From assembly GCA_017455205.1 (NCBI GenBank), contig JAFTBM010000021.1, positions 1 to 50,989 of the forward strand: DNA of 50,989 bases, written 5' to 3'. Shown here one piece after another: positions 1 through 50,989 of the stretch; within the stretch, counting starts at the first letter, position 1; the number at the start of each line of letters is the position of its first letter. Both the position numbers and the translations under genes were made by a program. The DNA comes from Bacteroidales bacterium (GTDB lineage Bacteria; Bacteroidota; Bacteroidia; Bacteroidales; P3). A model generated the notes under the pieces. That model saw only the letters and a program-made list of their open reading frames with translations, was not told the origin of the DNA and did not search any database.

Positions 1-30
1 GACAAATCCACCCAGTAAGAAAACATTCCT

Positions 31-246
31 AATACGGACTTGATACGGAGCGGATACGGATTGGATACGGAGTTGATAAGGAGCGTATACGGAGCGTGTG
101 CTAAATTGAAAATTGAAAATTTAGAATTGAAAATTGAGAATTGAAATTTGAGAATTGAAAATTGAGAATTGAAAATTGGCTACCGCCCTCCAATTCTCAA
201 TTTTCAATTCTCAATTTTCAATTTCCGAAGTTCTCAATTTTCAATT
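31..246. repeat. Composite minisatellite, copy 1
   Basis: From about 31 to 115 an 11-bp unit close to GATACGGAGCG recurs with drift. From about 106 to 180 a 7-bp unit ATTGARA recurs, and from about 190 to 246 the same heptamer recurs on the opposite strand. This ordered pair of blocks is seen again at 11578, 30270, 39653 and, inverted, 45511, always between genes. It fills the space before tex, and I see no gene in it. The first 30 bases hold nothing I can name. Confidence 0.85.
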
Positions 247-273
247 CACCATTCGCAGTTCGCTTTTTTTGCT

Positions 274-281
274 TACATTTG
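274..281 (+). promoter_or_regulatory. Probable -7 promoter box for tex
   Basis: TACATTTG matches the Bacteroidota -7 consensus TAnnTTTG and lies only 4 bases before the tex ATG, so the transcript would be nearly leaderless. No clear -33 TTTG is found at the usual distance. The site supports the start at 286 rather than an in-frame ATG at 169, which would translate the AT-rich repeat. Confidence 0.5.
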
Positions 282-285
282 CAGC

Positions 286-2394
286 ATGAAGGATTACGCA
301 GATATTATCGCCAAGCGGCTGAATGTTAGCCGTCGGCAGGTGGAAAATACTATCGGGTTGCTCAACCAGGGGGCGACGATACCTTTCATTGCCCGCTACC
401 GCAAGGAGGCCACTGGGGGGCTGAACGAGGTGCAGATTGCCGCCATACGCGACCAGTGGCTTCGGCTGCAGGAGCTGGACAAGCGTCGCGAGGCGGTGGA
501 GGCTTCGCTGGCGGAGCAAGGGGTGCTGACCGAGGTGCTCCGCATGCGGCTGGCCGAGGCCGAGAGCCTGGCCGAGGTGGAGGACATCTACCTGCCCTAT
601 CGCCCCAAGCGGCGCACGAGGGCTACGATTGCCCGCGAGAAGGGTTTTGGGCCGCTGGCAGAGGCTATTGCCTCGGGGCAGTGGCGTGCCACCGAGGGCG
701 ATGCCGACGAGGAGGCTTTGCAGGGGGCGAGGGACATATTGGCCGAAGGCATCAGCGAGGAGGCAACCAATCGCTCGCGGGTGAGGTCGGTGTTCCGCCG
801 CAAGGCGATGCTGACTTCGGAGCTGGCGCGTGGGGTGAAGACCGATGAGGAGCGTGTGGGGCGGTTCGAGTCGTGGATTGGATGGAAAGAGCCTATCGGC
901 AAGGCGCCATCGCACCGAGTGCTGGCACTGCTGCGGGGCGAGGAGGCTGGGGTGCTGACGGTGCATCTGCGGCCCGAGAATGAGGAGGAGGTGGTGCAAC
1001 TGATAGCCAGCCGCTATGCGTTGAAGAACGCCGATTGCACGGCACAGATGCGACTGGCCACTGCCGATGCCTATAAGCGGCTACTGGGGCCTTCGATTGA
1101 GAACGAGATGCGGCACTGGGTCAAGGAGCGAGCCGACCGCGAGGCCATTCGCGTCTTTGCCGACAACCTGCGGCAGCTGCTGCTCGCCGCCCCGATGGGG
1201 CAGAAACGGACGCTGGCCATCGACCCTGGGTTTCGCACGGGGTGCAAGGTGGTCTGCCTCGACGCACAGGGTCAGCTGCTCCACAACGAGACGATTTATC
1301 CCTTCACCTCGGTGCGCGAAGAGCGGGCGGCGGTGGGCAAATTGGAGTCGCTGGTGGAGGCTTTCGAGATTGAAGCCATAGCCATCGGCAACGGCACGGC
1401 GGGGCGCGAGACAGAGGAGGTGGTGGGCAAGTGCAAGTTTCGGCGGAAGCTGATAGCGGTGAGCGTGAGCGAGGCAGGAGCTTCGGTCTATAGTGCAAGC
1501 GAGGTGGCACGGCGCGAGTTCCCCGACTATGACGTCACGGTGCGTGGGGCGGTAAGCATTGGGCGGCGACTGATGGACCCGCTGAGCGAGCTGGTGAAGA
1601 TTGACCCCAAGAGCATCGGTGTGGGGCAGTATCAGCACGACGTAGACCAACGAATGCTGCAGGAGAGCTTGGCCGACACGGTGGAGAGCTGTGTCAATAG
1701 CGTGGGAGTGGAACTCAACACAGCCAGTCGCGAACTGCTTTCCTACGTGAGTGGTATCGGGCCAGCATTGGCCGAGAAGATAGTGGCTCACCGCAATGCA
1801 CACGGAGCATTTGCCAGCCGCGAGTCGCTGCTGGAGGTGAAGGGGCTTGGAGCAAAAGCCTACGAGCAGTGCGCTGGCTTTTTGCGCGTCAGAGGGGCGG
1901 CTAATCCGCTCGACCGCAGCGCTGTCCACCCCGAGCGGTATGCACTGGTGGAGCGGATGGCCGCCAGCGTGGGGGCGACAGTGGAGCAGCTGATGGACGA
2001 TGCTGAATTGCGGTCGCGGATAAGGCTGGAGGATTTCGAGTCGGAGGAATGCGGCCTGCCGACGCTGCAGGACATCATGCGCGAGCTGGAGAAGCCTGGG
2101 CGCGACCCGAGGGCAAGGTTTGAGGTGTTTGAGTTCGACAAGAATGTTACGCGCTTGGAGGATGTGAAGGCTGGGATGGTGCTGCCTGGGATTGTTACTA
2201 ACCTGACGGCCTTTGGTGCGTTTGTGGATGTGGGGGTGCACCAAGATGGGTTGATTCACATCAGTCAGCTTGCGGAGCGGCGAGTGGCAGACCCAAGTGA
2301 GGTGCTGAAGCTGCACCAGCATGTGAGGGTAAAGGTGCTGGAGGTGGATATGCGGCGGAAGCGCATCAGCTTGAGCCTGCGTTTTCAGGAGTGA
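286..2394 (+). CDS. tex: Tex family transcription accessory / S1 RNA-binding protein
   Basis: A cytoplasmic nucleic-acid-binding protein of the Tex (toxin expression)/Spt6-like family. The 702-residue product has the family order: an N-terminal helical region starting with MKDYADIIAKRLN, a YqgF/RNase H-like domain beginning around LAIDPGFRTGCK, helix-hairpin-helix repeats (SYVSGIGPALAEKIVAHR) and a C-terminal S1 domain (GMVLPGIVTNLTAFGAFVDV). Length fits the family (about 700-780). The reading frame is open upstream to 169, but those codons translate the ATTGARA minisatellite (NFQFSIFNF), so the ATG at 286 is preferred. It is monocistronic and converges on the dppB-like gene with a 9-bp gap. 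The precise role is general (transcription or RNA processing); family membership is sure. Confidence 0.95.
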   Translation: MKDYADIIAKRLNVSRRQVENTIGLLNQGATIPFIARYRKEATGGLNEVQIAAIRDQWLRLQELDKRREAVEASLAEQGVLTEVLRMRLAEAESLAEVEDIYLPYRPKRRTRATIAREKGFGPLAEAIASGQWRATEGDADEEALQGARDILAEGISEEATNRSRVRSVFRRKAMLTSELARGVKTDEERVGRFESWIGWKEPIGKAPSHRVLALLRGEEAGVLTVHLRPENEEEVVQLIASRYALKNADCTAQMRLATADAYKRLLGPSIENEMRHWVKERADREAIRVFADNLRQLLLAAPMGQKRTLAIDPGFRTGCKVVCLDAQGQLLHNETIYPFTSVREERAAVGKLESLVEAFEIEAIAIGNGTAGRETEEVVGKCKFRRKLIAVSVSEAGASVYSASEVARREFPDYDVTVRGAVSIGRRLMDPLSELVKIDPKSIGVGQYQHDVDQRMLQESLADTVESCVNSVGVELNTASRELLSYVSGIGPALAEKIVAHRNAHGAFASRESLLEVKGLGAKAYEQCAGFLRVRGAANPLDRSAVHPERYALVERMAASVGATVEQLMDDAELRSRIRLEDFESEECGLPTLQDIMRELEKPGRDPRARFEVFEFDKNVTRLEDVKAGMVLPGIVTNLTAFGAFVDVGVHQDGLIHISQLAERRVADPSEVLKLHQHVRVKVLEVDMRRKRISLSLRFQE

Positions 2395-2403
2395 AAGAAT
2401 AGT

Positions 2404-3483
2404 CTATTTCAGGCGGATGCGGGGGTCGAGGGCAGCGTAGAGAATGTCGGTTAGGATATTGATGAGGACGAGCAGGATGCAGATGAAGAGGATGACACCC
2501 ATGACCACAGGGAAGTCGTATTTTTCCAGTCCGTCGACCACCACGATGCCCATTCCTTTCCAGTCGAATACGTATTCCACGAAGACGGCACCAGCGAGCA
2601 GACTGGCGAGCCAGCCGCTGGCGGAGGTAACGACTGGGCCGAGGGCACCACGGAGGGCATGGCCGAGGATGATGCGGCGGCGGGAGATGCCTTTGGCTCG
2701 GGCGGTGCGGATATAGTCCTGCCCGAGGGCTTCGAGCATAGAGTTTTTGGTCAGCTGGGTAAGGGTGGCGAGGGGGCGGATGCCGAGGGTGAGGGCAGGT
2801 AGGATGAGGTTGCGGAAGTCGAGGTATTCGCCGCAGCCGTAGTCGTCGACGGTGTAGAGGTTGCCTGTCATGGAGAGGTGGGTAACGTCAGCAAGGATAT
2901 AGGCGAAGAACCAAGCAATCAAGATGGCTGCGAAGAACGAGGGGAGGGACATGCCGAGGGTGGAGAGGAAGAGGGTGGCACGGTCAATCCAAGTGTCCTT
3001 ATGGAGGGCGGAGATGATGCCGAGGAGGAGACCGAGGAGGAGCGCAATGAGCATAGCGGTGAGGGCAAGGATGGCAGTCTGGGGGAAAGCTGTGGCGATG
3101 ATGTCGCTCACCTTGCGCTGGCTCTGGTAGGAACGGCGGAGGTAGGGGGCTTTGAGGACGAGGGAGGTGGAGCCGAGGCACAGGAGCGTGTGGCAGGGAG
3201 CGTACTTATCGGGGTCGAGGAAGAAGGGGGAGGAGGAGTCGCGGTGGTTGTGAAGGGAGAGGGGCAGGAGGTCGTTGAGGTAGTTGAGGTATTGGATGGC
3301 CAGGGGCTGGTCGCGCCCGAGGTCGCGGTTGATGATGTCAATGCTTTCTTGGTCGGCACGTTGGCCGAGCATCATACGGGCGGGGTCGCCAGGCAGGATG
3401 TTGAACAGGAAGAAGACCAGCGTTACCACTCCGAAGAGTACGAGCAGGCCATAGAGGAGACGTTTGGTGATAAACTTGAGCAT
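2404..3483 (-). CDS. ABC transporter permease, DppB/OppB type
   Basis: Inner-membrane permease of the peptide/nickel ABC importer class. The 359-residue protein opens with the family signature MLKFITKRLLYGLLVLFGV and FFLFNILPGDPARMMLG, has about six hydrophobic spans, and carries the EAA cytoplasmic loop (DYIRTARAKGISRRRIILGHALRGA) that contacts the ATPase. The C-terminus DPRIRLK is typical. No DppC, ATPase or binding protein is adjacent, so partners must be elsewhere. Its ATG shares one base with the tsaB stop codon (TGATG), which implies translational coupling at the end of the mpl-lolA-tsaB run. Substrate cannot be read from the sequence. Confidence 0.88.
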   Translation of the reverse strand: MLKFITKRLLYGLLVLFGVVTLVFFLFNILPGDPARMMLGQRADQESIDIINRDLGRDQPLAIQYLNYLNDLLPLSLHNHRDSSSPFFLDPDKYAPCHTLLCLGSTSLVLKAPYLRRSYQSQRKVSDIIATAFPQTAILALTAMLIALLLGLLLGIISALHKDTWIDRATLFLSTLGMSLPSFFAAILIAWFFAYILADVTHLSMTGNLYTVDDYGCGEYLDFRNLILPALTLGIRPLATLTQLTKNSMLEALGQDYIRTARAKGISRRRIILGHALRGALGPVVTSASGWLASLLAGAVFVEYVFDWKGMGIVVVDGLEKYDFPVVMGVILFICILLVLINILTDILYAALDPRIRLK

Positions 3484-4163
3484 CAGTCGCGGAGTCCGTG
3501 TACAACACTTTTTTTAGCCACGAAGTCCTTGAGGTAGAAGGGTTCGTAGTAGGCCACATCCTCGCGTTTTCCTTCATGCCAGAGGGACTCGGCCAATGGG
3601 AGCAAGCCTTCGGCAGAGAGAGAGAACGAGGGGTCGAAGCGGGCGTTGGGGTGCGATCCGAGGAGGGGTTGCGTCTTGGCTGCACCATCGCCAATGAAGA
3701 CCACTTCGGACTGCCCGAGCCAAGGGGAGTAGAGGTCGGGGGTAATGATGTCGGCACCGACAGGACGTAGGATGCGGAGGTCGGGGGCGACAAGGAGGGT
3801 GTAGCATTCCATGCGCCGCGCATCAATCATGGGGCAGACGAGGCCACAATAGGCGGGGTGCTGCCGATAGTAGAGCGATGCCATAGAGAGGAGGGTGGAG
3901 ACAGAGAGGAGAGGCAGGTCGAGGGCGTAGCAGATGCCTTTGGCGGTGCTGGTGCCGATACGCAGACCCGTGTAGCTGCCAGGCCCAGCCGAGATGCAGA
4001 CGGCATCGGGGCGTTGCAGAGCCAAAAGTTCACGAATGAAAAGAGGAAGGCTGACCGAGTGGGCATTGGGGGCAGAACTTTTGCGGTGAGCAACGATTTG
4101 TCCGTCGCAGGCAAGGGCAGTCGAGCAGACGGCGGTGGCGGTTTCGATGAGGAGGAGGTTCAT
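3483..4163 (-). CDS. tsaB: tRNA threonylcarbamoyladenosine biosynthesis protein TsaB
   Basis: TsaB is the ASKHA-fold partner of TsaD in making t6A at position 37 of ANN-decoding tRNAs. The 226-residue product shows the usual start MNLLLIETATAVCSTAL and the TsaB/TsaD hallmark ISAGPGSYTGLRIGTSTAKG at roughly residues 57-76, followed by a DARRMECYTLLV segment typical of TsaB. Length matches TsaB (about 220-240), not the longer TsaD. It sits 3 bp after lolA and is coupled to the downstream permease by a 1-bp overlap. Confidence 0.94.
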   Translation of the reverse strand: MNLLLIETATAVCSTALACDGQIVAHRKSSAPNAHSVSLPLFIRELLALQRPDAVCISAGPGSYTGLRIGTSTAKGICYALDLPLLSVSTLLSMASLYYRQHPAYCGLVCPMIDARRMECYTLLVAPDLRILRPVGADIITPDLYSPWLGQSEVVFIGDGAAKTQPLLGSHPNARFDPSFSLSAEGLLPLAESLWHEGKREDVAYYEPFYLKDFVAKKSVVHGLRD

Positions 4164-4166
4164 GGG

Positions 4167-4850
4167 CTATCGCATATCAATGACTTCCACACTGGGGTGG
4201 TCGGCTGGGGTAAAGGTAAACTGCGAGGCTGGGGTGGCAGCACGCTTGAAGTCGGAGATTTCATAGAGTTCACGACTGGAGTCGAACTTATGCACTTCGA
4301 TGCGCAGCAGCAGGCCGTCCTCCTCGCGGATAAAGAGGCGAAGTTTGTGGAAATTGCGGGCAGAGTGGGGCTGGAGGTCGATGACGGCTGTGCCATCGGC
4401 ATCGGTACGGATATACTTGGGCTTGAAAAGTTGGGGATAGTTGGTCAGGAGGCTGGCAGGATTGAGGAAGTCCACATCATCGGTGGAAACATTGCTGATA
4501 GCCACTTCGGAAGCTTGCTTGTTCCAGTGCCAGAGGGTGGTGCCATCGGAGATGAGTTCTTGGTCGGGTAGCGAGAGGCGGTATTTCCCCTTGTGGTAGC
4601 GCACCTGGGCAGTCTGCTTGGAGAGGAGTTTCTTCTCGCTGCTGAAGGAGGTGGCCGTTACGGTGAAGGCCACATTCTGATTGAAGCGAGATGCCGCCTT
4701 GCGGAGGGCTTCGGTGGCGTTTTCATCAAGGCGACCTTGTGAGGCATGGGTGATTTGTGCCGTGGCGCAAGGCGAAAGCAGCAAGAAGCAGACGATGCAG
4801 AAGGAGGAGAGATATGAGCGAAAAGCATTTGAGGTAGAACGAATGAGCAT
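4167..4850 (-). CDS. LolA-like outer-membrane lipoprotein carrier
   Basis: A 227-residue secreted protein with an N-terminal hydrophobic signal segment (about residues 10-31, ending CATA) and a LolA-like beta-rich body: repeated patterns such as GKYRLSLPDQELISDGTTLWHWNK and DGLLLRIEVHK are typical of Bacteroidota periplasmic lipoprotein carriers. Known family role: carrying lipoproteins from the LolCDE complex to the outer membrane. Sequence similarity in this family is weak, so LolA-like is safer than lolA. It lies between mpl (22-bp gap) and tsaB (3-bp gap) on the same strand. Confidence 0.82.
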   Translation of the reverse strand: MLIRSTSNAFRSYLSSFCIVCFLLLSPCATAQITHASQGRLDENATEALRKAASRFNQNVAFTVTATSFSSEKKLLSKQTAQVRYHKGKYRLSLPDQELISDGTTLWHWNKQASEVAISNVSTDDVDFLNPASLLTNYPQLFKPKYIRTDADGTAVIDLQPHSARNFHKLRLFIREEDGLLLRIEVHKFDSSRELYEISDFKRAATPASQFTFTPADHPSVEVIDMR

Positions 4851-4872
4851 ATCCGTTGGGTTTGGGGTTCAA

Positions 4873-6240
4873 CTATTGAAGCAGGCTATCGGCAAGGGAG
4901 CTGAAATCAATGCCGTCGAAGTTGCCACTCGACATCATAAGCAGGTTGGCCTCACGCCAAGATTGCTGTTGCAGGTCGGCTACCAAGGCTTGACTGCTGG
5001 TAAAGACTTTCACCCCGCCGCCAAAGGCTTCGGCCACCGCCTCGGGCTGCAGCGGAGGCAAGTGTTTGAGAGCGAGAGCATGCTGACTGAAATAGACGTA
5101 GGCAAGGTCGGCCTCGCGCATGCTGCCGCGATATTGGGCAAGGAACTCTTGGGTGAGTGAGGAATAGGTATGCAGTTCCATGCAGGCCACCAGACGCCTC
5201 GTAGGGTATTGATCGCGCATGGCATGGATGGTGGCACGGAGCTTGGAAGGAGCATGGGCGAAGTCCTTATAGAGTGCGGCAGTAGGCGTAGCCTTGACCA
5301 GTTCAAGGCGCTTGCTGGCTCCTTCGAATGACTGGATGGCTTCGTAGAATTGCTCATCGGAGATGCCCACTTGCCGGCAGGCGAGACGGGCGGCTGTAAG
5401 GTTTAGGAGGTTATGGTGGCCAAATATCTTTAGAGGCACCATCAGATTAGAATCCAAGCCAGTGCAAAGCGAGGTGATACCTGCGGCTACCTGATAGTTG
5501 GGGCAACTATACGGCACTTTAGCGATGTCGGTACGAGGATTGTCCATAGCCACACGCCTCACCTCGGGGTCTTCTTCGCAGTAGATGAGGGTGCCACTGG
5601 GTTCAATGAGGTTGACGAACTGGGCAAACTGGGCGCGGTAGATATCGAATGTAGGGAAGACGTTAATGTGGTCCCACTCGATTCCAGTGATGATGGCCAC
5701 ATGGGGATGGTAGAGGTGGAATTTGGGGCGTCGGTCGATGGGCGAAGTGAGGTATTCGTCGCCTTCAATGACCATGACACGAGCGGTGTCGGAGAGGCGC
5801 ACCATGACGTCAAAGCCTTTGAGTTGTGCGCCTACCATGTAGTCGGCCTCCACACCACAATGTCGCAGCACGTGGAGAATAATGGCAGTGGTAGTAGTCT
5901 TACCATGCGAGCCACCTACCACAATGCGGAGCTTATCCTTGGATTGCTCGTAGAGGTATTCTGGGTAACTGTAGATACGGATGCCGAGCTCTTGAGCGCG
6001 AAGCAACTCTGGATTGTCCTGCCGAGCGTGCATACCGAGCACCACGGCATCAAGGTCGGCTGTGATACGCTCTGCGTGCCAGCCCTCCTCGGCGGGGAGA
6101 AGACCATACTGTGCCAAACGTGAGCGGGCGGGATCGAATATCTCATCATCAGAACCTGTTACAATCGCTCCTTTTTGGCATAGGGCGATGGCAAGGTTGT
6201 GCATCGCCGACCCTCCGATGGCTATGAAGTGTACTTTCAT
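4873..6240 (-). CDS. mpl: UDP-N-acetylmuramate:L-alanyl-gamma-D-glutamyl-meso-diaminopimelate ligase
   Basis: Peptidoglycan recycling ligase that joins the recovered tripeptide to UDP-MurNAc. The 455-residue protein starts MKVHFIAIGGSAMHNLAIAL (Mur-ligase Rossmann start), has the ATP loop GGSHGKTTTTAI, the Mpl-type GDEYLTSPIDRRPKFHLY, and the C-terminal ligase domain with DFAHAPSKLRATIHAMR. The frame is open for 24 more codons upstream, but the family start MKVHFI fits the ATG at 6240. The ligand family is clear: DEY and PIDRRPKF separate Mpl from MurC. First gene of the mpl-lolA-tsaB-permease run. Confidence 0.94.
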   Translation of the reverse strand: MKVHFIAIGGSAMHNLAIALCQKGAIVTGSDDEIFDPARSRLAQYGLLPAEEGWHAERITADLDAVVLGMHARQDNPELLRAQELGIRIYSYPEYLYEQSKDKLRIVVGGSHGKTTTTAIILHVLRHCGVEADYMVGAQLKGFDVMVRLSDTARVMVIEGDEYLTSPIDRRPKFHLYHPHVAIITGIEWDHINVFPTFDIYRAQFAQFVNLIEPSGTLIYCEEDPEVRRVAMDNPRTDIAKVPYSCPNYQVAAGITSLCTGLDSNLMVPLKIFGHHNLLNLTAARLACRQVGISDEQFYEAIQSFEGASKRLELVKATPTAALYKDFAHAPSKLRATIHAMRDQYPTRRLVACMELHTYSSLTQEFLAQYRGSMREADLAYVYFSQHALALKHLPPLQPEAVAEAFGGGVKVFTSSQALVADLQQQSWREANLLMMSSGNFDGIDFSSLADSLLQ

Positions 6241-6283
6241 ACTTGCAACAACGCCTTTCTTGAGAAGATATTGCATGGTGAGC

Positions 6284-6331
6284 GAAAAAAAAGCCGCGTG
6301 TCGGCTACCCATTGTTTGCAGCCGACACGCG
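6284..6331 (-). terminator. Rho-independent terminator of the purL-lipoprotein run
   Basis: Perfect 12-bp inverted repeat: CGCGTGTCGGCT at 6295-6306 and its complement at 6320-6331, with a 13-base loop. On the minus strand the stem is followed at once by GC and eight T (6285-6292). It lies just after the lipoprotein stop codon and before mpl, separating two same-strand transcription units. Confidence 0.92.
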
Positions 6332-6349
6332 ATACAGCCTCCAGCAAGC

Positions 6350-6931
6350 CTATCGCTGGCTACCAGCGATGGCGTAGGATTCAGTCTTGATATTCATCTT
6401 GACCACCAAGTCATTGGTTAGTACGGCATTGACCAGTATGTTGATGGGCGTTCCATCATTCTCGCCCACTACCTTCAGTGTGCCACTTTTGAAGACGGGG
6501 GTTTCAGAGTGCATTGTGTCCACATCGGTGGAGAAATAGAGGCGTCCACCATCGTTTTGTCCAAAGCCTCTGACTGCAACACCCTGCAGGGTCATATCCA
6601 GTTTCCACGAATCTCCCACAGCAGGCGAGGCCATATTGACCGTCCTACCCCAGTGTTCGGGACGGATATAAAAGCGGTTGAGGGCAATCAAGGGACTACC
6701 GTCAGCCATAGTATCAGCCGATTGTGCCGAGACTACCGTCAACTCACTATGGCAATAATCAACCGTCGTGGCTGCTACGGCATACGATTTGCCAGCATAG
6801 TAGAAGGTGTTCTCGGCAGCAGGCGTGGTGTCAATCGTGGGGGCAATTTCGGTAGTTTCCTCTTCTTTATTGCATCCCACGAGGAGCATCATCGCCGACG
6901 CAAGGGTGCAGAGCATTTTACGTGTATTCAT
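6350..6931 (-). CDS. Putative lipoprotein, unknown function
   Basis: A 193-residue protein with a type II signal peptide: MNTRKMLCTLASAMMLLVGC, lipobox LVGC with the modified cysteine at residue 20, followed by an acidic KEEETTE stretch and a low-complexity linker to about residue 40. The body is predicted mostly beta and lacks a domain I can name. It follows purL by 42 bp on the same strand and ends 18 bp before a strong terminator, so it is probably the last gene of the plsC-purL-lipoprotein transcript. Such lipoproteins are common and variable in Bacteroidales; no function is offered. Confidence 0.8.
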   Translation of the reverse strand: MNTRKMLCTLASAMMLLVGCNKEEETTEIAPTIDTTPAAENTFYYAGKSYAVAATTVDYCHSELTVVSAQSADTMADGSPLIALNRFYIRPEHWGRTVNMASPAVGDSWKLDMTLQGVAVRGFGQNDGGRLYFSTDVDTMHSETPVFKSGTLKVVGENDGTPINILVNAVLTNDLVVKMNIKTESYAIAGSQR

Positions 6932-6973
6932 TCTCGTTGTTGGTTATTTGTGAATATTAACTCATTATCTCTG

Positions 6974-9900
6974 CTACTTGAAGTATTCCACTCCACTTTC
7001 GAAGAGCTGCTGGTCGTCGTTGAGGAAGGTGCCGTCGGCATAGCTTCCCACGATGTTGCGTGCAGTACCCGCCGAGCGGCGCTCACTGTGTCCCATCTTG
7101 CCCAGCACACGCCCATCGGGACTGGTGATACCCTCGATGGCACAGTAGGAGCCATTGATGTTGTATTCTTCATCCATCGTGGGCTGCCCCTGCTGGTCGC
7201 AGTATTGTGTGGCCACCTGACCTGCAGCGAAGAGGCTTTCGAGGCAAGCCTGCGGAGCCACAAAGCGCCCCTCGCCATGCGAGATAGGGATGATGTAAGT
7301 GCCACCCAGCGTAGCACGCCGCATCCAGGGCGAGAGGTTGCTGCTGACTCGGGTATAGGCCATCTTGCTCTGATGCCGACCGATGGTGTTGAAGGTCAGC
7401 GTGGGGGCATCCTCGGCCTGCGGACGGATTTCGCCGTAGGGCACAAGGCCGAGCTTTATCAGTGCTTGGAAGCCGTTGCAGATGCCCAGCATGAGGCCTT
7501 CGCGTTTTTGCAGCAGCTCCATGACAGCCTCGGAAATGCGCGGATTGCGGAACACCGAGGTGATGAATTTGGCGCTCCCCTCTGGCTCATCGCCTGCCGA
7601 GAAGCCTCCTGGTATCATCACTATTTGACTCCGCCCGATGGCCTCGGCATAGGCAGCCACGCTCTCGCGTATCTGCTGCCCGTTCTGATTGCGGAAGACG
7701 AGCGTCTCGCTCTCAGCTCCCGCACGGTGGAATGCCCTCGCACTGTCGTACTCGCAGTTGGTGCCAGGGAATGCCGGGATGAAGACCCGAGGCCGAGCCA
7801 CCTTGTGGCGGCAGAGGTAGATGCTATCAAAGGGCTTGGGCTGATTGGGCTGAATGGGTTGCGTAGGTCTGTTGGTGCGGGTGGGGAACACACTCTCCAG
7901 CGTCCCCTGCCAGGCAGCGATGGCTTCGTCCATGCTGATTCTGACCTCGCCCACCTGCAGCACTGGCTCGGCTGTGGTACTCCCCAACTCCACATAGCGG
8001 AAGGGAATTCCCTCCACAGAGGCTACCTCCACCACGATGTTGCCATAGTGCTTGGCCGTCAGCTCTTCGGGCGTGGTGGCTGCATTGCTATTCAGGCACA
8101 CGCCTATCTTGTTGCCAAAGGCCATCTTGCTGACGGCCTCCACCAAGCCTCCAAATCCCACCACGTAGGCTGACCGCACCTGGCCTTGCTCAATAGCCTG
8201 CCTCAGCAGTGCATACTGGGCAAGGGCGTCCTCATAGTCGGGCATGTCGTACGCTCTCTCCCGCACGTCGAGCAGCAGCAGCTGACTTCCCGCCTGTTTC
8301 AGTTCGGGACTGAGCACATGCTGCAGGTCGCTCACTCCCACGGCGAAGGAGCAGAGCGTCGGTGGGACATCAATGTCGTTGAAGGTGCCGCTCATGGAGT
8401 CCTTGCCACCAATCGAGGGCAGTTTCAGCCCCATCTGTGCATGGTAGGCACCCAGCAAAGCGGCCACTGGCTCGCCCCAGCGGTAGGGGTCTGCACCCAG
8501 CTTCTTGAAGTATTCTTGGAAGGTCAATCGCACCCTGCTGGCATCGCCACCCGCAGCAGCTATCTTGGCCACGCTGTTCAGCACGTTCCAAGCCGCCCCG
8601 TGGAATGGGCTCCACGACATCAAGTAGGGGTCGAGGCCATAGCTCATGATGGTCACCGTGTCGCACCGCGCATCAAGCAGCGGCAACTTGCCCACCATGC
8701 TCTGTGTGGGGGTCAGCTGGTAGCGCCCACCGAAGGGCATCAGCACACTGCCCGCACCTATCGAGCTGTCGAACATCTCCACCAAGCCTTTCTGCGAGCA
8801 GACGTTAAGGTCGGCAAGGGTGGAGAGCCAAAGCTCCTTAACACTAGTTAAACTAGTTGAACTAGTTAAACTAGTCCTACTAGTCTGGCTCGGCATCTTT
8901 ACCTTCACCGCCGTCTCTTGGTGCGCACCGTTGGTGTCGATGAAGCGGCGGTTGAGGTTGACTATCTCCTTGCCCCTCCAGCTGATAACCATGCGCGGCT
9001 CGGCACTGACGGTGGCCACCACCGTGGCCTCCAAGTTCTCCTCATCAGCATAGCGGAGCATCTGCTCCACATCCTGCGGTGCCACCACCACGGCCATACG
9101 CTCCTGGCTCTCGCTGATGGCCAGTTCGGTGCCGTCCAATCCGGCATATTTCTTGGGCACTTTATCCAAGTTGATTTGCAGGCCATCGGCCAACTCGCCT
9201 ATGGCCACGCTCACGCCACCCGCCCCGAAGTCGTTGCACTTCTTGATGAGGCGGCTCACCTCCTCGCGGCGGAAGAGGCGCTGTATCTTGCGCTCGGTGG
9301 GTGCATTGCCTTTCTGCACCTCGGCCCCGCAGGTGGTGAGCGAAGCCGTGGTGTGGCTCTTGCTCGACCCCGTGGCACCGCCACACCCGTCGCGCCCAGT
9401 GCGTCCGCCAAGCAGGATGATGACGTCGCCAGGGTCGCTCGACAGCCGCTTGACGGCTCTCCGCGGCGCAGCCGCTATCACCGCACCGATCTCCATTCGC
9501 TTGGCCACATAGTTGGGGTGGTACACCTCGCTGACCAACCCCGTGGCCAGCCCTATCTGGTTGCCATAGCTGGAATAGCCCCGTGCCGCCGTGGTAACAA
9601 TCTTGCGCTGCGGCAGCTTGCCGGCGAGGGTCTCGCCGAGCGGACGCGTGGGGTCGGCCGCACCCGTAACGCGCATGGCTTGGTAGACGTAGGTGCGCCC
9701 CGAGAGTGGGTCGCGGATGCACCCGCCGAGGCAGGTGGCCGCCCCTCCGAAGGGCTCTATCTCGGTCGGGTGGTTGTGGGTCTCGTTCTTGAAGTTGATG
9801 AGCCACTCCTCACGATTGCCGTCAATCTCCACTGGCACCACTATCGAGCAGGCGTTGATCTCCTCACTCGGCTCCTGGTCGTCGAGCACACCAGCCCGCT

Positions 9901-10750
9901 TGAGCCGCTTGGCTGCCAAGGTGCCCATGTCCATCAGGCAGACGTACTTGTCGTTCCTACCCTTGTAATACTCCTTATGGTCGGCCAGGTACTGCTGGAA
10001 AGCCCCCTCTATCAACGGGCGGTAATAGCCGTCGTCGAAGGCCACCTCCTTCAGCTCGGTGGCAAAGGTGGTGTGGCGGCAGTGGTCGCTCCAGTAGGTG
10101 TCCAGCACACGGATTTCGGTCATCGTCGGGTCGCGATGCTCCTCGGCGGCGAAGTAGTGCTGGATATGCTTGAAATCGGCAAAGGTCATGGCCAAACCCA
10201 GCGAGGCATAGAGGCTGCGCAGCGGCTCTTCGTCCATGCTGGCAAATCCCTCAATCACCTTCACGTCGGCCGGCTCCTCATACTGCTCTGCCAGCGTCTG
10301 CGGCTTTGGGCCGTCGGCACGCCGACTGTCCACCGGATTGACGCAGTGCTGCACCACCGCCTGCTGCTGCTCTTCGCTGAGCGTTCCACTTATCACATAC
10401 GTGGTGGCCGAGCGGATGATGGGTTCCTCGCTGTCGCAGAGCAGCTTGACGCACTGCTCCGCCGAGTCGGCCCGCTGGTCGAACTGCCCAGGCAGGTACT
10501 CCACCGTGAAGCAGAAATCCCCTTCGCGGTGGGGGAACTGTTCGTCGTAGACCTCGTCCACCGGCGGCTCACTGAAGACCATCTGCCGCGCCTGGGCATA
10601 GGTGGCATCACTCACATTCTCCACGTCATACCTCACCAGCACCCGCACCCCCTCGGCCTTGATTCCAAGGTATTCCGACATCTCGCCCAGCAGCTCGTGC
10701 GCCCGCACGGCAAACATGGGCTTTTTCTCTACGTAAAGTCTTCTAACCAT
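6974..10750 (-). CDS. purL: Phosphoribosylformylglycinamidine synthase, large single-chain type
   Basis: Purine biosynthesis step 4: FGAR, glutamine and ATP to FGAM. The 1258-residue chain has the full large-PurL order: N-terminal PurS-like region, linker, two AIRS-like synthase halves (FKNETHNHPTEIEPFGGAAT; LGGRTGRDGCGGATGSSKSH; SIGGKDSMSGTF) and a C-terminal class I glutaminase (RVFIPAFPGTNCEYDSARAF; nucleophile in MLGICNGFQALIKLGL). Length is near E. coli PurL (about 1295). Odd: two short 9-bp tandem repeats are inserted in frame, one near residues 621-636 (T-S-x triplets) and one near 962-971 (QPIQPNQPK), both between conserved blocks. The plsC-like gene lies 8 bp upstream, the lipoprotein downstream. 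Confidence 0.97.
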   Translation of the reverse strand: MVRRLYVEKKPMFAVRAHELLGEMSEYLGIKAEGVRVLVRYDVENVSDATYAQARQMVFSEPPVDEVYDEQFPHREGDFCFTVEYLPGQFDQRADSAEQCVKLLCDSEEPIIRSATTYVISGTLSEEQQQAVVQHCVNPVDSRRADGPKPQTLAEQYEEPADVKVIEGFASMDEEPLRSLYASLGLAMTFADFKHIQHYFAAEEHRDPTMTEIRVLDTYWSDHCRHTTFATELKEVAFDDGYYRPLIEGAFQQYLADHKEYYKGRNDKYVCLMDMGTLAAKRLKRAGVLDDQEPSEEINACSIVVPVEIDGNREEWLINFKNETHNHPTEIEPFGGAATCLGGCIRDPLSGRTYVYQAMRVTGAADPTRPLGETLAGKLPQRKIVTTAARGYSSYGNQIGLATGLVSEVYHPNYVAKRMEIGAVIAAAPRRAVKRLSSDPGDVIILLGGRTGRDGCGGATGSSKSHTTASLTTCGAEVQKGNAPTERKIQRLFRREEVSRLIKKCNDFGAGGVSVAIGELADGLQINLDKVPKKYAGLDGTELAISESQERMAVVVAPQDVEQMLRYADEENLEATVVATVSAEPRMVISWRGKEIVNLNRRFIDTNGAHQETAVKVKMPSQTSRTSLTSSTSLTSVKELWLSTLADLNVCSQKGLVEMFDSSIGAGSVLMPFGGRYQLTPTQSMVGKLPLLDARCDTVTIMSYGLDPYLMSWSPFHGAAWNVLNSVAKIAAAGGDASRVRLTFQEYFKKLGADPYRWGEPVAALLGAYHAQMGLKLPSIGGKDSMSGTFNDIDVPPTLCSFAVGVSDLQHVLSPELKQAGSQLLLLDVRERAYDMPDYEDALAQYALLRQAIEQGQVRSAYVVGFGGLVEAVSKMAFGNKIGVCLNSNAATTPEELTAKHYGNIVVEVASVEGIPFRYVELGSTTAEPVLQVGEVRISMDEAIAAWQGTLESVFPTRTNRPTQPIQPNQPKPFDSIYLCRHKVARPRVFIPAFPGTNCEYDSARAFHRAGAESETLVFRNQNGQQIRESVAAYAEAIGRSQIVMIPGGFSAGDEPEGSAKFITSVFRNPRISEAVMELLQKREGLMLGICNGFQALIKLGLVPYGEIRPQAEDAPTLTFNTIGRHQSKMAYTRVSSNLSPWMRRATLGGTYIIPISHGEGRFVAPQACLESLFAAGQVATQYCDQQGQPTMDEEYNINGSYCAIEGITSPDGRVLGKMGHSERRSAGTARNIVGSYADGTFLNDDQQLFESGVEYFK
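7838..7864 (-). repeat. In-frame 9-bp tandem repeat in purL (distal)
   Basis: Three 9-bp units GGGCTGATT, GGGCTGAAT, GGGTTGCGT on the plus strand encode Thr-Gln-Pro-Ile-Gln-Pro-Asn-Gln-Pro in PurL, just before the glutaminase domain. The period keeps the reading frame. Confidence 0.75.
8843..8887 (-). repeat. In-frame 9-bp ACTAGT tandem repeat in purL (central)
   Basis: ACTAGT begins at 8843, 8852, 8861, 8870 and 8879, exactly every 9 bp, so five units. On the coding strand this gives Thr-Ser-x triplets (RTSLTSSTSLTS). It lies between two conserved synthase domains, where added residues can be tolerated. Confidence 0.9.
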
Positions 10751-10758
10751 ATCAGTCT

Positions 10759-11328
10759 TTATTGCTCATTGTCAAGTTCTACAAACTGCTTTGGATGCCG
10801 CGCCATCTGCGCCTTGAAGCCGCGGCGCACCTCTCGCAAGTCGGCCTCGAAATCGCCCGTGGGGACGATGGCTCGCTCGAGCCAGATGCGCTTGTGTCCA
10901 AAGTCGATGCAGGCGGGCACTATCGGCACCCCTGCCTGCGAGGCTATCTCCCAAAAGCCACGCTTCCAGCGGCGCGTGGGCTTGCGAGTGCCTTCGGGCG
11001 TGATGGCCAAGCTGAACGTCCCTCCACGTGCAAATTCGCGCACCGCCTGCCCCACCATGTCGCCCTTGCGGTTGCCTCGGTCGATCGGTATCGCCCCCAG
11101 CCTCCGCAGCAGCCCCCCCAGCGGCCAGCGGAAGAACTCCTTCTTGATGAAGATATGCCCATTGACGTCGAGTGCCCACAAGTAGGCAGCACCCACCAAG
11201 AAGTCGCTCACCGAGGTGTGCGGTGCCACCGCAAAGACGCACCGCCGCAACTCCGGACGCTCCCCATCCTCGGGAAGCTCAAATTTCCAACCACATAGGC
11301 GCACTATGGCTATCCAAATCCTTTTCAT
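10759..11328 (-). CDS. 1-acyl-glycerol-3-phosphate acyltransferase-like protein (PlsC family)
   Basis: A membrane-associated acyltransferase of the PlsC/LPLAT superfamily. The 189-residue form starting MKRIWIAIVRLCGWKFELPE carries an APHTSVSDFL block (H-x4-D catalytic motif: H, T, S, V, S, D), then GAIPIDRGNRKG and ITPEGTRKPTRRWKRGFWEIA, the glycerophosphate-binding EGTR motif. An upstream in-frame ATG at 11379 is less likely, because a TATATTTG promoter box at 11338-11345 falls inside that extension and sits 9 bases before the ATG at 11328. Shorter than true PlsC (about 240), so the exact acyl acceptor is unknown. It precedes purL by 8 bp. Confidence 0.87.
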   Translation of the reverse strand: MKRIWIAIVRLCGWKFELPEDGERPELRRCVFAVAPHTSVSDFLVGAAYLWALDVNGHIFIKKEFFRWPLGGLLRRLGAIPIDRGNRKGDMVGQAVREFARGGTFSLAITPEGTRKPTRRWKRGFWEIASQAGVPIVPACIDFGHKRIWLERAIVPTGDFEADLREVRRGFKAQMARHPKQFVELDNEQ

Positions 11329-11337
11329 TTCAACCTG

Positions 11338-11345
11338 CAAATATA
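11338..11345 (-). promoter_or_regulatory. -7 promoter box before the plsC-like gene
   Basis: TATATTTG on the minus strand fits TAnnTTTG. It lies 9 bases upstream of the ATG at 11328 and decides the start codon. No good -33 TTTG stands 19-20 bases further out. The rest of 11346-11577 is C-rich on the plus strand and shows no gene. Confidence 0.5.
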
Positions 11346-11577
11346 CGACTTTTTTCGCCACCCAGCCAAACTTTCCCACTCCCCTGCCGCATCTTTTTCC
11401 TCTGCCACACCCTTCTCCAATGCCACAACAGAGTGAATATCAACCATCCTAACCACTCCCCCACCCTGCGCTTCCTGCCCTCTTTATTCCCTCCCCGCAG
11501 CCCGATTTCCACTCTCCAAATCCCGCAAGCCCCCCCCGCCGTTTTTGCACCCTATCCAACCCGTATTTTTTCCACCC

Positions 11578-11720
11578 GGATACGGACTTGATACGGAGTG
11601 GATACGGAGCGGATACGGAGCGGATACGGAGCGGGTGGTAATTGAGAATTGAAAATTGAGAATTGAGAATTGAGAATTGAGAATTGAATAAATTGAGAAT
11701 TGAAAGTTGAGAATGGAGAA
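11578..11720. repeat. Composite minisatellite, copy 2
   Basis: Head CCCGGATACGGACTTGATAC, then 11-bp units (GGATACGGAGC type) to about 11635, then ATTGARA heptamers to about 11720. The head and the GGAGCGGGTGG junction are nearly identical to copy 3 at 30270, which shows a shared element and not independent slippage. Lies between the plsC-like gene and tRNA-Glu. Confidence 0.88.
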
Positions 11721-11746
11721 TTACGGGGCAAAAGGGCAGGGAATGG

Positions 11747-11775
11747 AAAAGCCGAGCAGCTGGTTGCTGCTCGGC
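11747..11775 (-). terminator. Rho-independent terminator of tRNA-Glu
   Basis: Perfect 10-bp stem: GCCGAGCAGC at 11751-11760 and its complement at 11766-11775, loop of 5, followed on the minus strand by TTTT (11750-11747). It begins directly after the encoded CCA of the tRNA. Confidence 0.9.
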
Positions 11776-11852
11776 TGGTACCGCATACGAGAGTCGAACT
11801 CGTGATCTTCTGCGTGAGAGGCAGATGTCCTGGACCACTAGACGAATGCGGC
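11776..11852 (-). tRNA. tRNA-Glu (anticodon CTC)
   Basis: Clover-leaf read by hand: acceptor GCCGCAT with ATGCGGT (first pair G-U), D stem GTCT/GGAC, anticodon stem TCTGC/GCAGA around the loop CTCTCAC, giving anticodon CTC at 11818-11816, T arm ACGAG-TTCGACT-CTCGT, discriminator A and encoded CCA. It decodes GAG. A promoter at 11893-11924 and a terminator right after it make it an independent unit. Confidence 0.95.
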
Positions 11853-11892
11853 TTTGTGTTCCTGTTTCCCTTTTTCGCTTGGAAAACGGGTG

Positions 11893-11924
11893 CAAAGGTA
11901 GGTGTTTTTTGCGTTCTGGCCAAA
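11893..11924 (-). promoter_or_regulatory. Promoter of tRNA-Glu
   Basis: Minus strand: TTTG at 11924-11921, 20-bp spacer, then TACCTTTG at 11900-11893, a good Bacteroidota -33/-7 pair. Transcription would begin some 30-35 bases before the mature tRNA. Confidence 0.7.
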
Positions 11925-11969
11925 TATTTTTTTTGTTTTTTGCCTATTCGTCTGTTTTTCAGCGTGGTT

Positions 11970-13856
11970 TTATTTCCTTCGCCTTGGGGGCATAGGGTAG
12001 TTTTTGGCGGGTGAGGGGCGGCGCTTGGCGGTTTTTGACGGCTGTTGGTCGCCGAAGAGGAGGGGGATGTAGCGGTCGAGGTGGTGGGTGAGGAGCGAGG
12101 CTTCGATGGCAGGTCGCTGGTCGGGCTGGTAGAAGAAGAAGAGGCGGCGCTGGTCGGCCTTGTCGGCGGGGCTGGTGGCCACGTGGAGGGGCTTCATGGT
12201 CGTGGGGTCGATGCCAGTGTAGTACATCTCGGTGGCGAGGGTCATGGGCGTAGGAGTAAAATCCTGGATTTGCTCAAGGCGGTAGCCCATCTGCTTCATC
12301 GTCAGCGCCAGGTCGGCCATGTCCTCGAGGCGGCAGCCAGGATGGCTGCTGATGAAGTAGGGGATGAGCTGGTAGCGCAGACCAGCCTCGCGGCATATCT
12401 CGTCGAAGCGGCTCTTGGTGGTGCGGAAGAGGTCGAAGGAGGGCTTTCGCATCATCGATAGGACGTGGGGCGAGGTGTGCTCGGGTGCCACTTTCAGGCG
12501 TCCACTGGTGTGGCTGACAACCACTTGCCGGAAATATTGCCAGCCACCATTGTCCTCGGTGAAGAGGTCGCAACGGATGCCGCTACCGACATAGAGGTGT
12601 TTTACTTTGGGGTGGCTCGCCACCTTCCGCAGCAAGGCGATCATGGGACGGTGGTCGCTGTCGAGGTTGGGGCAAAGGCTGGGCATCGAGCAGCTGTAGC
12701 GTACGCACTTGCGGCACAGCTCGGGGTTCCGCCCCTTCATGCGCCACATGTTGGCCGAGGGGCCGCCGAGGTCGGTCAGCACGCCGTGGAAGTCGGGGTC
12801 GGCGGTGATGAGCTCCACCTCGCGGAGGATGCTCTCTTCGCTGCGCGAGGCTATTTGCTTGCCCTGATGGGCACTGATGGTGCAGAACGAGCAGCCGCCG
12901 AAGCAGCCGCGGTGGGTGCAGACGCTCCAGCGTATCATCTCGAAGGCCGGTATCGTGCCGCGTTTCTTGTACTTGGGGTGCGGCAGGCGCATATACGGCA
13001 GGTCGAAGCTCGCGTCGATTTCCTCTGTCGTCATGGGTGGCTCCGGCGGGTTCACCACCACATAGCGGTTGCCGTGCTGCTGGATGAGCGTTGCCGCCTC
13101 TATCTTGTTGCTCTCGCGCTCGATGATCTGATAGTTCTCCGCCTCGGCGCGTTTGCTCCGCTGGCACTCCTCATAGGAGTGGAGCTCGATTATCTGACTA
13201 TTCAGAGTATTCAGAGTACTCCGATTACTCGGATTACTCCGATTACTCCGACAATACGCCACCTGCGGCAGCCCATAGAGGTCTTCAATCGGGTGTCCCG
13301 CGTCAAGCAGCCTGGCTATCTTCAGCGTCGTCCTCTCCCCCATCCCGTAGTTCAGCAGGTCGGCGGGGGTGTCAATCAGAATGCTGGGGAATAAGCGGTC
13401 GTCCCAGTAGTCGTAGTGCGCCAGGCGTCGCATGGAGGCCTCGATGCCCGCCATGATGACCGGCACATCGGGGTACAGTTGTTTCAGTATCCGCGTGTAG
13501 ACGTAGGTCGCGCGGTCGGGACGGAATCCCGCCTGTCCGCCGGGGGTGTAGGCGTCGTCGTGCCGCAGGCGCCGCGCCGCGGTGTAGTGGTTCACCATGC
13601 TGTCCATTGCCCCGCTGGTGACTCCGAAGAAGAGCCTCGGCCGCCCGAACTTGCGGAAGTCGCGCAGGTCGTCCCTCCAGTTCGGCTGCGGGATGATGGC
13701 CACGCGGAATCCCGCCGCCTCTAATGTCCGCCCGATCACCGCCGTCCCGAACGACGGATGGTCGATATAAGCATCGCCCGTGACCAGCACCACGTCCACC
13801 TGCTCCCATCCCAGGCGTTTGACCTCATCGAGTGTTATCGGCAAAAAATGCGGCAT
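11970..13856 (-). CDS. YgiQ-type radical SAM protein (UPF0313)
   Basis: A 628-residue radical SAM protein of the YgiQ family, whose substrate is not established. N-terminal UPF0313 region (DVVLVTGDAYIDHPSFGTAV; GVTSGAMDSMVNHYTA), then the radical SAM core with the 4Fe-4S motif CTHRGCFGGCSFCTISAHQG (family spacing of the three cysteines CFGGCSFC) and YVGSGIRCDLFT. A basic tail (KTAKRRPSPAKNYPMPPRRRK) ends it. Odd: residues about 202-219 are encoded by a six-unit 9-bp tandem repeat that makes an Asn/Ser-rich linker absent from the conserved fold. Its ATG is one base after the methyltransferase stop codon, so it may be read from the restriction-modification operon. Confidence 0.93.
   Translation of the reverse strand: MPHFLPITLDEVKRLGWEQVDVVLVTGDAYIDHPSFGTAVIGRTLEAAGFRVAIIPQPNWRDDLRDFRKFGRPRLFFGVTSGAMDSMVNHYTAARRLRHDDAYTPGGQAGFRPDRATYVYTRILKQLYPDVPVIMAGIEASMRRLAHYDYWDDRLFPSILIDTPADLLNYGMGERTTLKIARLLDAGHPIEDLYGLPQVAYCRSNRSNPSNRSTLNTLNSQIIELHSYEECQRSKRAEAENYQIIERESNKIEAATLIQQHGNRYVVVNPPEPPMTTEEIDASFDLPYMRLPHPKYKKRGTIPAFEMIRWSVCTHRGCFGGCSFCTISAHQGKQIASRSEESILREVELITADPDFHGVLTDLGGPSANMWRMKGRNPELCRKCVRYSCSMPSLCPNLDSDHRPMIALLRKVASHPKVKHLYVGSGIRCDLFTEDNGGWQYFRQVVVSHTSGRLKVAPEHTSPHVLSMMRKPSFDLFRTTKSRFDEICREAGLRYQLIPYFISSHPGCRLEDMADLALTMKQMGYRLEQIQDFTPTPMTLATEMYYTGIDPTTMKPLHVATSPADKADQRRLFFFYQPDQRPAIEASLLTHHLDRYIPLLFGDQQPSKTAKRRPSPAKNYPMPPRRRK
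13199..13252 (-). repeat. In-frame 9-bp tandem repeat in the YgiQ-type gene
   Basis: Six contiguous 9-bp units on the plus strand: TATTCAGAG twice, then TACTCCGAT, TACTCGGAT, TACTCCGAT, TACTCCGAC. They encode the linker SNRSNPSNRSTLNTLN. The frame is preserved. Confidence 0.9.
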
Positions 13857-13857
13857 C

Positions 13858-15588
13858 TTATTTGTTTAACACTCTTCCCAGAAACGTATCCGTGAACGCG
13901 TGCTGGTATCTCAATGTGAGCATCTGGTATTTTGGGAGACTTTCGAGGTATTCCAACTCGAAAACAAAGCGGGGCGCTTTCAGGTCTTTCTTGGTTTCGG
14001 TGTGTACCTCGGTTTTGTCTCCCAGCCGCAGTAGCTTTATTAAGTAGATGTCCCGAACCCCTTTCCCTTTGATGTAGGGCATAAAGTAATATAGTTTGTT
14101 GAGTGCGATAGTGGACGGGAACTTTCGAATCGAGTCCGTATAGTAGAGTTTGGTTGGTTCTTCTGTGAGAAAATATTTTTCATTGTCTTTCTTCACTATT
14201 CCCACAAGTAAACGTTTTGAGGGGTCTAGTTGGTATGTCTTCTTGGGTTTGTTGTAAACCAGCTCTTTTGTCTCAGTGTTGAACAAGTCCAATGTCAGTG
14301 CCGGACGCGGGTTACGTTGTTTATGGATAGGCTTGGTTGACACAGGTGCTTCGTCGTAGATAAACTGATAGAGACTACGTCCAATTTCTTGCACGATACC
14401 GCACACCAAAGCGTTACCCATTAGGAAAGCACGGCGCCCATCCGACACGTCAGGATGATACGTATGATTGTCGGGAAACATGTTCAGGCGTTCCATCTCG
14501 ATAGGAATCAGGCGGCGATAGCGACCAGATGGAGTCTGCACCACATGCTTGAATCGCGACGGGGCCGAGCCTCCTTCACCTGTAATCATAGTGCGAGATG
14601 GCTTGTCAAGGTAGTCGGGGAATGCCATTCCACCCTCAGAGAATACATATTCGAAGCCTCCCTTTGAAATACGGTTTATCTTTTTTGCGCCTTTCTCGTA
14701 TTGCCATTTGGGCAGTTCTTCTTCCGAGATGAAGAACTCTTCAGGAACAAAGTCCTCGTCGACAAGAATGTCGCCCAACATCTGGCGAGTGCCATCGTAG
14801 ACAGGTATGGCTTCAACCGAATACACATGTCGGTCAATCATGATGCCAGCATTCTCGAAAGGACTGTCTTTTTGTCCTTTGTTGAAATTTGCCGACACTT
14901 CTTGTATAGAGCCTTTGATATCGAATTCCGATTGTGTTCCTTCATCGGCACTGAATGGGAAAGCTTCGGCCATGACCCCCTCGAACTTCACCCAGTTTTC
15001 CATCGTTTCAATTTTGTTAGCGACTTCAGAGCCCTTTTGGTATCCTACAATATACGTTCTGCGTCTGCGCTGTGGCATTCCGTAGTCGGCAGCGTTGATG
15101 ATACGCCATTCGACAATATATCCGAGGTTGGACAGCGATGCCAAAATGATGGCGAAATCGCGTCCTCGCTGTGTAGCAGGGGAATTCAGCAGACGGTCTA
15201 CATTTTCGAAAAAGATATATCGCGGGCGCTTATCCACCTTTTCCTCAAGAATGCGATATATTTGCCACCAAAGCACACCTTTCTTGCCCTCGATTCCTCC
15301 CGAACGGCTCAATGTTGCCGCCACCGAGTAATCCTGGCAAGGGAAGCCTCCAACAAGTAGGTCGTGGTCGGGAATTTCTTCTGTCTTGACAAGGTTGATG
15401 TCTTTGTTTACATGCCCCTTATATCCGAATCTAGCTTTATATACAAGGGATGCGTCTTGATGTAATGTCGAAGGCTCCCACTGATTATTCCAGATGGTCT
15501 CGTATGCATCCGATGCACCTTCCAATCCGATGCGAAATCCTCCTACACCGGCAAATAGCTCCACTACCTTTATATGATGCTTAGGCAT
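13858..15588 (-). CDS. C5-cytosine DNA methyltransferase of a Sau3AI-type system
   Basis: Protects DNA by methylating cytosine. Of 576 residues, the first roughly 400 show the C5-MTase order: motif I ELFAGVGGFRIGLEG (10-24), motif IV GGFPCQDYSVA with catalytic C84, motif VI FENVDRLL, motif VIII YGMPQRRRRTYIVGY, and motifs IX-X near SRTMITGEGG and MGNALVCGIVQEIGR. The roughly 160-residue C-terminal part is an addition with no family I recognise. It overlaps the endonuclease gene by 8 bp, so the two are translationally coupled. Site is inferred as GATC from the partner endonuclease. Base composition is more A+T rich than the flanks. Confidence 0.92.
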   Translation of the reverse strand: MPKHHIKVVELFAGVGGFRIGLEGASDAYETIWNNQWEPSTLHQDASLVYKARFGYKGHVNKDINLVKTEEIPDHDLLVGGFPCQDYSVAATLSRSGGIEGKKGVLWWQIYRILEEKVDKRPRYIFFENVDRLLNSPATQRGRDFAIILASLSNLGYIVEWRIINAADYGMPQRRRRTYIVGYQKGSEVANKIETMENWVKFEGVMAEAFPFSADEGTQSEFDIKGSIQEVSANFNKGQKDSPFENAGIMIDRHVYSVEAIPVYDGTRQMLGDILVDEDFVPEEFFISEEELPKWQYEKGAKKINRISKGGFEYVFSEGGMAFPDYLDKPSRTMITGEGGSAPSRFKHVVQTPSGRYRRLIPIEMERLNMFPDNHTYHPDVSDGRRAFLMGNALVCGIVQEIGRSLYQFIYDEAPVSTKPIHKQRNPRPALTLDLFNTETKELVYNKPKKTYQLDPSKRLLVGIVKKDNEKYFLTEEPTKLYYTDSIRKFPSTIALNKLYYFMPYIKGKGVRDIYLIKLLRLGDKTEVHTETKKDLKAPRFVFELEYLESLPKYQMLTLRYQHAFTDTFLGRVLNK

Positions 15589-17011
15589 TCAACTTCTCCT
15601 TTCTTCTATTTTCTACGATTTCTCGCACATACTCATTATTAAACCAGTAACAGAACTTTTTGGCATCTTTACCATCTGGAGTTGGTGCAAGGTCGGTTGC
15701 CTTCAGAGCTTTGGGGCGAACATGGAATTTCTTCCTATCAGTACCTTTCCACCAGTATTCCTCTGAAATATGACCGACAAGAACATTAGTTCTGATATGA
15801 TCCCAATAAACTTCTGCCCAATCCAAGTCCTTTTGTGGCATTGTCCAGAAAAAAACATCATCCAGCAAATAATCCTCTTTTCCGGCTGTCTGCTCTCTGA
15901 ATACGACAAACATAAAACGACTGGAATATAATTCATACAATCGAGAGTCAGTCCACTCATCGCATTCTGCCACCTCTATGTAGTCTATATTCTCGAATGA
16001 CATCGCCTCCTTTATGATGCCACTGGCTTGCACGCGAATTGTTTTCATTGTAAGACCTGCTTTGAGAAATTCCTCAGAGCGGTTCACGTTGGCACACTTG
16101 GCAGAGGCTGCGATAGCATTGGCAATAAGTGCGAACTTGTTTTTTGGATTATTCTCGATATTGACATTCTTCCTCTTCGCAATCTTTTCAAAGGGCATGT
16201 TTAAGAACGGTTTAAACCGATTGAGCAGAATGTCGTCAAAAGAGTGATTCAGAAGAGCCTTGGTACTGACAAGCTCTGATTTAACTTCTGGTATGTTTGA
16301 GATTGCATTTTTACCACTCTTGACAACGTACTCCAACACAGTACGCATATACGCCATTTTGAGGCTGAATGCTCTACGTGGAGCGTTGATATCATTATTG
16401 GGCTGTTTCATCAGGCTTTCGCCTTTCTGTCCTTTTCGACATGCACCAAGATACATTGTATCGCCCTCGGATAACTCATGAGCCTTTCCCTGTTTTATCT
16501 TGTCAATGATGACTTCGTAATCATGCTTGATAATCAACAAATCCTTCTTTGGGAGTTTCCACAGGACGGAAAAGATGAACTCCAAATCGAGTTTATCGCA
16601 GTTATTTTTATGCAAGTAAAAGAGCAACAACATTAACTGGCACTTCAAATAGAAGTGCGAATGTTCGAAGTCTTCATCAACCACTTCGCAGTAATTAATC
16701 ATGTTGCACACAAGACGTTCCTTAATAAGGTAGTTGTCCTGTTTGCTCTTCTTTAAAGGAGTACATTTCAGTTCCATTCCAGCCTCGGAGAAATCAGCAC
16801 CGACATAATTGTTGGTTTCAAGCATAAAGAATATGTTCTCCACCATCTGTCCAAGGCTTCCTTTACCCTTCTTCGGCTCATATCCTTCCCTCACGAAGTC
16901 TCGTAGGGTTTTACCTAATATTTTTTTGCTGTATTCAAAGATACTTGTGGCATCTTTGATATTATAGGGCAATGAGGTTATTGTATTATGGTTAACTGCC
17001 ATATTGTTCAT
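15581..17011 (-). CDS. Sau3AI/MutH-type type II restriction endonuclease
   Basis: A 476-residue protein close in length to Sau3AI (489). Its N-terminal domain has the MutH-fold active site: VEN (E58), then ADFSEAGMELKCTPLKKSK with D73, E80 and K82, matching MutH E56, D70, E77 and K79 in spacing. Sau3AI carries a second, catalytically dead MutH-like domain that acts in DNA binding; the C-terminal half here (after about 220) would fill that role. Expected to cut GATC; the specificity is inference. An alternative start is the second Met at 17002. Promoter box at 17081-17088; endonuclease first, methyltransferase second. Confidence 0.88.
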   Translation of the reverse strand: MNNMAVNHNTITSLPYNIKDATSIFEYSKKILGKTLRDFVREGYEPKKGKGSLGQMVENIFFMLETNNYVGADFSEAGMELKCTPLKKSKQDNYLIKERLVCNMINYCEVVDEDFEHSHFYLKCQLMLLLFYLHKNNCDKLDLEFIFSVLWKLPKKDLLIIKHDYEVIIDKIKQGKAHELSEGDTMYLGACRKGQKGESLMKQPNNDINAPRRAFSLKMAYMRTVLEYVVKSGKNAISNIPEVKSELVSTKALLNHSFDDILLNRFKPFLNMPFEKIAKRKNVNIENNPKNKFALIANAIAASAKCANVNRSEEFLKAGLTMKTIRVQASGIIKEAMSFENIDYIEVAECDEWTDSRLYELYSSRFMFVVFREQTAGKEDYLLDDVFFWTMPQKDLDWAEVYWDHIRTNVLVGHISEEYWWKGTDRKKFHVRPKALKATDLAPTPDGKDAKKFCYWFNNEYVREIVENRRKEKLNA

Positions 17012-17080
17012 TTATTCTACTACGCGGGTTGCCCCTCCGTTTATTTGTGTCTACGATATTTATATATCTTTTTCAAACTG

Positions 17081-17088
17081 TAAAGATA
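17081..17088 (-). promoter_or_regulatory. Probable -7 box for the Sau3AI-type operon
   Basis: TATCTTTA on the minus strand, one base off TAnnTTTG, with TTAG (one off TTTG) 19 bases further upstream. It lies about 70 bp before the endonuclease ATG, between it and the truncated hsdS. Confidence 0.45.
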
Positions 17089-17113
17089 CGCAATTATTCT
17101 GAATTATCTAAAT

Positions 17114-17695
17114 TTATTTGCATTCAGGAGTTACTGGCCCGATAAATACCGATGGTGACACGCGGCGGTTGATGTTGCGGTGGCTTTTGTCGTTTTTTTT
17201 CTCGGCGGCAGCAATGCTGCCCTGCACCGCCGCGATGGCCTCATCCACCTTCGAGAGCAACGTAGCGATGGCGGTTTGAGCGGTTTTTGATTGAGGTATA
17301 TTTATTTTGATGCGACTAACTTTCGGTGCGGTAAGTTGAGGAACGCCGGTACTTTCTTTTGGAAAATGGACTTGTGAATTAAGATAATAAGTAACATATC
17401 TACAATCAATGTCTATTTTAGGTTGAAGAACAAGTAACCTAACTATGGCGTCAAAATCTTCATCACGATATTCTGCGTGACCAACATCACCTCTTCCTGT
17501 TATCGTTACAGCGTTGCCTTTAAAACGAGGTTTGGATGTATAGCCATATAATCCCTTATTTTCTAAAGAATTCGCAAATATTGGATACTTAAACTCTTCA
17601 GTTTGCATTGAAGAAAAAAACAAACCCTGCAAGTCGCCACCCGCCTTGACATCAAAAAGAGTCCCAACTATTTCTGTTTTCCAGCCTTCCATCAT
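17114..17695 (-). CDS. hsdS: Type I restriction specificity subunit, half-length / truncated HsdS
   Basis: The DNA-recognition subunit of a type I system. The 193 residues cover only one target-recognition domain (GWKTEIVGTLFDVKAGGDLQ; TITGRGDVGHAEYR; LLVLQPKIDIDCRYVTYYLN) and one conserved helix (AIATLLSKVDEAIAAVQGSI). A normal HsdS of about 400 residues has two TRDs. After AAEKK the family continuation is lost and the tail KSHRNINRRVSPSVFIGPVTPECK is unlike HsdS, which suggests a recombination or insertion junction. It follows the AlbA-type gene by 3 bp. Either a remnant or a half-S that could dimerise; truncation is favoured because hsdR is also missing. Confidence 0.8.
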   Translation of the reverse strand: MMEGWKTEIVGTLFDVKAGGDLQGLFFSSMQTEEFKYPIFANSLENKGLYGYTSKPRFKGNAVTITGRGDVGHAEYRDEDFDAIVRLLVLQPKIDIDCRYVTYYLNSQVHFPKESTGVPQLTAPKVSRIKINIPQSKTAQTAIATLLSKVDEAIAAVQGSIAAAEKKNDKSHRNINRRVSPSVFIGPVTPECK

Positions 17696-17698
17696 TGT

Positions 17699-19393
17699 CT
17701 ATTGTTCATTGTTCAGCCGATAGGTCCTGTTTTTGTTGGCACCACAGGCTATGATAAGGCCTGCTTTTGCCATAGAGTTGAGGTAAAAACGTGTCCTCGA
17801 CAAACTAATTTTTAGTGTTTTTGACAACTGAGATGTGGTGACATCCGTATTTAATGACAGATATTCCATTATTATCGCTTGTTTGTCACCCAATTTGTCG
17901 CTTGTTTTGAGATTTATCGCCTGTTTATCGCCCAATTTGTCGCCTGTTTCCTCAGCGGTCGGCTCTTCGTGTTTCTCTACTTCCCAATGGCCGCCCTTGC
18001 CAGGACCTACCCGGCGGATGATGCCCTTTTTACGAAGATTTGCAATCTGTTTTGTTATTGCTCTTCGGCTCATTCCCAATGCTCCAGCTATCTCTTGTGT
18101 GGTAATTTGGGAGTTGGCCGACATTAGAGAAATGATTTTCTGGGAACTTTTCTGGGAACTTTTCTGGGAACTTTTCGATCCCTCTTCTGGCCACTTCTGT
18201 CTATCGGTATGTTGAACTTCCGACAAACTTCCGACATTTAACGTGTCATCTCCTGTTTTTCCCATAACATTCTCCGTTTTTACTCCATCGTCCTGCTCGC
18301 CTTCCTCTGGTATCCAGTTATATGGGACAATCATTCGGATGTAATTGTCGCCAAACTCGAAATTGTCTCGTCCATAAGTGCGCATAATACGATTCATCCC
18401 AGAGCCGAGAGCCTCCACCATCTCCACATCACGGAACACCCGCATCAGTTCCCTGTTACGAGGCATGCTCACCCCGTTGAAGAAATCATCCTTTGTCAGT
18501 CCCAATGGTATTTTACCAATGGAGGTTATCTCCAATCGGTCGGAAAACAGTTCTATTTTGGAAGGGACACCGTAATAGTAATCGTTATGCACAACAGCAT
18601 TGATAACCGCCTCCCTCACGGCTATTTTGTCCCACTGAGGGGTGTCAATGCGCCGAGTAGAAGTAATCTTTGACGATACTTTGTTCTCCACATCGAGCTT
18701 GTCAAGCACTTTCTGTGTAGCAGTAATCAGACAGCAATATCCGTACTCATTGTTGGAAATCAGATCGTATCGGTCTGTTCCTGCATACCTGGCCAGTTTC
18801 ATTGAATTGCCGTTTTCATCGGCAAGCAGATAGGCCACATAGTTGTATTTTCCGTCGTCGGTCATCAAATCAAGCGACCGAATGAAATTGTCATTGAGTT
18901 GAAACCCTTTTTCGGTGTAATAGATTTTCAGTTGCGCAAATGTCAAATCCTGTCGCGGCGATACCACATTCTTCAGCGAGTTGTGTACTCTGCGGGCGTA
19001 AAGGTCTTCGATTTGTGCACTCGTCATGGGCTCTGCCGCTGTTCCCACTCGTATAAAACAGCCCTTTTCGGACAATCCATAACGGGTTTTGTAATAAGGT
19101 TTCTCACTTCCGCTCGAAATGAAAACCTTGATGACAGGTATATTGTCGATTTGTTCGACTGTCACATCAAACAGCCCCATCGGCGATGGAGAAACACCTG
19201 TTCTGATGCGGTCTTTGATTTTCAGCATATCGCCATCTATGTCATTTACCCCCACAGCCTTTCCACTATCATCGATACCAATATAAATAATACCACCCTC
19301 ACGGTAATTGAGGAAAGCCACCACTTCGCGTTCCAAATCGAGGTCGCGTGTCAGTTCGCGTTTGAATTCTATACGATTGGTCTCTTTCATCAT
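17699..19393 (-). CDS. AlbA_2/Schlafen-type ATP-binding winged-helix regulator in the type I locus
   Basis: A 564-residue protein of the AlbA_2 class (once called divergent AAA-4). N-terminal AlbA_2 domain (ETNRIEFKRELTRDLDLERE; LNYREGGIIYIGIDDSGKAV), a GHKL-like ATPase half (REAVINAVVHNDYYYGVPSK; EALGSGMNRIMRTYG), then winged-helix regions (TTQEIAGALGMSRRAITKQI; TTSQLSKTLKISLSRTRFYL). The linker is built of repeats: SSQK three times from a 12-bp DNA repeat, and two copies of DKLGDKQAI. Such proteins often stand between hsdM and hsdS in Bacteroidota type I loci; role there is unproven, likely regulatory or defensive. Four-base overlap with hsdM (ATGA). Confidence 0.85.
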   Translation of the reverse strand: MMKETNRIEFKRELTRDLDLEREVVAFLNYREGGIIYIGIDDSGKAVGVNDIDGDMLKIKDRIRTGVSPSPMGLFDVTVEQIDNIPVIKVFISSGSEKPYYKTRYGLSEKGCFIRVGTAAEPMTSAQIEDLYARRVHNSLKNVVSPRQDLTFAQLKIYYTEKGFQLNDNFIRSLDLMTDDGKYNYVAYLLADENGNSMKLARYAGTDRYDLISNNEYGYCCLITATQKVLDKLDVENKVSSKITSTRRIDTPQWDKIAVREAVINAVVHNDYYYGVPSKIELFSDRLEITSIGKIPLGLTKDDFFNGVSMPRNRELMRVFRDVEMVEALGSGMNRIMRTYGRDNFEFGDNYIRMIVPYNWIPEEGEQDDGVKTENVMGKTGDDTLNVGSLSEVQHTDRQKWPEEGSKSSQKSSQKSSQKIISLMSANSQITTQEIAGALGMSRRAITKQIANLRKKGIIRRVGPGKGGHWEVEKHEEPTAEETGDKLGDKQAINLKTSDKLGDKQAIIMEYLSLNTDVTTSQLSKTLKISLSRTRFYLNSMAKAGLIIACGANKNRTYRLNNEQ

Positions 19394-21435
19394 TGCAAAT
19401 TGTCAATTTTGTTCAGCCATTCACTCAACTCTTTCTCTGCCGCCGATTCCGCTTGCAATGCATTGCGGAAATCCGAAATGGCCTGCTTCAAATCGATTTG
19501 CTCCTCAGGCTCAAAGGTATCGACATAGCGTGGAATATTGAGGTTGAACTCGTTCTCCTCGATCTCGTCCATATCGGCGATGGAGAAATAGCGCTTGCGT
19601 AACTCCGGGTCGGCAAACATCTGGAGTAGTTCGTCCTCTACATTATCAATCGCCTGTGATTGTTTTGTCGCCTTGTCTTTGGCTGCGTTTATCTTGGCCG
19701 TTTTGTCTGCCAAGAGCTTGTCTAAAGCATTTTGAGCGGTCTCCAATGCCTTTAGTTCACTCTTGGTTGGAGCCTTCCCGTTCTTCTCTTTCTCCTGAAT
19801 AACTTGTTTGGCCTTGTTCAGCTTTTCTGTCTTGATGGCGATATCTTCCGCCGTATCCTTCTCTATCTCGGATATTTCGTAATCATAGTCAAGAAGTATC
19901 TGGCTATTCAGCTGCACCTTCCTGTCTGCAATCCAGGCCTTGGCTTTGTCAATATTTCCCCAGCTCTCCAATATGGTGGAGATACGGAGCACGTCATGAG
20001 GTTCCAACACACTCATATTGGCATCCTCGCGATACCAGCCTTTCTTGGCGGCATAGACCATTAGCACCTTGTTCTTGCGCTCGGCCAGTTTGTTCTTGTC
20101 GAAGAAGATAATAGCACCAGGAATGGTGGTGCCATAGAAGAGGTTGCCTGGCAGCACGACAATGGCATCAATGATGTTGATGTGCTTAGAGAAATCGATG
20201 CCCTGCAAAAAGCCCCGACGAATGAGGTATTCCACATCGGCCTTGCGGTTCTGTCCGTCCTCTTCTTCTGTCTTCTCCGGCTGTCCTCGGAAAAGGACAC
20301 CTTGCGGACATACCACTCCCGCTTTCCCCTTGTCGTCCAGAGAGGCAATGATGTGTTGCAAGAAAGCGAAGTCGCCATTGCTGTAGGGCGGAATGCCATA
20401 GACAAGACGGTTGTAAGGGTCTGAAAACTCCTTCTTGTATTCCAGTTGAGGCGCCCCATCCTTTTTTAGGACGGCCTTCCCCTTTTTGTCTTTCTTGGGT
20501 TCGCCATTCTGTGCCCAGTTCTCCATGGAGAATGGGAAATTGGCCATCACTTTGTCGAATGTCCTTAGCTCCAATGCATTCCCCTCTTCCTTGAACTTCG
20601 GGTCACGGATGGTGTCGCCTTGTTCAATGCGGGCATCCAGGCCATGGAGAATCATGTTGATGTTACTGATAGCCCATGTGTTCCATACCAGCTCCTGCCC
20701 GAACAAACGAATGCTTCTGGGGTCATTATATTGCATCCTCACATACTTCGCCGCATTGAGTAGGAAGCCACCCGAGCCGCATGTCGGGTCATAAACGGTT
20801 TCGCCTTCTGCCGGCTTCAGATAGCGGACAATGATATCAACAACTTCCTGCGGTGTATAGAACTGTCCCGCCATTGTGCCACCTTTGTTCTCGTCAGCAA
20901 AGCGTTTTATCAAGTATTCGTATGCATCGCCTAACACATCGACAGTCACGTTCTTGTTGCTGAGGTCGACAGCCCCCAAATAGCTGATCAGGTTGGAAAG
21001 CACCTCTGGGTCGAGTTTCTTACCACCAGAGCCATCAGGCGCAGGCTCGTTCCAACGGACGGTATTGATGATGCCTTTCAGAATATATTTACCGTTCTTA
21101 TCAACATTTTGGTCTGCGATGGCACCCACCGCCTTGTCAAATGCCTCATTTTTCTTGTCAATAGGTGCTTTTCTTACATCATCCCAAAAACAGCCGTCGG
21201 GGATGACAAAATCGTGATTCTTCTTGTTGATTGTATCCTGCTCCTTTGCTGTTGGCTCACGACAATTATCACTTCTGAACTGCTCTATCCCATGCTCACT
21301 TTCCCACTTATAATTGTCCGATAGGCGTTTAAAAAACAAGAGAGAGAGGATGTAAGACTTATAATCCTCCACCTTGTCGCGGAGAATATCAGCCATCCCG
21401 AAAAGCAGGCTGCCTAATGCTTGTTTTGTTATCAT
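19390..21435 (-). CDS. hsdM: Type I restriction-modification DNA methyltransferase subunit HsdM
   Basis: N6-adenine methyltransferase subunit. 681 residues: HsdM N-terminal helical domain (LRDKVEDYKSYILSLLFFKR), then the catalytic domain with GQFYTPQEVVD (190-200), SAM motif DPTCGSGGFLLNAAK (216-230), GQELVWNTWAISNINM, and motif IV at 298-303 reading ANFPFS where NPPF/Y is the common form. A long charged coiled region (about 525-630: KLNKAKQVIQEKEKNGKAP, ALETAQNALDKLLADKTAKI) precedes the C-terminus. First gene of the type I remnant; hsdR does not occur on either side in this window. Confidence 0.93.
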   Translation of the reverse strand: MITKQALGSLLFGMADILRDKVEDYKSYILSLLFFKRLSDNYKWESEHGIEQFRSDNCREPTAKEQDTINKKNHDFVIPDGCFWDDVRKAPIDKKNEAFDKAVGAIADQNVDKNGKYILKGIINTVRWNEPAPDGSGGKKLDPEVLSNLISYLGAVDLSNKNVTVDVLGDAYEYLIKRFADENKGGTMAGQFYTPQEVVDIIVRYLKPAEGETVYDPTCGSGGFLLNAAKYVRMQYNDPRSIRLFGQELVWNTWAISNINMILHGLDARIEQGDTIRDPKFKEEGNALELRTFDKVMANFPFSMENWAQNGEPKKDKKGKAVLKKDGAPQLEYKKEFSDPYNRLVYGIPPYSNGDFAFLQHIIASLDDKGKAGVVCPQGVLFRGQPEKTEEEDGQNRKADVEYLIRRGFLQGIDFSKHINIIDAIVVLPGNLFYGTTIPGAIIFFDKNKLAERKNKVLMVYAAKKGWYREDANMSVLEPHDVLRISTILESWGNIDKAKAWIADRKVQLNSQILLDYDYEISEIEKDTAEDIAIKTEKLNKAKQVIQEKEKNGKAPTKSELKALETAQNALDKLLADKTAKINAAKDKATKQSQAIDNVEDELLQMFADPELRKRYFSIADMDEIEENEFNLNIPRYVDTFEPEEQIDLKQAISDFRNALQAESAAEKELSEWLNKIDNLQ

Positions 21436-21494
21436 TTGATTATTCTATGGATTTAATTGGTTCTATATGATCCATTCCATTATTATTACGAAAA

Positions 21495-21653
21495 TTAGTG
21501 CCAACTTATGCAGAGGAAATCATTGTTCTCATTAAGTTCATTGCTATGCGCTTTCCTGGCAAGTCCGCATTGGATTTTGCCAAGATGTGCGTAATAAACA
21601 TGGTCGCCGATTGTATCAGAAATTTCTATGACAGACTGCTTAACTTTGGCCAT
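21495..21653 (-). CDS. Small hypothetical protein, 52 aa
   Basis: A short frame from ATG at 21653 to TAA at 21495: starts MAKVKQSVIEISDTIGDHVY and ends NENNDFLCISWH. The MAKVKQ...GDHVYYAHLGKIQ pattern resembles the starts of small Bacteroidota phage or mobile-element proteins, but I cannot name a family. It lies 59 bp upstream of hsdM at the A+T-rich island edge. Could be a fragment of a longer lost gene. The remaining bases of 21436-21835 hold only this frame and the hairpin at 21760-21823. Confidence 0.4.
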   Translation of the reverse strand: MAKVKQSVIEISDTIGDHVYYAHLGKIQCGLARKAHSNELNENNDFLCISWH

Positions 21654-21759
21654 AATTTTAATTGATCAGCACCGATGGCATAACGGGGATATAGCGTAAT
21701 TATTGCATTGCTACAGCAAGCGACACAATAGGGAAAACCTGCGAGAACAATAGGTGGGT

Positions 21760-21823
21760 AAAAAACAATAATCAACCTATTAAGGTTGGTGAACTGCATG
21801 ATCCTCCAGCCCTAATAGGTTGA
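21760..21823 (-). terminator. Probable pgk terminator with two alternative hairpins
   Basis: An 11-bp perfect inverted repeat, TCAACCTATTA at 21772-21782 and TAATAGGTTGA at 21813-21823, followed on the minus strand by TTATTGTTTTTT. A nested shorter hairpin (CAACC/GGTTG across 21773-21788) uses the same distal arm, so the two structures exclude each other. It stands 13 bp after the pgk stop codon. Confidence 0.6.
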
Positions 21824-21835
21824 GTATTACCAATT

Positions 21836-23032
21836 CTACTCCTGGATGGCTTTGATGCCGGGGAGGGCTTTGCCTTCGAGGTATTCGAGCATGGCGCCAC
21901 CGCCGGTGGAGACATAGCTCATCTGGTCGGCTATGCCCATCTGCTTGACGGCAGCCACACTGTCGCCACCGCCCACGGCGGCAAAGCAACCCTGCTTGCA
22001 GGCCTCGGCTACGCTACGGGCTATCTCATGGGTTCCTTTGGCAAAGGTGGGCAGTTCGAAGACACCGGCAGGGCCGTTCCAGAGGATGGTCTTGCTGCCC
22101 ATAATGATGTCGCGGATAGCCTTGCAGCTCTCGGGGCCGCAGTCCATGCTCTCCCAGCCGTCGGGAACCTCGCCGCTGGGGACAATCTGCGTGTTGGCAT
22201 CGTTGGCAAAGCGGTCGCCGATGACGCTGTCGACGGGCAGGTAGTAGCGAACACCTTTCTCGTCCATGCGGCGCATGAGCTCCTTGGCCAGGTCGAGCTT
22301 GTCGTCCTCGCAGATGGAATTGCCGATCTTGCCGCCGAGAGCCTTGGTGAAGGTGTAGCGCATGCCACCGATGATGACCATATTGTCGACCTTGTCGAGC
22401 AGGTTCTCGAGGATGCCAATCTTGCTGCTGACCTTTGAGCCGCCGATGATGGCGGTGAAGGGGCGCGGAGGATTCTGCATCAGCTTCTCGAGGTTGCGCA
22501 CCTCATTCTCCATGAGGAAGCCGAAATACTTGTCGTTCGGGAAGAAGCGGGCAATGACTGCGGTGGAAGAATGTTCGCGGTGGGCGGCACCGAAGGCGTC
22601 GTTGATGTAGCAGTCGCCGAGGGCGGCCAGCTGGCGGGCCAGCTCTTCGCCGCCTTTGGTCTCTTCGGGGTAGAAGCGGATGTTCTCCAGCAGCATCACC
22701 TCGCCACCTTTCAGCTCCTTGGCCATTTGCTCGGGCACACCAGTTCCGAGGAGTTCCTGCGTGAACTTCACGGGACGACCGATGAGGGTCTCCAGATATT
22801 TGGCCACGGGCTCAAGGGTCAGCTCGGGCTCAAATCCGCCTTTCTTCGGACGGCCGAAGTGGGCCATGATGATAATAGCGGCATCGTCCTTCAAGAGCTT
22901 TTCAATGGTAGGCATCGACTCGCGCATGCGGGTGTCGTCGGTAATCTCCTTCTTATCGTTCATCGGGACGTTGAAGTCCACACGCAGCAGCACCTTGCGT
23001 CCTGCGAAACTGATATCTTTGATTGACTTCAT
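21836..23032 (-). CDS. pgk: Phosphoglycerate kinase
   Basis: Glycolysis: 1,3-bisphosphoglycerate plus ADP to 3-phosphoglycerate plus ATP, cytoplasmic. 398 residues with family marks: RKVLLRVDFNVPMND near the N-terminus, MAHFGRPKKGG, INDAFGAAHREHSS, AIIGGSKVSSKIG, and the nucleotide-binding GPAGVFE and AVGGGDSVAAVKQMG. Length is normal for bacterial Pgk. Downstream of atpB by 22 bp on the same strand, so the two are probably cotranscribed. Confidence 0.97.
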   Translation of the reverse strand: MKSIKDISFAGRKVLLRVDFNVPMNDKKEITDDTRMRESMPTIEKLLKDDAAIIIMAHFGRPKKGGFEPELTLEPVAKYLETLIGRPVKFTQELLGTGVPEQMAKELKGGEVMLLENIRFYPEETKGGEELARQLAALGDCYINDAFGAAHREHSSTAVIARFFPNDKYFGFLMENEVRNLEKLMQNPPRPFTAIIGGSKVSSKIGILENLLDKVDNMVIIGGMRYTFTKALGGKIGNSICEDDKLDLAKELMRRMDEKGVRYYLPVDSVIGDRFANDANTQIVPSGEVPDGWESMDCGPESCKAIRDIIMGSKTILWNGPAGVFELPTFAKGTHEIARSVAEACKQGCFAAVGGGDSVAAVKQMGIADQMSYVSTGGGAMLEYLEGKALPGIKAIQE

Positions 23033-23054
23033 AGGTATGGGTTATTTATAGGGT

Positions 23055-24137
23055 TTAGGCTTCGGCGTGATGCGGCTCGCTGACGGCCATACCGATGTAG
23101 AGGGCTGTCAGCATAGTGAAGACGAAGGCTTGGATGTAGGCTACCAAGCATTCAAGCAGGGAGATGAAGACGCTGAAGAGGACACTGACCACGCTCACCG
23201 CACCGCCCACAGCAACACCGAAGAGGTTGCTGAGGATGAAGATAATCACAATGAAGCCGAGGATAACAATATGGCCAGCCGTCATATTGGCAAAGAGACG
23301 AATCATCAGCACGATAGGCTTGGTAAAGACTCCCACCAGCTCAACCACGGGCATTAGGGGGAAAATCTTGAGCCACGCTGGAACACCAGGGGTATTGAAG
23401 ATGTCTGTCCAATAATGCTTATTGCCACTGATATTGGTGATGAGGAAAGTGATGACCGCAAGGGTGGCGGTAACGGCCAAGTTGCCTGTAATGTTGGCTC
23501 CTGCGGGGAAGAATGGAATAAGGCCAAGGATATTACAGAAGAAGATGAAAAAGAAGAGGGTCAGCAGATAGGGCAGGTATTTTGTATACTTGGCTTCTCC
23601 AATCATAGGCCGAGCAATGCTATCGCGCACAAAGACCACCAGCATCTCCACCAAGCTTTGCAATCCTTTGGGAGCTTGATTGGGACGCTTCTTATAACCC
23701 GCACGGGCAATAAAGACGATGACCAGCAGCAGGATGGAAGCTATCATAATGGCTGCCGAGGTTTTGGTGATACTCAAATCAAGTGGCCTTTGCTCAAGCA
23801 CCTCACCCGAAGCATCCACGCAAACAATTTCCTCCTTCTGTGCACCGCCACCTACAAGGCGATAGCCTCTATAGTCCGCATGTCCGTGATGAAACCTTGC
23901 CGAACTGAAAACATCCAAGTGGCCATTATTCCACAATATCACTGGCAAAGGAATGGCCACGGCATGCTCTGCACCGCTCTTGTCTTTGTAGTCAAACATG
24001 TGCCAAGAATGAGCATCGGTTACGTGTCCGATTATCATTGAGCCAGGGTCGAAAGCCTCACTTTCGTCCTCGGAGGCCCGCCCCACGGCGGGAAAACACA
24101 ACACTGCCGCCAATATGGCAATAAAGAGTTTTTTCAT
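23055..24137 (-). CDS. atpB: F0F1 ATP synthase subunit a
   Basis: Membrane half-channel subunit of the F0 motor. 360 residues: a signal-like N-terminus (MKKLFIAILAAVLCFPAVGRA), a long periplasmic N-terminal region of about 120 residues common in Bacteroidota AtpB, then five to six membrane spans. The proton path segment reads MIRLFANMTAGHIVILGF, with the essential arginine. Odd: none of atpE, F, H, A, G, D or C is adjacent; the neighbours are a small DNA-binding-like ORF (4-bp overlap) and pgk. The gene looks intact. Confidence 0.94.
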   Translation of the reverse strand: MKKLFIAILAAVLCFPAVGRASEDESEAFDPGSMIIGHVTDAHSWHMFDYKDKSGAEHAVAIPLPVILWNNGHLDVFSSARFHHGHADYRGYRLVGGGAQKEEIVCVDASGEVLEQRPLDLSITKTSAAIMIASILLLVIVFIARAGYKKRPNQAPKGLQSLVEMLVVFVRDSIARPMIGEAKYTKYLPYLLTLFFFIFFCNILGLIPFFPAGANITGNLAVTATLAVITFLITNISGNKHYWTDIFNTPGVPAWLKIFPLMPVVELVGVFTKPIVLMIRLFANMTAGHIVILGFIVIIFILSNLFGVAVGGAVSVVSVLFSVFISLLECLVAYIQAFVFTMLTALYIGMAVSEPHHAEA

Positions 24138-24397
24138 ACGTCGATTTTCTCTACTTTCTTTAGGTTGTTAAATATGTCAATCTGGACAATATCGAAGAGC
24201 CCAAGTTGGTTGGCTGCACAATTCTCCCTTTTGGGAAGGTGAGCAGCCGCCTCACGAAGTCCCTGCCTCGTCAATCGAGCCAACGCCACGGGGCGACTGA
24301 CCTTGTAGGCATCAGCTATTGCCGTTAGGCGGCGAAGCTCGCACTCGGTGAGTAGCAGCGTGTACTTCTTCGTTTTATGTGCTTTCTTTTTGGCCAT
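24134..24397 (-). CDS. Small basic protein, possibly ribbon-helix-helix
   Basis: 87 residues starting MAKKKAHKTKKYTLLLTECE. The N-terminal basic strand, followed by ELRRLTAIADAYKVSRPVALARLTRQGLREAA, is compatible with a ribbon-helix-helix DNA-binding fold (strand, helix, turn, helix); this is inference from pattern only. It is tightly placed: 3 bp after the DUF2723 gene and overlapping the atpB start by 4 bp (ATGA), so it is very likely translated. It may regulate the run or simply be a Bacteroidales hitchhiker. Confidence 0.7.
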   Translation of the reverse strand: MAKKKAHKTKKYTLLLTECELRRLTAIADAYKVSRPVALARLTRQGLREAAAHLPKRENCAANQLGLFDIVQIDIFNNLKKVEKIDV

Positions 24398-24400
24398 TGG

Positions 24401-27400
24401 CTATCTGTAGGATGATGGGGTGAACCCAGAAAGCACTTCGTCGGCCAGCTGGGCGAGGTCATTGTTTTGCAGCGTATGCTCCGCCCGTTCACCAAGCAAG
24501 GCCATTATCTGCAGGTCGTCTTGCAATTTTCCCCTCACGCTGACGGCTTTCTTTTTGGGGAAAGAAGCAAGGTAACGAATTTCCTCATCATAGTACTTAA
24601 ACACCGATTTCCACAATTCTATAGCCTCTTCCTCGCCGTAGAGATTCTTGTAGAGGTCAATTACATCCACCCTCATGCTTCCTGTCATAACGTAGGCAGC
24701 ATATACATCCAGTGGGAAGTTGGACGCAGGGAAATTCTCGCGTGCGAGGTCGAGGAGTTTGCGTGCTTTCGCCGCATTGCCCTTGACATACTCGTCGTAG
24801 GCTACCATTACCATTGACTGGCGCTGTACCGTTCCCATATTAAAGCTTATCGGGTCAACGTAAATATCGCTATTGAGGTTGCCCCACTTGAGTGGTTCTC
24901 CGTCTGCACCATCAATAAAGAAGTCTGCAGTCTGTTCCGTGTACCTCTCACCACGCGAAGGATAGGGCAGGAGCTTGAAATTCATACCATCCTGCACTGA
25001 ATAGGCGTTCACCAAAGGGAAGACATCGCGGATATAACTCGGGTTCATAATATTGATGTCGCGCATAAACTTGTTGGTACCCAAGATGTCGAGTATCATC
25101 ATCTCGTGCCGATAGAGTACTTGCTTTCCTATTTCCCAGCGTATCTCGGGGTTTATGCTATCCGCCATCTCTGCTGGGATTACGCCAGCCTGCACCAGTG
25201 CAGGAATGTCAAGCGTTATCTTAAATCGCTTGGTGGGCAGAATGATTGCGCTTTCACCACTGCGCACATCCCTTTGGGTGAACTGCTTGGGGTGATTCTT
25301 GATTAACTCAAGTACTTTCGATACCTCTAAATACTCCGCACTTCTGTCGGCCACCAGGAACGCATCCTGTCCAAGTCCATAGTACTCCTTCGGGAGGGTG
25401 AAAGGCAGCGGTTCGCTTTCGTAGAGCTTGTTGTAGAGCTGCTCCACGTACCAGTACATACCCGAAAGCGTGTAATTAAGGATTCTCACATCGGTGCGCG
25501 TACCTTCCACCTCCTGTGCATACCACAGAGGGAATGTATCGTTGTCGCCGAAAGTAATCAGCACTCCGTTCTGCCCGATGCTCTTGAGGTAGTTCTGGGC
25601 GAAATCGCGGGCGGCATATTTCTGCGAGCGGTCGTGGTCGTCCCAGTTTTCGGCAGCCAATAGGCAGGGGACACCAGCCATACAGGCCACAAACACTATG
25701 GGCATCACCACTTTATAGCTCTCTTCTCGGTGCTTTTTGAAGAGGCCACTTATCCACTCGGCCAAGCCCATCACGCCCATTCCTATCCAAATGGCGTAGA
25801 AGCTGAACGACCCCACGAAAGCGTAGTCGCGTTCACGCGGTTGGCGCGGCGGCATATTGAGGTAGATGGCAATGGCCAACCCCGTCATAAAGAACATAAT
25901 GAAGACGATGAAAGCATCTTTGGGGTGCTTCTTGATATGGTAGAATATACCAATCAGCCCCAACAGCAGCGGCAGCATATAGTAGCGGTTGCGCGCCTTG
26001 TTGGACTGCATAGCTTCGGGCAGGTTGTCCTGTGGCCCGAGCCGTGCCTCATCGATAGGCTTGATGCCGCTTATCCAGTTGCCATGCAGGTAATCGCGAG
26101 TGCCATCCTCGTTGTAGTAGTGTCCCTGCTCATCGTTTTGCCTACCAGCAAAGTTCCACATGAAATAGCGCCAATACATCCAACCCAGCTGGTAGCGGTT
26201 GAGGAATGTCAGGTTTTGCCCTTCAGTGGGCTTTTTCCCTTTAGGTGCCTTGCCCGCCCAATATTCGTAGAACTTGGGGTGAAGCCGACTATTGTCGTTG
26301 CTCCACATACGGGGGAACACACCTGTATGCTCTTTTTTGTAGACGTATTTTTGGGCATGCGATGCCACTATGTAGCGATCTTTACCCTTGTCGTTTTTCC
26401 CTCGCACATACTTGGTATAGCCCGGCTTGACATCGATGGGGTTGCCTGCCGTATAGAATTGACCCGTAAGGAGCGGGGTGTCGCCATACTGCTCGCGCCC
26501 TAAATACGCCCTCATGGCCACGGCATCTTTCGGTGCGTTCTCGTTGAGCGGGGTGTTGGTATTTGCTCGGATAACAAGCACAAAGAAAGTGCTGTAGCCT
26601 ATCACCAGCATAGCAAAAGCCAATATAGCCGCATTCCACACTGGCTGATGCCGACGGTGGGTATACCAAAGCCCCCACACTACGGCGGCAGCCAAGAGCG
26701 TGAAGAAAAATATGGTGCCGCTATTGAACGGAAGTCCCAAGATATTGACAAAGAAGACGTCAATGGCCGAATCCACATTCACTATCCCAGGTATCACGCC
26801 CCACAATATCAAGGCCAGCGCCACAAACGAGAGTACACCCGTTAGGATGAACCCCTTTACCGTCGTCTTTGGCCACTTCTTGAAGTAGACTACATAGAAG
26901 ATGGCTGGCACGGTGAGCAGGTTGAGCAGGTGGACACCGATGGCCACGCCCACCAGCAAGGCTATCAGTATCAGCCACCGCAGCGAATGCGGGTCGTCGC
27001 TCTGCTCCTCCCATTTCAATATTGCCCAAAACACCAGCGCCGTGAAAAACGACGACATAGCGTAGACCTCACCCTCAACAGCCGAAAACCAAAAGGTGTC
27101 GCTAAACGTGTAGGCCAATGCACCCACCACGCCTGCGGCAAAGACTGCCCACGTGCGGGGATCCTTGAGCGAAGGGTTCTTCGGGTCGGGCAGCAGATGC
27201 TTGCCCAGCAGCGTAATGGCCCAAAAGAGGAACAAGATAGTCAACCCGCTGCACACCGCCGACATAATATTAACGGCGTGGGCAGCACTCTCGGGCGAGG
27301 AGAACATGGAGAAGAGCCGACCTATCAGCTGGAAAGTAGGTGCTCCCGGAGGATGCCCCACCTGCAACTTAAAGGCGGTGCTGATATATTCGCCGCAGTC

Positions 27401-27502
27401 CCACCACGAGGCGGTGGCTTCCGCCGTCATAATGTAGACCGCACAGGCTATCAATCCCACAATCCAGCCTATGATGTTGTTGGCCACATGGTATTGTCTC
27501 AT
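24401..27502 (-). CDS. DUF2723 membrane protein (O-mannosyltransferase-like)
   Basis: A large polytopic protein of the Bacteroidota DUF2723 family. Start chosen at MRQYHVANNIIGWIVGL, the family start; 14 more codons are open upstream. Residues about 25-60 hold the family core TASWWDCGEYISTAFKLQVG and HPPGAPTFQLIGRLF; about 12 hydrophobic spans follow in the first 640 residues, then a periplasmic C-terminal part. Topology and the WDCGE acidic motif resemble GT-C glycosyltransferases, and some relatives are linked to protein O-glycosylation in Bacteroidota. 1033 residues, normal for the family. 25 bp after arcA. Confidence 0.93.
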   Translation of the reverse strand: MRQYHVANNIIGWIVGLIACAVYIMTAEATASWWDCGEYISTAFKLQVGHPPGAPTFQLIGRLFSMFSSPESAAHAVNIMSAVCSGLTILFLFWAITLLGKHLLPDPKNPSLKDPRTWAVFAAGVVGALAYTFSDTFWFSAVEGEVYAMSSFFTALVFWAILKWEEQSDDPHSLRWLILIALLVGVAIGVHLLNLLTVPAIFYVVYFKKWPKTTVKGFILTGVLSFVALALILWGVIPGIVNVDSAIDVFFVNILGLPFNSGTIFFFTLLAAAVVWGLWYTHRRHQPVWNAAILAFAMLVIGYSTFFVLVIRANTNTPLNENAPKDAVAMRAYLGREQYGDTPLLTGQFYTAGNPIDVKPGYTKYVRGKNDKGKDRYIVASHAQKYVYKKEHTGVFPRMWSNDNSRLHPKFYEYWAGKAPKGKKPTEGQNLTFLNRYQLGWMYWRYFMWNFAGRQNDEQGHYYNEDGTRDYLHGNWISGIKPIDEARLGPQDNLPEAMQSNKARNRYYMLPLLLGLIGIFYHIKKHPKDAFIVFIMFFMTGLAIAIYLNMPPRQPRERDYAFVGSFSFYAIWIGMGVMGLAEWISGLFKKHREESYKVVMPIVFVACMAGVPCLLAAENWDDHDRSQKYAARDFAQNYLKSIGQNGVLITFGDNDTFPLWYAQEVEGTRTDVRILNYTLSGMYWYVEQLYNKLYESEPLPFTLPKEYYGLGQDAFLVADRSAEYLEVSKVLELIKNHPKQFTQRDVRSGESAIILPTKRFKITLDIPALVQAGVIPAEMADSINPEIRWEIGKQVLYRHEMMILDILGTNKFMRDINIMNPSYIRDVFPLVNAYSVQDGMNFKLLPYPSRGERYTEQTADFFIDGADGEPLKWGNLNSDIYVDPISFNMGTVQRQSMVMVAYDEYVKGNAAKARKLLDLARENFPASNFPLDVYAAYVMTGSMRVDVIDLYKNLYGEEEAIELWKSVFKYYDEEIRYLASFPKKKAVSVRGKLQDDLQIMALLGERAEHTLQNNDLAQLADEVLSGFTPSSYR

Positions 27503-27527
27503 CTGCTTACTTGTTTGTGTTCGTTTA

Positions 27528-28814
27528 TCAGTTATTAGTTTCAACGCTCTCGCGCCAAATGGGCATCGTCATGCACCGAGCACCACCGCCTGCACGCGGC
27601 AATTCACTCGCTGGGAAGGCGACCGCAAACCGCGCATAATCCTCCATATTCACTCGCCCACCGACCACATCCTCTGCGTTCAGTATGGCAAAGCCAGCCT
27701 TGTCGAGCGCTTCGAGCGTGCGGGTATTGCGGCGGTAACCCACCACGCGGCAGTCGTCCAACGCGAAGAAGTTAGCTCCCGAATGCCATTGTTCCCTCAA
27801 CTGCACCCACGGGTCGCTCCCTCCGCACACCACGGGTTCCATCTCCCATCCCAGCGCTTCCAGCCCTTTGATGATGTTGGGGAACTTATGGTAGCTCAAG
27901 CGTCCACCTTCGACGGTGATGAGCGTCGTGTCGCGACCAGCGAAGATGCCTGTCTTGCGGAGCATCGGTTCGAAGACCATGCACCGATGTCTGCCCAAGA
28001 AGGTGAACACCATGTCGAGGTGGATGAAGCTCTCTGGACTCTTGGGCAACTCCTGTACTAAGATATGAAAACTATCTCTCTCCTTGCCGAAAGTCTGTGC
28101 CAAGTACTTGATTCCTTTTGTGTTGGTGCGAATACCGCGACCGATGCAGAGCAGATTCTCGGCAGCCACCTGCACATCGCCCCCCTCGGTGTGGGCATCG
28201 CGATCCCACAGCATGGCATTGAGCGTCTGCACACTGAAGTAGTGCTTGAATATGGCCTCGTAGATCAGCGTCTCGCGCTCGCGCACCTCGAAGCTCATCG
28301 AGTTGATGAGCACCCTATCGAAGAGTGTACTCGACGCATCGCGTGTGAAGAAGAGGTTGTAGAGCGGCTTGAGGAGGTAGCGGCTACTATCGTCGCCTCT
28401 ATCATCCGTGCCACCTTCGCCGCTCCACGAAGCATCTTCGTAGCCTTCCACCAGCACCTTGGCCAGCTGCTCTGGCTTCATGGACAGCAACTGCTCGACC
28501 ACCTCGTCGCCACAATTGTCCATGTCGCAACTCTCTTCCACTATGTAGCGGCGCAACGCAGCATCTTTCAACAAGTCCGACAGGATATCCTCCACATAGT
28601 AGACCTTCGCCCACCGCTCCAACACCCCCGAGAAGAGGGCATACTCCGCTTCCGCTACTGGACGGCTGATGATGTCGCTATACAGTGCATGGCCAGCCCC
28701 GTTGGGTGTCATCCGCTCAATCTCCGCCCCTGGGCGGTGAAGCAGCACCGAACGCAGCCGACCCGTCTCCGAACCGACATGCAACTTGCCCGCTTTTGGC
28801 CTACCTTGTTCCAT
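27528..28814 (-). CDS. arcA: Arginine deiminase
   Basis: Hydrolyses arginine to citrulline and ammonia, first step of the energy-yielding arginine deiminase pathway; cytoplasmic. 428 residues with the ADI signatures: LRSVLLHRPGAEIERMTP at the start, FTRDASSTLF, HLDMVFTFLGRHRCMVFEPM (catalytic His/Asp block), CGGSDPWVQLREQWHSGANF, and GGGARCMTMPIW with nucleophile C414. No arcB (ornithine transcarbamylase) or arcC (carbamate kinase) is beside it. A good promoter stands at 28876-28906, and four more same-strand genes follow to pgk. Confidence 0.95.
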   Translation of the reverse strand: MEQGRPKAGKLHVGSETGRLRSVLLHRPGAEIERMTPNGAGHALYSDIISRPVAEAEYALFSGVLERWAKVYYVEDILSDLLKDAALRRYIVEESCDMDNCGDEVVEQLLSMKPEQLAKVLVEGYEDASWSGEGGTDDRGDDSSRYLLKPLYNLFFTRDASSTLFDRVLINSMSFEVRERETLIYEAIFKHYFSVQTLNAMLWDRDAHTEGGDVQVAAENLLCIGRGIRTNTKGIKYLAQTFGKERDSFHILVQELPKSPESFIHLDMVFTFLGRHRCMVFEPMLRKTGIFAGRDTTLITVEGGRLSYHKFPNIIKGLEALGWEMEPVVCGGSDPWVQLREQWHSGANFFALDDCRVVGYRRNTRTLEALDKAGFAILNAEDVVGGRVNMEDYARFAVAFPASELPRAGGGARCMTMPIWRESVETNN

Positions 28815-28875
28815 TACGCTTTATCCGTTATGCCACAACGCCTTGCCCCTTTTCGAGGGCTGCATTGCAGAGTTG

Positions 28876-28906
28876 CAAATATACACATTAATTTGCAATC
28901 TGCAAA
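28876..28906 (-). promoter_or_regulatory. Promoter of the arcA-pgk run
   Basis: Minus strand TTTG at 28906-28903, exactly 19 bp, then TATATTTG at 28883-28876: a full match to the Bacteroidota -33/-7 consensus. About 60 bp before the arcA ATG. Confidence 0.85.
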
Positions 28907-29018
28907 CCTATTCTTCACTTTTTCTATCCACACTGCCTATTATCAGCCACTTGCCCCAGTGCGATTTGTATCCTATGTTCTTTCCATCCAACTTTTTTTG
29001 CTACTCTGAAAGCAAGGG

Positions 29019-30041
29019 TTAGGGCATTCCGCAGCTCTGCTGCCAGTGCCAGCTGTCGCGCACCATATCCTCCAATCCAAGCTTCGCCTGCCATCCCAGC
29101 TCACGCCGTGCCTTGCTCGGGTCGCACCAGCATTCGGCCACATCCCCCGCCCGCCGCTCGCCTATACGGTAGGGCACTTTCACCCCGTTTACCCGCTCAA
29201 ACGTTTGCACCATCTCCAACACACTGTATCCCTTGCCCGTACCGATGTTGTACACCTCCAGTCCGCACCTCCGCGCCACTGCCCCGAGAGCCGCTATGTG
29301 GCTCAACGCGAGGTCGCACACATGGATGTAGTCGCGCACCCCAGTGCCATCGGGCGTGGGATAGTCGCTGCCAAAGATGCAGAGCTCACGCCGCTGCCCA
29401 GCGGCCACCTGCGTGATGTAGGGCATCAAGTTGTTGGGCACCCCACGAGGGTTCTCACCGATAAGCCCGCTCGGATGCGCCCCCACTGGGTTGAAGTAGC
29501 GCAGCAGCACGATGTTCCACTCCGCATCGGCTCGCTGCACATCGGTCAGCACCTGCTCAATCATGCTCTTTGTCCAGCCATAGGGGTTGGTGCACTGCCC
29601 TTTGGGGCAATCCTCCACCAGCGGCATCGCGGCGGCCTCACCATAGACTGTAGCCGACGAGCTGAAAACCATATTCTTGCATCCATGCCGCTCCATGACC
29701 TTCAGGAGCGTCAGCGTCCCCCCGATATTGTTGCTGTAATACAGCCAAGGCTTCTCCACACTTTCGCCCACCGCTTTCAGGCCAGCGAAGTGGATGCAGG
29801 CATCCACCGAGTGCCTCTCCAGCATGCGCTCCAGCCCTTGCTCGTCGCAGATATCCACCTCGTAGAAAGGGATTTCGCCCTCGGCAAGCCCCAGCAGCCG
29901 TTCCACTCGCCCCAGCACCTGCTGGCTGCTGTTGCAGAGGTTGTCCACCACCACTGCACGGTGTCCCGCTTGGTAAAGCTCCACCAATGTGTGCGACCCA
30001 ATAAACCCTGTGCCGCCCGTTACAAGTATGTTCATATCCAA
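29019..30041 (-). CDS. galE: UDP-glucose 4-epimerase
   Basis: Interconverts UDP-glucose and UDP-galactose with bound NAD; supplies galactose units for surface sugars. 340 residues: NAD loop VTGGTGFIGSHTLVELYQ near residues 7-24, catalytic SSSATVYGE and YGWTKSM (Y-x3-K), and GTGVRDYIHVCDLALSHIAA, all classic GalE (SDR extended). The start may be the first Met (30041) or MNILV at 30035. Monocistronic; arcA lies downstream on the same strand, separated by 204 bp with its own promoter. Confidence 0.96.
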   Translation of the reverse strand: MDMNILVTGGTGFIGSHTLVELYQAGHRAVVVDNLCNSSQQVLGRVERLLGLAEGEIPFYEVDICDEQGLERMLERHSVDACIHFAGLKAVGESVEKPWLYYSNNIGGTLTLLKVMERHGCKNMVFSSSATVYGEAAAMPLVEDCPKGQCTNPYGWTKSMIEQVLTDVQRADAEWNIVLLRYFNPVGAHPSGLIGENPRGVPNNLMPYITQVAAGQRRELCIFGSDYPTPDGTGVRDYIHVCDLALSHIAALGAVARRCGLEVYNIGTGKGYSVLEMVQTFERVNGVKVPYRIGERRAGDVAECWCDPSKARRELGWQAKLGLEDMVRDSWHWQQSCGMP

Positions 30042-30269
30042 TCTCTAATTTTCGCAGACAATGTTTATTTCCACCCCTAACGCCCCTTACTCGCTTTTAT
30101 TGCCCGCCACTATCAATACACACCCCGTTTTATCCACAAAAACCGTCACCGCAAAGGCGTTTCCTCCTATATATCTTGAAGGCACTTTCAATTCCCTGTT
30201 TGCCCCACCAGAACCCACCAGCCACCCACCCTGCACCCACCCCTTATCCGACCCGTACTTCAACCGCCC

Positions 30270-30395
30270 GGATACGGACTTGATACGGAGTGGATACGGA
30301 GCGGATACGGAGCGGATACGGAGCGGGTGGCTCTTTTGAATTGAGAATTGAAAATTGAGAATTGAGAATTAATCGAAAAGTTGAGAATTGAGAAT
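30270..30395. repeat. Composite minisatellite, copy 3
   Basis: 11-bp GATACGGAGCG-type units from 30270 to about 30326, junction GGAGCGGGTGG, then ATTGARA heptamers to 30395. Head and junction match copy 2. Oriented with the ATTGARA end toward the promoter of the eight-gene operon. The stretch 30042-30269 shows no gene; it is C-rich and low in signals. Confidence 0.88.
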
Positions 30396-30487
30396 CATAC
30401 AGGCAGCGGGGGTCGGAAGGTAGTGGGTGGCAGGTGGTGCGGGAAGAAATTATTTGCGTTGATGACGGGCGATTGGATTATTTTTTG

Positions 30488-30495
30488 TATCTTTG
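30488..30495 (+). promoter_or_regulatory. -7 promoter box for the eight-gene plus operon
   Basis: TATCTTTG followed by CAGCAAG fits TAnnTTTG. No TTTG at the ideal 19-bp distance; the nearest is at 30453. It leaves a 5' leader of about 130 bases before the first ATG at 30629. Confidence 0.55.
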
Positions 30496-30628
30496 CAGCA
30501 AGTTAATCAAAGAAAGCCCACAGGGAACATCCCTTGTAGTCTGCTGAAATCAAGCTGATTGGGTGTGCATACGCCCATTGTCGGAGGGGAGGAGCAAGGG
30601 GTGCGACTGGTGGGGAGAGAGGTAGGTT

Positions 30629-31612
30629 ATGCTGAAGTTGATGAGGAAAAGCACGGTGGTGCAACTGCTGGTTCTTGTGGCGGCGATGGTGCTGCTGTGG
30701 GGGCGAGCGGTGGTGCATCCTGTGCCGATGGAGGAGGTGGAGGGGAGCGGATTGCTCTACGGCCTGTTGCAGAGTTGGTTGGGGGCACTGCCGAGGCTTT
30801 CGGTGGTGCTGGCCGCGCTGCTGGTGCTGGCGGAGGGAATGGGGTTCAACCTGCTGCTTTCGCGTGTGGGATTGGTGGGTAAAGATTCGCTGTTGCCAGC
30901 GTTGCTATTCATCGTGGTGTCGAGTGCGCCGGCGGCTGCGCTGTCGCCAGCGGTGCTGGTGAACGGGTTGCTGGTGCTCTACGTGCAGCAGGCGTTGCTT
31001 CGTGGCACACTGCTGACCATCCCCACGGGGAAAGTGTGTAGTGCCACGGCGTTGCTGGGTGTGGCCTCGCTCGTCTACCTGCCGGCGGCGGCCTTCCTGT
31101 TGAGTTACCTGCTGGTGGTAACGATATATCGGCTCTACAGCTGGCGCGACTGGGCGGCTCTGCTGCTGGGCTTGCTGGCACCGTATGTGCTGGTAGTGGC
31201 GGTGCTTTACCTGACGGGGGATGTGGCCACGTGGTGGGAGCGTACCCTCGGGGAGTTCTCGCAGCTTGGACTGCACTTCTCGGCAGCCGACCTTTGGCCT
31301 GCGGTGGGACGGGTGGTGCTGGTGGCACTGGCCGTGTATAGCTTGATAGTGGCCTCGAGGCGGATGAACGAGAACCCGATGGCATGGCAGAAGAATGCAC
31401 AGGTAGTGATAGCCTGCTTCGTGGGGGCGGTGGCGCTGTGGGTGGGGACTGCGCTGTTTCCGCCCGATGCGCGCTACTTGGCCGTGGCCTTTACGCTGAC
31501 GGGGACGCAGATGCTGACCGTCAAGCCCACCTACACTGCGGGGCGGAAGCGGAGGCAGTGGCTGCCCGAGGTGCTGATGCTCACCCTAATAATCGCTGCA
31601 CTGCTATGCTGA
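30629..31612 (+). CDS. Polytopic membrane protein, unknown function
   Basis: 327 residues with about eight to nine strongly hydrophobic segments (for example VVQLLVLVAAMVLLWG; ALLLGLLAPYVLVVAVLYL; ALWVGTALFPP). Layout recalls uncharacterised Bacteroidota integral membrane proteins of about 300 residues; I do not recognise catalytic motifs. It is the first gene of a tight plus-strand operon and overlaps rnhB by 7 bp if rnhB starts at 31606. Function unknown. Confidence 0.8.
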   Translation: MLKLMRKSTVVQLLVLVAAMVLLWGRAVVHPVPMEEVEGSGLLYGLLQSWLGALPRLSVVLAALLVLAEGMGFNLLLSRVGLVGKDSLLPALLFIVVSSAPAAALSPAVLVNGLLVLYVQQALLRGTLLTIPTGKVCSATALLGVASLVYLPAAAFLLSYLLVVTIYRLYSWRDWAALLLGLLAPYVLVVAVLYLTGDVATWWERTLGEFSQLGLHFSAADLWPAVGRVVLVALAVYSLIVASRRMNENPMAWQKNAQVVIACFVGAVALWVGTALFPPDARYLAVAFTLTGTQMLTVKPTYTAGRKRRQWLPEVLMLTLIIAALLC

Positions 31613-32250
31613 AAACTCGGATGATAGCAGGGAGGCTCGAAGCGGGGTGCGACGAGGCTGGACGGGGGCCGCTGGCAGGACCCGTGGCGGCGGCGGCGGT
31701 GCTGCTGCCCGAAGGCTTTTCTCATCCTGACATCGACGACTCCAAGAAACTCGGCGAGCGACAGCGCGACCAGCTGCGGGCAGTCATTGAGGCCGAGGCG
31801 CTGGCTTGGGCGGTGGCTATGGTCGGCCCGAAGGAGATTGACCAGATGAACATCCTGCGGGCCTCGTCGCACGCCATGTGCTTGGCAGCAGGAGCGTTGC
31901 TGGGCGGGGAATCCGAAGTGGTGGCCAGCGGGGGAAAGGCACTGGGGGAGGTGCGACCCGAGGCACTGCTCATCGATGGCAACCGATTCTACAACGAGAC
32001 TCCCCTCCCCTACCAATGCATCGTTAAAGGCGATGCCACCTACCTCGCCATAGCAGCGGCGAGCATCCTTGCCAAAACCTATCGCGACCAAGAGATGTCC
32101 CGCCTCCATCAGCAATACCCCCAGTATGGGTGGGATCGCAACAAAGGCTACCCCACTGCCGACCACTACCGTGCCATTGAGCGGCACGGCATCTGCCTCG
32201 AACACCGCAAATCTTTCACCCTATATAGACAACGTACACTATTTAATTAA
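31606..32250 (+). CDS. rnhB: Ribonuclease HII
   Basis: Removes RNA from RNA/DNA hybrids and misincorporated ribonucleotides. 214 residues with EAGCDEAGRGPLAGPVAAAA (catalytic D16 and E17), DDSKKLGERQRDQLR, LLIDGNRF (third acidic residue) and AAASILAKTYRDQEM (fourth). Start could also be the ATG at 31621 (MIAGRLEAGCDE), which would remove the overlap with the upstream membrane gene. Normal size for RNase HII. It is followed 3 bp later by the next gene of the operon. Confidence 0.95.
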   Translation: MLKTRMIAGRLEAGCDEAGRGPLAGPVAAAAVLLPEGFSHPDIDDSKKLGERQRDQLRAVIEAEALAWAVAMVGPKEIDQMNILRASSHAMCLAAGALLGGESEVVASGGKALGEVRPEALLIDGNRFYNETPLPYQCIVKGDATYLAIAAASILAKTYRDQEMSRLHQQYPQYGWDRNKGYPTADHYRAIERHGICLEHRKSFTLYRQRTLFN

Positions 32251-32253
32251 GTT

Positions 32254-32799
32254 ATGCTTGAACTGATAAAAGACATCCGTCGGCGACGCATTCTGCGCAA
32301 CCTCAAAGAGACACCGCGCGAGAAGAAAATCGACAACATTGAGGAGATGAAGAGCATCGGCATCATCTGCCGACTGACCGACGACCAGCACTGGAACATC
32401 CTCAACCACTTTGCCAAGCGCATGGAGGCCGATGGGAAGACGGTGCACATCATGGCGTTGCAGCAGAAGGAGCAGGAGTTGAACTTCGTCATCACACACC
32501 AGCACACCTACAAATGCCGCCTCGGGGTCGACTTCAACTTCTGGGGCCTTCCCAACGCTGCTGTTATCCGCCCGTTCACCTCGCAGCAGTACGACCTGCT
32601 GATTGACACCATTGGCGAGGAGAACTTCTTTTCGCAATACGTAGCGCTGATGACCCCAGCCAAGCTCAAAGTGGTCTATGCCACGCCGTCGGAGGATCCC
32701 ACCGAGGTCTACGACCTCATCATCCGAGGCGACCGTCGCGTGGAGCTCAAGGACTACTTCAACAACGTGATAGAATACCTCAGCATGATAAAGAAATGA
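32254..32799 (+). CDS. Conserved hypothetical protein upstream of dapA
   Basis: 181 residues, soluble, no signal peptide: begins MLELIKDIRRRRILRNLKET and contains FNFWGLPNAAVIRPFTSQQY and an ending VELKDYFNNVIEYLSMIKK. It resembles the Bacteroidota family placed just before dapA (possibly DUF6913; from memory, not checked). The ending DYF..VIEYLS and the paired GIICRLTD segment give no known catalytic motif. Its stop overlaps the dapA start (ATGA). Confidence 0.82.
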   Translation: MLELIKDIRRRRILRNLKETPREKKIDNIEEMKSIGIICRLTDDQHWNILNHFAKRMEADGKTVHIMALQQKEQELNFVITHQHTYKCRLGVDFNFWGLPNAAVIRPFTSQQYDLLIDTIGEENFFSQYVALMTPAKLKVVYATPSEDPTEVYDLIIRGDRRVELKDYFNNVIEYLSMIKK

Positions 32800-33686
32800 A
32801 GCAGCAGTTATTTTCTGGCGTGGGAGTGGCACTGATCACCCCCTTTCGCCGCGGGCAGGAGACTATCGACTTCACCAAACTCGAGGGGCTGATAGAGAGC
32901 CTTGTGGCGGGTGGAGTGGATTATATCGTGGCACTGGGTACCACCAGCGAGGCTGCCACGCTGACGCAAAGCGAGCGGGCAGCGGTGCAGGAATTTATCG
33001 TCGAGACGGTGGACGGACGACTTCCTATCATGCTCGGCATCGGTGGCAACAACACGCGCAGCGTGGCCGAAAGCATAGCCGCCACCAGCTTTGACGGTAT
33101 CAGTGGCATACTCTCGGTTACGCCCTACTACAACAAGCCCAACCAGCGGGGGCTGGTGGCACACTACCATTCGGTAGCCGAAGCCTCGCCAGTGCCAGTG
33201 GTGATGTACAACGTGCCTGGTCGCACGGGGGTGAACATGACTGCCGAGACGGCACTGACCATAGCCCACGAGTGTCCCAATATCATAGGTATCAAAGAGG
33301 CCAGTGGCAACCTTGGGCAGGTGATGGAACTGCTACGCAGCCGCCCTGCGGGTTTCCGCGTCATCAGTGGCGACGATGCACTGACGCTGCCGATGCTTGC
33401 TCTTGGTGCTGATGGGGTCATCTCGGTGGCCGCCAACGCACTGCCACAGGAGATGAGCCAGATGGTGCACTTCGCCCTCAAAGGCGACCTCAAGAAAGCC
33501 CTGCCACTGCACTATCGCATGCTGCCGCTGATGAATGCCATCTTCGAGGAGGGAAATCCCACGGGCATCAAAGCACTGCTCGAGGTGCAAGGAGCGATAC
33601 ACAACGTGCTGCGGCTGCCGCTGGTCAAAGCCTCCAAGCCGCTAACCAACAAGCTCACAACGCTGTATAATGAATATCGAGGATAG
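32796..33686 (+). CDS. dapA: 4-hydroxy-tetrahydrodipicolinate synthase
   Basis: First committed step to diaminopimelate and lysine: pyruvate plus aspartate semialdehyde. 296 residues, TIM barrel: GVGVALITPFRRG at the start, GTTSEAATLT with the T-T pair (49-50), VTPYYNKPNQRGL, VMYNVPGRTGVNM with Tyr138 and the Schiff-base lysine in GIKEASGNL (K167). Complete. Diaminopimelate is also the substrate side chain used by mpl in this window. Its 3' end overlaps the polyprenyl synthase start by 17 bp. Confidence 0.96.
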   Translation: MKQQLFSGVGVALITPFRRGQETIDFTKLEGLIESLVAGGVDYIVALGTTSEAATLTQSERAAVQEFIVETVDGRLPIMLGIGGNNTRSVAESIAATSFDGISGILSVTPYYNKPNQRGLVAHYHSVAEASPVPVVMYNVPGRTGVNMTAETALTIAHECPNIIGIKEASGNLGQVMELLRSRPAGFRVISGDDALTLPMLALGADGVISVAANALPQEMSQMVHFALKGDLKKALPLHYRMLPLMNAIFEEGNPTGIKALLEVQGAIHNVLRLPLVKASKPLTNKLTTLYNEYRG

Positions 33687-34380
33687 GCTGCAGGACGTCC
33701 ACCGAGAGTTCCAAAGCCGACTGCTGGGTGGTGAGGGTCGGCTGCTGCACCATGTGGAGCAATACGTAGCCGCCACGCAGGGCAAGATGCTTCGCCCACG
33801 GATGCTGCTGCTCGCTGCTGCTACACGTGGCGAGGATGCACTTGCCGAGCGGCGCACCCTGCTGCTGGCTACCGCCGTGGAGATGCTCCACAACGCCTCG
33901 CTGCTGCACGACGACGTGATAGACTGTGCAGCTGATCGCCGCGGTCGCCCATCGGTCAATCACCGCTGGTCGAACCCTATCGCCGTGCTGATGGGCGACT
34001 ACCTGCTGGCACTCACCATGCAACTGCTCCACGAGGCAGGCGATGCCGAGGCTACAGGGTACATCAACCACACTGTGGCCGCCATGGTTGAGGCTGAACT
34101 GCTGGCTCAAGAAGTAGCTGCCTCCACCGATGGGCACTCCAGCGTCTCCGATTGTGCTACCTACCTGCGCATCATCGATGGCAAGACAGCACTGCTCTTT
34201 GCAACCGCCTGTGCCCTCGGAAACCCTGCCTACGAAGAGTTTGGCCTCCACTATGGTCGCCTCTTCCAGTTGCGCGACGACATGGCCGACGGCGAGGCCA
34301 CACCCCACACCGCATCCCTCATCGAGCAGGAAGAGCAGGCACTCGCCACGTTGCCCCCATTGCCTGGGCTTTCGGTCTGA
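33670..34380 (+). CDS. Short polyprenyl synthase-like protein
   Basis: Prenyl chain elongation family (trans-type isoprenyl diphosphate synthase). Helix MLRPRMLLLAAATRG, then the first Asp-rich motif LLHDDVIDCAADRRGRPSVN (D81, D82, D85) and a late second motif LFQLRDDMADGE near residues 198-209. Only 236 residues, against about 320 for usual bacterial enzymes: the chain stops about 30 residues after the second motif, so most of the C-terminal helical part is missing. It may be a shortened but active Bacteroidales form or a decayed enzyme. Starts inside dapA, 17-bp overlap. Confidence 0.82.
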   Translation: MNIEDRLQDVHREFQSRLLGGEGRLLHHVEQYVAATQGKMLRPRMLLLAAATRGEDALAERRTLLLATAVEMLHNASLLHDDVIDCAADRRGRPSVNHRWSNPIAVLMGDYLLALTMQLLHEAGDAEATGYINHTVAAMVEAELLAQEVAASTDGHSSVSDCATYLRIIDGKTALLFATACALGNPAYEEFGLHYGRLFQLRDDMADGEATPHTASLIEQEEQALATLPPLPGLSV

Positions 34381-34397
34381 AATCAACATACTCAACC

Positions 34398-35732
34398 ATG
34401 CACCGCCGCATCTTGAGCTTGGCTCTGCCCAACATTGTTACCAACATCACTATCCCTCTGCTGGGCATGGTGGATATGGCCATCGTGGGACACCTCTCGC
34501 CTGCCCATATCGGCGGGGCCACCATCGGGGCAGCTATATTCAACCTTATCTACTGGAACTTCGGCTTCCTGCGTATGGGTACCAGCGGCTTCACTGCACA
34601 AGCCTACGGGGCGGGTAACTTCGGCGAAGCCTATGCCACCTTGGCAAGGGCACTGGCCGTGGCCTTAATCGTAGCTGCTGGTCTGATAGCCCTACAATGG
34701 CCGCTCTCGCTACTGATACCCGTCATGTTCAGTGGCAGCAACGAGGTGATGCGCTTGGCACTGACCTACTTCTTCATCCGCATCTGGGCCGCACCCGCCA
34801 CCCTTGGCCTTTACGCCATCAAGGGGTGGTTTATCGGCATGCAGGATTCGCGCACGCCGATGTGGATTGCTCTCTTCCTCAACCTCGTCAATATCGGATG
34901 CTCGCTGCTCTTTGTGCTGGTGATGCGTTGGGACATGGAGGGTGTAGCACTGGGAACAGTCGCAGCACAATACTCTGGGTTGGCGTTGGGACTGATTCTA
35001 CTCGTCCGCAAGGTGCGCAGTCTGCCACATTCTGCCCCATTGCCCTCGCTCCGAAATGCCCTCCGCTGGAGGGAAATGAAGCAATTCTTTGCCGTCAATG
35101 GCGACATCTTCCTGCGCACGGTGTGCCTCTCGGGCGTGTTCACCTTCATCACCGCAGCCAGTGGGCGTATGGGCGACCAGGTACTGGCCATCGACGCTCT
35201 GCTGCTGCAATTCTTCACCCTGTTCAGCTACGCGATGGACGGTTTTGCCTATGCAGGCGAAAGCCTCGTGGGGCGATACATAGGAGCACGCGACCCACGC
35301 AGCCTGCGCCAGTCGGTGCGGTGTCTTCTGCTTTGGGGATTGACCACCACGGCCTGCTTCACCACCCTCTACGCCCTCGGCGGCACCTCCTTGCTGCACC
35401 TCTTCACCTCCGACAGCAGCCTCATCGCTGCCACAATGGCCTACCTTCCCTGGGTGCTGGCCATTCCGATTTGCGGCTTCGCTGCATTCCTCTTCGACGG
35501 CATCTACGTCGGAGCCACCGCTGCACGCACCATGCGCAACAGCATGTTCGCTGCCACCGCTCTTTTCTTCCTGCTCTACTTTGGATTGAAATCCCTTGCC
35601 CTGCACGGCAATACCCTCACCACCGAGTGCTGGAACTCCATCCTGTGGTTCTCCTTCCTTGCCTACCTCTCCACCCGCGGCTTGCTGCTGGCTGCCCTAA
35701 CCCGAACAAAGATATACCCCCTTGCCCAATGA
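34398..35732 (+). CDS. MATE family efflux transporter (DinF-like)
   Basis: Inner-membrane multidrug/cation antiporter family. 444 residues, about 12 spans in two related halves: first half MHRRILSLALPNIVTNITIP and GMVDMAIVGHLSP (MATE signature), FGFLRMGTSGFTAQAYGAGN; second half WREMKQFFAVNGDIFLRTVC and DGFAYAGESLVGRYIGARDP. The GFLRMGTSG/ DGFAYAGESLVG pairing is typical of the DinF branch. Frame open further upstream, but ATG 34398 fits. Shares ATGA overlap with the patatin gene, so the two are coupled. Confidence 0.93.
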   Translation: MHRRILSLALPNIVTNITIPLLGMVDMAIVGHLSPAHIGGATIGAAIFNLIYWNFGFLRMGTSGFTAQAYGAGNFGEAYATLARALAVALIVAAGLIALQWPLSLLIPVMFSGSNEVMRLALTYFFIRIWAAPATLGLYAIKGWFIGMQDSRTPMWIALFLNLVNIGCSLLFVLVMRWDMEGVALGTVAAQYSGLALGLILLVRKVRSLPHSAPLPSLRNALRWREMKQFFAVNGDIFLRTVCLSGVFTFITAASGRMGDQVLAIDALLLQFFTLFSYAMDGFAYAGESLVGRYIGARDPRSLRQSVRCLLLWGLTTTACFTTLYALGGTSLLHLFTSDSSLIAATMAYLPWVLAIPICGFAAFLFDGIYVGATAARTMRNSMFAATALFFLLYFGLKSLALHGNTLTTECWNSILWFSFLAYLSTRGLLLAALTRTKIYPLAQ

Positions 35733-37810
35733 AACGCATTGCATTCACCCTTGCCCTTCTTGCCATCATGCTTCCGCTCGTTGCCCAACCCCGCCCCACG
35801 GTGGCTGCTGGGCAACGCCCCACGGTGGCCGTAGTGCTTAGCGGCGGCGGTGCCAAAGGAGTGGCACACATCGCCGCCCTCCGCGCCATCGAAGAGGCTG
35901 GTATCCCCATCGACATCGTCTGCGGCACCAGTATGGGAAGCCTCATCGGTGCACTCTACTGCATCGGCTACTCCACCGACTTCCTCGACTCTCTCGTCCG
36001 TGCCCAGGACTGGGTCACCCTCCTCTCCGACCGCAGCCTTCCCACCGAACTCACACTCCACCAACGGCAGGAGCTGAACACCTACGTGGTCATCCGCAGC
36101 CTAAGCAACGAGCGCCCCGACCGTGGCGGCCTCATCCGCGGACGCAACCTCGACCGCCTCTTCCGCCAACTCTGCCACGCCTACCCCGACAGCATCTCCT
36201 TCGACAGCCTCCCCATACGCTACGCCTGTGTGGCCACCGACATTGTTACCAACAACGAAGTGGACTTCCACAGCGGCCACCTGACGACAGCCATGCGTGC
36301 CTCGATGGCCATCCCTGGGGTCTTCACCCCCGTGCGCCTCGGCGACAGCGTGCTGGTCGATGGTGGCCTGCGCAACAACTACCCCGCCGACATAGCCCGC
36401 AGCATGGGGGCAGACATCATCATCGGGGTAACGGTGCAGAACGAGATGCTCAAAGCCGACGAAATCCACACCGCAGCCGATGTCCTCAACCAAATCATCG
36501 ACCACGACACTCACCACAAATACACCAGCAACCTGGCCATAAGCAACCTTGTGATGAAGGTGGATGTCAGCGGCTACGGTGCTGGCAGCTTCACCGCCTC
36601 TGCCATCGACACCCTCCTACGCCGCGGGGCCGAAGAAGCCGCACGCCACCGCGACGACCTGCTGGCCATCAGCGCCCAAATCCGAGGAGCCACCCACTCC
36701 ATGCCCACCACCGACACCACCCCTACCCCTGCCCTCGCCTACCAGCCCTCCTCGGTCCTGCAGCCTGTCCACACCACTCCTGCACCTGCGAACTCCCCTG
36801 ACCAACTCACCCCCACAGGCCGCATCGCCACAAAACCCATCGCCAGCGTAGGCTTCCGCTTCGACTCCGAAGACCTCGGCACCCTCCTGCTCAACCTCAA
36901 GACTCCCCTCCGCCTCCCCCTACCCGCTGGTGCAGAAGCAACCCTCCGCTTCGGCCAACGCCTCGAAATCGGCGGACAGCTCATCTTTCTGCCCCGCTCA
37001 TTCACCAGTCCCACACTCGCCTACAACTACCGCCACCAAACCCTCGACATCTACACCCACGCCTCTCGCACCTACAACATCAAATACCACCAACACACCG
37101 CCGACTTCGCCCCCCTCAACTTCCGCTTCCGCAACTACACCATCGCTGCTGGCCTTCGCTGGGACTACTTCAACTACTCGGGCGGTCTGCTCGCCTCCGC
37201 ACCGCTCGCCTACTCACTCGATGATGACCACTACTTCACCTACCACCTCCGGGCCGACCTCAACACCGAAGACCAATGGTACTTCCCCACCACAGGCACA
37301 CGCATCCACATAGCCGCCGCCTACCACACCAACAACCTCGTTGCCCGCCGCGATGAGCCCGGCCTGCCCGACCTCGACTTCCACCTCCGACTCAACCTCT
37401 CGCCCCTACCACGGCTCACGCTCCAGCCAATGTTCTACGGGCGCTTGCTTCCCGCCGACCACATCCCCCTCGCCTACAGCAACACCGCTGGAGGCTACTG
37501 GTTCGGACACTTCACCGAGCACCAAATGCCCCTCGCTGGTGTAAGCAATCCCGAGCTGGTCGCATCCCGCTTCGCTGCCCTACAGCTCCAAGCACAAATC
37601 CGCATCCTCAACAACCACTACATCCTCCTCGCCGCCTCCACTGCCCTCCAAGCCGAACACATCACCCACCTACTCGACCACCAACCCCTCCTTGGCCTGC
37701 AACTCGGCTACAGCTACCTCACCCCCCTCGGTCCTATCGACCTCCGCCTCGGCAACAACACACTCACCTTCAGCCCCACCCTGTTTCTCAACCTCGGCCA
37801 TCAGTTCTGA
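35729..37810 (+). CDS. Patatin-like phospholipase with C-terminal beta-barrel
   Basis: 693 residues. Signal peptide MKRIAFTLALLAIMLPLVAQ. Patatin domain about 33-300: VVLSGGGAKGVAHIAALRAI (oxyanion loop GGGAKG 39-44), nucleophile elbow GTSMG with S68, and the dyad Asp in VDGGLRNNYP (D211). A Pro/Thr-rich linker (about 325-365) leads to a POTRA-less Omp85-like barrel with repeated amphipathic strands (GLRWDYFNYSGGLL; HLRLNLSPLPRL) ending in LFLNLGHQF, with terminal Phe as in outer-membrane proteins. Layout resembles type Vd/PlpD-type patatin autotransporters. Catalytic residues intact; target lipids unknown. Confidence 0.93.
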   Translation: MKRIAFTLALLAIMLPLVAQPRPTVAAGQRPTVAVVLSGGGAKGVAHIAALRAIEEAGIPIDIVCGTSMGSLIGALYCIGYSTDFLDSLVRAQDWVTLLSDRSLPTELTLHQRQELNTYVVIRSLSNERPDRGGLIRGRNLDRLFRQLCHAYPDSISFDSLPIRYACVATDIVTNNEVDFHSGHLTTAMRASMAIPGVFTPVRLGDSVLVDGGLRNNYPADIARSMGADIIIGVTVQNEMLKADEIHTAADVLNQIIDHDTHHKYTSNLAISNLVMKVDVSGYGAGSFTASAIDTLLRRGAEEAARHRDDLLAISAQIRGATHSMPTTDTTPTPALAYQPSSVLQPVHTTPAPANSPDQLTPTGRIATKPIASVGFRFDSEDLGTLLLNLKTPLRLPLPAGAEATLRFGQRLEIGGQLIFLPRSFTSPTLAYNYRHQTLDIYTHASRTYNIKYHQHTADFAPLNFRFRNYTIAAGLRWDYFNYSGGLLASAPLAYSLDDDHYFTYHLRADLNTEDQWYFPTTGTRIHIAAAYHTNNLVARRDEPGLPDLDFHLRLNLSPLPRLTLQPMFYGRLLPADHIPLAYSNTAGGYWFGHFTEHQMPLAGVSNPELVASRFAALQLQAQIRILNNHYILLAASTALQAEHITHLLDHQPLLGLQLGYSYLTPLGPIDLRLGNNTLTFSPTLFLNLGHQF

Positions 37811-37813
37811 CCC

Positions 37814-39001
37814 ATGAGCATCAGCATACGCCACAGCCAAGCCGCCGACCTCGACCTCCTGCTCCAAATGTTCGACCACTCGCGCCAACTGATGCGTCAA
37901 AGTGGCAACCTCGTGCAATGGCAAGGCTACCCTTCGCCTGCCGACCTCCTTGCCGACATCAACGCCCACACCTCTCTCGTGCTCACCCAGAAAGGCCATC
38001 CCATCGCCACCCTCGCCCTCGTGCCAGGTGCTGACCCACACTATCAGCACATTGACAACGGCCAATGGCTTGACCCCGACACCCCTTACGCCACACTCCA
38101 CCGCCTCGCCAAGCTCCCTCAAGCCGACGGCCTGCACCCCGCCCACCGCCTCATCGCCTTCGCCCAATCGCAATTCAGCCACCTTCGGCTCGACACACAT
38201 CCCACCAACGCCGCACTGCAGCATATCGCCCTGCAGCACCACTTCGCACCCTGCGGCATAGTCCACATGGACGACCACACACCTCGCATAGCCTACGAAT
38301 GGCACCGCTGGGAAGAAATCCCAACCACCCTCCACCACCACATCGACCGCCATATCCTCCCCCACTACGACCACTTCGACCCTGCCCACCGCCGCGACCA
38401 CGCCCTGCGCGTCATCGCCCGCAGCATGCTCCTCCGCCGCCTGCTCGCCACCACCACCCCCGAGGCTCTCCTCGGCTCTCCCGCCTGCCTCTACATCGCT
38501 GCCGCCTGCCACGACATCGGCCTCCACCGCGGGCGCGACCTCCACCACACCGCCTCCGCACAATTCATCCTCCACCATGCACCATTTCGTCAGTGGCTCT
38601 CCTCCGACGAAATCATCCTCGCCGCCGAGGCTGCCGAAGACCACCGCGCCTCCGCCGCACAGCCTCCACGCTCGATCGTCGGACGCATCCTCGCCGAAGC
38701 CGACCGCGATATTCACCCCACACGCATCATCCGCCGCACCATCGCCTACAGCCTCCACCACTACCCCACACTCGACCGTCAAGGCCACTTCCTCCGCACC
38801 CTCCAGCACCTCCAAGAAAAATACTCCCCCTCGGGCTACCTACACCTCCTTCTCCCCCAATCGCCCAACGCACAACCCCTCGCCGACCTCCAAGCACTCA
38901 TCGCCGACCCGCCCCGCCTCCAAAACCTCTTCGACCAGCTCTTCCTCCAACTCACCACATCATCCGCCCCTCTACCGAAATCACACCTCCAGGACACCTA
39001 A
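37814..39001 (+). CDS. GNAT acetyltransferase-HD phosphohydrolase fusion protein
   Basis: 395 residues in two parts. Residues 1-162 fit a Bacteroidota GNAT N-acetyltransferase: MSISIRHSQAADLDLLLQMF, NGQWLDPDTPYATLHRLAKL, LRLDTHPTNAALQHIALQHH, GIVHMDDHTPRIAYEW. Residues about 175-330 fit an HD-domain phosphohydrolase: H192 with RRDHALRV, CHDIGLHRG (H233, D234), H244/H245, EDHR near 275-278, EADRDIHPTR near 295-304. GNAT relatives of this sort are usually standalone, so the fusion is uncommon. Function is unknown; a metal-dependent phosphohydrolase (e.g. nucleotide) combined with acetylation is inferred. Last gene of the operon, 3 bp after the patatin gene. Confidence 0.82.
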   Translation: MSISIRHSQAADLDLLLQMFDHSRQLMRQSGNLVQWQGYPSPADLLADINAHTSLVLTQKGHPIATLALVPGADPHYQHIDNGQWLDPDTPYATLHRLAKLPQADGLHPAHRLIAFAQSQFSHLRLDTHPTNAALQHIALQHHFAPCGIVHMDDHTPRIAYEWHRWEEIPTTLHHHIDRHILPHYDHFDPAHRRDHALRVIARSMLLRRLLATTTPEALLGSPACLYIAAACHDIGLHRGRDLHHTASAQFILHHAPFRQWLSSDEIILAAEAAEDHRASAAQPPRSIVGRILAEADRDIHPTRIIRRTIAYSLHHYPTLDRQGHFLRTLQHLQEKYSPSGYLHLLLPQSPNAQPLADLQALIADPPRLQNLFDQLFLQLTTSSAPLPKSHLQDT

Positions 39002-39003
39002 CC

Positions 39004-39453
39004 TCACACTCTATAAGGCGGCAACTGATCCAACTGCCGAAGCCTTCGGCTTTCATAGTCAATCTCCACCACCACCTGCTGCACACCATTGGTCAGCAGC
39101 AGCAGTGGCACACGAAGCACAGTATTGTAGCGGCAAGCTTGGTCGCATACCTTCTGGGTAATAGCCACATCTGGCCGCTTACATTCCACAATAATATAGG
39201 GATGCCCCCGCCTATCACACACCACAATATCGCATCGGCGCGACATTCCGTTGAGGCTAATAGCCGCCTCCACCTGCATCAATTCGTAGGGATAACCCAG
39301 TGCATGGTGAAGCAGCAGAAGCGTCTGCTGCCGAACCCGCTCCTCGGGCGTCATCGCCACCCAGCGACGACGCACAGGGTCAAGCACCTCCGTGCCTCCA
39401 TCAGCACACGCCCGCAATGTGAGGGAAGGGTGCATATCGGTATCACTATCCAT
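39004..39453 (-). CDS. Type I restriction enzyme R N-terminal-domain protein (solitary)
   Basis: 149 residues that match the HsdR_N_2 (type I R N-terminal) domain: RRRWVAMTPEERVRQQTLLL, VEAAISLNGMSRRCDIVVCD, PYIIVECKRPDVAITQKV (PD-(D/E)xK-like Asp ... ECK), ACRYNTVLRVPLLLLTNG. Stand-alone copies of about 150 residues are common in Bacteroidales and are not restriction enzymes by themselves. Start at 39453 (MDSDTD) chosen by the promoter at 39474-39504; the frame is open upstream to the minisatellite. An alternative is the Met at 39435. Converges with the operon end (2-bp gap). Confidence 0.9.
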   Translation of the reverse strand: MDSDTDMHPSLTLRACADGGTEVLDPVRRRWVAMTPEERVRQQTLLLLHHALGYPYELMQVEAAISLNGMSRRCDIVVCDRRGHPYIIVECKRPDVAITQKVCDQACRYNTVLRVPLLLLTNGVQQVVVEIDYESRRLRQLDQLPPYRV

Positions 39454-39473
39454 ACAGTCCAAACTAAACAATG

Positions 39474-39504
39474 CAAAGATAAGCAAAATCCTCAATATGG
39501 CAAG
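39474..39504 (-). promoter_or_regulatory. Promoter of the solitary HsdR-N protein
   Basis: Minus strand CTTG at 39504-39501 (one off TTTG), 19 bp, then TATCTTTG at 39481-39474, 20 bases before the ATG at 39453. Confidence 0.65.
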
Positions 39505-39652
39505 CGGAGATATTGCAAACAAATGTGCCACAAACCAATAGTGTCCACCATATTTCTCCTCAAAAAGCCCCTCTTTCGTCGAACAGCAAGCGAAAAAAGA
39601 CGGCACAAGAGAGCGCCAAACGAAGGGTAGGGACTTACGCCGTGTTTCCACC

Positions 39653-39807
39653 GTGCATAGTCCGTGTTTGGTCCGTGTTTGGTCCGTATCGAGTCGGAGG
39701 TGACACGGAGATGACACGGAGATGACACGGAGATGACACGGAGATGACACGGAGATGACACGGACCAAGTCCTAATTGAGAATTGAAAATTGAGAATTGA
39801 AAATTCT
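39653..39807. repeat. Composite minisatellite, copy 4 (TGACACGGAGA type)
   Basis: GTCCGTGTTTG units, the motif CGGAGG, then six TGACACGGAGA 11-mers, CCAAGT, then ATTGARA heptamers. Same order as copy 5 (45511, inverted). Lies in the divergent space between the HsdR-N gene and rplM, with the ATTGARA end toward rplM. 39505-39652 and 39808-39958 hold no gene. Confidence 0.88.
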
Positions 39808-39958
39808 ACCGCCACAAGAAAGCACTCTTTCCCACAGCGAGATTTCTAATACAGCATTTTGGACTCAAAATCCACAAACAGCCAGTTCCCCGCCACGCAA
39901 GCCGTACCCCACACCTCGGGCCATCGGAAAAGAATAATTGCAGAAAAACAGAAATAAA

Positions 39959-39989
39959 TTTGCGCATTCAAAAAAAGTTCGTAACTTTG
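39959..39989 (+). promoter_or_regulatory. Promoter of rplM-rpsI-rpsB-tsf
   Basis: TTTG at 39959-39962, exactly 19 bp, then TAACTTTG at 39982-39989: full Bacteroidota consensus, 165 bp before the rplM ATG. Confidence 0.88.
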
Positions 39990-39996
39990 CAATTCC

Positions 39997-40154
39997 CAAA
40001 CAGATGCATCGGCACTTGATTTTTACCCGTTCAAAGTGCTGAACATCAGGTTAGTTAGGCACGTCTCCTCATATCCGTCTAAAGGGGAAAAAGGCTGGCT
40101 GACAGGGAGCAGAAAGAGAAAACGAAAGAAAAAACAGGTTAGTAAATTAAACAA
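39997..40154 (+). promoter_or_regulatory. Candidate ribosomal-protein leader of rplM
   Basis: A 5' UTR of about 158 bases with a hairpin: GCACTTGA at 40012-40019 pairs with TCAAAGTGC at 40031-40039 (one bulge). L13 operons in other bacteria carry autoregulatory leaders; this one is inferred from its position and the hairpin. No Shine-Dalgarno of note. Confidence 0.4.
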
Positions 40155-40610
40155 ATGAGCACGTTAAGTTACAAAACCGTATCGGCCAACAAGCAGACCG
40201 TTCAGAAAGAATGGGTACTGATTGATGCAGAAGGCCAGACCGTAGGTCGCTTGGCTACCCGCGTGGCCAACATCCTGCGCGGCAAGACCAAACCATGCTA
40301 CACGCCCCATGTGGACTGTGGCGACAATGTCATCATCATCAATGCTGAAAAGGTAGTCTTCTCTGGTAAGAAAGAGACCGACAAGATCTATCAGCACTAC
40401 ACGGGCTACCCTGGAGGCCAGCGCGAGACCACGCCTGCCAAAGTGCGTGCCACCTTTCCCGAGCGCATCCTTGAGCATGCCATTCGCGGTATGCTCCCCA
40501 AGAACCGCCTCGGCGCCGCCCTCTACCGCAACCTGCACATCTATGCCGGAAGCGAGCACCCCCATCAGGGTCAGAACCCCAAAGTGATTAATATTAATGA
40601 TGTAAGGTAA
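40155..40610 (+). CDS. rplM: 50S ribosomal protein L13
   Basis: Large-subunit protein that binds 23S rRNA early in assembly. 151 residues: KEWVLIDAEGQTVGRLATRV, GDNVIIINAEKVVFSGKKET, YQHYTGYPGGQRETTP, ERILEHAIRGMLPKNRLG and the family ending YAGSEHPHQGQNP. Length normal (about 142-151). First gene of the rplM-rpsI pair, conserved in bacteria, 10 bp before rpsI. Confidence 0.98.
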   Translation: MSTLSYKTVSANKQTVQKEWVLIDAEGQTVGRLATRVANILRGKTKPCYTPHVDCGDNVIIINAEKVVFSGKKETDKIYQHYTGYPGGQRETTPAKVRATFPERILEHAIRGMLPKNRLGAALYRNLHIYAGSEHPHQGQNPKVININDVR

Positions 40611-40620
40611 CCATAAAAGT

Positions 40621-41010
40621 ATGGCAGAAGTTATCAATACCATCGGAAGAAGGAAGACCGCCGTGGCTCGCATCTACATGACTGCTGGCAATGGCGAAAT
40701 CAAAGTAAACGGACGCGACTACAAGGAGTATTTCCCCACCGGTCCGCTGCAGTACATCGTCGGACAGGCCTTTGCCGTGGCCAACGCCGAAGGCAAATGG
40801 GATGTCAAGGCCAACCTCGACGGTGGCGGAATCACTGGCCAAGCGCAAGCCCTGCGTATGGCCATCGCCCGCGCCTTGTGCGAGAACGACATTGAGGATC
40901 GTCCCGCTCTGAAAAAAGAGGGTTTCCTCACACGCGACCCCCGCATGGTGGAACGCAAGAAACCAGGCCGTCCCAAAGCACGCAAGCGCTTCCAGTTCAG
41001 CAAACGTTAA
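40621..41010 (+). CDS. rpsI: 30S ribosomal protein S9
   Basis: Small-subunit head protein; its C-terminal tail reaches the P site. 129 residues: INTIGRRKTAVARIYMTAGN, YFPTGPLQYIVGQAF, LDGGGITGQAQALRMAIARA and the basic ending MVERKKPGRPKARKRFQFSKR with the usual KR end. Partner of rplM. A 182-bp gap follows before rpsB. Confidence 0.98.
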   Translation: MAEVINTIGRRKTAVARIYMTAGNGEIKVNGRDYKEYFPTGPLQYIVGQAFAVANAEGKWDVKANLDGGGITGQAQALRMAIARALCENDIEDRPALKKEGFLTRDPRMVERKKPGRPKARKRFQFSKR

Positions 41011-41192
41011 ACGGGAAGACTGTTTAGTATCCAAACTGGCAGGCCGCGCCGCTGCGTTGCTACTCTGCGTCGCATAGAAAGGCCAGAAAACGCAGCCTCA
41101 TGGGCAGCCCGCTGGTTGCAAAACAACATCGGCTTGTGGGCATAGCACCCGCAAAGCCAATCAAGGAAAGTAAACAAAACAACAACAAAACA
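41011..41192 (+). other. Intergenic space rpsI-rpsB, possible leader
   Basis: 182 bases with no gene. GC-rich segments (CTGCGTTGCTACTCTGCG, AACGCAGCCTCATGGGC) can pair in part. Could be an rpsB regulatory leader; not proven by a clear conserved fold. Confidence 0.25.
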
Positions 41193-42050
41193 ATGAGCGA
41201 ACTCAAATTTGAAGAGCTGCTTGAAGCTGGATGCCACTTTGGCCACCTCAAGCGCAAATGGAATCCCAAAATGGCTCCCTACATCTTTAAGGAGCACAAC
41301 GGCGTACACGTCATCGACCTGCAGAAGACCATCGCCAAGGCCGAAGAAGCATCTGCAGCACTGAAGCAGATGGCTCGGTCGGGCAAGAAAATCCTCTTCG
41401 TAGCCACGAAAAAGCAGGCCAAGGAGGTCGTGGCCGAGATGGCCAAAAGCGTGGATATGCCTTTCGTTACCGAGCGCTGGCCGGGCGGTATGCTCACCAA
41501 CTTCCAGACCATCCGCAAGGCTGTGAAAAAGATGAACAGCCTCGACCAACTTATGCACGACAAGGACTTCAACAACATCTCCAAGCGCGAGCGCCTGCAA
41601 GTGCAGCGCGAACGGGCCAAGTTGGACAAGAACCTCGGCTCCATCGCCGACCTCAACCGTCTGCCCAGTGCCCTCTTCGTGGTGGACATCAACAAGGAAC
41701 ACATTGCCGTGGCCGAAGCCCGCAGGCTCAACATCCCCACTTTCGCCTTGGTAGACACCAATACTAATCCCGAGCTTATCGACTTCCCCATCCCCGCCAA
41801 CGACGATGCCTCGAAATCTATCGCAGCCATCCTCAAATACGTTGTGGAAGCTATCCGCGAAGGCTTGAATGAGCGCATGCTCGACAAGGACGCCCAAGCT
41901 GCCGAGGCCGAGGATAACGACCAAATGGCCGACGGCGAGGTCGCACCCGTGGAGAAGAAGACTCGCCCACGCCGCCAGCGCGTAGCCGCTCCGAAAGCCG
42001 AAGAGCCGAAGAGCGAACCCAAAGCCGAAGAAGCTCCCAAAGCTGAATAG
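41193..42050 (+). CDS. rpsB: 30S ribosomal protein S2
   Basis: Small-subunit protein, last to join the 30S. 285 residues: MSELKFEELLEAGCHFGHLK, RKWNPKMAPYIFKEHNGVHV, MLTNFQTIRKAVKKMNSL, LPSALFVVDINKEHIAVAEA, LVDTNTNPELIDFPIPANDD. The C-terminal about 45 residues are a Lys/Glu/Ala-rich tail (PKAEEPKSEPKAEE) typical of Bacteroidota S2. The frame is open upstream to 41100, but MSELKFEEL is the family start. Next to tsf as in most bacteria. Confidence 0.97.
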   Translation: MSELKFEELLEAGCHFGHLKRKWNPKMAPYIFKEHNGVHVIDLQKTIAKAEEASAALKQMARSGKKILFVATKKQAKEVVAEMAKSVDMPFVTERWPGGMLTNFQTIRKAVKKMNSLDQLMHDKDFNNISKRERLQVQRERAKLDKNLGSIADLNRLPSALFVVDINKEHIAVAEARRLNIPTFALVDTNTNPELIDFPIPANDDASKSIAAILKYVVEAIREGLNERMLDKDAQAAEAEDNDQMADGEVAPVEKKTRPRRQRVAAPKAEEPKSEPKAEEAPKAE

Positions 42051-42174
42051 GCAATAGCTGTGGTCGGCAAGCACGAGCGACAGGGCAAGCAGATGCCTAC
42101 CTCGCCACTGGTTGCTGACCACTGCCAGTTAATAAACACATCCAACAAACCAAAGAAAGAAAGGAAATTGAAAT

Positions 42175-43161
42175 ATGGCAATTACCGCTGCACAAGTAAA
42201 CGAACTCCGTAAGCTCACTGGCGTGGGCATGATGGACTGCAAGAAAGCCCTCGTCGAGACTGACGGCGACATGCAGAAAGCCATCGAACTGCTCCGCCAG
42301 AAAGGACAGAAAATGGCCGCCAAACGTGCCGACCGCGACGCTAACGAAGGCTGCGTGCTGGCCAAGACCATGGGCAACTACGGCGCAATGATTATGGTCA
42401 GCTGCGAGACCGACTTCGTGGCCACCAATGCTGGCTTCGTGGACTTCGCCACCAGCATCCTCGATACCGCCATGCAGAACCACATCACCACCAAAGAAGA
42501 GGTGCTCAACATGGATCTCAATGGTGCGAAAGTGAGCGATGCTATCACCGACCAAGTGGCCAAAATCGGCGAGAAGATTGAACTCGCCCACTTCGAGGCT
42601 ATGGAAGCCGAGAAGGTCTACGCCTACGTGCACCCTGGCAACCGCATGGCATCCATCGTGGGTCTCAACAAAGCTGGTTTCGACCAGGTGGGACACGACA
42701 TCGCCATGCAGGTAGTCGCCATGCGCCCCGTAGCCCTCGATGCTGAAAGCGTACCGCAAGAGGTGAAGGATGCCGAGCTGCGTGTGGCTGTGGAGAAAAC
42801 CAAGGAGGAACTCATCGGTAAGGCCGTTGAAGCCGCCCTCAAGAAAGCTGGCATCAACCCCGCCCACGTGGACAGCGAGGAGCACATGGCATCCAATATG
42901 GGCAAAGGCTGGATCACCGAAGAGCAGGTCAACCAAGCTCGCGAGATTAAGGAGAAAGTGGCTGCCGACAAAGCCGCCACGCTCAACGAAGCCCAAATCA
43001 ACCAAATCGCCAACGGTCGCCTCAACAAGTATTTCCAGGAGAACACCCTCATGGAGCAGGAATACATTATGGAAGCCAAAGTGAAGGTAAAGGACTTCAT
43101 TGCCAAAGCCGACAAAGAGCTCCGCTGCACAGGCTTCCGCCGCCTTGAGCTCGGTGCTTAA
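42175..43161 (+). CDS. tsf: Elongation factor Ts
   Basis: Guanine nucleotide exchange factor for EF-Tu. 328 residues: MAITAAQVNELRKLTGVGMM with DCKKALVETDGDMQKAIELL (UBA-like N-domain), the core TDFVATNAGFVDFA, and two subdomains (KVYAYVHPGNRMASIVGL; DIAMQVVAMRPVAL). C-terminal RLNKYFQENTLMEQEYI matches. Length slightly above E. coli (283) as usual in Bacteroidota. Followed by a terminator. Confidence 0.97.
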   Translation: MAITAAQVNELRKLTGVGMMDCKKALVETDGDMQKAIELLRQKGQKMAAKRADRDANEGCVLAKTMGNYGAMIMVSCETDFVATNAGFVDFATSILDTAMQNHITTKEEVLNMDLNGAKVSDAITDQVAKIGEKIELAHFEAMEAEKVYAYVHPGNRMASIVGLNKAGFDQVGHDIAMQVVAMRPVALDAESVPQEVKDAELRVAVEKTKEELIGKAVEAALKKAGINPAHVDSEEHMASNMGKGWITEEQVNQAREIKEKVAADKAATLNEAQINQIANGRLNKYFQENTLMEQEYIMEAKVKVKDFIAKADKELRCTGFRRLELGA

Positions 43162-43185
43162 CGTGCATAGCAACCAATCCGAAAC

Positions 43186-43218
43186 AAAAGCAGCCGCCAC
43201 GGTGGCTGCTTTTATTTT
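43186..43218 (+). terminator. Terminator of the rplM-tsf operon
   Basis: Perfect 10-bp stem AAAAGCAGCC (43186-43195) with GGCTGCTTTT (43204-43213), loop GCCACGGT, followed by ATTTT. It lies 24 bp after the tsf stop. Confidence 0.9.
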
Positions 43219-43316
43219 GCACTAACAATACACATCAATAAAAAGAGAAAATAGCAACCCACCGCGACCAGTGGTCAAATTGTCTTCTTCTAATCACATC
43301 CTCACGCTCCCGTGTG

Positions 43317-43393
43317 CTATGCCACACGCTAATCCACCTACTCGACAATCACCTCCTCACGAGCCTGGGCACTATGCCACACGCTAATCCACC
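43317..43393. repeat. Two direct copies of a 22-bp sequence
   Basis: CTATGCCACACGCTAATCC plus ACC occurs at 43317-43338 and again at 43372-43393, 55 bp apart; the second copy overlaps the 3' end of the small lipoprotein gene. It looks like a local tail duplication. The rest of 43219-43383 holds no gene. Confidence 0.75.
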
Positions 43394-43506
43394 ACCTCGG
43401 CCATGCTGATTGAGCCGCGATAAGCTGGGCAGGTCTGGTGCGCACAACTGGCGATGGCCACAGCCACAACTACCGCCGCTGCAATGATGAATGCTTTCTT
43501 TTTCAT
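43384..43506 (-). CDS. Very small lipoprotein, 40 aa
   Basis: MKKKAFIIAAAVVVAVAIAS followed by CAHQTCPAYRGSISMAEVVD. A type II signal peptide with lipobox AIASC (Cys21) and a 20-residue mature part holding a TCPAY motif. Short lipoproteins with a CPAY-like core are seen in Bacteroidales. Upstream in-frame ATG at 43572 would overlap the ftcD end and is less likely. 55 bp after ftcD on the same strand. Function unknown. Confidence 0.6.
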   Translation of the reverse strand: MKKKAFIIAAAVVVAVAIASCAHQTCPAYRGSISMAEVVD

Positions 43507-43561
43507 CGTTATTCTATCTTTTGTTTGTTGTTGACTTGCGTTGAGATGGCTTCCCCACCAC

Positions 43562-45259
43562 TTAAATTCCAATCTTCCGATTCACTATATCCACAATCTC
43601 TGCTTCCTGATGCAGAGCCTCGGCCTCGATGGCAGCCGCTTTGCGCAGCACCTCCTCGCGGAAGGCCATGTCTTTCAGCGATGAGGCGTTGATCTTCACA
43701 TTGAGGTGTGCTCCCATCACAGCTGCCCGTGCCGCCAATGCCCCCACGCCTCCGTCGGTAACACTCGACGGATTGCCCCACTCCACCATGTCGCGACACA
43801 CCCCGAAGCACTCTGCTGCCAACTCCATCGTGTGCAACGGCACCTCGGTGGCATAGCGTGTAGCTTCCTGTATGGCTCGGCTGCGAGCCTCTTTCTCGGC
43901 CTCCGACGACTTGGGTAGAGCAAACGCAGCCATAATGGCATTGAACGCCTGCGTATCTTCATCCACCGCCCGCAGCAGAGCCTCTTTCAGGCGCTGTCCG
44001 CGCACGGCCACCTCGCTGTAGCGCTCCCACTGCTCGTCGTAGGCCGCCTTGCCAGCGGTGAGGTTTGCCACCATCGCTCCCAGCGAGGCCGCAAGTGCCC
44101 CCATGTAGGCACTTACTGACCCACCGCCAGGCGCTGGACTCTCGCTGGCCGTCGCCTCGCAAAAGCCACGGCAGCTCAAATCCACCAGCCGACCTCCGTC
44201 CTCATCCTCTATCATGTACTCTATCACCTTCTCTTTCGGATTGAACGGCTTGAGGTCGTCGAGCCCGAGGCTCTTCACCGCCACCTTCACCACCTCTGCC
44301 TCGCTCACCCCGAGCGACCTCCGCTGCTTACGCAGAAAATACTCACCCGCATCAATCAGCACGCTCTTGGGTATCAACCCCACTATCTCGCACCCCGTCA
44401 CCCGCAGCCCACGCTCACCCGCACAGCGACACACCTCCTCGAAGCAGAGGTGCACTGGCGCGGTCTTGATGCTCGTGATGTTCATGCTCACCTGTGCAAT
44501 GCCATAATCCTCGATATACCAGCCGATAGCCTTCGTTCCCTTCAGCGTCCCGGGCTGCATCAGCACATTGCCATCGGCATCCTTGAGCGGCTTGCCTGTC
44601 AGTTTGCCCCCCTCGCGCAGCGGACGCCCCTTCTCTCGCACATCAAACGCCACCGCATTGGCACGCCGCGTCGAGGTGGTGTTGAGGTTATAATTGATAG
44701 CCACCAAGAAATCGCGCGCACCCACCTGTGTGGCCCCAGTGCGTGCCACACGCTCATTCCACTCGTTGGGGCCATAGTCTGGTCGCCACTCTTCGCTCCC
44801 CAGCCGGTTGGCAAGGCTCTCATACTCACCCGTGCGGCAATAGGCCAAGTTGCGACGCTCCTCGCGGTAAGCAGCCTCCTCGTAGCAATAGACTGGGATT
44901 TGGAGCTCCTCGCCGATGCGCTGGCCCAGCCTTCGGGCATACTCCACTACCTCCTCCATCGTGATGCCCGAGACAGGCACCAGCGGACAGACATCCGTCG
45001 CTCCTTGACGAGGATGCGCCCCGTGATGTTGGCTCATATCAATCAGCTCCGCTGCACGTGCTACTACTCTAAAAGCCGCCTCCACCACCGCATCTGGCTC
45101 GCCCACAAAGGTAATCACCGTCCGATTGGTAGTGCGCCCCGGATCCACATCCAGCAGCCGAACACCCTCCACCTTCTCCACCTCGGCCACCACTTGGTCT
45201 ATCACCTCCCGATTGCAGCCTTCGCTTATATTTGGTACACATTCAATAAGTTGCCTCAT
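43562..45259 (-). CDS. ftcD: Bifunctional glutamate formimidoyltransferase / formimidoyltetrahydrofolate cyclodeaminase
   Basis: Histidine degradation: moves the formimino group from formiminoglutamate to tetrahydrofolate, then releases ammonia. 565 residues in the fused order: formiminotransferase N-domain (QLIECVPNISEGCNREVI; HHGAHPRQGATDVCPLVPVS), its C-domain (GIAQVSMNITSIKTAPVHL; IGLIPKSVLIDAGEYFL type), then a cyclodeaminase domain from about 365 (SESPAPGGGSVSAYMGALAA; TAGKAAYDEQWERY). No hutH, hutU or hutI lies nearby. Promoter box at 45283-45290. Fusion as in animals and some Bacteroidota. Confidence 0.95.
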   Translation of the reverse strand: MRQLIECVPNISEGCNREVIDQVVAEVEKVEGVRLLDVDPGRTTNRTVITFVGEPDAVVEAAFRVVARAAELIDMSQHHGAHPRQGATDVCPLVPVSGITMEEVVEYARRLGQRIGEELQIPVYCYEEAAYREERRNLAYCRTGEYESLANRLGSEEWRPDYGPNEWNERVARTGATQVGARDFLVAINYNLNTTSTRRANAVAFDVREKGRPLREGGKLTGKPLKDADGNVLMQPGTLKGTKAIGWYIEDYGIAQVSMNITSIKTAPVHLCFEEVCRCAGERGLRVTGCEIVGLIPKSVLIDAGEYFLRKQRRSLGVSEAEVVKVAVKSLGLDDLKPFNPKEKVIEYMIEDEDGGRLVDLSCRGFCEATASESPAPGGGSVSAYMGALAASLGAMVANLTAGKAAYDEQWERYSEVAVRGQRLKEALLRAVDEDTQAFNAIMAAFALPKSSEAEKEARSRAIQEATRYATEVPLHTMELAAECFGVCRDMVEWGNPSSVTDGGVGALAARAAVMGAHLNVKINASSLKDMAFREEVLRKAAAIEAEALHQEAEIVDIVNRKIGI

Positions 45260-45282
45260 AACGCAGATTATATGTCACACTG

Positions 45283-45290
45283 CAAATATA
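45283..45290 (-). promoter_or_regulatory. -7 promoter box of ftcD
   Basis: TATATTTG on the minus strand, 23 bases before the ATG. The -33 element is weak: CAAA (minus TTTG) stands only 12 bp away. Confidence 0.55.
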
Positions 45291-45510
45291 CACATTATTT
45301 TCCAAACCACATTCCAACAATTCAAAAAAAAACATTTCCCACCGCCCGCAGACGGCTGACAACAGACAATAGTCGATAAACATGAACCCGTCAACTGCAA
45401 CCTGTCGCAGGACGCAAAAGCAACAACCAAAATCAGCAAGTCACATCATTTCACAACCCTCGATTAAGCGAAATGTGAATGGTGAATTGTGATAAGAGAG
45501 GTGTCGGAGA

Positions 45511-45667
45511 CCCAATTCCCAATTCTCAATTCTCAATTTTCCATTGCCACTTGGTCCGTGTCATCTCCGTGTCAACTCCGTGTCAGGTCCGTGTCACCTC
45601 CGAGTGGAGTCGGACTTAACACGAACCATGCACGGACCATGCACGGCTCAAACACGTGCCAAGTCCC
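45511..45667. repeat. Composite minisatellite, copy 5 (inverted)
   Basis: On the minus strand: GTCCGTG-type units, CGGAGG, three to four TGACACGG 11-mers, CCAAGT, then ATTGARA heptamers. Same order as copy 4. Inverted relative to the other four, and so with the ATTGARA end toward ftcD, which is read leftward. 45291-45510 and 45668-45850 contain no gene; 45747-45776 has a CCCACGC/GCGTGGG inverted repeat. Confidence 0.85.
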
Positions 45668-45850
45668 AACTCTCCCGTCTGCACCAATCATACTGCTTCA
45701 GGAAGGGTAATCCTATGCCCTTAACCACGTCTTGCCAATTGGAATACCCACGCCCATACTCATGTGTATTGCGTGGGAATGCGTAGCATAACGGCAAGGA
45801 TGAGAAGACTTAATTTTCGTATTCCATAATCTGATGAATACTAACAAAGT

Positions 45851-45871
45851 GGCGAAGATATAATCTTCGCC
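45851..45871. other. Perfect hairpin next to the array's terminal repeat
   Basis: GGCGAAGAT-ATA-ATCTTCGCC, arms of 9 bp. A sister hairpin, GGCGAAGTT-TTT-AACTTCGCC, fills much of the first interval (45923-45943) inside the array. They flank the degenerate repeat. May end the array transcript. Confidence 0.7.
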
Positions 45872-45876
45872 TCCTT

Positions 45877-46992
45877 GCCTATAACCTTATTTTGATGGAT
45901 GATGGCTGGCCAGCCACTGGGAGGCGAAGTTTTTAACTTCGCCATAATGTCTTTATTCTTGTTTTGATGGATGATGGCTGGCCAGTTTATAATCGTAGTC
46001 ATTCTCCTCGCTGGTTGCGGGTCTTTATCCTTGTTTTGATGGATGATGGCTGGCCAGTTTATAATCGTAGTCATTCTCCTCGCTGGTTGCGGGTCTTTAT
46101 CCTTGTTTTGATGGATGATGGCTGGCCAGCTCGCCTGGGGCACTATCAAATAATCGCACTGAAGAAGTCTTTATCCTTGTTTTGATGGATGATGGCTGGC
46201 CAGCCCCTTGAGGGCGAATATAGCCTGACCGCAGAGATGTCTTTATCCTTGTTTTGATGGATGATGGCTGGCCAGTTTTTTTTAACTTTAATTTTATTTC
46301 ACCATGGGTCTTTATCCTTGTTTTGATGGATGATGGCTGGCCAGTCCCTTATCCTAAAGGCTAAGCCCGAATTGGGTAAGTCTTTATCCTTGTTTTGATG
46401 GATGATGGCTGGCCAGAGAGTTCGGGCTCTCCACGGGGGACATCGAAGAGGTGTCTTTATCCTTGTTTTGATGGATGATGGCTGGCCAGAATCGCTCGCA
46501 GTGGTATAAGCAGAACGATGGGGTCTTTATCCTTGTTTTGATGGATGATGGCTGGCCAGCCAGTTCTTGGCCGAGAAGAATCTCACCCCGACAGGGGGTC
46601 TTTATCCTTGTTTTGATGGATGATGGCTGGCCAGTATTATGAACCTCGGCCAGTTCCTGTCCGAAAAGAGTCTTTATCCTTGTTTTGATGGATGATGGCT
46701 GGCCAGCGTTGTGCCTGGCAACAAAAACAACGGGACCTCTAGTCTTTATCCTTGTTTTGATGGATGATGGCTGGCCAGTCCAGTTATGTAGAGGATGGAG
46801 ATCCGATGCTGCTGTCTTTATCCTTGTTTTGATGGATGATGGCTGGCCAGTAAAATTATCGCACTGAAGAAGTGCGATATGGGTCTTTATCCTTGTTTTG
46901 ATGGATGATGGCTGGCCAGGCCTTCAAGGCGGTTTCTGAAGCGGGGCTTGTATGCGTCTTTATCCTTGTTTTGATGGATGATGGCTGGCCAG
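45877..46992 (-). CRISPR. CRISPR array, 16 repeats and 15 spacers
   Basis: The 37-bp repeat (plus strand) begins GTCTTTATCC, has TTGTTTTGATGGATGATGG in the middle and ends CTGGCCAG, an 8-bp palindrome. Repeats start at 45877 (degenerate, 5 mismatches), 45949 (1 mismatch), 46021, 46093, 46167, 46239, 46308, 46380, 46453, 46523, 46598, 46670, 46742, 46814, 46883 and 46956 (14 exact). Spacers are 32-38 nt, mostly 35. The decayed repeat marks the left as the old end, and the leader is at the right, so the array is read leftward, with the cas genes. Spacers 1 and 2 (45986, 46058) are identical. In crRNA sense the repeat ends GGATAAAGAC, comparable to type III-like 3' handles. Confidence 0.98.
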
Positions 46993-47119
46993 GGCAATTT
47001 TCGCATTTCCCACTTATTTAACCTCTTTGAGGTGGATTTATTGTATTTTGGAGCATTTTTTGTAAAAAAAATGTACCTAAAGGGGGATCTCAATATGTCA
47101 AAGAACGAGTGGTGCGGGG
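46993..47119 (-). promoter_or_regulatory. CRISPR leader
   Basis: 127 bp A+T-rich spacer between the youngest repeat and cas2. On the minus strand it holds TTCTTTGACATATTGAGATC, with TTTG at 47102-47099 and a TACATTTT box at 47075-47068 (23-bp spacing, loose promoter match). A palindrome ACCTCTTTGAGGT at 47021-47033 lies 28 bp from the first repeat and is a candidate site for the Cas1-Cas2 or a host factor. Confidence 0.7.
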
Positions 47120-47593
47120 TCAGAAGAAGAGGGTGTTGTGGGTTTTGAGGATGAGGTCGAGGTTGATGTTTTTGCCTATTATTTTCATGCTGTTGAGGTA
47201 GTCGGTGGATATGGGGACGATGAGTATGCTGTCCTGGTTGTCGTAGGCAGCCTGGACTTCGGCGAGGTCGGTACGCATCTGGTTGTAGACGGCTGGTGGG
47301 AGGTCGGCTAAAAAGATGGATTTTTGCACCCGATGGCAGCCTTTTTTTTCGAGGTATTTGACGATGAGGCGTCGGACGCGGTTGTCTTCGATGTCGTACA
47401 TGACGAAGAATATCATATCTGTGGTTTTTCGGCTGCGTTGGGTGGTGAGGTTGAGTATTTGGGCTATTCTTTCGTTGAGTGAGGGAATGGAGTCAAGGTT
47501 AGCTTGCGTAGAACGGCGGTCGATAAGGATGGTGGTTTCGCGCAGGCGTTGGAGGGATTGGGCAAGGTTGAAGGTTTTCTTTTTGCGGGGCAT
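47120..47593 (-). CDS. cas2: CRISPR-associated Cas2 with N-terminal extension
   Basis: Spacer-integration partner of Cas1. 157 residues: the Cas2 core starts at residue 60 (MIFFVMYDIEDNRVRRLIVK, conserved Asp67 in YDI, then YLEKKGCHRVQKSIFLADLP). The first 59 residues are extra and basic with predicted helices (MPRKKKTFNLAQSLQRLRET; SLNERIAQILNLTTQRSRK). The extension appears real: it begins 17 bp after the preceding gene and fills the interval in frame. A start at 47416 would give a plain 98-residue Cas2. Ends next to the leader. Confidence 0.92.
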   Translation of the reverse strand: MPRKKKTFNLAQSLQRLRETTILIDRRSTQANLDSIPSLNERIAQILNLTTQRSRKTTDMIFFVMYDIEDNRVRRLIVKYLEKKGCHRVQKSIFLADLPPAVYNQMRTDLAEVQAAYDNQDSILIVPISTDYLNSMKIIGKNINLDLILKTHNTLFF

Positions 47594-47610
47594 GGCGGGG
47601 GAAATGGGGG

Positions 47611-48609
47611 TTAGGTGTGGGTGGCAATGAAAGATTGGATGAGGTCGGCCATGAGTTGGTTAGCTTCGGGGTCGGTGCCTGCTTTGGGGGAGATGACTAC
47701 GGAGAAGCCGCGTTTGCCGTAGAAGAGGTTGGTTTCGGCGTGCTTGCCGGCGAGGATGGTTTTGATCTTTTTGCCGTATTGTATGTTTGAGATTTCTTGG
47801 ACGAGGGTGCCTGTGGCTTCGATGTAGGGTTTGAGTTGACCGATGATGTCGTTGAGTTGTTCGGGGACGTAGGCTTCTTTTTTTGCACGCTGTGCGGCTT
47901 GGGTGTTGAGAGCGAGGATTTGTTTGATACGGGAAAGGCTGTCGTCGGAGACGGGTGAGGTTGGTGGCGGTGGTATGGATGGGGTAGGTTGGGTAGGTTG
48001 TGAGAAGATGGAGAGGGTGTTTTCGGTGTCTATGAAGGCGGATATGTCGATGGGGATGGGGCGTGGGTTGTAGTGCGCTTGTGGGTCGCTGCTGAGGAAG
48101 CATGCGCGGGCGACGTCGCTGGTGTGAGTGTCGGCCACTTGCTCAAGTTGATAGGTAGCAGCGAATTGGGTGAGAAAGGCTTTGTAGAAGAGGCTGAAGA
48201 GGCCTTTATCGGAGCAGGGCGAGGCGAGGCGCATGAGGATTTTGAGGCCGTCGCCGCTTGGGGAGAGGAAGAGAAGTTCGACGCGGGGGTCAGCGGCGAG
48301 GCGTGTGCGAAGGTCGTCGAGGGGGATGTTTTTATCGGATAGGTGGTCGAGGTCGAGAATGAAGCGAGTGGTGGATGCGAAGTTTTCGCTGCGGCGGAAA
48401 GGTGGGTTGAAGTGAGCACAGACGATGAAGGGAAGTCGGCGTTTCAGCTGGGTGTATTGCTGAGGCGAGATTTGGCGCACGATGCGCAGCTGACGGATGA
48501 GGGCGTCGACTTCGGGACGGGGTGAGAGGAGGATGCGGTGGAAGTCTGCAACGGGTATTTTTTGCAGTCTTTCTTCTGCGGAGGTGATGTTTTGTCCGTA
48601 GGATAGCAT
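47611..48609 (-). CDS. CRISPR-associated primase-polymerase-like protein (BT4734/VirE-N family)
   Basis: 332 residues between cas2 (17 bp) and cas1 (6 bp). The N-terminal half fits the BT4734-like archaeo-eukaryotic primase fold (PF08800): STTRFILDLDHLSDKN with D86-x-D88 (metal motif I), LFLSPSGDGLKILMR (S116, S118, K123; motif II-like), DVARACFLSSD (165-175; motif III-like). Such proteins next to cas1-cas2 are called CAPPs and are thought to act in spacer capture, as shown for Marinitoga; that function here is inferred. A Pro/Thr-rich linker (about 205-222: SQPTQPTPSIPPPPTSPVS) leads to a helical C-terminal part of unknown role. Confidence 0.85.
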   Translation of the reverse strand: MLSYGQNITSAEERLQKIPVADFHRILLSPRPEVDALIRQLRIVRQISPQQYTQLKRRLPFIVCAHFNPPFRRSENFASTTRFILDLDHLSDKNIPLDDLRTRLAADPRVELLFLSPSGDGLKILMRLASPCSDKGLFSLFYKAFLTQFAATYQLEQVADTHTSDVARACFLSSDPQAHYNPRPIPIDISAFIDTENTLSIFSQPTQPTPSIPPPPTSPVSDDSLSRIKQILALNTQAAQRAKKEAYVPEQLNDIIGQLKPYIEATGTLVQEISNIQYGKKIKTILAGKHAETNLFYGKRGFSVVISPKAGTDPEANQLMADLIQSFIATHT

Positions 48610-48615
48610 GGCTGT

Positions 48616-49593
48616 TCAGAGGGTTTTGAAGAGGGATGCCAGTTTTTGTGCGTAGAGGGTGAGTTGGGTGGTGCGGGAGCGGCTGACGCCGTGCTGGTCA
48701 ACGATTTCTTCCATATAGTCGTTGAGGGATTGGATGACCACACGCCGCCCGAGGGGTTCGAGCCAGCAGGAACCATCGCTGCGCAGGGAGTAGTATTCTT
48801 CGCTGACGGCGTTCTGCTGGAGGAGATTGAAGACTACGAAGTCTACCCAGATGCGATATTGCTCAATGACGTCGAAGACAAGGACTGGGCGATTGTAGTC
48901 ATCGCGGTGCATAACGCCGATGTAGGGGTCAATGCCAGCTTTGATTAGCGAGCCTTCGATTTTGCCGTAGAGGATGCCGTAGCCATAGTTGAGCATGGCG
49001 TTGGCCACATCGGTGGCAGGGTGCTGGCTGCGGGTAGTAAAACGGTATTTTTCTGGGAGGGAGAGGTTGATTTGCTCGAAATAGATTTTGGAAGCCACAC
49101 CCTCCCAACCGCGCAAGGTGGTGGTGACATCGGAGATGACTTCGCCGGTGGCGAGGGTGATTTTGTGTCGGTAGTCTTCAAGGCGGCGGAGCGCGGTTTG
49201 GAGGCGGTTTTGGGTGAAGGTGTCGTCGGCAGCGGTGGCGAGGAGGAGGGCTTGTTGGTTATCTATTTTGCGGACTAAGATGTCCTTTATCCATTCTACC
49301 GCTCGGTGTCCCATAGCGAAGTTGAGTTGTCCCTTGCGGATGGTGGAGATGGATCCATACTTGGGGCTCCATACACGCCCGAAGACTGTGCCGTCCTTGC
49401 CGACGAATAGGATTTCTATCTCTCGTTCGATGGCGAGCATCACAGCATCGCTGGTGATTTGTGCCCCGCGGCTCACTTGGATGCTTATGATGCCTTCGGC
49501 TGGGATTTTTTGCCGTCCCTCGCTGTTGCTGACCACGAAGCTTTCTTGGTCGCGGTGAAGTGATACGCCGTAGGAATTGAGCACCAGTTCCAT
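48616..49593 (-). CDS. cas1: CRISPR-associated endonuclease Cas1
   Basis: Integrase that inserts new spacers. 325 residues: N-terminal beta domain (MELVLNSYGVSLHRDQESFV; GAQITSDAVMLAIEREIEIL), then the helical catalytic domain with E164 (RGWEGVASKIYFEQI), H229 (GVMHRDDYNRP) and E244 after D241 (VFDVIEQYR), the metal-binding triad. Shape fits Cas1 of type III-like systems, sometimes fused to reverse transcriptase; no such fusion is present. Order cas1, primase-like, cas2, leader, array on one strand. Confidence 0.95.
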   Translation of the reverse strand: MELVLNSYGVSLHRDQESFVVSNSEGRQKIPAEGIISIQVSRGAQITSDAVMLAIEREIEILFVGKDGTVFGRVWSPKYGSISTIRKGQLNFAMGHRAVEWIKDILVRKIDNQQALLLATAADDTFTQNRLQTALRRLEDYRHKITLATGEVISDVTTTLRGWEGVASKIYFEQINLSLPEKYRFTTRSQHPATDVANAMLNYGYGILYGKIEGSLIKAGIDPYIGVMHRDDYNRPVLVFDVIEQYRIWVDFVVFNLLQQNAVSEEYYSLRSDGSCWLEPLGRRVVIQSLNDYMEEIVDQHGVSRSRTTQLTLYAQKLASLFKTL

Positions 49594-49607
49594 CGTTCCT
49601 CTTTTGT

Positions 49608-50989
49608 TTATTCCAGATACAATCGGTCGTCGACCATGTGCAGCGTCTGTTTAGCCCGGGTGATGGCGGTGTAGAGCCACCGGTAGACCTGCTTGGTGGG
49701 GTTGAGTCCTATGTTGCGCATCACGTGCAGGTAGACCTCGTCCCACTCGCCTCCCTGTGCCTTGTGGCAGGTGATGGCATAGCCGTACATGCAGCGCAGC
49801 GCATTGAGGTAGGGATCCTTCTGCAGTGCCTCGTCGAACTGCGGGTTGCCGGGCTTGGGCTTGATACCTTGCTTGTTCATCCGACAGCAGAACTCTATGA
49901 ACAGCTCCGACTGCTGGTTCATTGTAAGGTTGAGCACGTTGGCATTCAGAGTATCCAACAATAGCAGCGACGAGAACTCCCTGTCGCTCACACATTCTTT
50001 TACCTTGACCTTTACAAACGAGAGCATAGCTCGCTGCTTCACCAATGGCGACACTTCCATCACTTCCACCAAGTCGCCGTTCACCAATCCCGAGGGGCCA
50101 TTATTTTGGATGACCATCATCAGGTCGCCCTTCATCGGCAAATTGCCTCCGAGCCCCAGCATTCGTCTCACTTTGGCCGAAAGCTCTGTAGCTTGCTTAT
50201 TTGTCTGGCACACGAAAGTGCTTTTGTTGTAGCCGTTGGCTTTAATCTGCCGCACGTAGCAGCCTACCATATCTTCCAAATTGCTGTGCAGGGCGACGTT
50301 GGGCGACCGACGGAACGGCAGCTTCGTCCAGCATCGCATCCCGCCGTAGGCAGTCTCTGCGTCGGGTGCGTTGGCTATCTTCTTACGGATCTCTTTCGAC
50401 AGTCGTATGATGTCATTGCTACCTCGCTGCCGCACAATCTCGGTTAGCTGCTCCGAGTGTGCTGCGGGTTTGAAGGACATCTCCTCCATGGCTGGCGATA
50501 CGATATCGCCCACTGGTGGCAGCTGGCATGGGTCGCCCACGAAGATGAATTTGCTGCCTGGCAGCTGGTCGTATTGCATCAGCTCGTCGAGCAGTTTCCC
50601 CGACCCGAAGTAGGCCTGGTTGCTCGGCTGCCCTTGCGTGTTGCCTATCATCGAGGACTCGTCCACGATATACACTGTGGGGATGGCTCCTCTGGTGAGA
50701 TCCAAGGGGTCGAATGAGAAATTTAGGCATAGTTGCCCCGAGGCGTGGGCGCTCTCCAGTTCTTCTTTCTTCAGTTCGCGGTTGAAACCGGCGTACCTGT
50801 ATATTAGGCTGTGAATCGTGCGTCCGCCTTCGCCTTCAAAGCGGTTCTCCGCCGCCATGTCGCTCAACACCTTGGCTGCACGTCCAGTCGGAGCCAGCAA
50901 TTTGTACTCTCGTTTCTGCTCCACCAGGTGCTTCACCAGGAAGTGCATCAACGTTGTCTTTCCTGTGCCGGCATAGCCTTTCAAGATAA
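49608..50989 (-). CDS. RecD-like SF1 helicase, 5' end outside the window
   Basis: At least 460 residues, frame open to the right edge, so the N-terminus is not seen. Walker A LKGYAGTGKTTLMHFLVKHL, LLAPTGRAAKVLSDMA, Walker B VYIVDESSMIG, motif III FVGDPCQLPPVGD, and C-terminal UvrD_C_2-type AITCHKAQGGEWDEVYLHVM with LYTAITRAKQTLHMV. Family: RecD2/TraA-like 5'-3' helicases. Only 14 bp before cas1, so cotranscription is likely; a helicase of this kind is also a common Bacteroidales core gene, so linkage to CRISPR is inference. Confidence 0.9.
   Translation of the reverse strand, partial: ILKGYAGTGKTTLMHFLVKHLVEQKREYKLLAPTGRAAKVLSDMAAENRFEGEGGRTIHSLIYRYAGFNRELKKEELESAHASGQLCLNFSFDPLDLTRGAIPTVYIVDESSMIGNTQGQPSNQAYFGSGKLLDELMQYDQLPGSKFIFVGDPCQLPPVGDIVSPAMEEMSFKPAAHSEQLTEIVRQRGSNDIIRLSKEIRKKIANAPDAETAYGGMRCWTKLPFRRSPNVALHSNLEDMVGCYVRQIKANGYNKSTFVCQTNKQATELSAKVRRMLGLGGNLPMKGDLMMVIQNNGPSGLVNGDLVEVMEVSPLVKQRAMLSFVKVKVKECVSDREFSSLLLLDTLNANVLNLTMNQQSELFIEFCCRMNKQGIKPKPGNPQFDEALQKDPYLNALRCMYGYAITCHKAQGGEWDEVYLHVMRNIGLNPTKQVYRWLYTAITRAKQTLHMVDDRLYLE

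What the first reader, a model, noticed from the sequence alone, without database searches (positions are those of the whole stretch)
45877..49593. Effector-less CRISPR adaptation module with a primase-polymerase
Array, leader, cas2, a primase-polymerase-like protein (D86/D88 and K123 motifs) and cas1 form a compact operon, while no Cas effector gene occurs in the window. CAPP proteins are known next to Cas1-Cas2 in a few lineages; here the protein carries a Pro/Thr linker plus an unassigned C-terminal half, and Cas2 is extended. Either the effector lies elsewhere (type III is plausible from the repeat 3' end) or this is a stand-alone capture device. This is the best candidate in the window for an under-described system.
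Basis: partly seen in the sequence, partly recalled or inferred. Interest (0 to 1): 0.85.

Follow-up and report, generated by a model that had tools for sequence, protein, structure and literature searches.

The report
CRISPR memory module with primase-polymerase
The stretch holds a bacterial CRISPR memory-writing module (repeat array, Cas2, a primase-polymerase, Cas1 and a helicase) of an already described family, and it looks effector-less probably because the assembled sequence stops where relatives keep the effector genes.

Summary
A 16-repeat array, a 127-nt leader, an extended cas2, a 332-aa primase-polymerase and cas1 lie on the minus strand at 45877-49593. A fifth gene, a RecD-like helicase, is cut by the contig end at 50989. 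The 332-aa protein is not under-described: over nearly its full length it matches the curated family "CRISPR-associated primase-polymerase type B" (NF040562, E=1.5e-114), i.e. CAPP_B, a member of which was assayed as a DNA primase-polymerase in print (Zabrady 2021). "Effector-less" is not shown. Of 22 relatives with RecD just upstream of cas1 and at least 3 kb beyond it, 20 carry type III effector-cluster genes there (one of them a remnant). This contig ends inside RecD. No RAMP or Csm1 gene was found in the rest of a 93%-complete draft, so true loss is possible but less likely than an assembly gap. What is new is modest: the C-terminal half is probably a TBP-like domain of TOTE type, and spacers of CAPP_B arrays are about 3-fold enriched in 7-bp hairpins (seen again in further loci) and strongly antisense to coding strands. 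Both spacer traits have precedents in type III systems, and the hairpin excess is not clearly specific to CAPP.

The parts
45877..46992 (-). CRISPR array, 16 repeats of 37 nt (crRNA sense CTGGCCAGCCATCATCCATCAAAACAAGGATAAAGAC) and 15 spacers; leader-distal end at 45877
   Evidence: only array with this repeat in the genome (15 copies at up to 3 mismatches, all here)
46993..47119 (-). leader, 127 nt between cas2 stop and first repeat
   Evidence: sequence, extracted
47120..47593 (-). cas2, 157 aa, with ~60-aa N-terminal extension and C-terminal TLFF
47611..48609 (-). CAPP_B, CRISPR-associated primase-polymerase type B, 332 aa
   Evidence: NF040562 E=1.5e-114, 382.7 bits, cut-off 200; PF08800; D86/D88/K123 invariant
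47941..48609 (-). catalytic Prim-Pol (BT4734/VirE_N-like) half of CAPP_B, aa ~1-223, including the Pro/Thr linker aa ~204-222
   Evidence: PF08800 match aa 55-180; linker region variable in relatives
47614..47940 (-). C-terminal half of CAPP_B, aa ~224-332, probable TBP-like domain
   Evidence: PF22721 TBP-TOTE in 16 of 23 aligned members at E<=1, best 5.6e-5; the window's own copy gives no hit, but fits the family profile built from relatives and itself (E=4e-40)
48616..49593 (-). cas1, 325 aa; the only Cas1 match in the genome
49608..50987 (-). RecD-like SF1 helicase, 459 aa read, N-terminus (~31 aa against L029) cut by contig end
   Evidence: PADLOC PDC-M16A E=3.5e-105; TIGR01448 E=2.6e-28, below its cut-off; 49% identity to the helicase of L029
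45914..45948 (.). oldest spacer, perfect 9-bp hairpin GGCGAAGTT/AACTTCGCC; a related hairpin lies just outside the array at 45852-45872
46851..46882 (.). spacer with perfect 9-bp hairpin; overlaps in sequence the spacer at 46130-46166 (same orientation)

Best explanation
It is the adaptation end of a type III CRISPR-Cas locus of the CAPP_B kind. Cas1-Cas2 integrate new spacers at the leader end of the array (45.9-47.0 kb). CAPP_B, a DNA primase-polymerase with a probable TBP-like nucleic-acid-binding tail, makes single-stranded invader fragments double-stranded and/or fills the gaps left by integration. The RecD-like helicase, whose counterpart binds Cas1 in the characterised relative, probably feeds it DNA. 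The transcribed spacers would serve a Cas10-containing effector whose genes, in relatives with this order, lie upstream of the RecD gene, i.e. beyond this contig's end. Shown here: gene content, order, family membership, catalytic residues, repeat type. Shown in print for a relative (DbCAPP; sections and passages read): DNA-dependent priming and polymerisation, and binding of Cas1 to CAPP and to RecD. Inferred: the in vivo role, and that the effector exists but is not in the assembly.
For: NF040562, residues 2-328, 1.5e-114. DbCAPP's mutated catalytic residues carry the same numbers, D86 and D88. 58 loci of the family found, all with Bacteroidota names; order effector-CARF/csx-RecD-cas1-CAPP-cas2-array common; 36 of 41 loci with at least 6 kb upstream of cas1 hold an effector-cluster gene in the stretch (34 of 41 if clusters 13, 14, 17 and 20, which no call named, are left out); 20 of 22 with RecD within 2.5 kb upstream of cas1 and at least 3 kb beyond (19 of 22 by the stricter count; one of them, L051, a remnant), 22 of 22 with an effector or CARF/csx-like gene. 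The window repeat ends in CAAGGATAAAGAC where most of the family's end in AAGGATTAAGAC. 43 of 50 genomes holding a CAPP_B locus have RAMP genes. A Runella plasmid and a Persicobacter plasmid carry CAPP_B near Cmr/RAMP genes in public annotation.
Against: The genome itself has no PF03787 RAMP and no Csm1, although it is 93% complete. Cmr2 was not searched for by its own model. The contig end shares no useful overlap with another contig. The test for a neighbour gene (PF09652) was uninformative because it also missed the control genome G039. No spacer matched a phage or plasmid record. A signature expected if CAPP's first nucleotide (G) stayed at a spacer end was not seen. None of 36 same-genus genomes has a CAPP_B above the cut-off, so the locus has no close relative to compare with.
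Confidence: 0.75

Rival explanations
1. The species has truly lost its effector: the array, cas1, cas2 and CAPP_B remain as a relic or as an adaptation module without interference.
For: No RAMP and no Csm1 in the 2.17-Mb draft. Loss or breakage happens in the family: in L051 apparently only the C-terminal part of one effector-cluster protein is left within the 10 kb held, beside ORFs unlike cas genes, and its genome has no RAMP match; L073 has CARF/csx-like, RecD, cas1, CAPP and cas2 but its genome has no RAMP match.
Against: Of the 7 RAMP-less genomes among 50, five (L033, L060, L074, L087, L089) have a contig cut near the operon, as here. Fourteen identical repeats, intact ORFs and invariant catalytic residues argue against long decay.
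Confidence: 0.18
2. The module serves effectors of another CRISPR type in trans (class 2 or type I) or works as a stand-alone capture device.
For: Sharing of adaptation machinery and arrays between systems is reported in print (PMC8482600, passages). Type I and class 2 effectors were not searched for in this genome.
Against: There is only one Cas1 match and one array with this repeat in the genome. The repeat is of the type linked to type III in relatives. CAPP_B arrays are strongly antisense to coding strands, as RNA targeting needs (355 to 71); the window alone is 5 to 1, not significant.
Confidence: 0.05

Closest known systems
CAPP_B class, DbCAPP of a Dysgonamonadaceae bacterium (Zabrady et al. 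2021, PMC8211822; abstract, sections 6, 14 and 15 and passages read)
   Same: VirE_N/BT4734-like Prim-Pol domain of ~220 aa plus a smaller C-terminus; D86/D88; operon with RecD-like helicase, Cas1, Cas2 and array; Bacteroidota
   Different: Here the effector side is not assembled; the linker is Pro/Thr-rich. The DbCAPP sequence itself was not aligned here.
NCBIfam NF040562 PrimPol_Db
   Same: Equivalog match over residues 2-328, 382.7 bits against a cut-off of 200
   Different: Nothing found
CAPP_A class (Marinitoga MpCAPP; sections and passages of PMC8211822)
   Same: Prim-Pol linked to Cas1-Cas2 of type III
   Different: MpCAPP has an N-terminal TPR domain, self-associates and binds Argonaute; not seen here
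TOTE conflict systems (TPR, OB, TBP, Effector; passages of PMC12458937)
   Same: Probable TBP-like C-terminal domain in CAPP_B; 15 of 58 CAPP_B loci also hold a TPR gene of one family, whole or in part; of 7 such proteins scanned 2 pass the cut-off of S1CSD-TOTE-2 and 1 hits S1CSD-TOTE-1 below cut-off
   Different: No TPR gene of that family in this window; the core here is Cas1-Cas2

Membership tests
CAPP_B | full-length match to the family model above its cut-off | tested here: met
   NF040562, aa 2-328, 382.7 bits vs 200
CAPP_B | Prim-Pol catalytic residues D86, D88 (and K123) | tested here: met
CAPP_B | operon with cas1, cas2 and a CRISPR array | tested here: met
CAPP_B | RecD-like helicase neighbour | tested here: met
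   49608-50987, 5' end cut
CAPP_B | DNA primase and polymerase activity | not testable with these tools
   needs purified protein; structure prediction was not accepted
complete type III CRISPR-Cas system | cas10 and RAMP genes in the genome | tested here: not met
   no PF03787, no TIGR02578 in a 93%-complete draft; Cmr2 model not run; not filed as a complete type III system
complete type III CRISPR-Cas system | repeat of the type that goes with type III loci of this family | tested here: met
TOTE conflict system | TBP-like domain | tested here: inconclusive
   relatives match PF22721 (best E 5.6e-5), the window's own copy does not
TOTE conflict system | TPR-OB gene | tested here: not met
   no match of the TPR-gene profile among the window ORFs of 100 aa or more; the rest of the genome was not searched

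The most novel reading that the evidence does not exclude
CAPP_B adaptation modules are a merger of CRISPR adaptation with TOTE-type conflict machinery: the primase carries a TBP-like domain, a TPR-S1/CSD protein is a recurrent partner, and together they draw prespacers from hairpin-forming single-stranded DNA, leaving hairpin-rich, strand-biased arrays.
Probability: 0.2. Interest if true: 0.6.

Novelty: new member of a known kind. Interest (0 to 1): 0.35.

Why it matters
As a locus it is one more CAPP_B module, so it matters little by itself. The comparison it prompted gives two testable leads on an open question, namely what the primase-polymerase does in spacer capture: a likely TBP-like nucleic-acid-binding domain in its unassigned half, and a hairpin excess in CAPP_B arrays. 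The hairpin excess parallels the hairpin preference reported for Streptococcus thermophilus type III-A adaptation (review PMC9048733, section 11 read).

Tried and rejected
Stand-alone capture device: rejected as first choice because the contig ends inside RecD and relatives carry effector genes beyond it. CAPP priming start kept at the spacer boundary: DbCAPP starts primers with G, but G is depleted at the first spacer base (0.130 against 0.184 inside) and C is not raised at the last (0.185 against 0.206), 1,135 spacers; not supported. Fold-back synthesis as the source of hairpins: the stems do not sit preferentially at one place in the spacer (24 of 49 centred at 0.4-0.6 of the length, null 45%) and overlapping spacers in L040 and L076 show both flanks of a hairpin, so those hairpins are probably native to the targets. 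Targets of the array: none found in phages, plasmids, or viral contigs for 6 cores of 21 bases taken from 6 of the 14 distinct spacers. Solved-structure search by sequence: nothing for the protein or its profile; for the C-terminal profile only hits at E 0.18 or worse. Linking the contig end to another contig: only an 18-base match at E 0.49. PF09652 as a neighbour marker failed its own control. Leaders of 28 loci printed: no shared motif seen by eye. A search for papers with TOTE, CRISPR and primase together found none (open-licence library only).

Limits of the hairpin result. The idea came from this window, so it is post hoc for the first set; the window was left out of both tested sets. 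The second set used the same threshold (stem of at least 7) and shares no spacer with the first. Against specificity to CAPP: at stems of at least 8, type II arrays are also enriched (5 of 536, 0.8 expected), while CAPP_B has 9 of 859 (2.9 expected) and non-CAPP type I/III 3 of 627 (1.8 expected); type II spacers are shorter (mean 30 nt). Target make-up is a live confounder: in 40 kb of Bacteroides phage crAss001, 144 of 4,441 36-mers (3.24%) hold such stems, in 40 kb of phage B124-14 42 of 4,441 (0.95%); in flanking DNA of the loci 20 of 765 non-coding against 82 of 7,163 coding 36-mers. The groups called type I-like and type III-like were set by me from Cas1 score, repeat look or a Csm1 neighbour; some of their arrays have repeats of the CAPP_B type though no CAPP was found on the stretch (L122, L130, L201, L211). 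Dropped before the 859-spacer count: arrays whose repeat was not 36-38 nt (L046, L062, L065, L066, L085, the third array of L042, the second of L081). The earlier, less strict count was 39 of 895, 13.3 expected, window included.
Full report
What is there. On the minus strand the window reads RecD-like helicase (50987-49608, 5' end cut), cas1 (49593-48616), a 332-aa primase-polymerase (48609-47611), cas2 (47593-47120), a 127-nt leader and a CRISPR array (46992-45877) of 16 repeats and 15 spacers. Gaps between the genes are 6 to 17 nt, so one operon is likely. The window is the whole contig C67 of a 2,167,671-base, 69-contig, 93%-complete draft; the genome holds one Cas1 match and one array with this repeat. 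GC of the module's genes is near that of the contig (0.50-0.56 against 0.55). None of 36 same-genus genomes has a CAPP_B above the cut-off; 4 of 61 genomes searched with it do, the window's included, 20 of 393 in the order and 3 of 395 in a sample of the phylum.

Identity. The primase-polymerase matches NCBIfam NF040562, CRISPR-associated primase-polymerase type B, from residue 2 to 328 with E=1.5e-114 (382.7 bits, cut-off 200), and Pfam PF08800 over residues 55-180. This is class CAPP_B of Zabrady et al. 2021 (PMC8211822; abstract, sections 6, 14, 15 and passages read). That paper describes CAPP_B as almost confined to Bacteroidetes and mostly in type III operons. Its member DbCAPP has a VirE_N-like domain (aa ~1-220) and a smaller, diverse C-terminus, acts as a DNA-dependent DNA polymerase and primase, and has a D86A+D88A catalytic mutant; DbCas1 bound DbCAPP and a RecD-like helicase in yeast two-hybrid. 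The window protein has D86 and D88, invariant with K123 in 42 of 42 aligned sequences. Two public plasmid records carry this annotation for relatives.

Surroundings in relatives. One scan of genome contigs gave 58 loci (157 stretches matched a pattern, 58 confirmed). ORFs were clustered and laid out in order. A common order is effector genes (csm1-5 or a cmr-like set), CARF/csx-like genes, RecD, cas1, CAPP, cas2, array. Names for the clusters come from one representative each: clusters 7, 8, 9, 10 = Csm4, Csm3, Csm2, Csm1; 4 and 11 = RAMP-like, below equivalog cut-offs; 1 = TIGR02221/DxTHG; 14 and 6 gave no family; 13, 17 and 20 were not scanned and are placed by context, as is the CARF-like name of cluster 6. 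36 of 41 loci with at least 6 kb upstream of cas1 hold an effector-cluster gene (34 of 41 without clusters 13, 14, 17, 20). Where RecD lies within 2.5 kb upstream of cas1 and at least 3 kb lies beyond it, 20 of 22 have an effector-cluster gene there (19 of 22 by the stricter count; L051 among them keeps a remnant) and 22 of 22 an effector or CARF/csx-like gene. The window's contig ends inside RecD, at that border.

Is the effector missing? In the whole draft no RAMP (PF03787) and no Csm1 (TIGR02578; G039 and G053 in the same call are over the cut-off) was found; Cmr2, type I and class 2 effectors were not searched for. In 50 of the 58 genomes that hold a CAPP_B locus, 43 have RAMPs. Of the 7 without, L060, L074, L087 and L089 have contigs cut at or near the operon, and L033 ends about 1 kb beyond its array (L032, L037 and L038 carry the effector on that side). 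L051 keeps only part of one effector-cluster protein in the stretch held, and L073 has CARF/csx-like genes but no RAMP. So an assembly gap is the commoner reason, but real loss does seem to occur in the family.

Repeat and array. The family's repeats are mostly 37 nt and mostly end in AAGGATTAAGAC; the window's ends in AAGGATAAAGAC. Fourteen window repeats are identical over the 33 bases searched; the one at 45949 has one change and the leader-distal one is decayed, which places the old end at 45877 and the new end beside cas2.

Cas2. The ~60-residue N-terminal extension is typical of these loci: the 52 Cas2 ORFs of the cluster (window included) are 155-205 aa from the first start codon, and most end in FF. 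An interface role for CAPP or RecD is only a guess.

The C-terminal half. Residues ~224-332 are conserved in relatives; the paper calls this part diverse. In Pfam they match PF22721, the TBP-like domain of TOTE conflict systems: 7 of 10 members at first (bits up to 18.0, cut-off 27), 16 of 23 at E<=1 with a best E of 5.6e-5, 18 of 42 full-length proteins at E<=0.1, best 1.5e-4. Rivals in the same calls: RnlA_toxin_N in 5 of 23 (best 0.019) and 2 of 42 (best 2.8e-4), and PF21940 in 1 of 42 at 1.5e-4; TBP-TOTE is the only one that recurs widely. The window's own half gives no hit, though it fits the family profile, of which it is a member (E=4e-40). The same domain appears weakly twice in a long RecD of L083 (whole-protein E=2.3e-5, single stretches 0.018 and 0.3). 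A TPR gene of one family lies, whole or in part, in 15 of 58 CAPP_B loci. Of 7 such proteins scanned, 2 pass the cut-off of S1CSD-TOTE-2 and 1 hits S1CSD-TOTE-1 below cut-off. In L060 the CAPP is fused to a TPR stretch. TOTE stands for TPR, OB, TBP, Effector (PMC12458937, passages). Two structure-prediction requests were not accepted, so the fold is untested.

Spacers. Oriented by the repeat, 355 CAPP_B spacers look antisense and 71 sense to a coding frame (1,123 spacers, window excluded; p=1.7e-46; known coding 36-mers score 434 to 44). The window gives 5 to 1 (p=0.22). Type I-like controls give 98 to 91 (498 spacers) and type III-like arrays without CAPP on the stretch 41 to 27 (147 spacers, p=0.11). 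A coding-strand bias of about 2 to 1 in type III is in print (PMC8482600, passages), so the direction is expected; the size is high, though measured by another method.

Hairpins. Two of 14 distinct window spacers hold 9-bp perfect hairpins. Without the window, 33 of 859 CAPP_B spacers from 34 loci hold a stem of at least 7 bp, 11.5 (sd 3.3) expected from dinucleotide shuffles, while non-CAPP type I/III arrays have 7 of 627 (6.6 expected) and type II arrays 9 of 536 (4.9 expected); permutation over loci against all these controls gives p=0.0014. At stems of at least 8 the figures are 9 of 859 (2.9), 3 of 627 (1.8) and 5 of 536 (0.8): type II arrays are enriched too, which speaks against a trait of CAPP alone. 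Nine further loci sharing no spacer with the first set gave 14 of 262 at 7 bp (4.7-5.1 expected; 1 of 600 shuffles reached 14). Together 47 of 1,121 against 2 of 215 in type III-like arrays without CAPP (p=0.016) and 17 of 1,426 in all non-CAPP arrays, many of them with shorter spacers (p=2e-6). In flanking DNA of the same loci 102 of 7,928 36-mers hold such stems (90.7 expected). Of 41 overlapping spacer pairs found within arrays, 39 are in the same orientation and 9 involve a hairpin spacer (pairs were tried in the same orientation first). Target make-up is a confounder: one Bacteroides phage stretch reaches 3.24%, another 0.95%. Hairpin preference in type III-A adaptation of S. thermophilus is in print (PMC9048733, section 11); CAPP is not mentioned in that review.

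Verdict. A sound observation of a known kind of module, read as more exotic than it is because the contig ends in the operon. The TBP-like tail and the hairpin-rich arrays are the parts worth a follow-up.

Noticed in passing
window 13858-21435 (minus strand): A run of ORFs that by eye resembles a restriction-modification or defence island: a methyltransferase-like ORF (13858-15588), an HsdS-like ORF (17114-17695), a Schlafen/ATP-binding-like ORF (17699-19393) and an HsdM-like ORF (19390-21435). Names are recalled from the look of the sequences (ORFs); no family search was run.
   Followed up: no
window 45852-45872: A hairpin GGCGAAGATATAATCTTCGCC just outside the array closely resembles the hairpin in the oldest spacer (45914-45948); it may be a further, decayed spacer.
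   Followed up: partly
window 45555-45598: Four tandem copies of an 11-nt unit TCCGTGTCANN between a gene that looks like ftcD (name recalled) and the array.
   Followed up: no
L060:489-2288: CAPP_B fused in one frame to a TPR stretch (599 aa), linking it to the TPR partner seen as a separate gene in other loci.
   Followed up: partly
L051:1-5800: CAPP_B locus in which apparently only the C-terminal part of one type III effector-cluster protein remains in the stretch held, beside ORFs unlike cas genes.
   Followed up: partly
L037 and L040 arrays: Groups of spacers that are variants of one another, mostly in the same orientation, as if from a repetitive or paralogous target gene.
   Followed up: no
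NZ_CP031032.1 and NZ_AP025298.1 (L223, L224): CAPP_B type III loci on plasmids of Runella and Persicobacter, with Cmr/RAMP genes close by.
   Followed up: no
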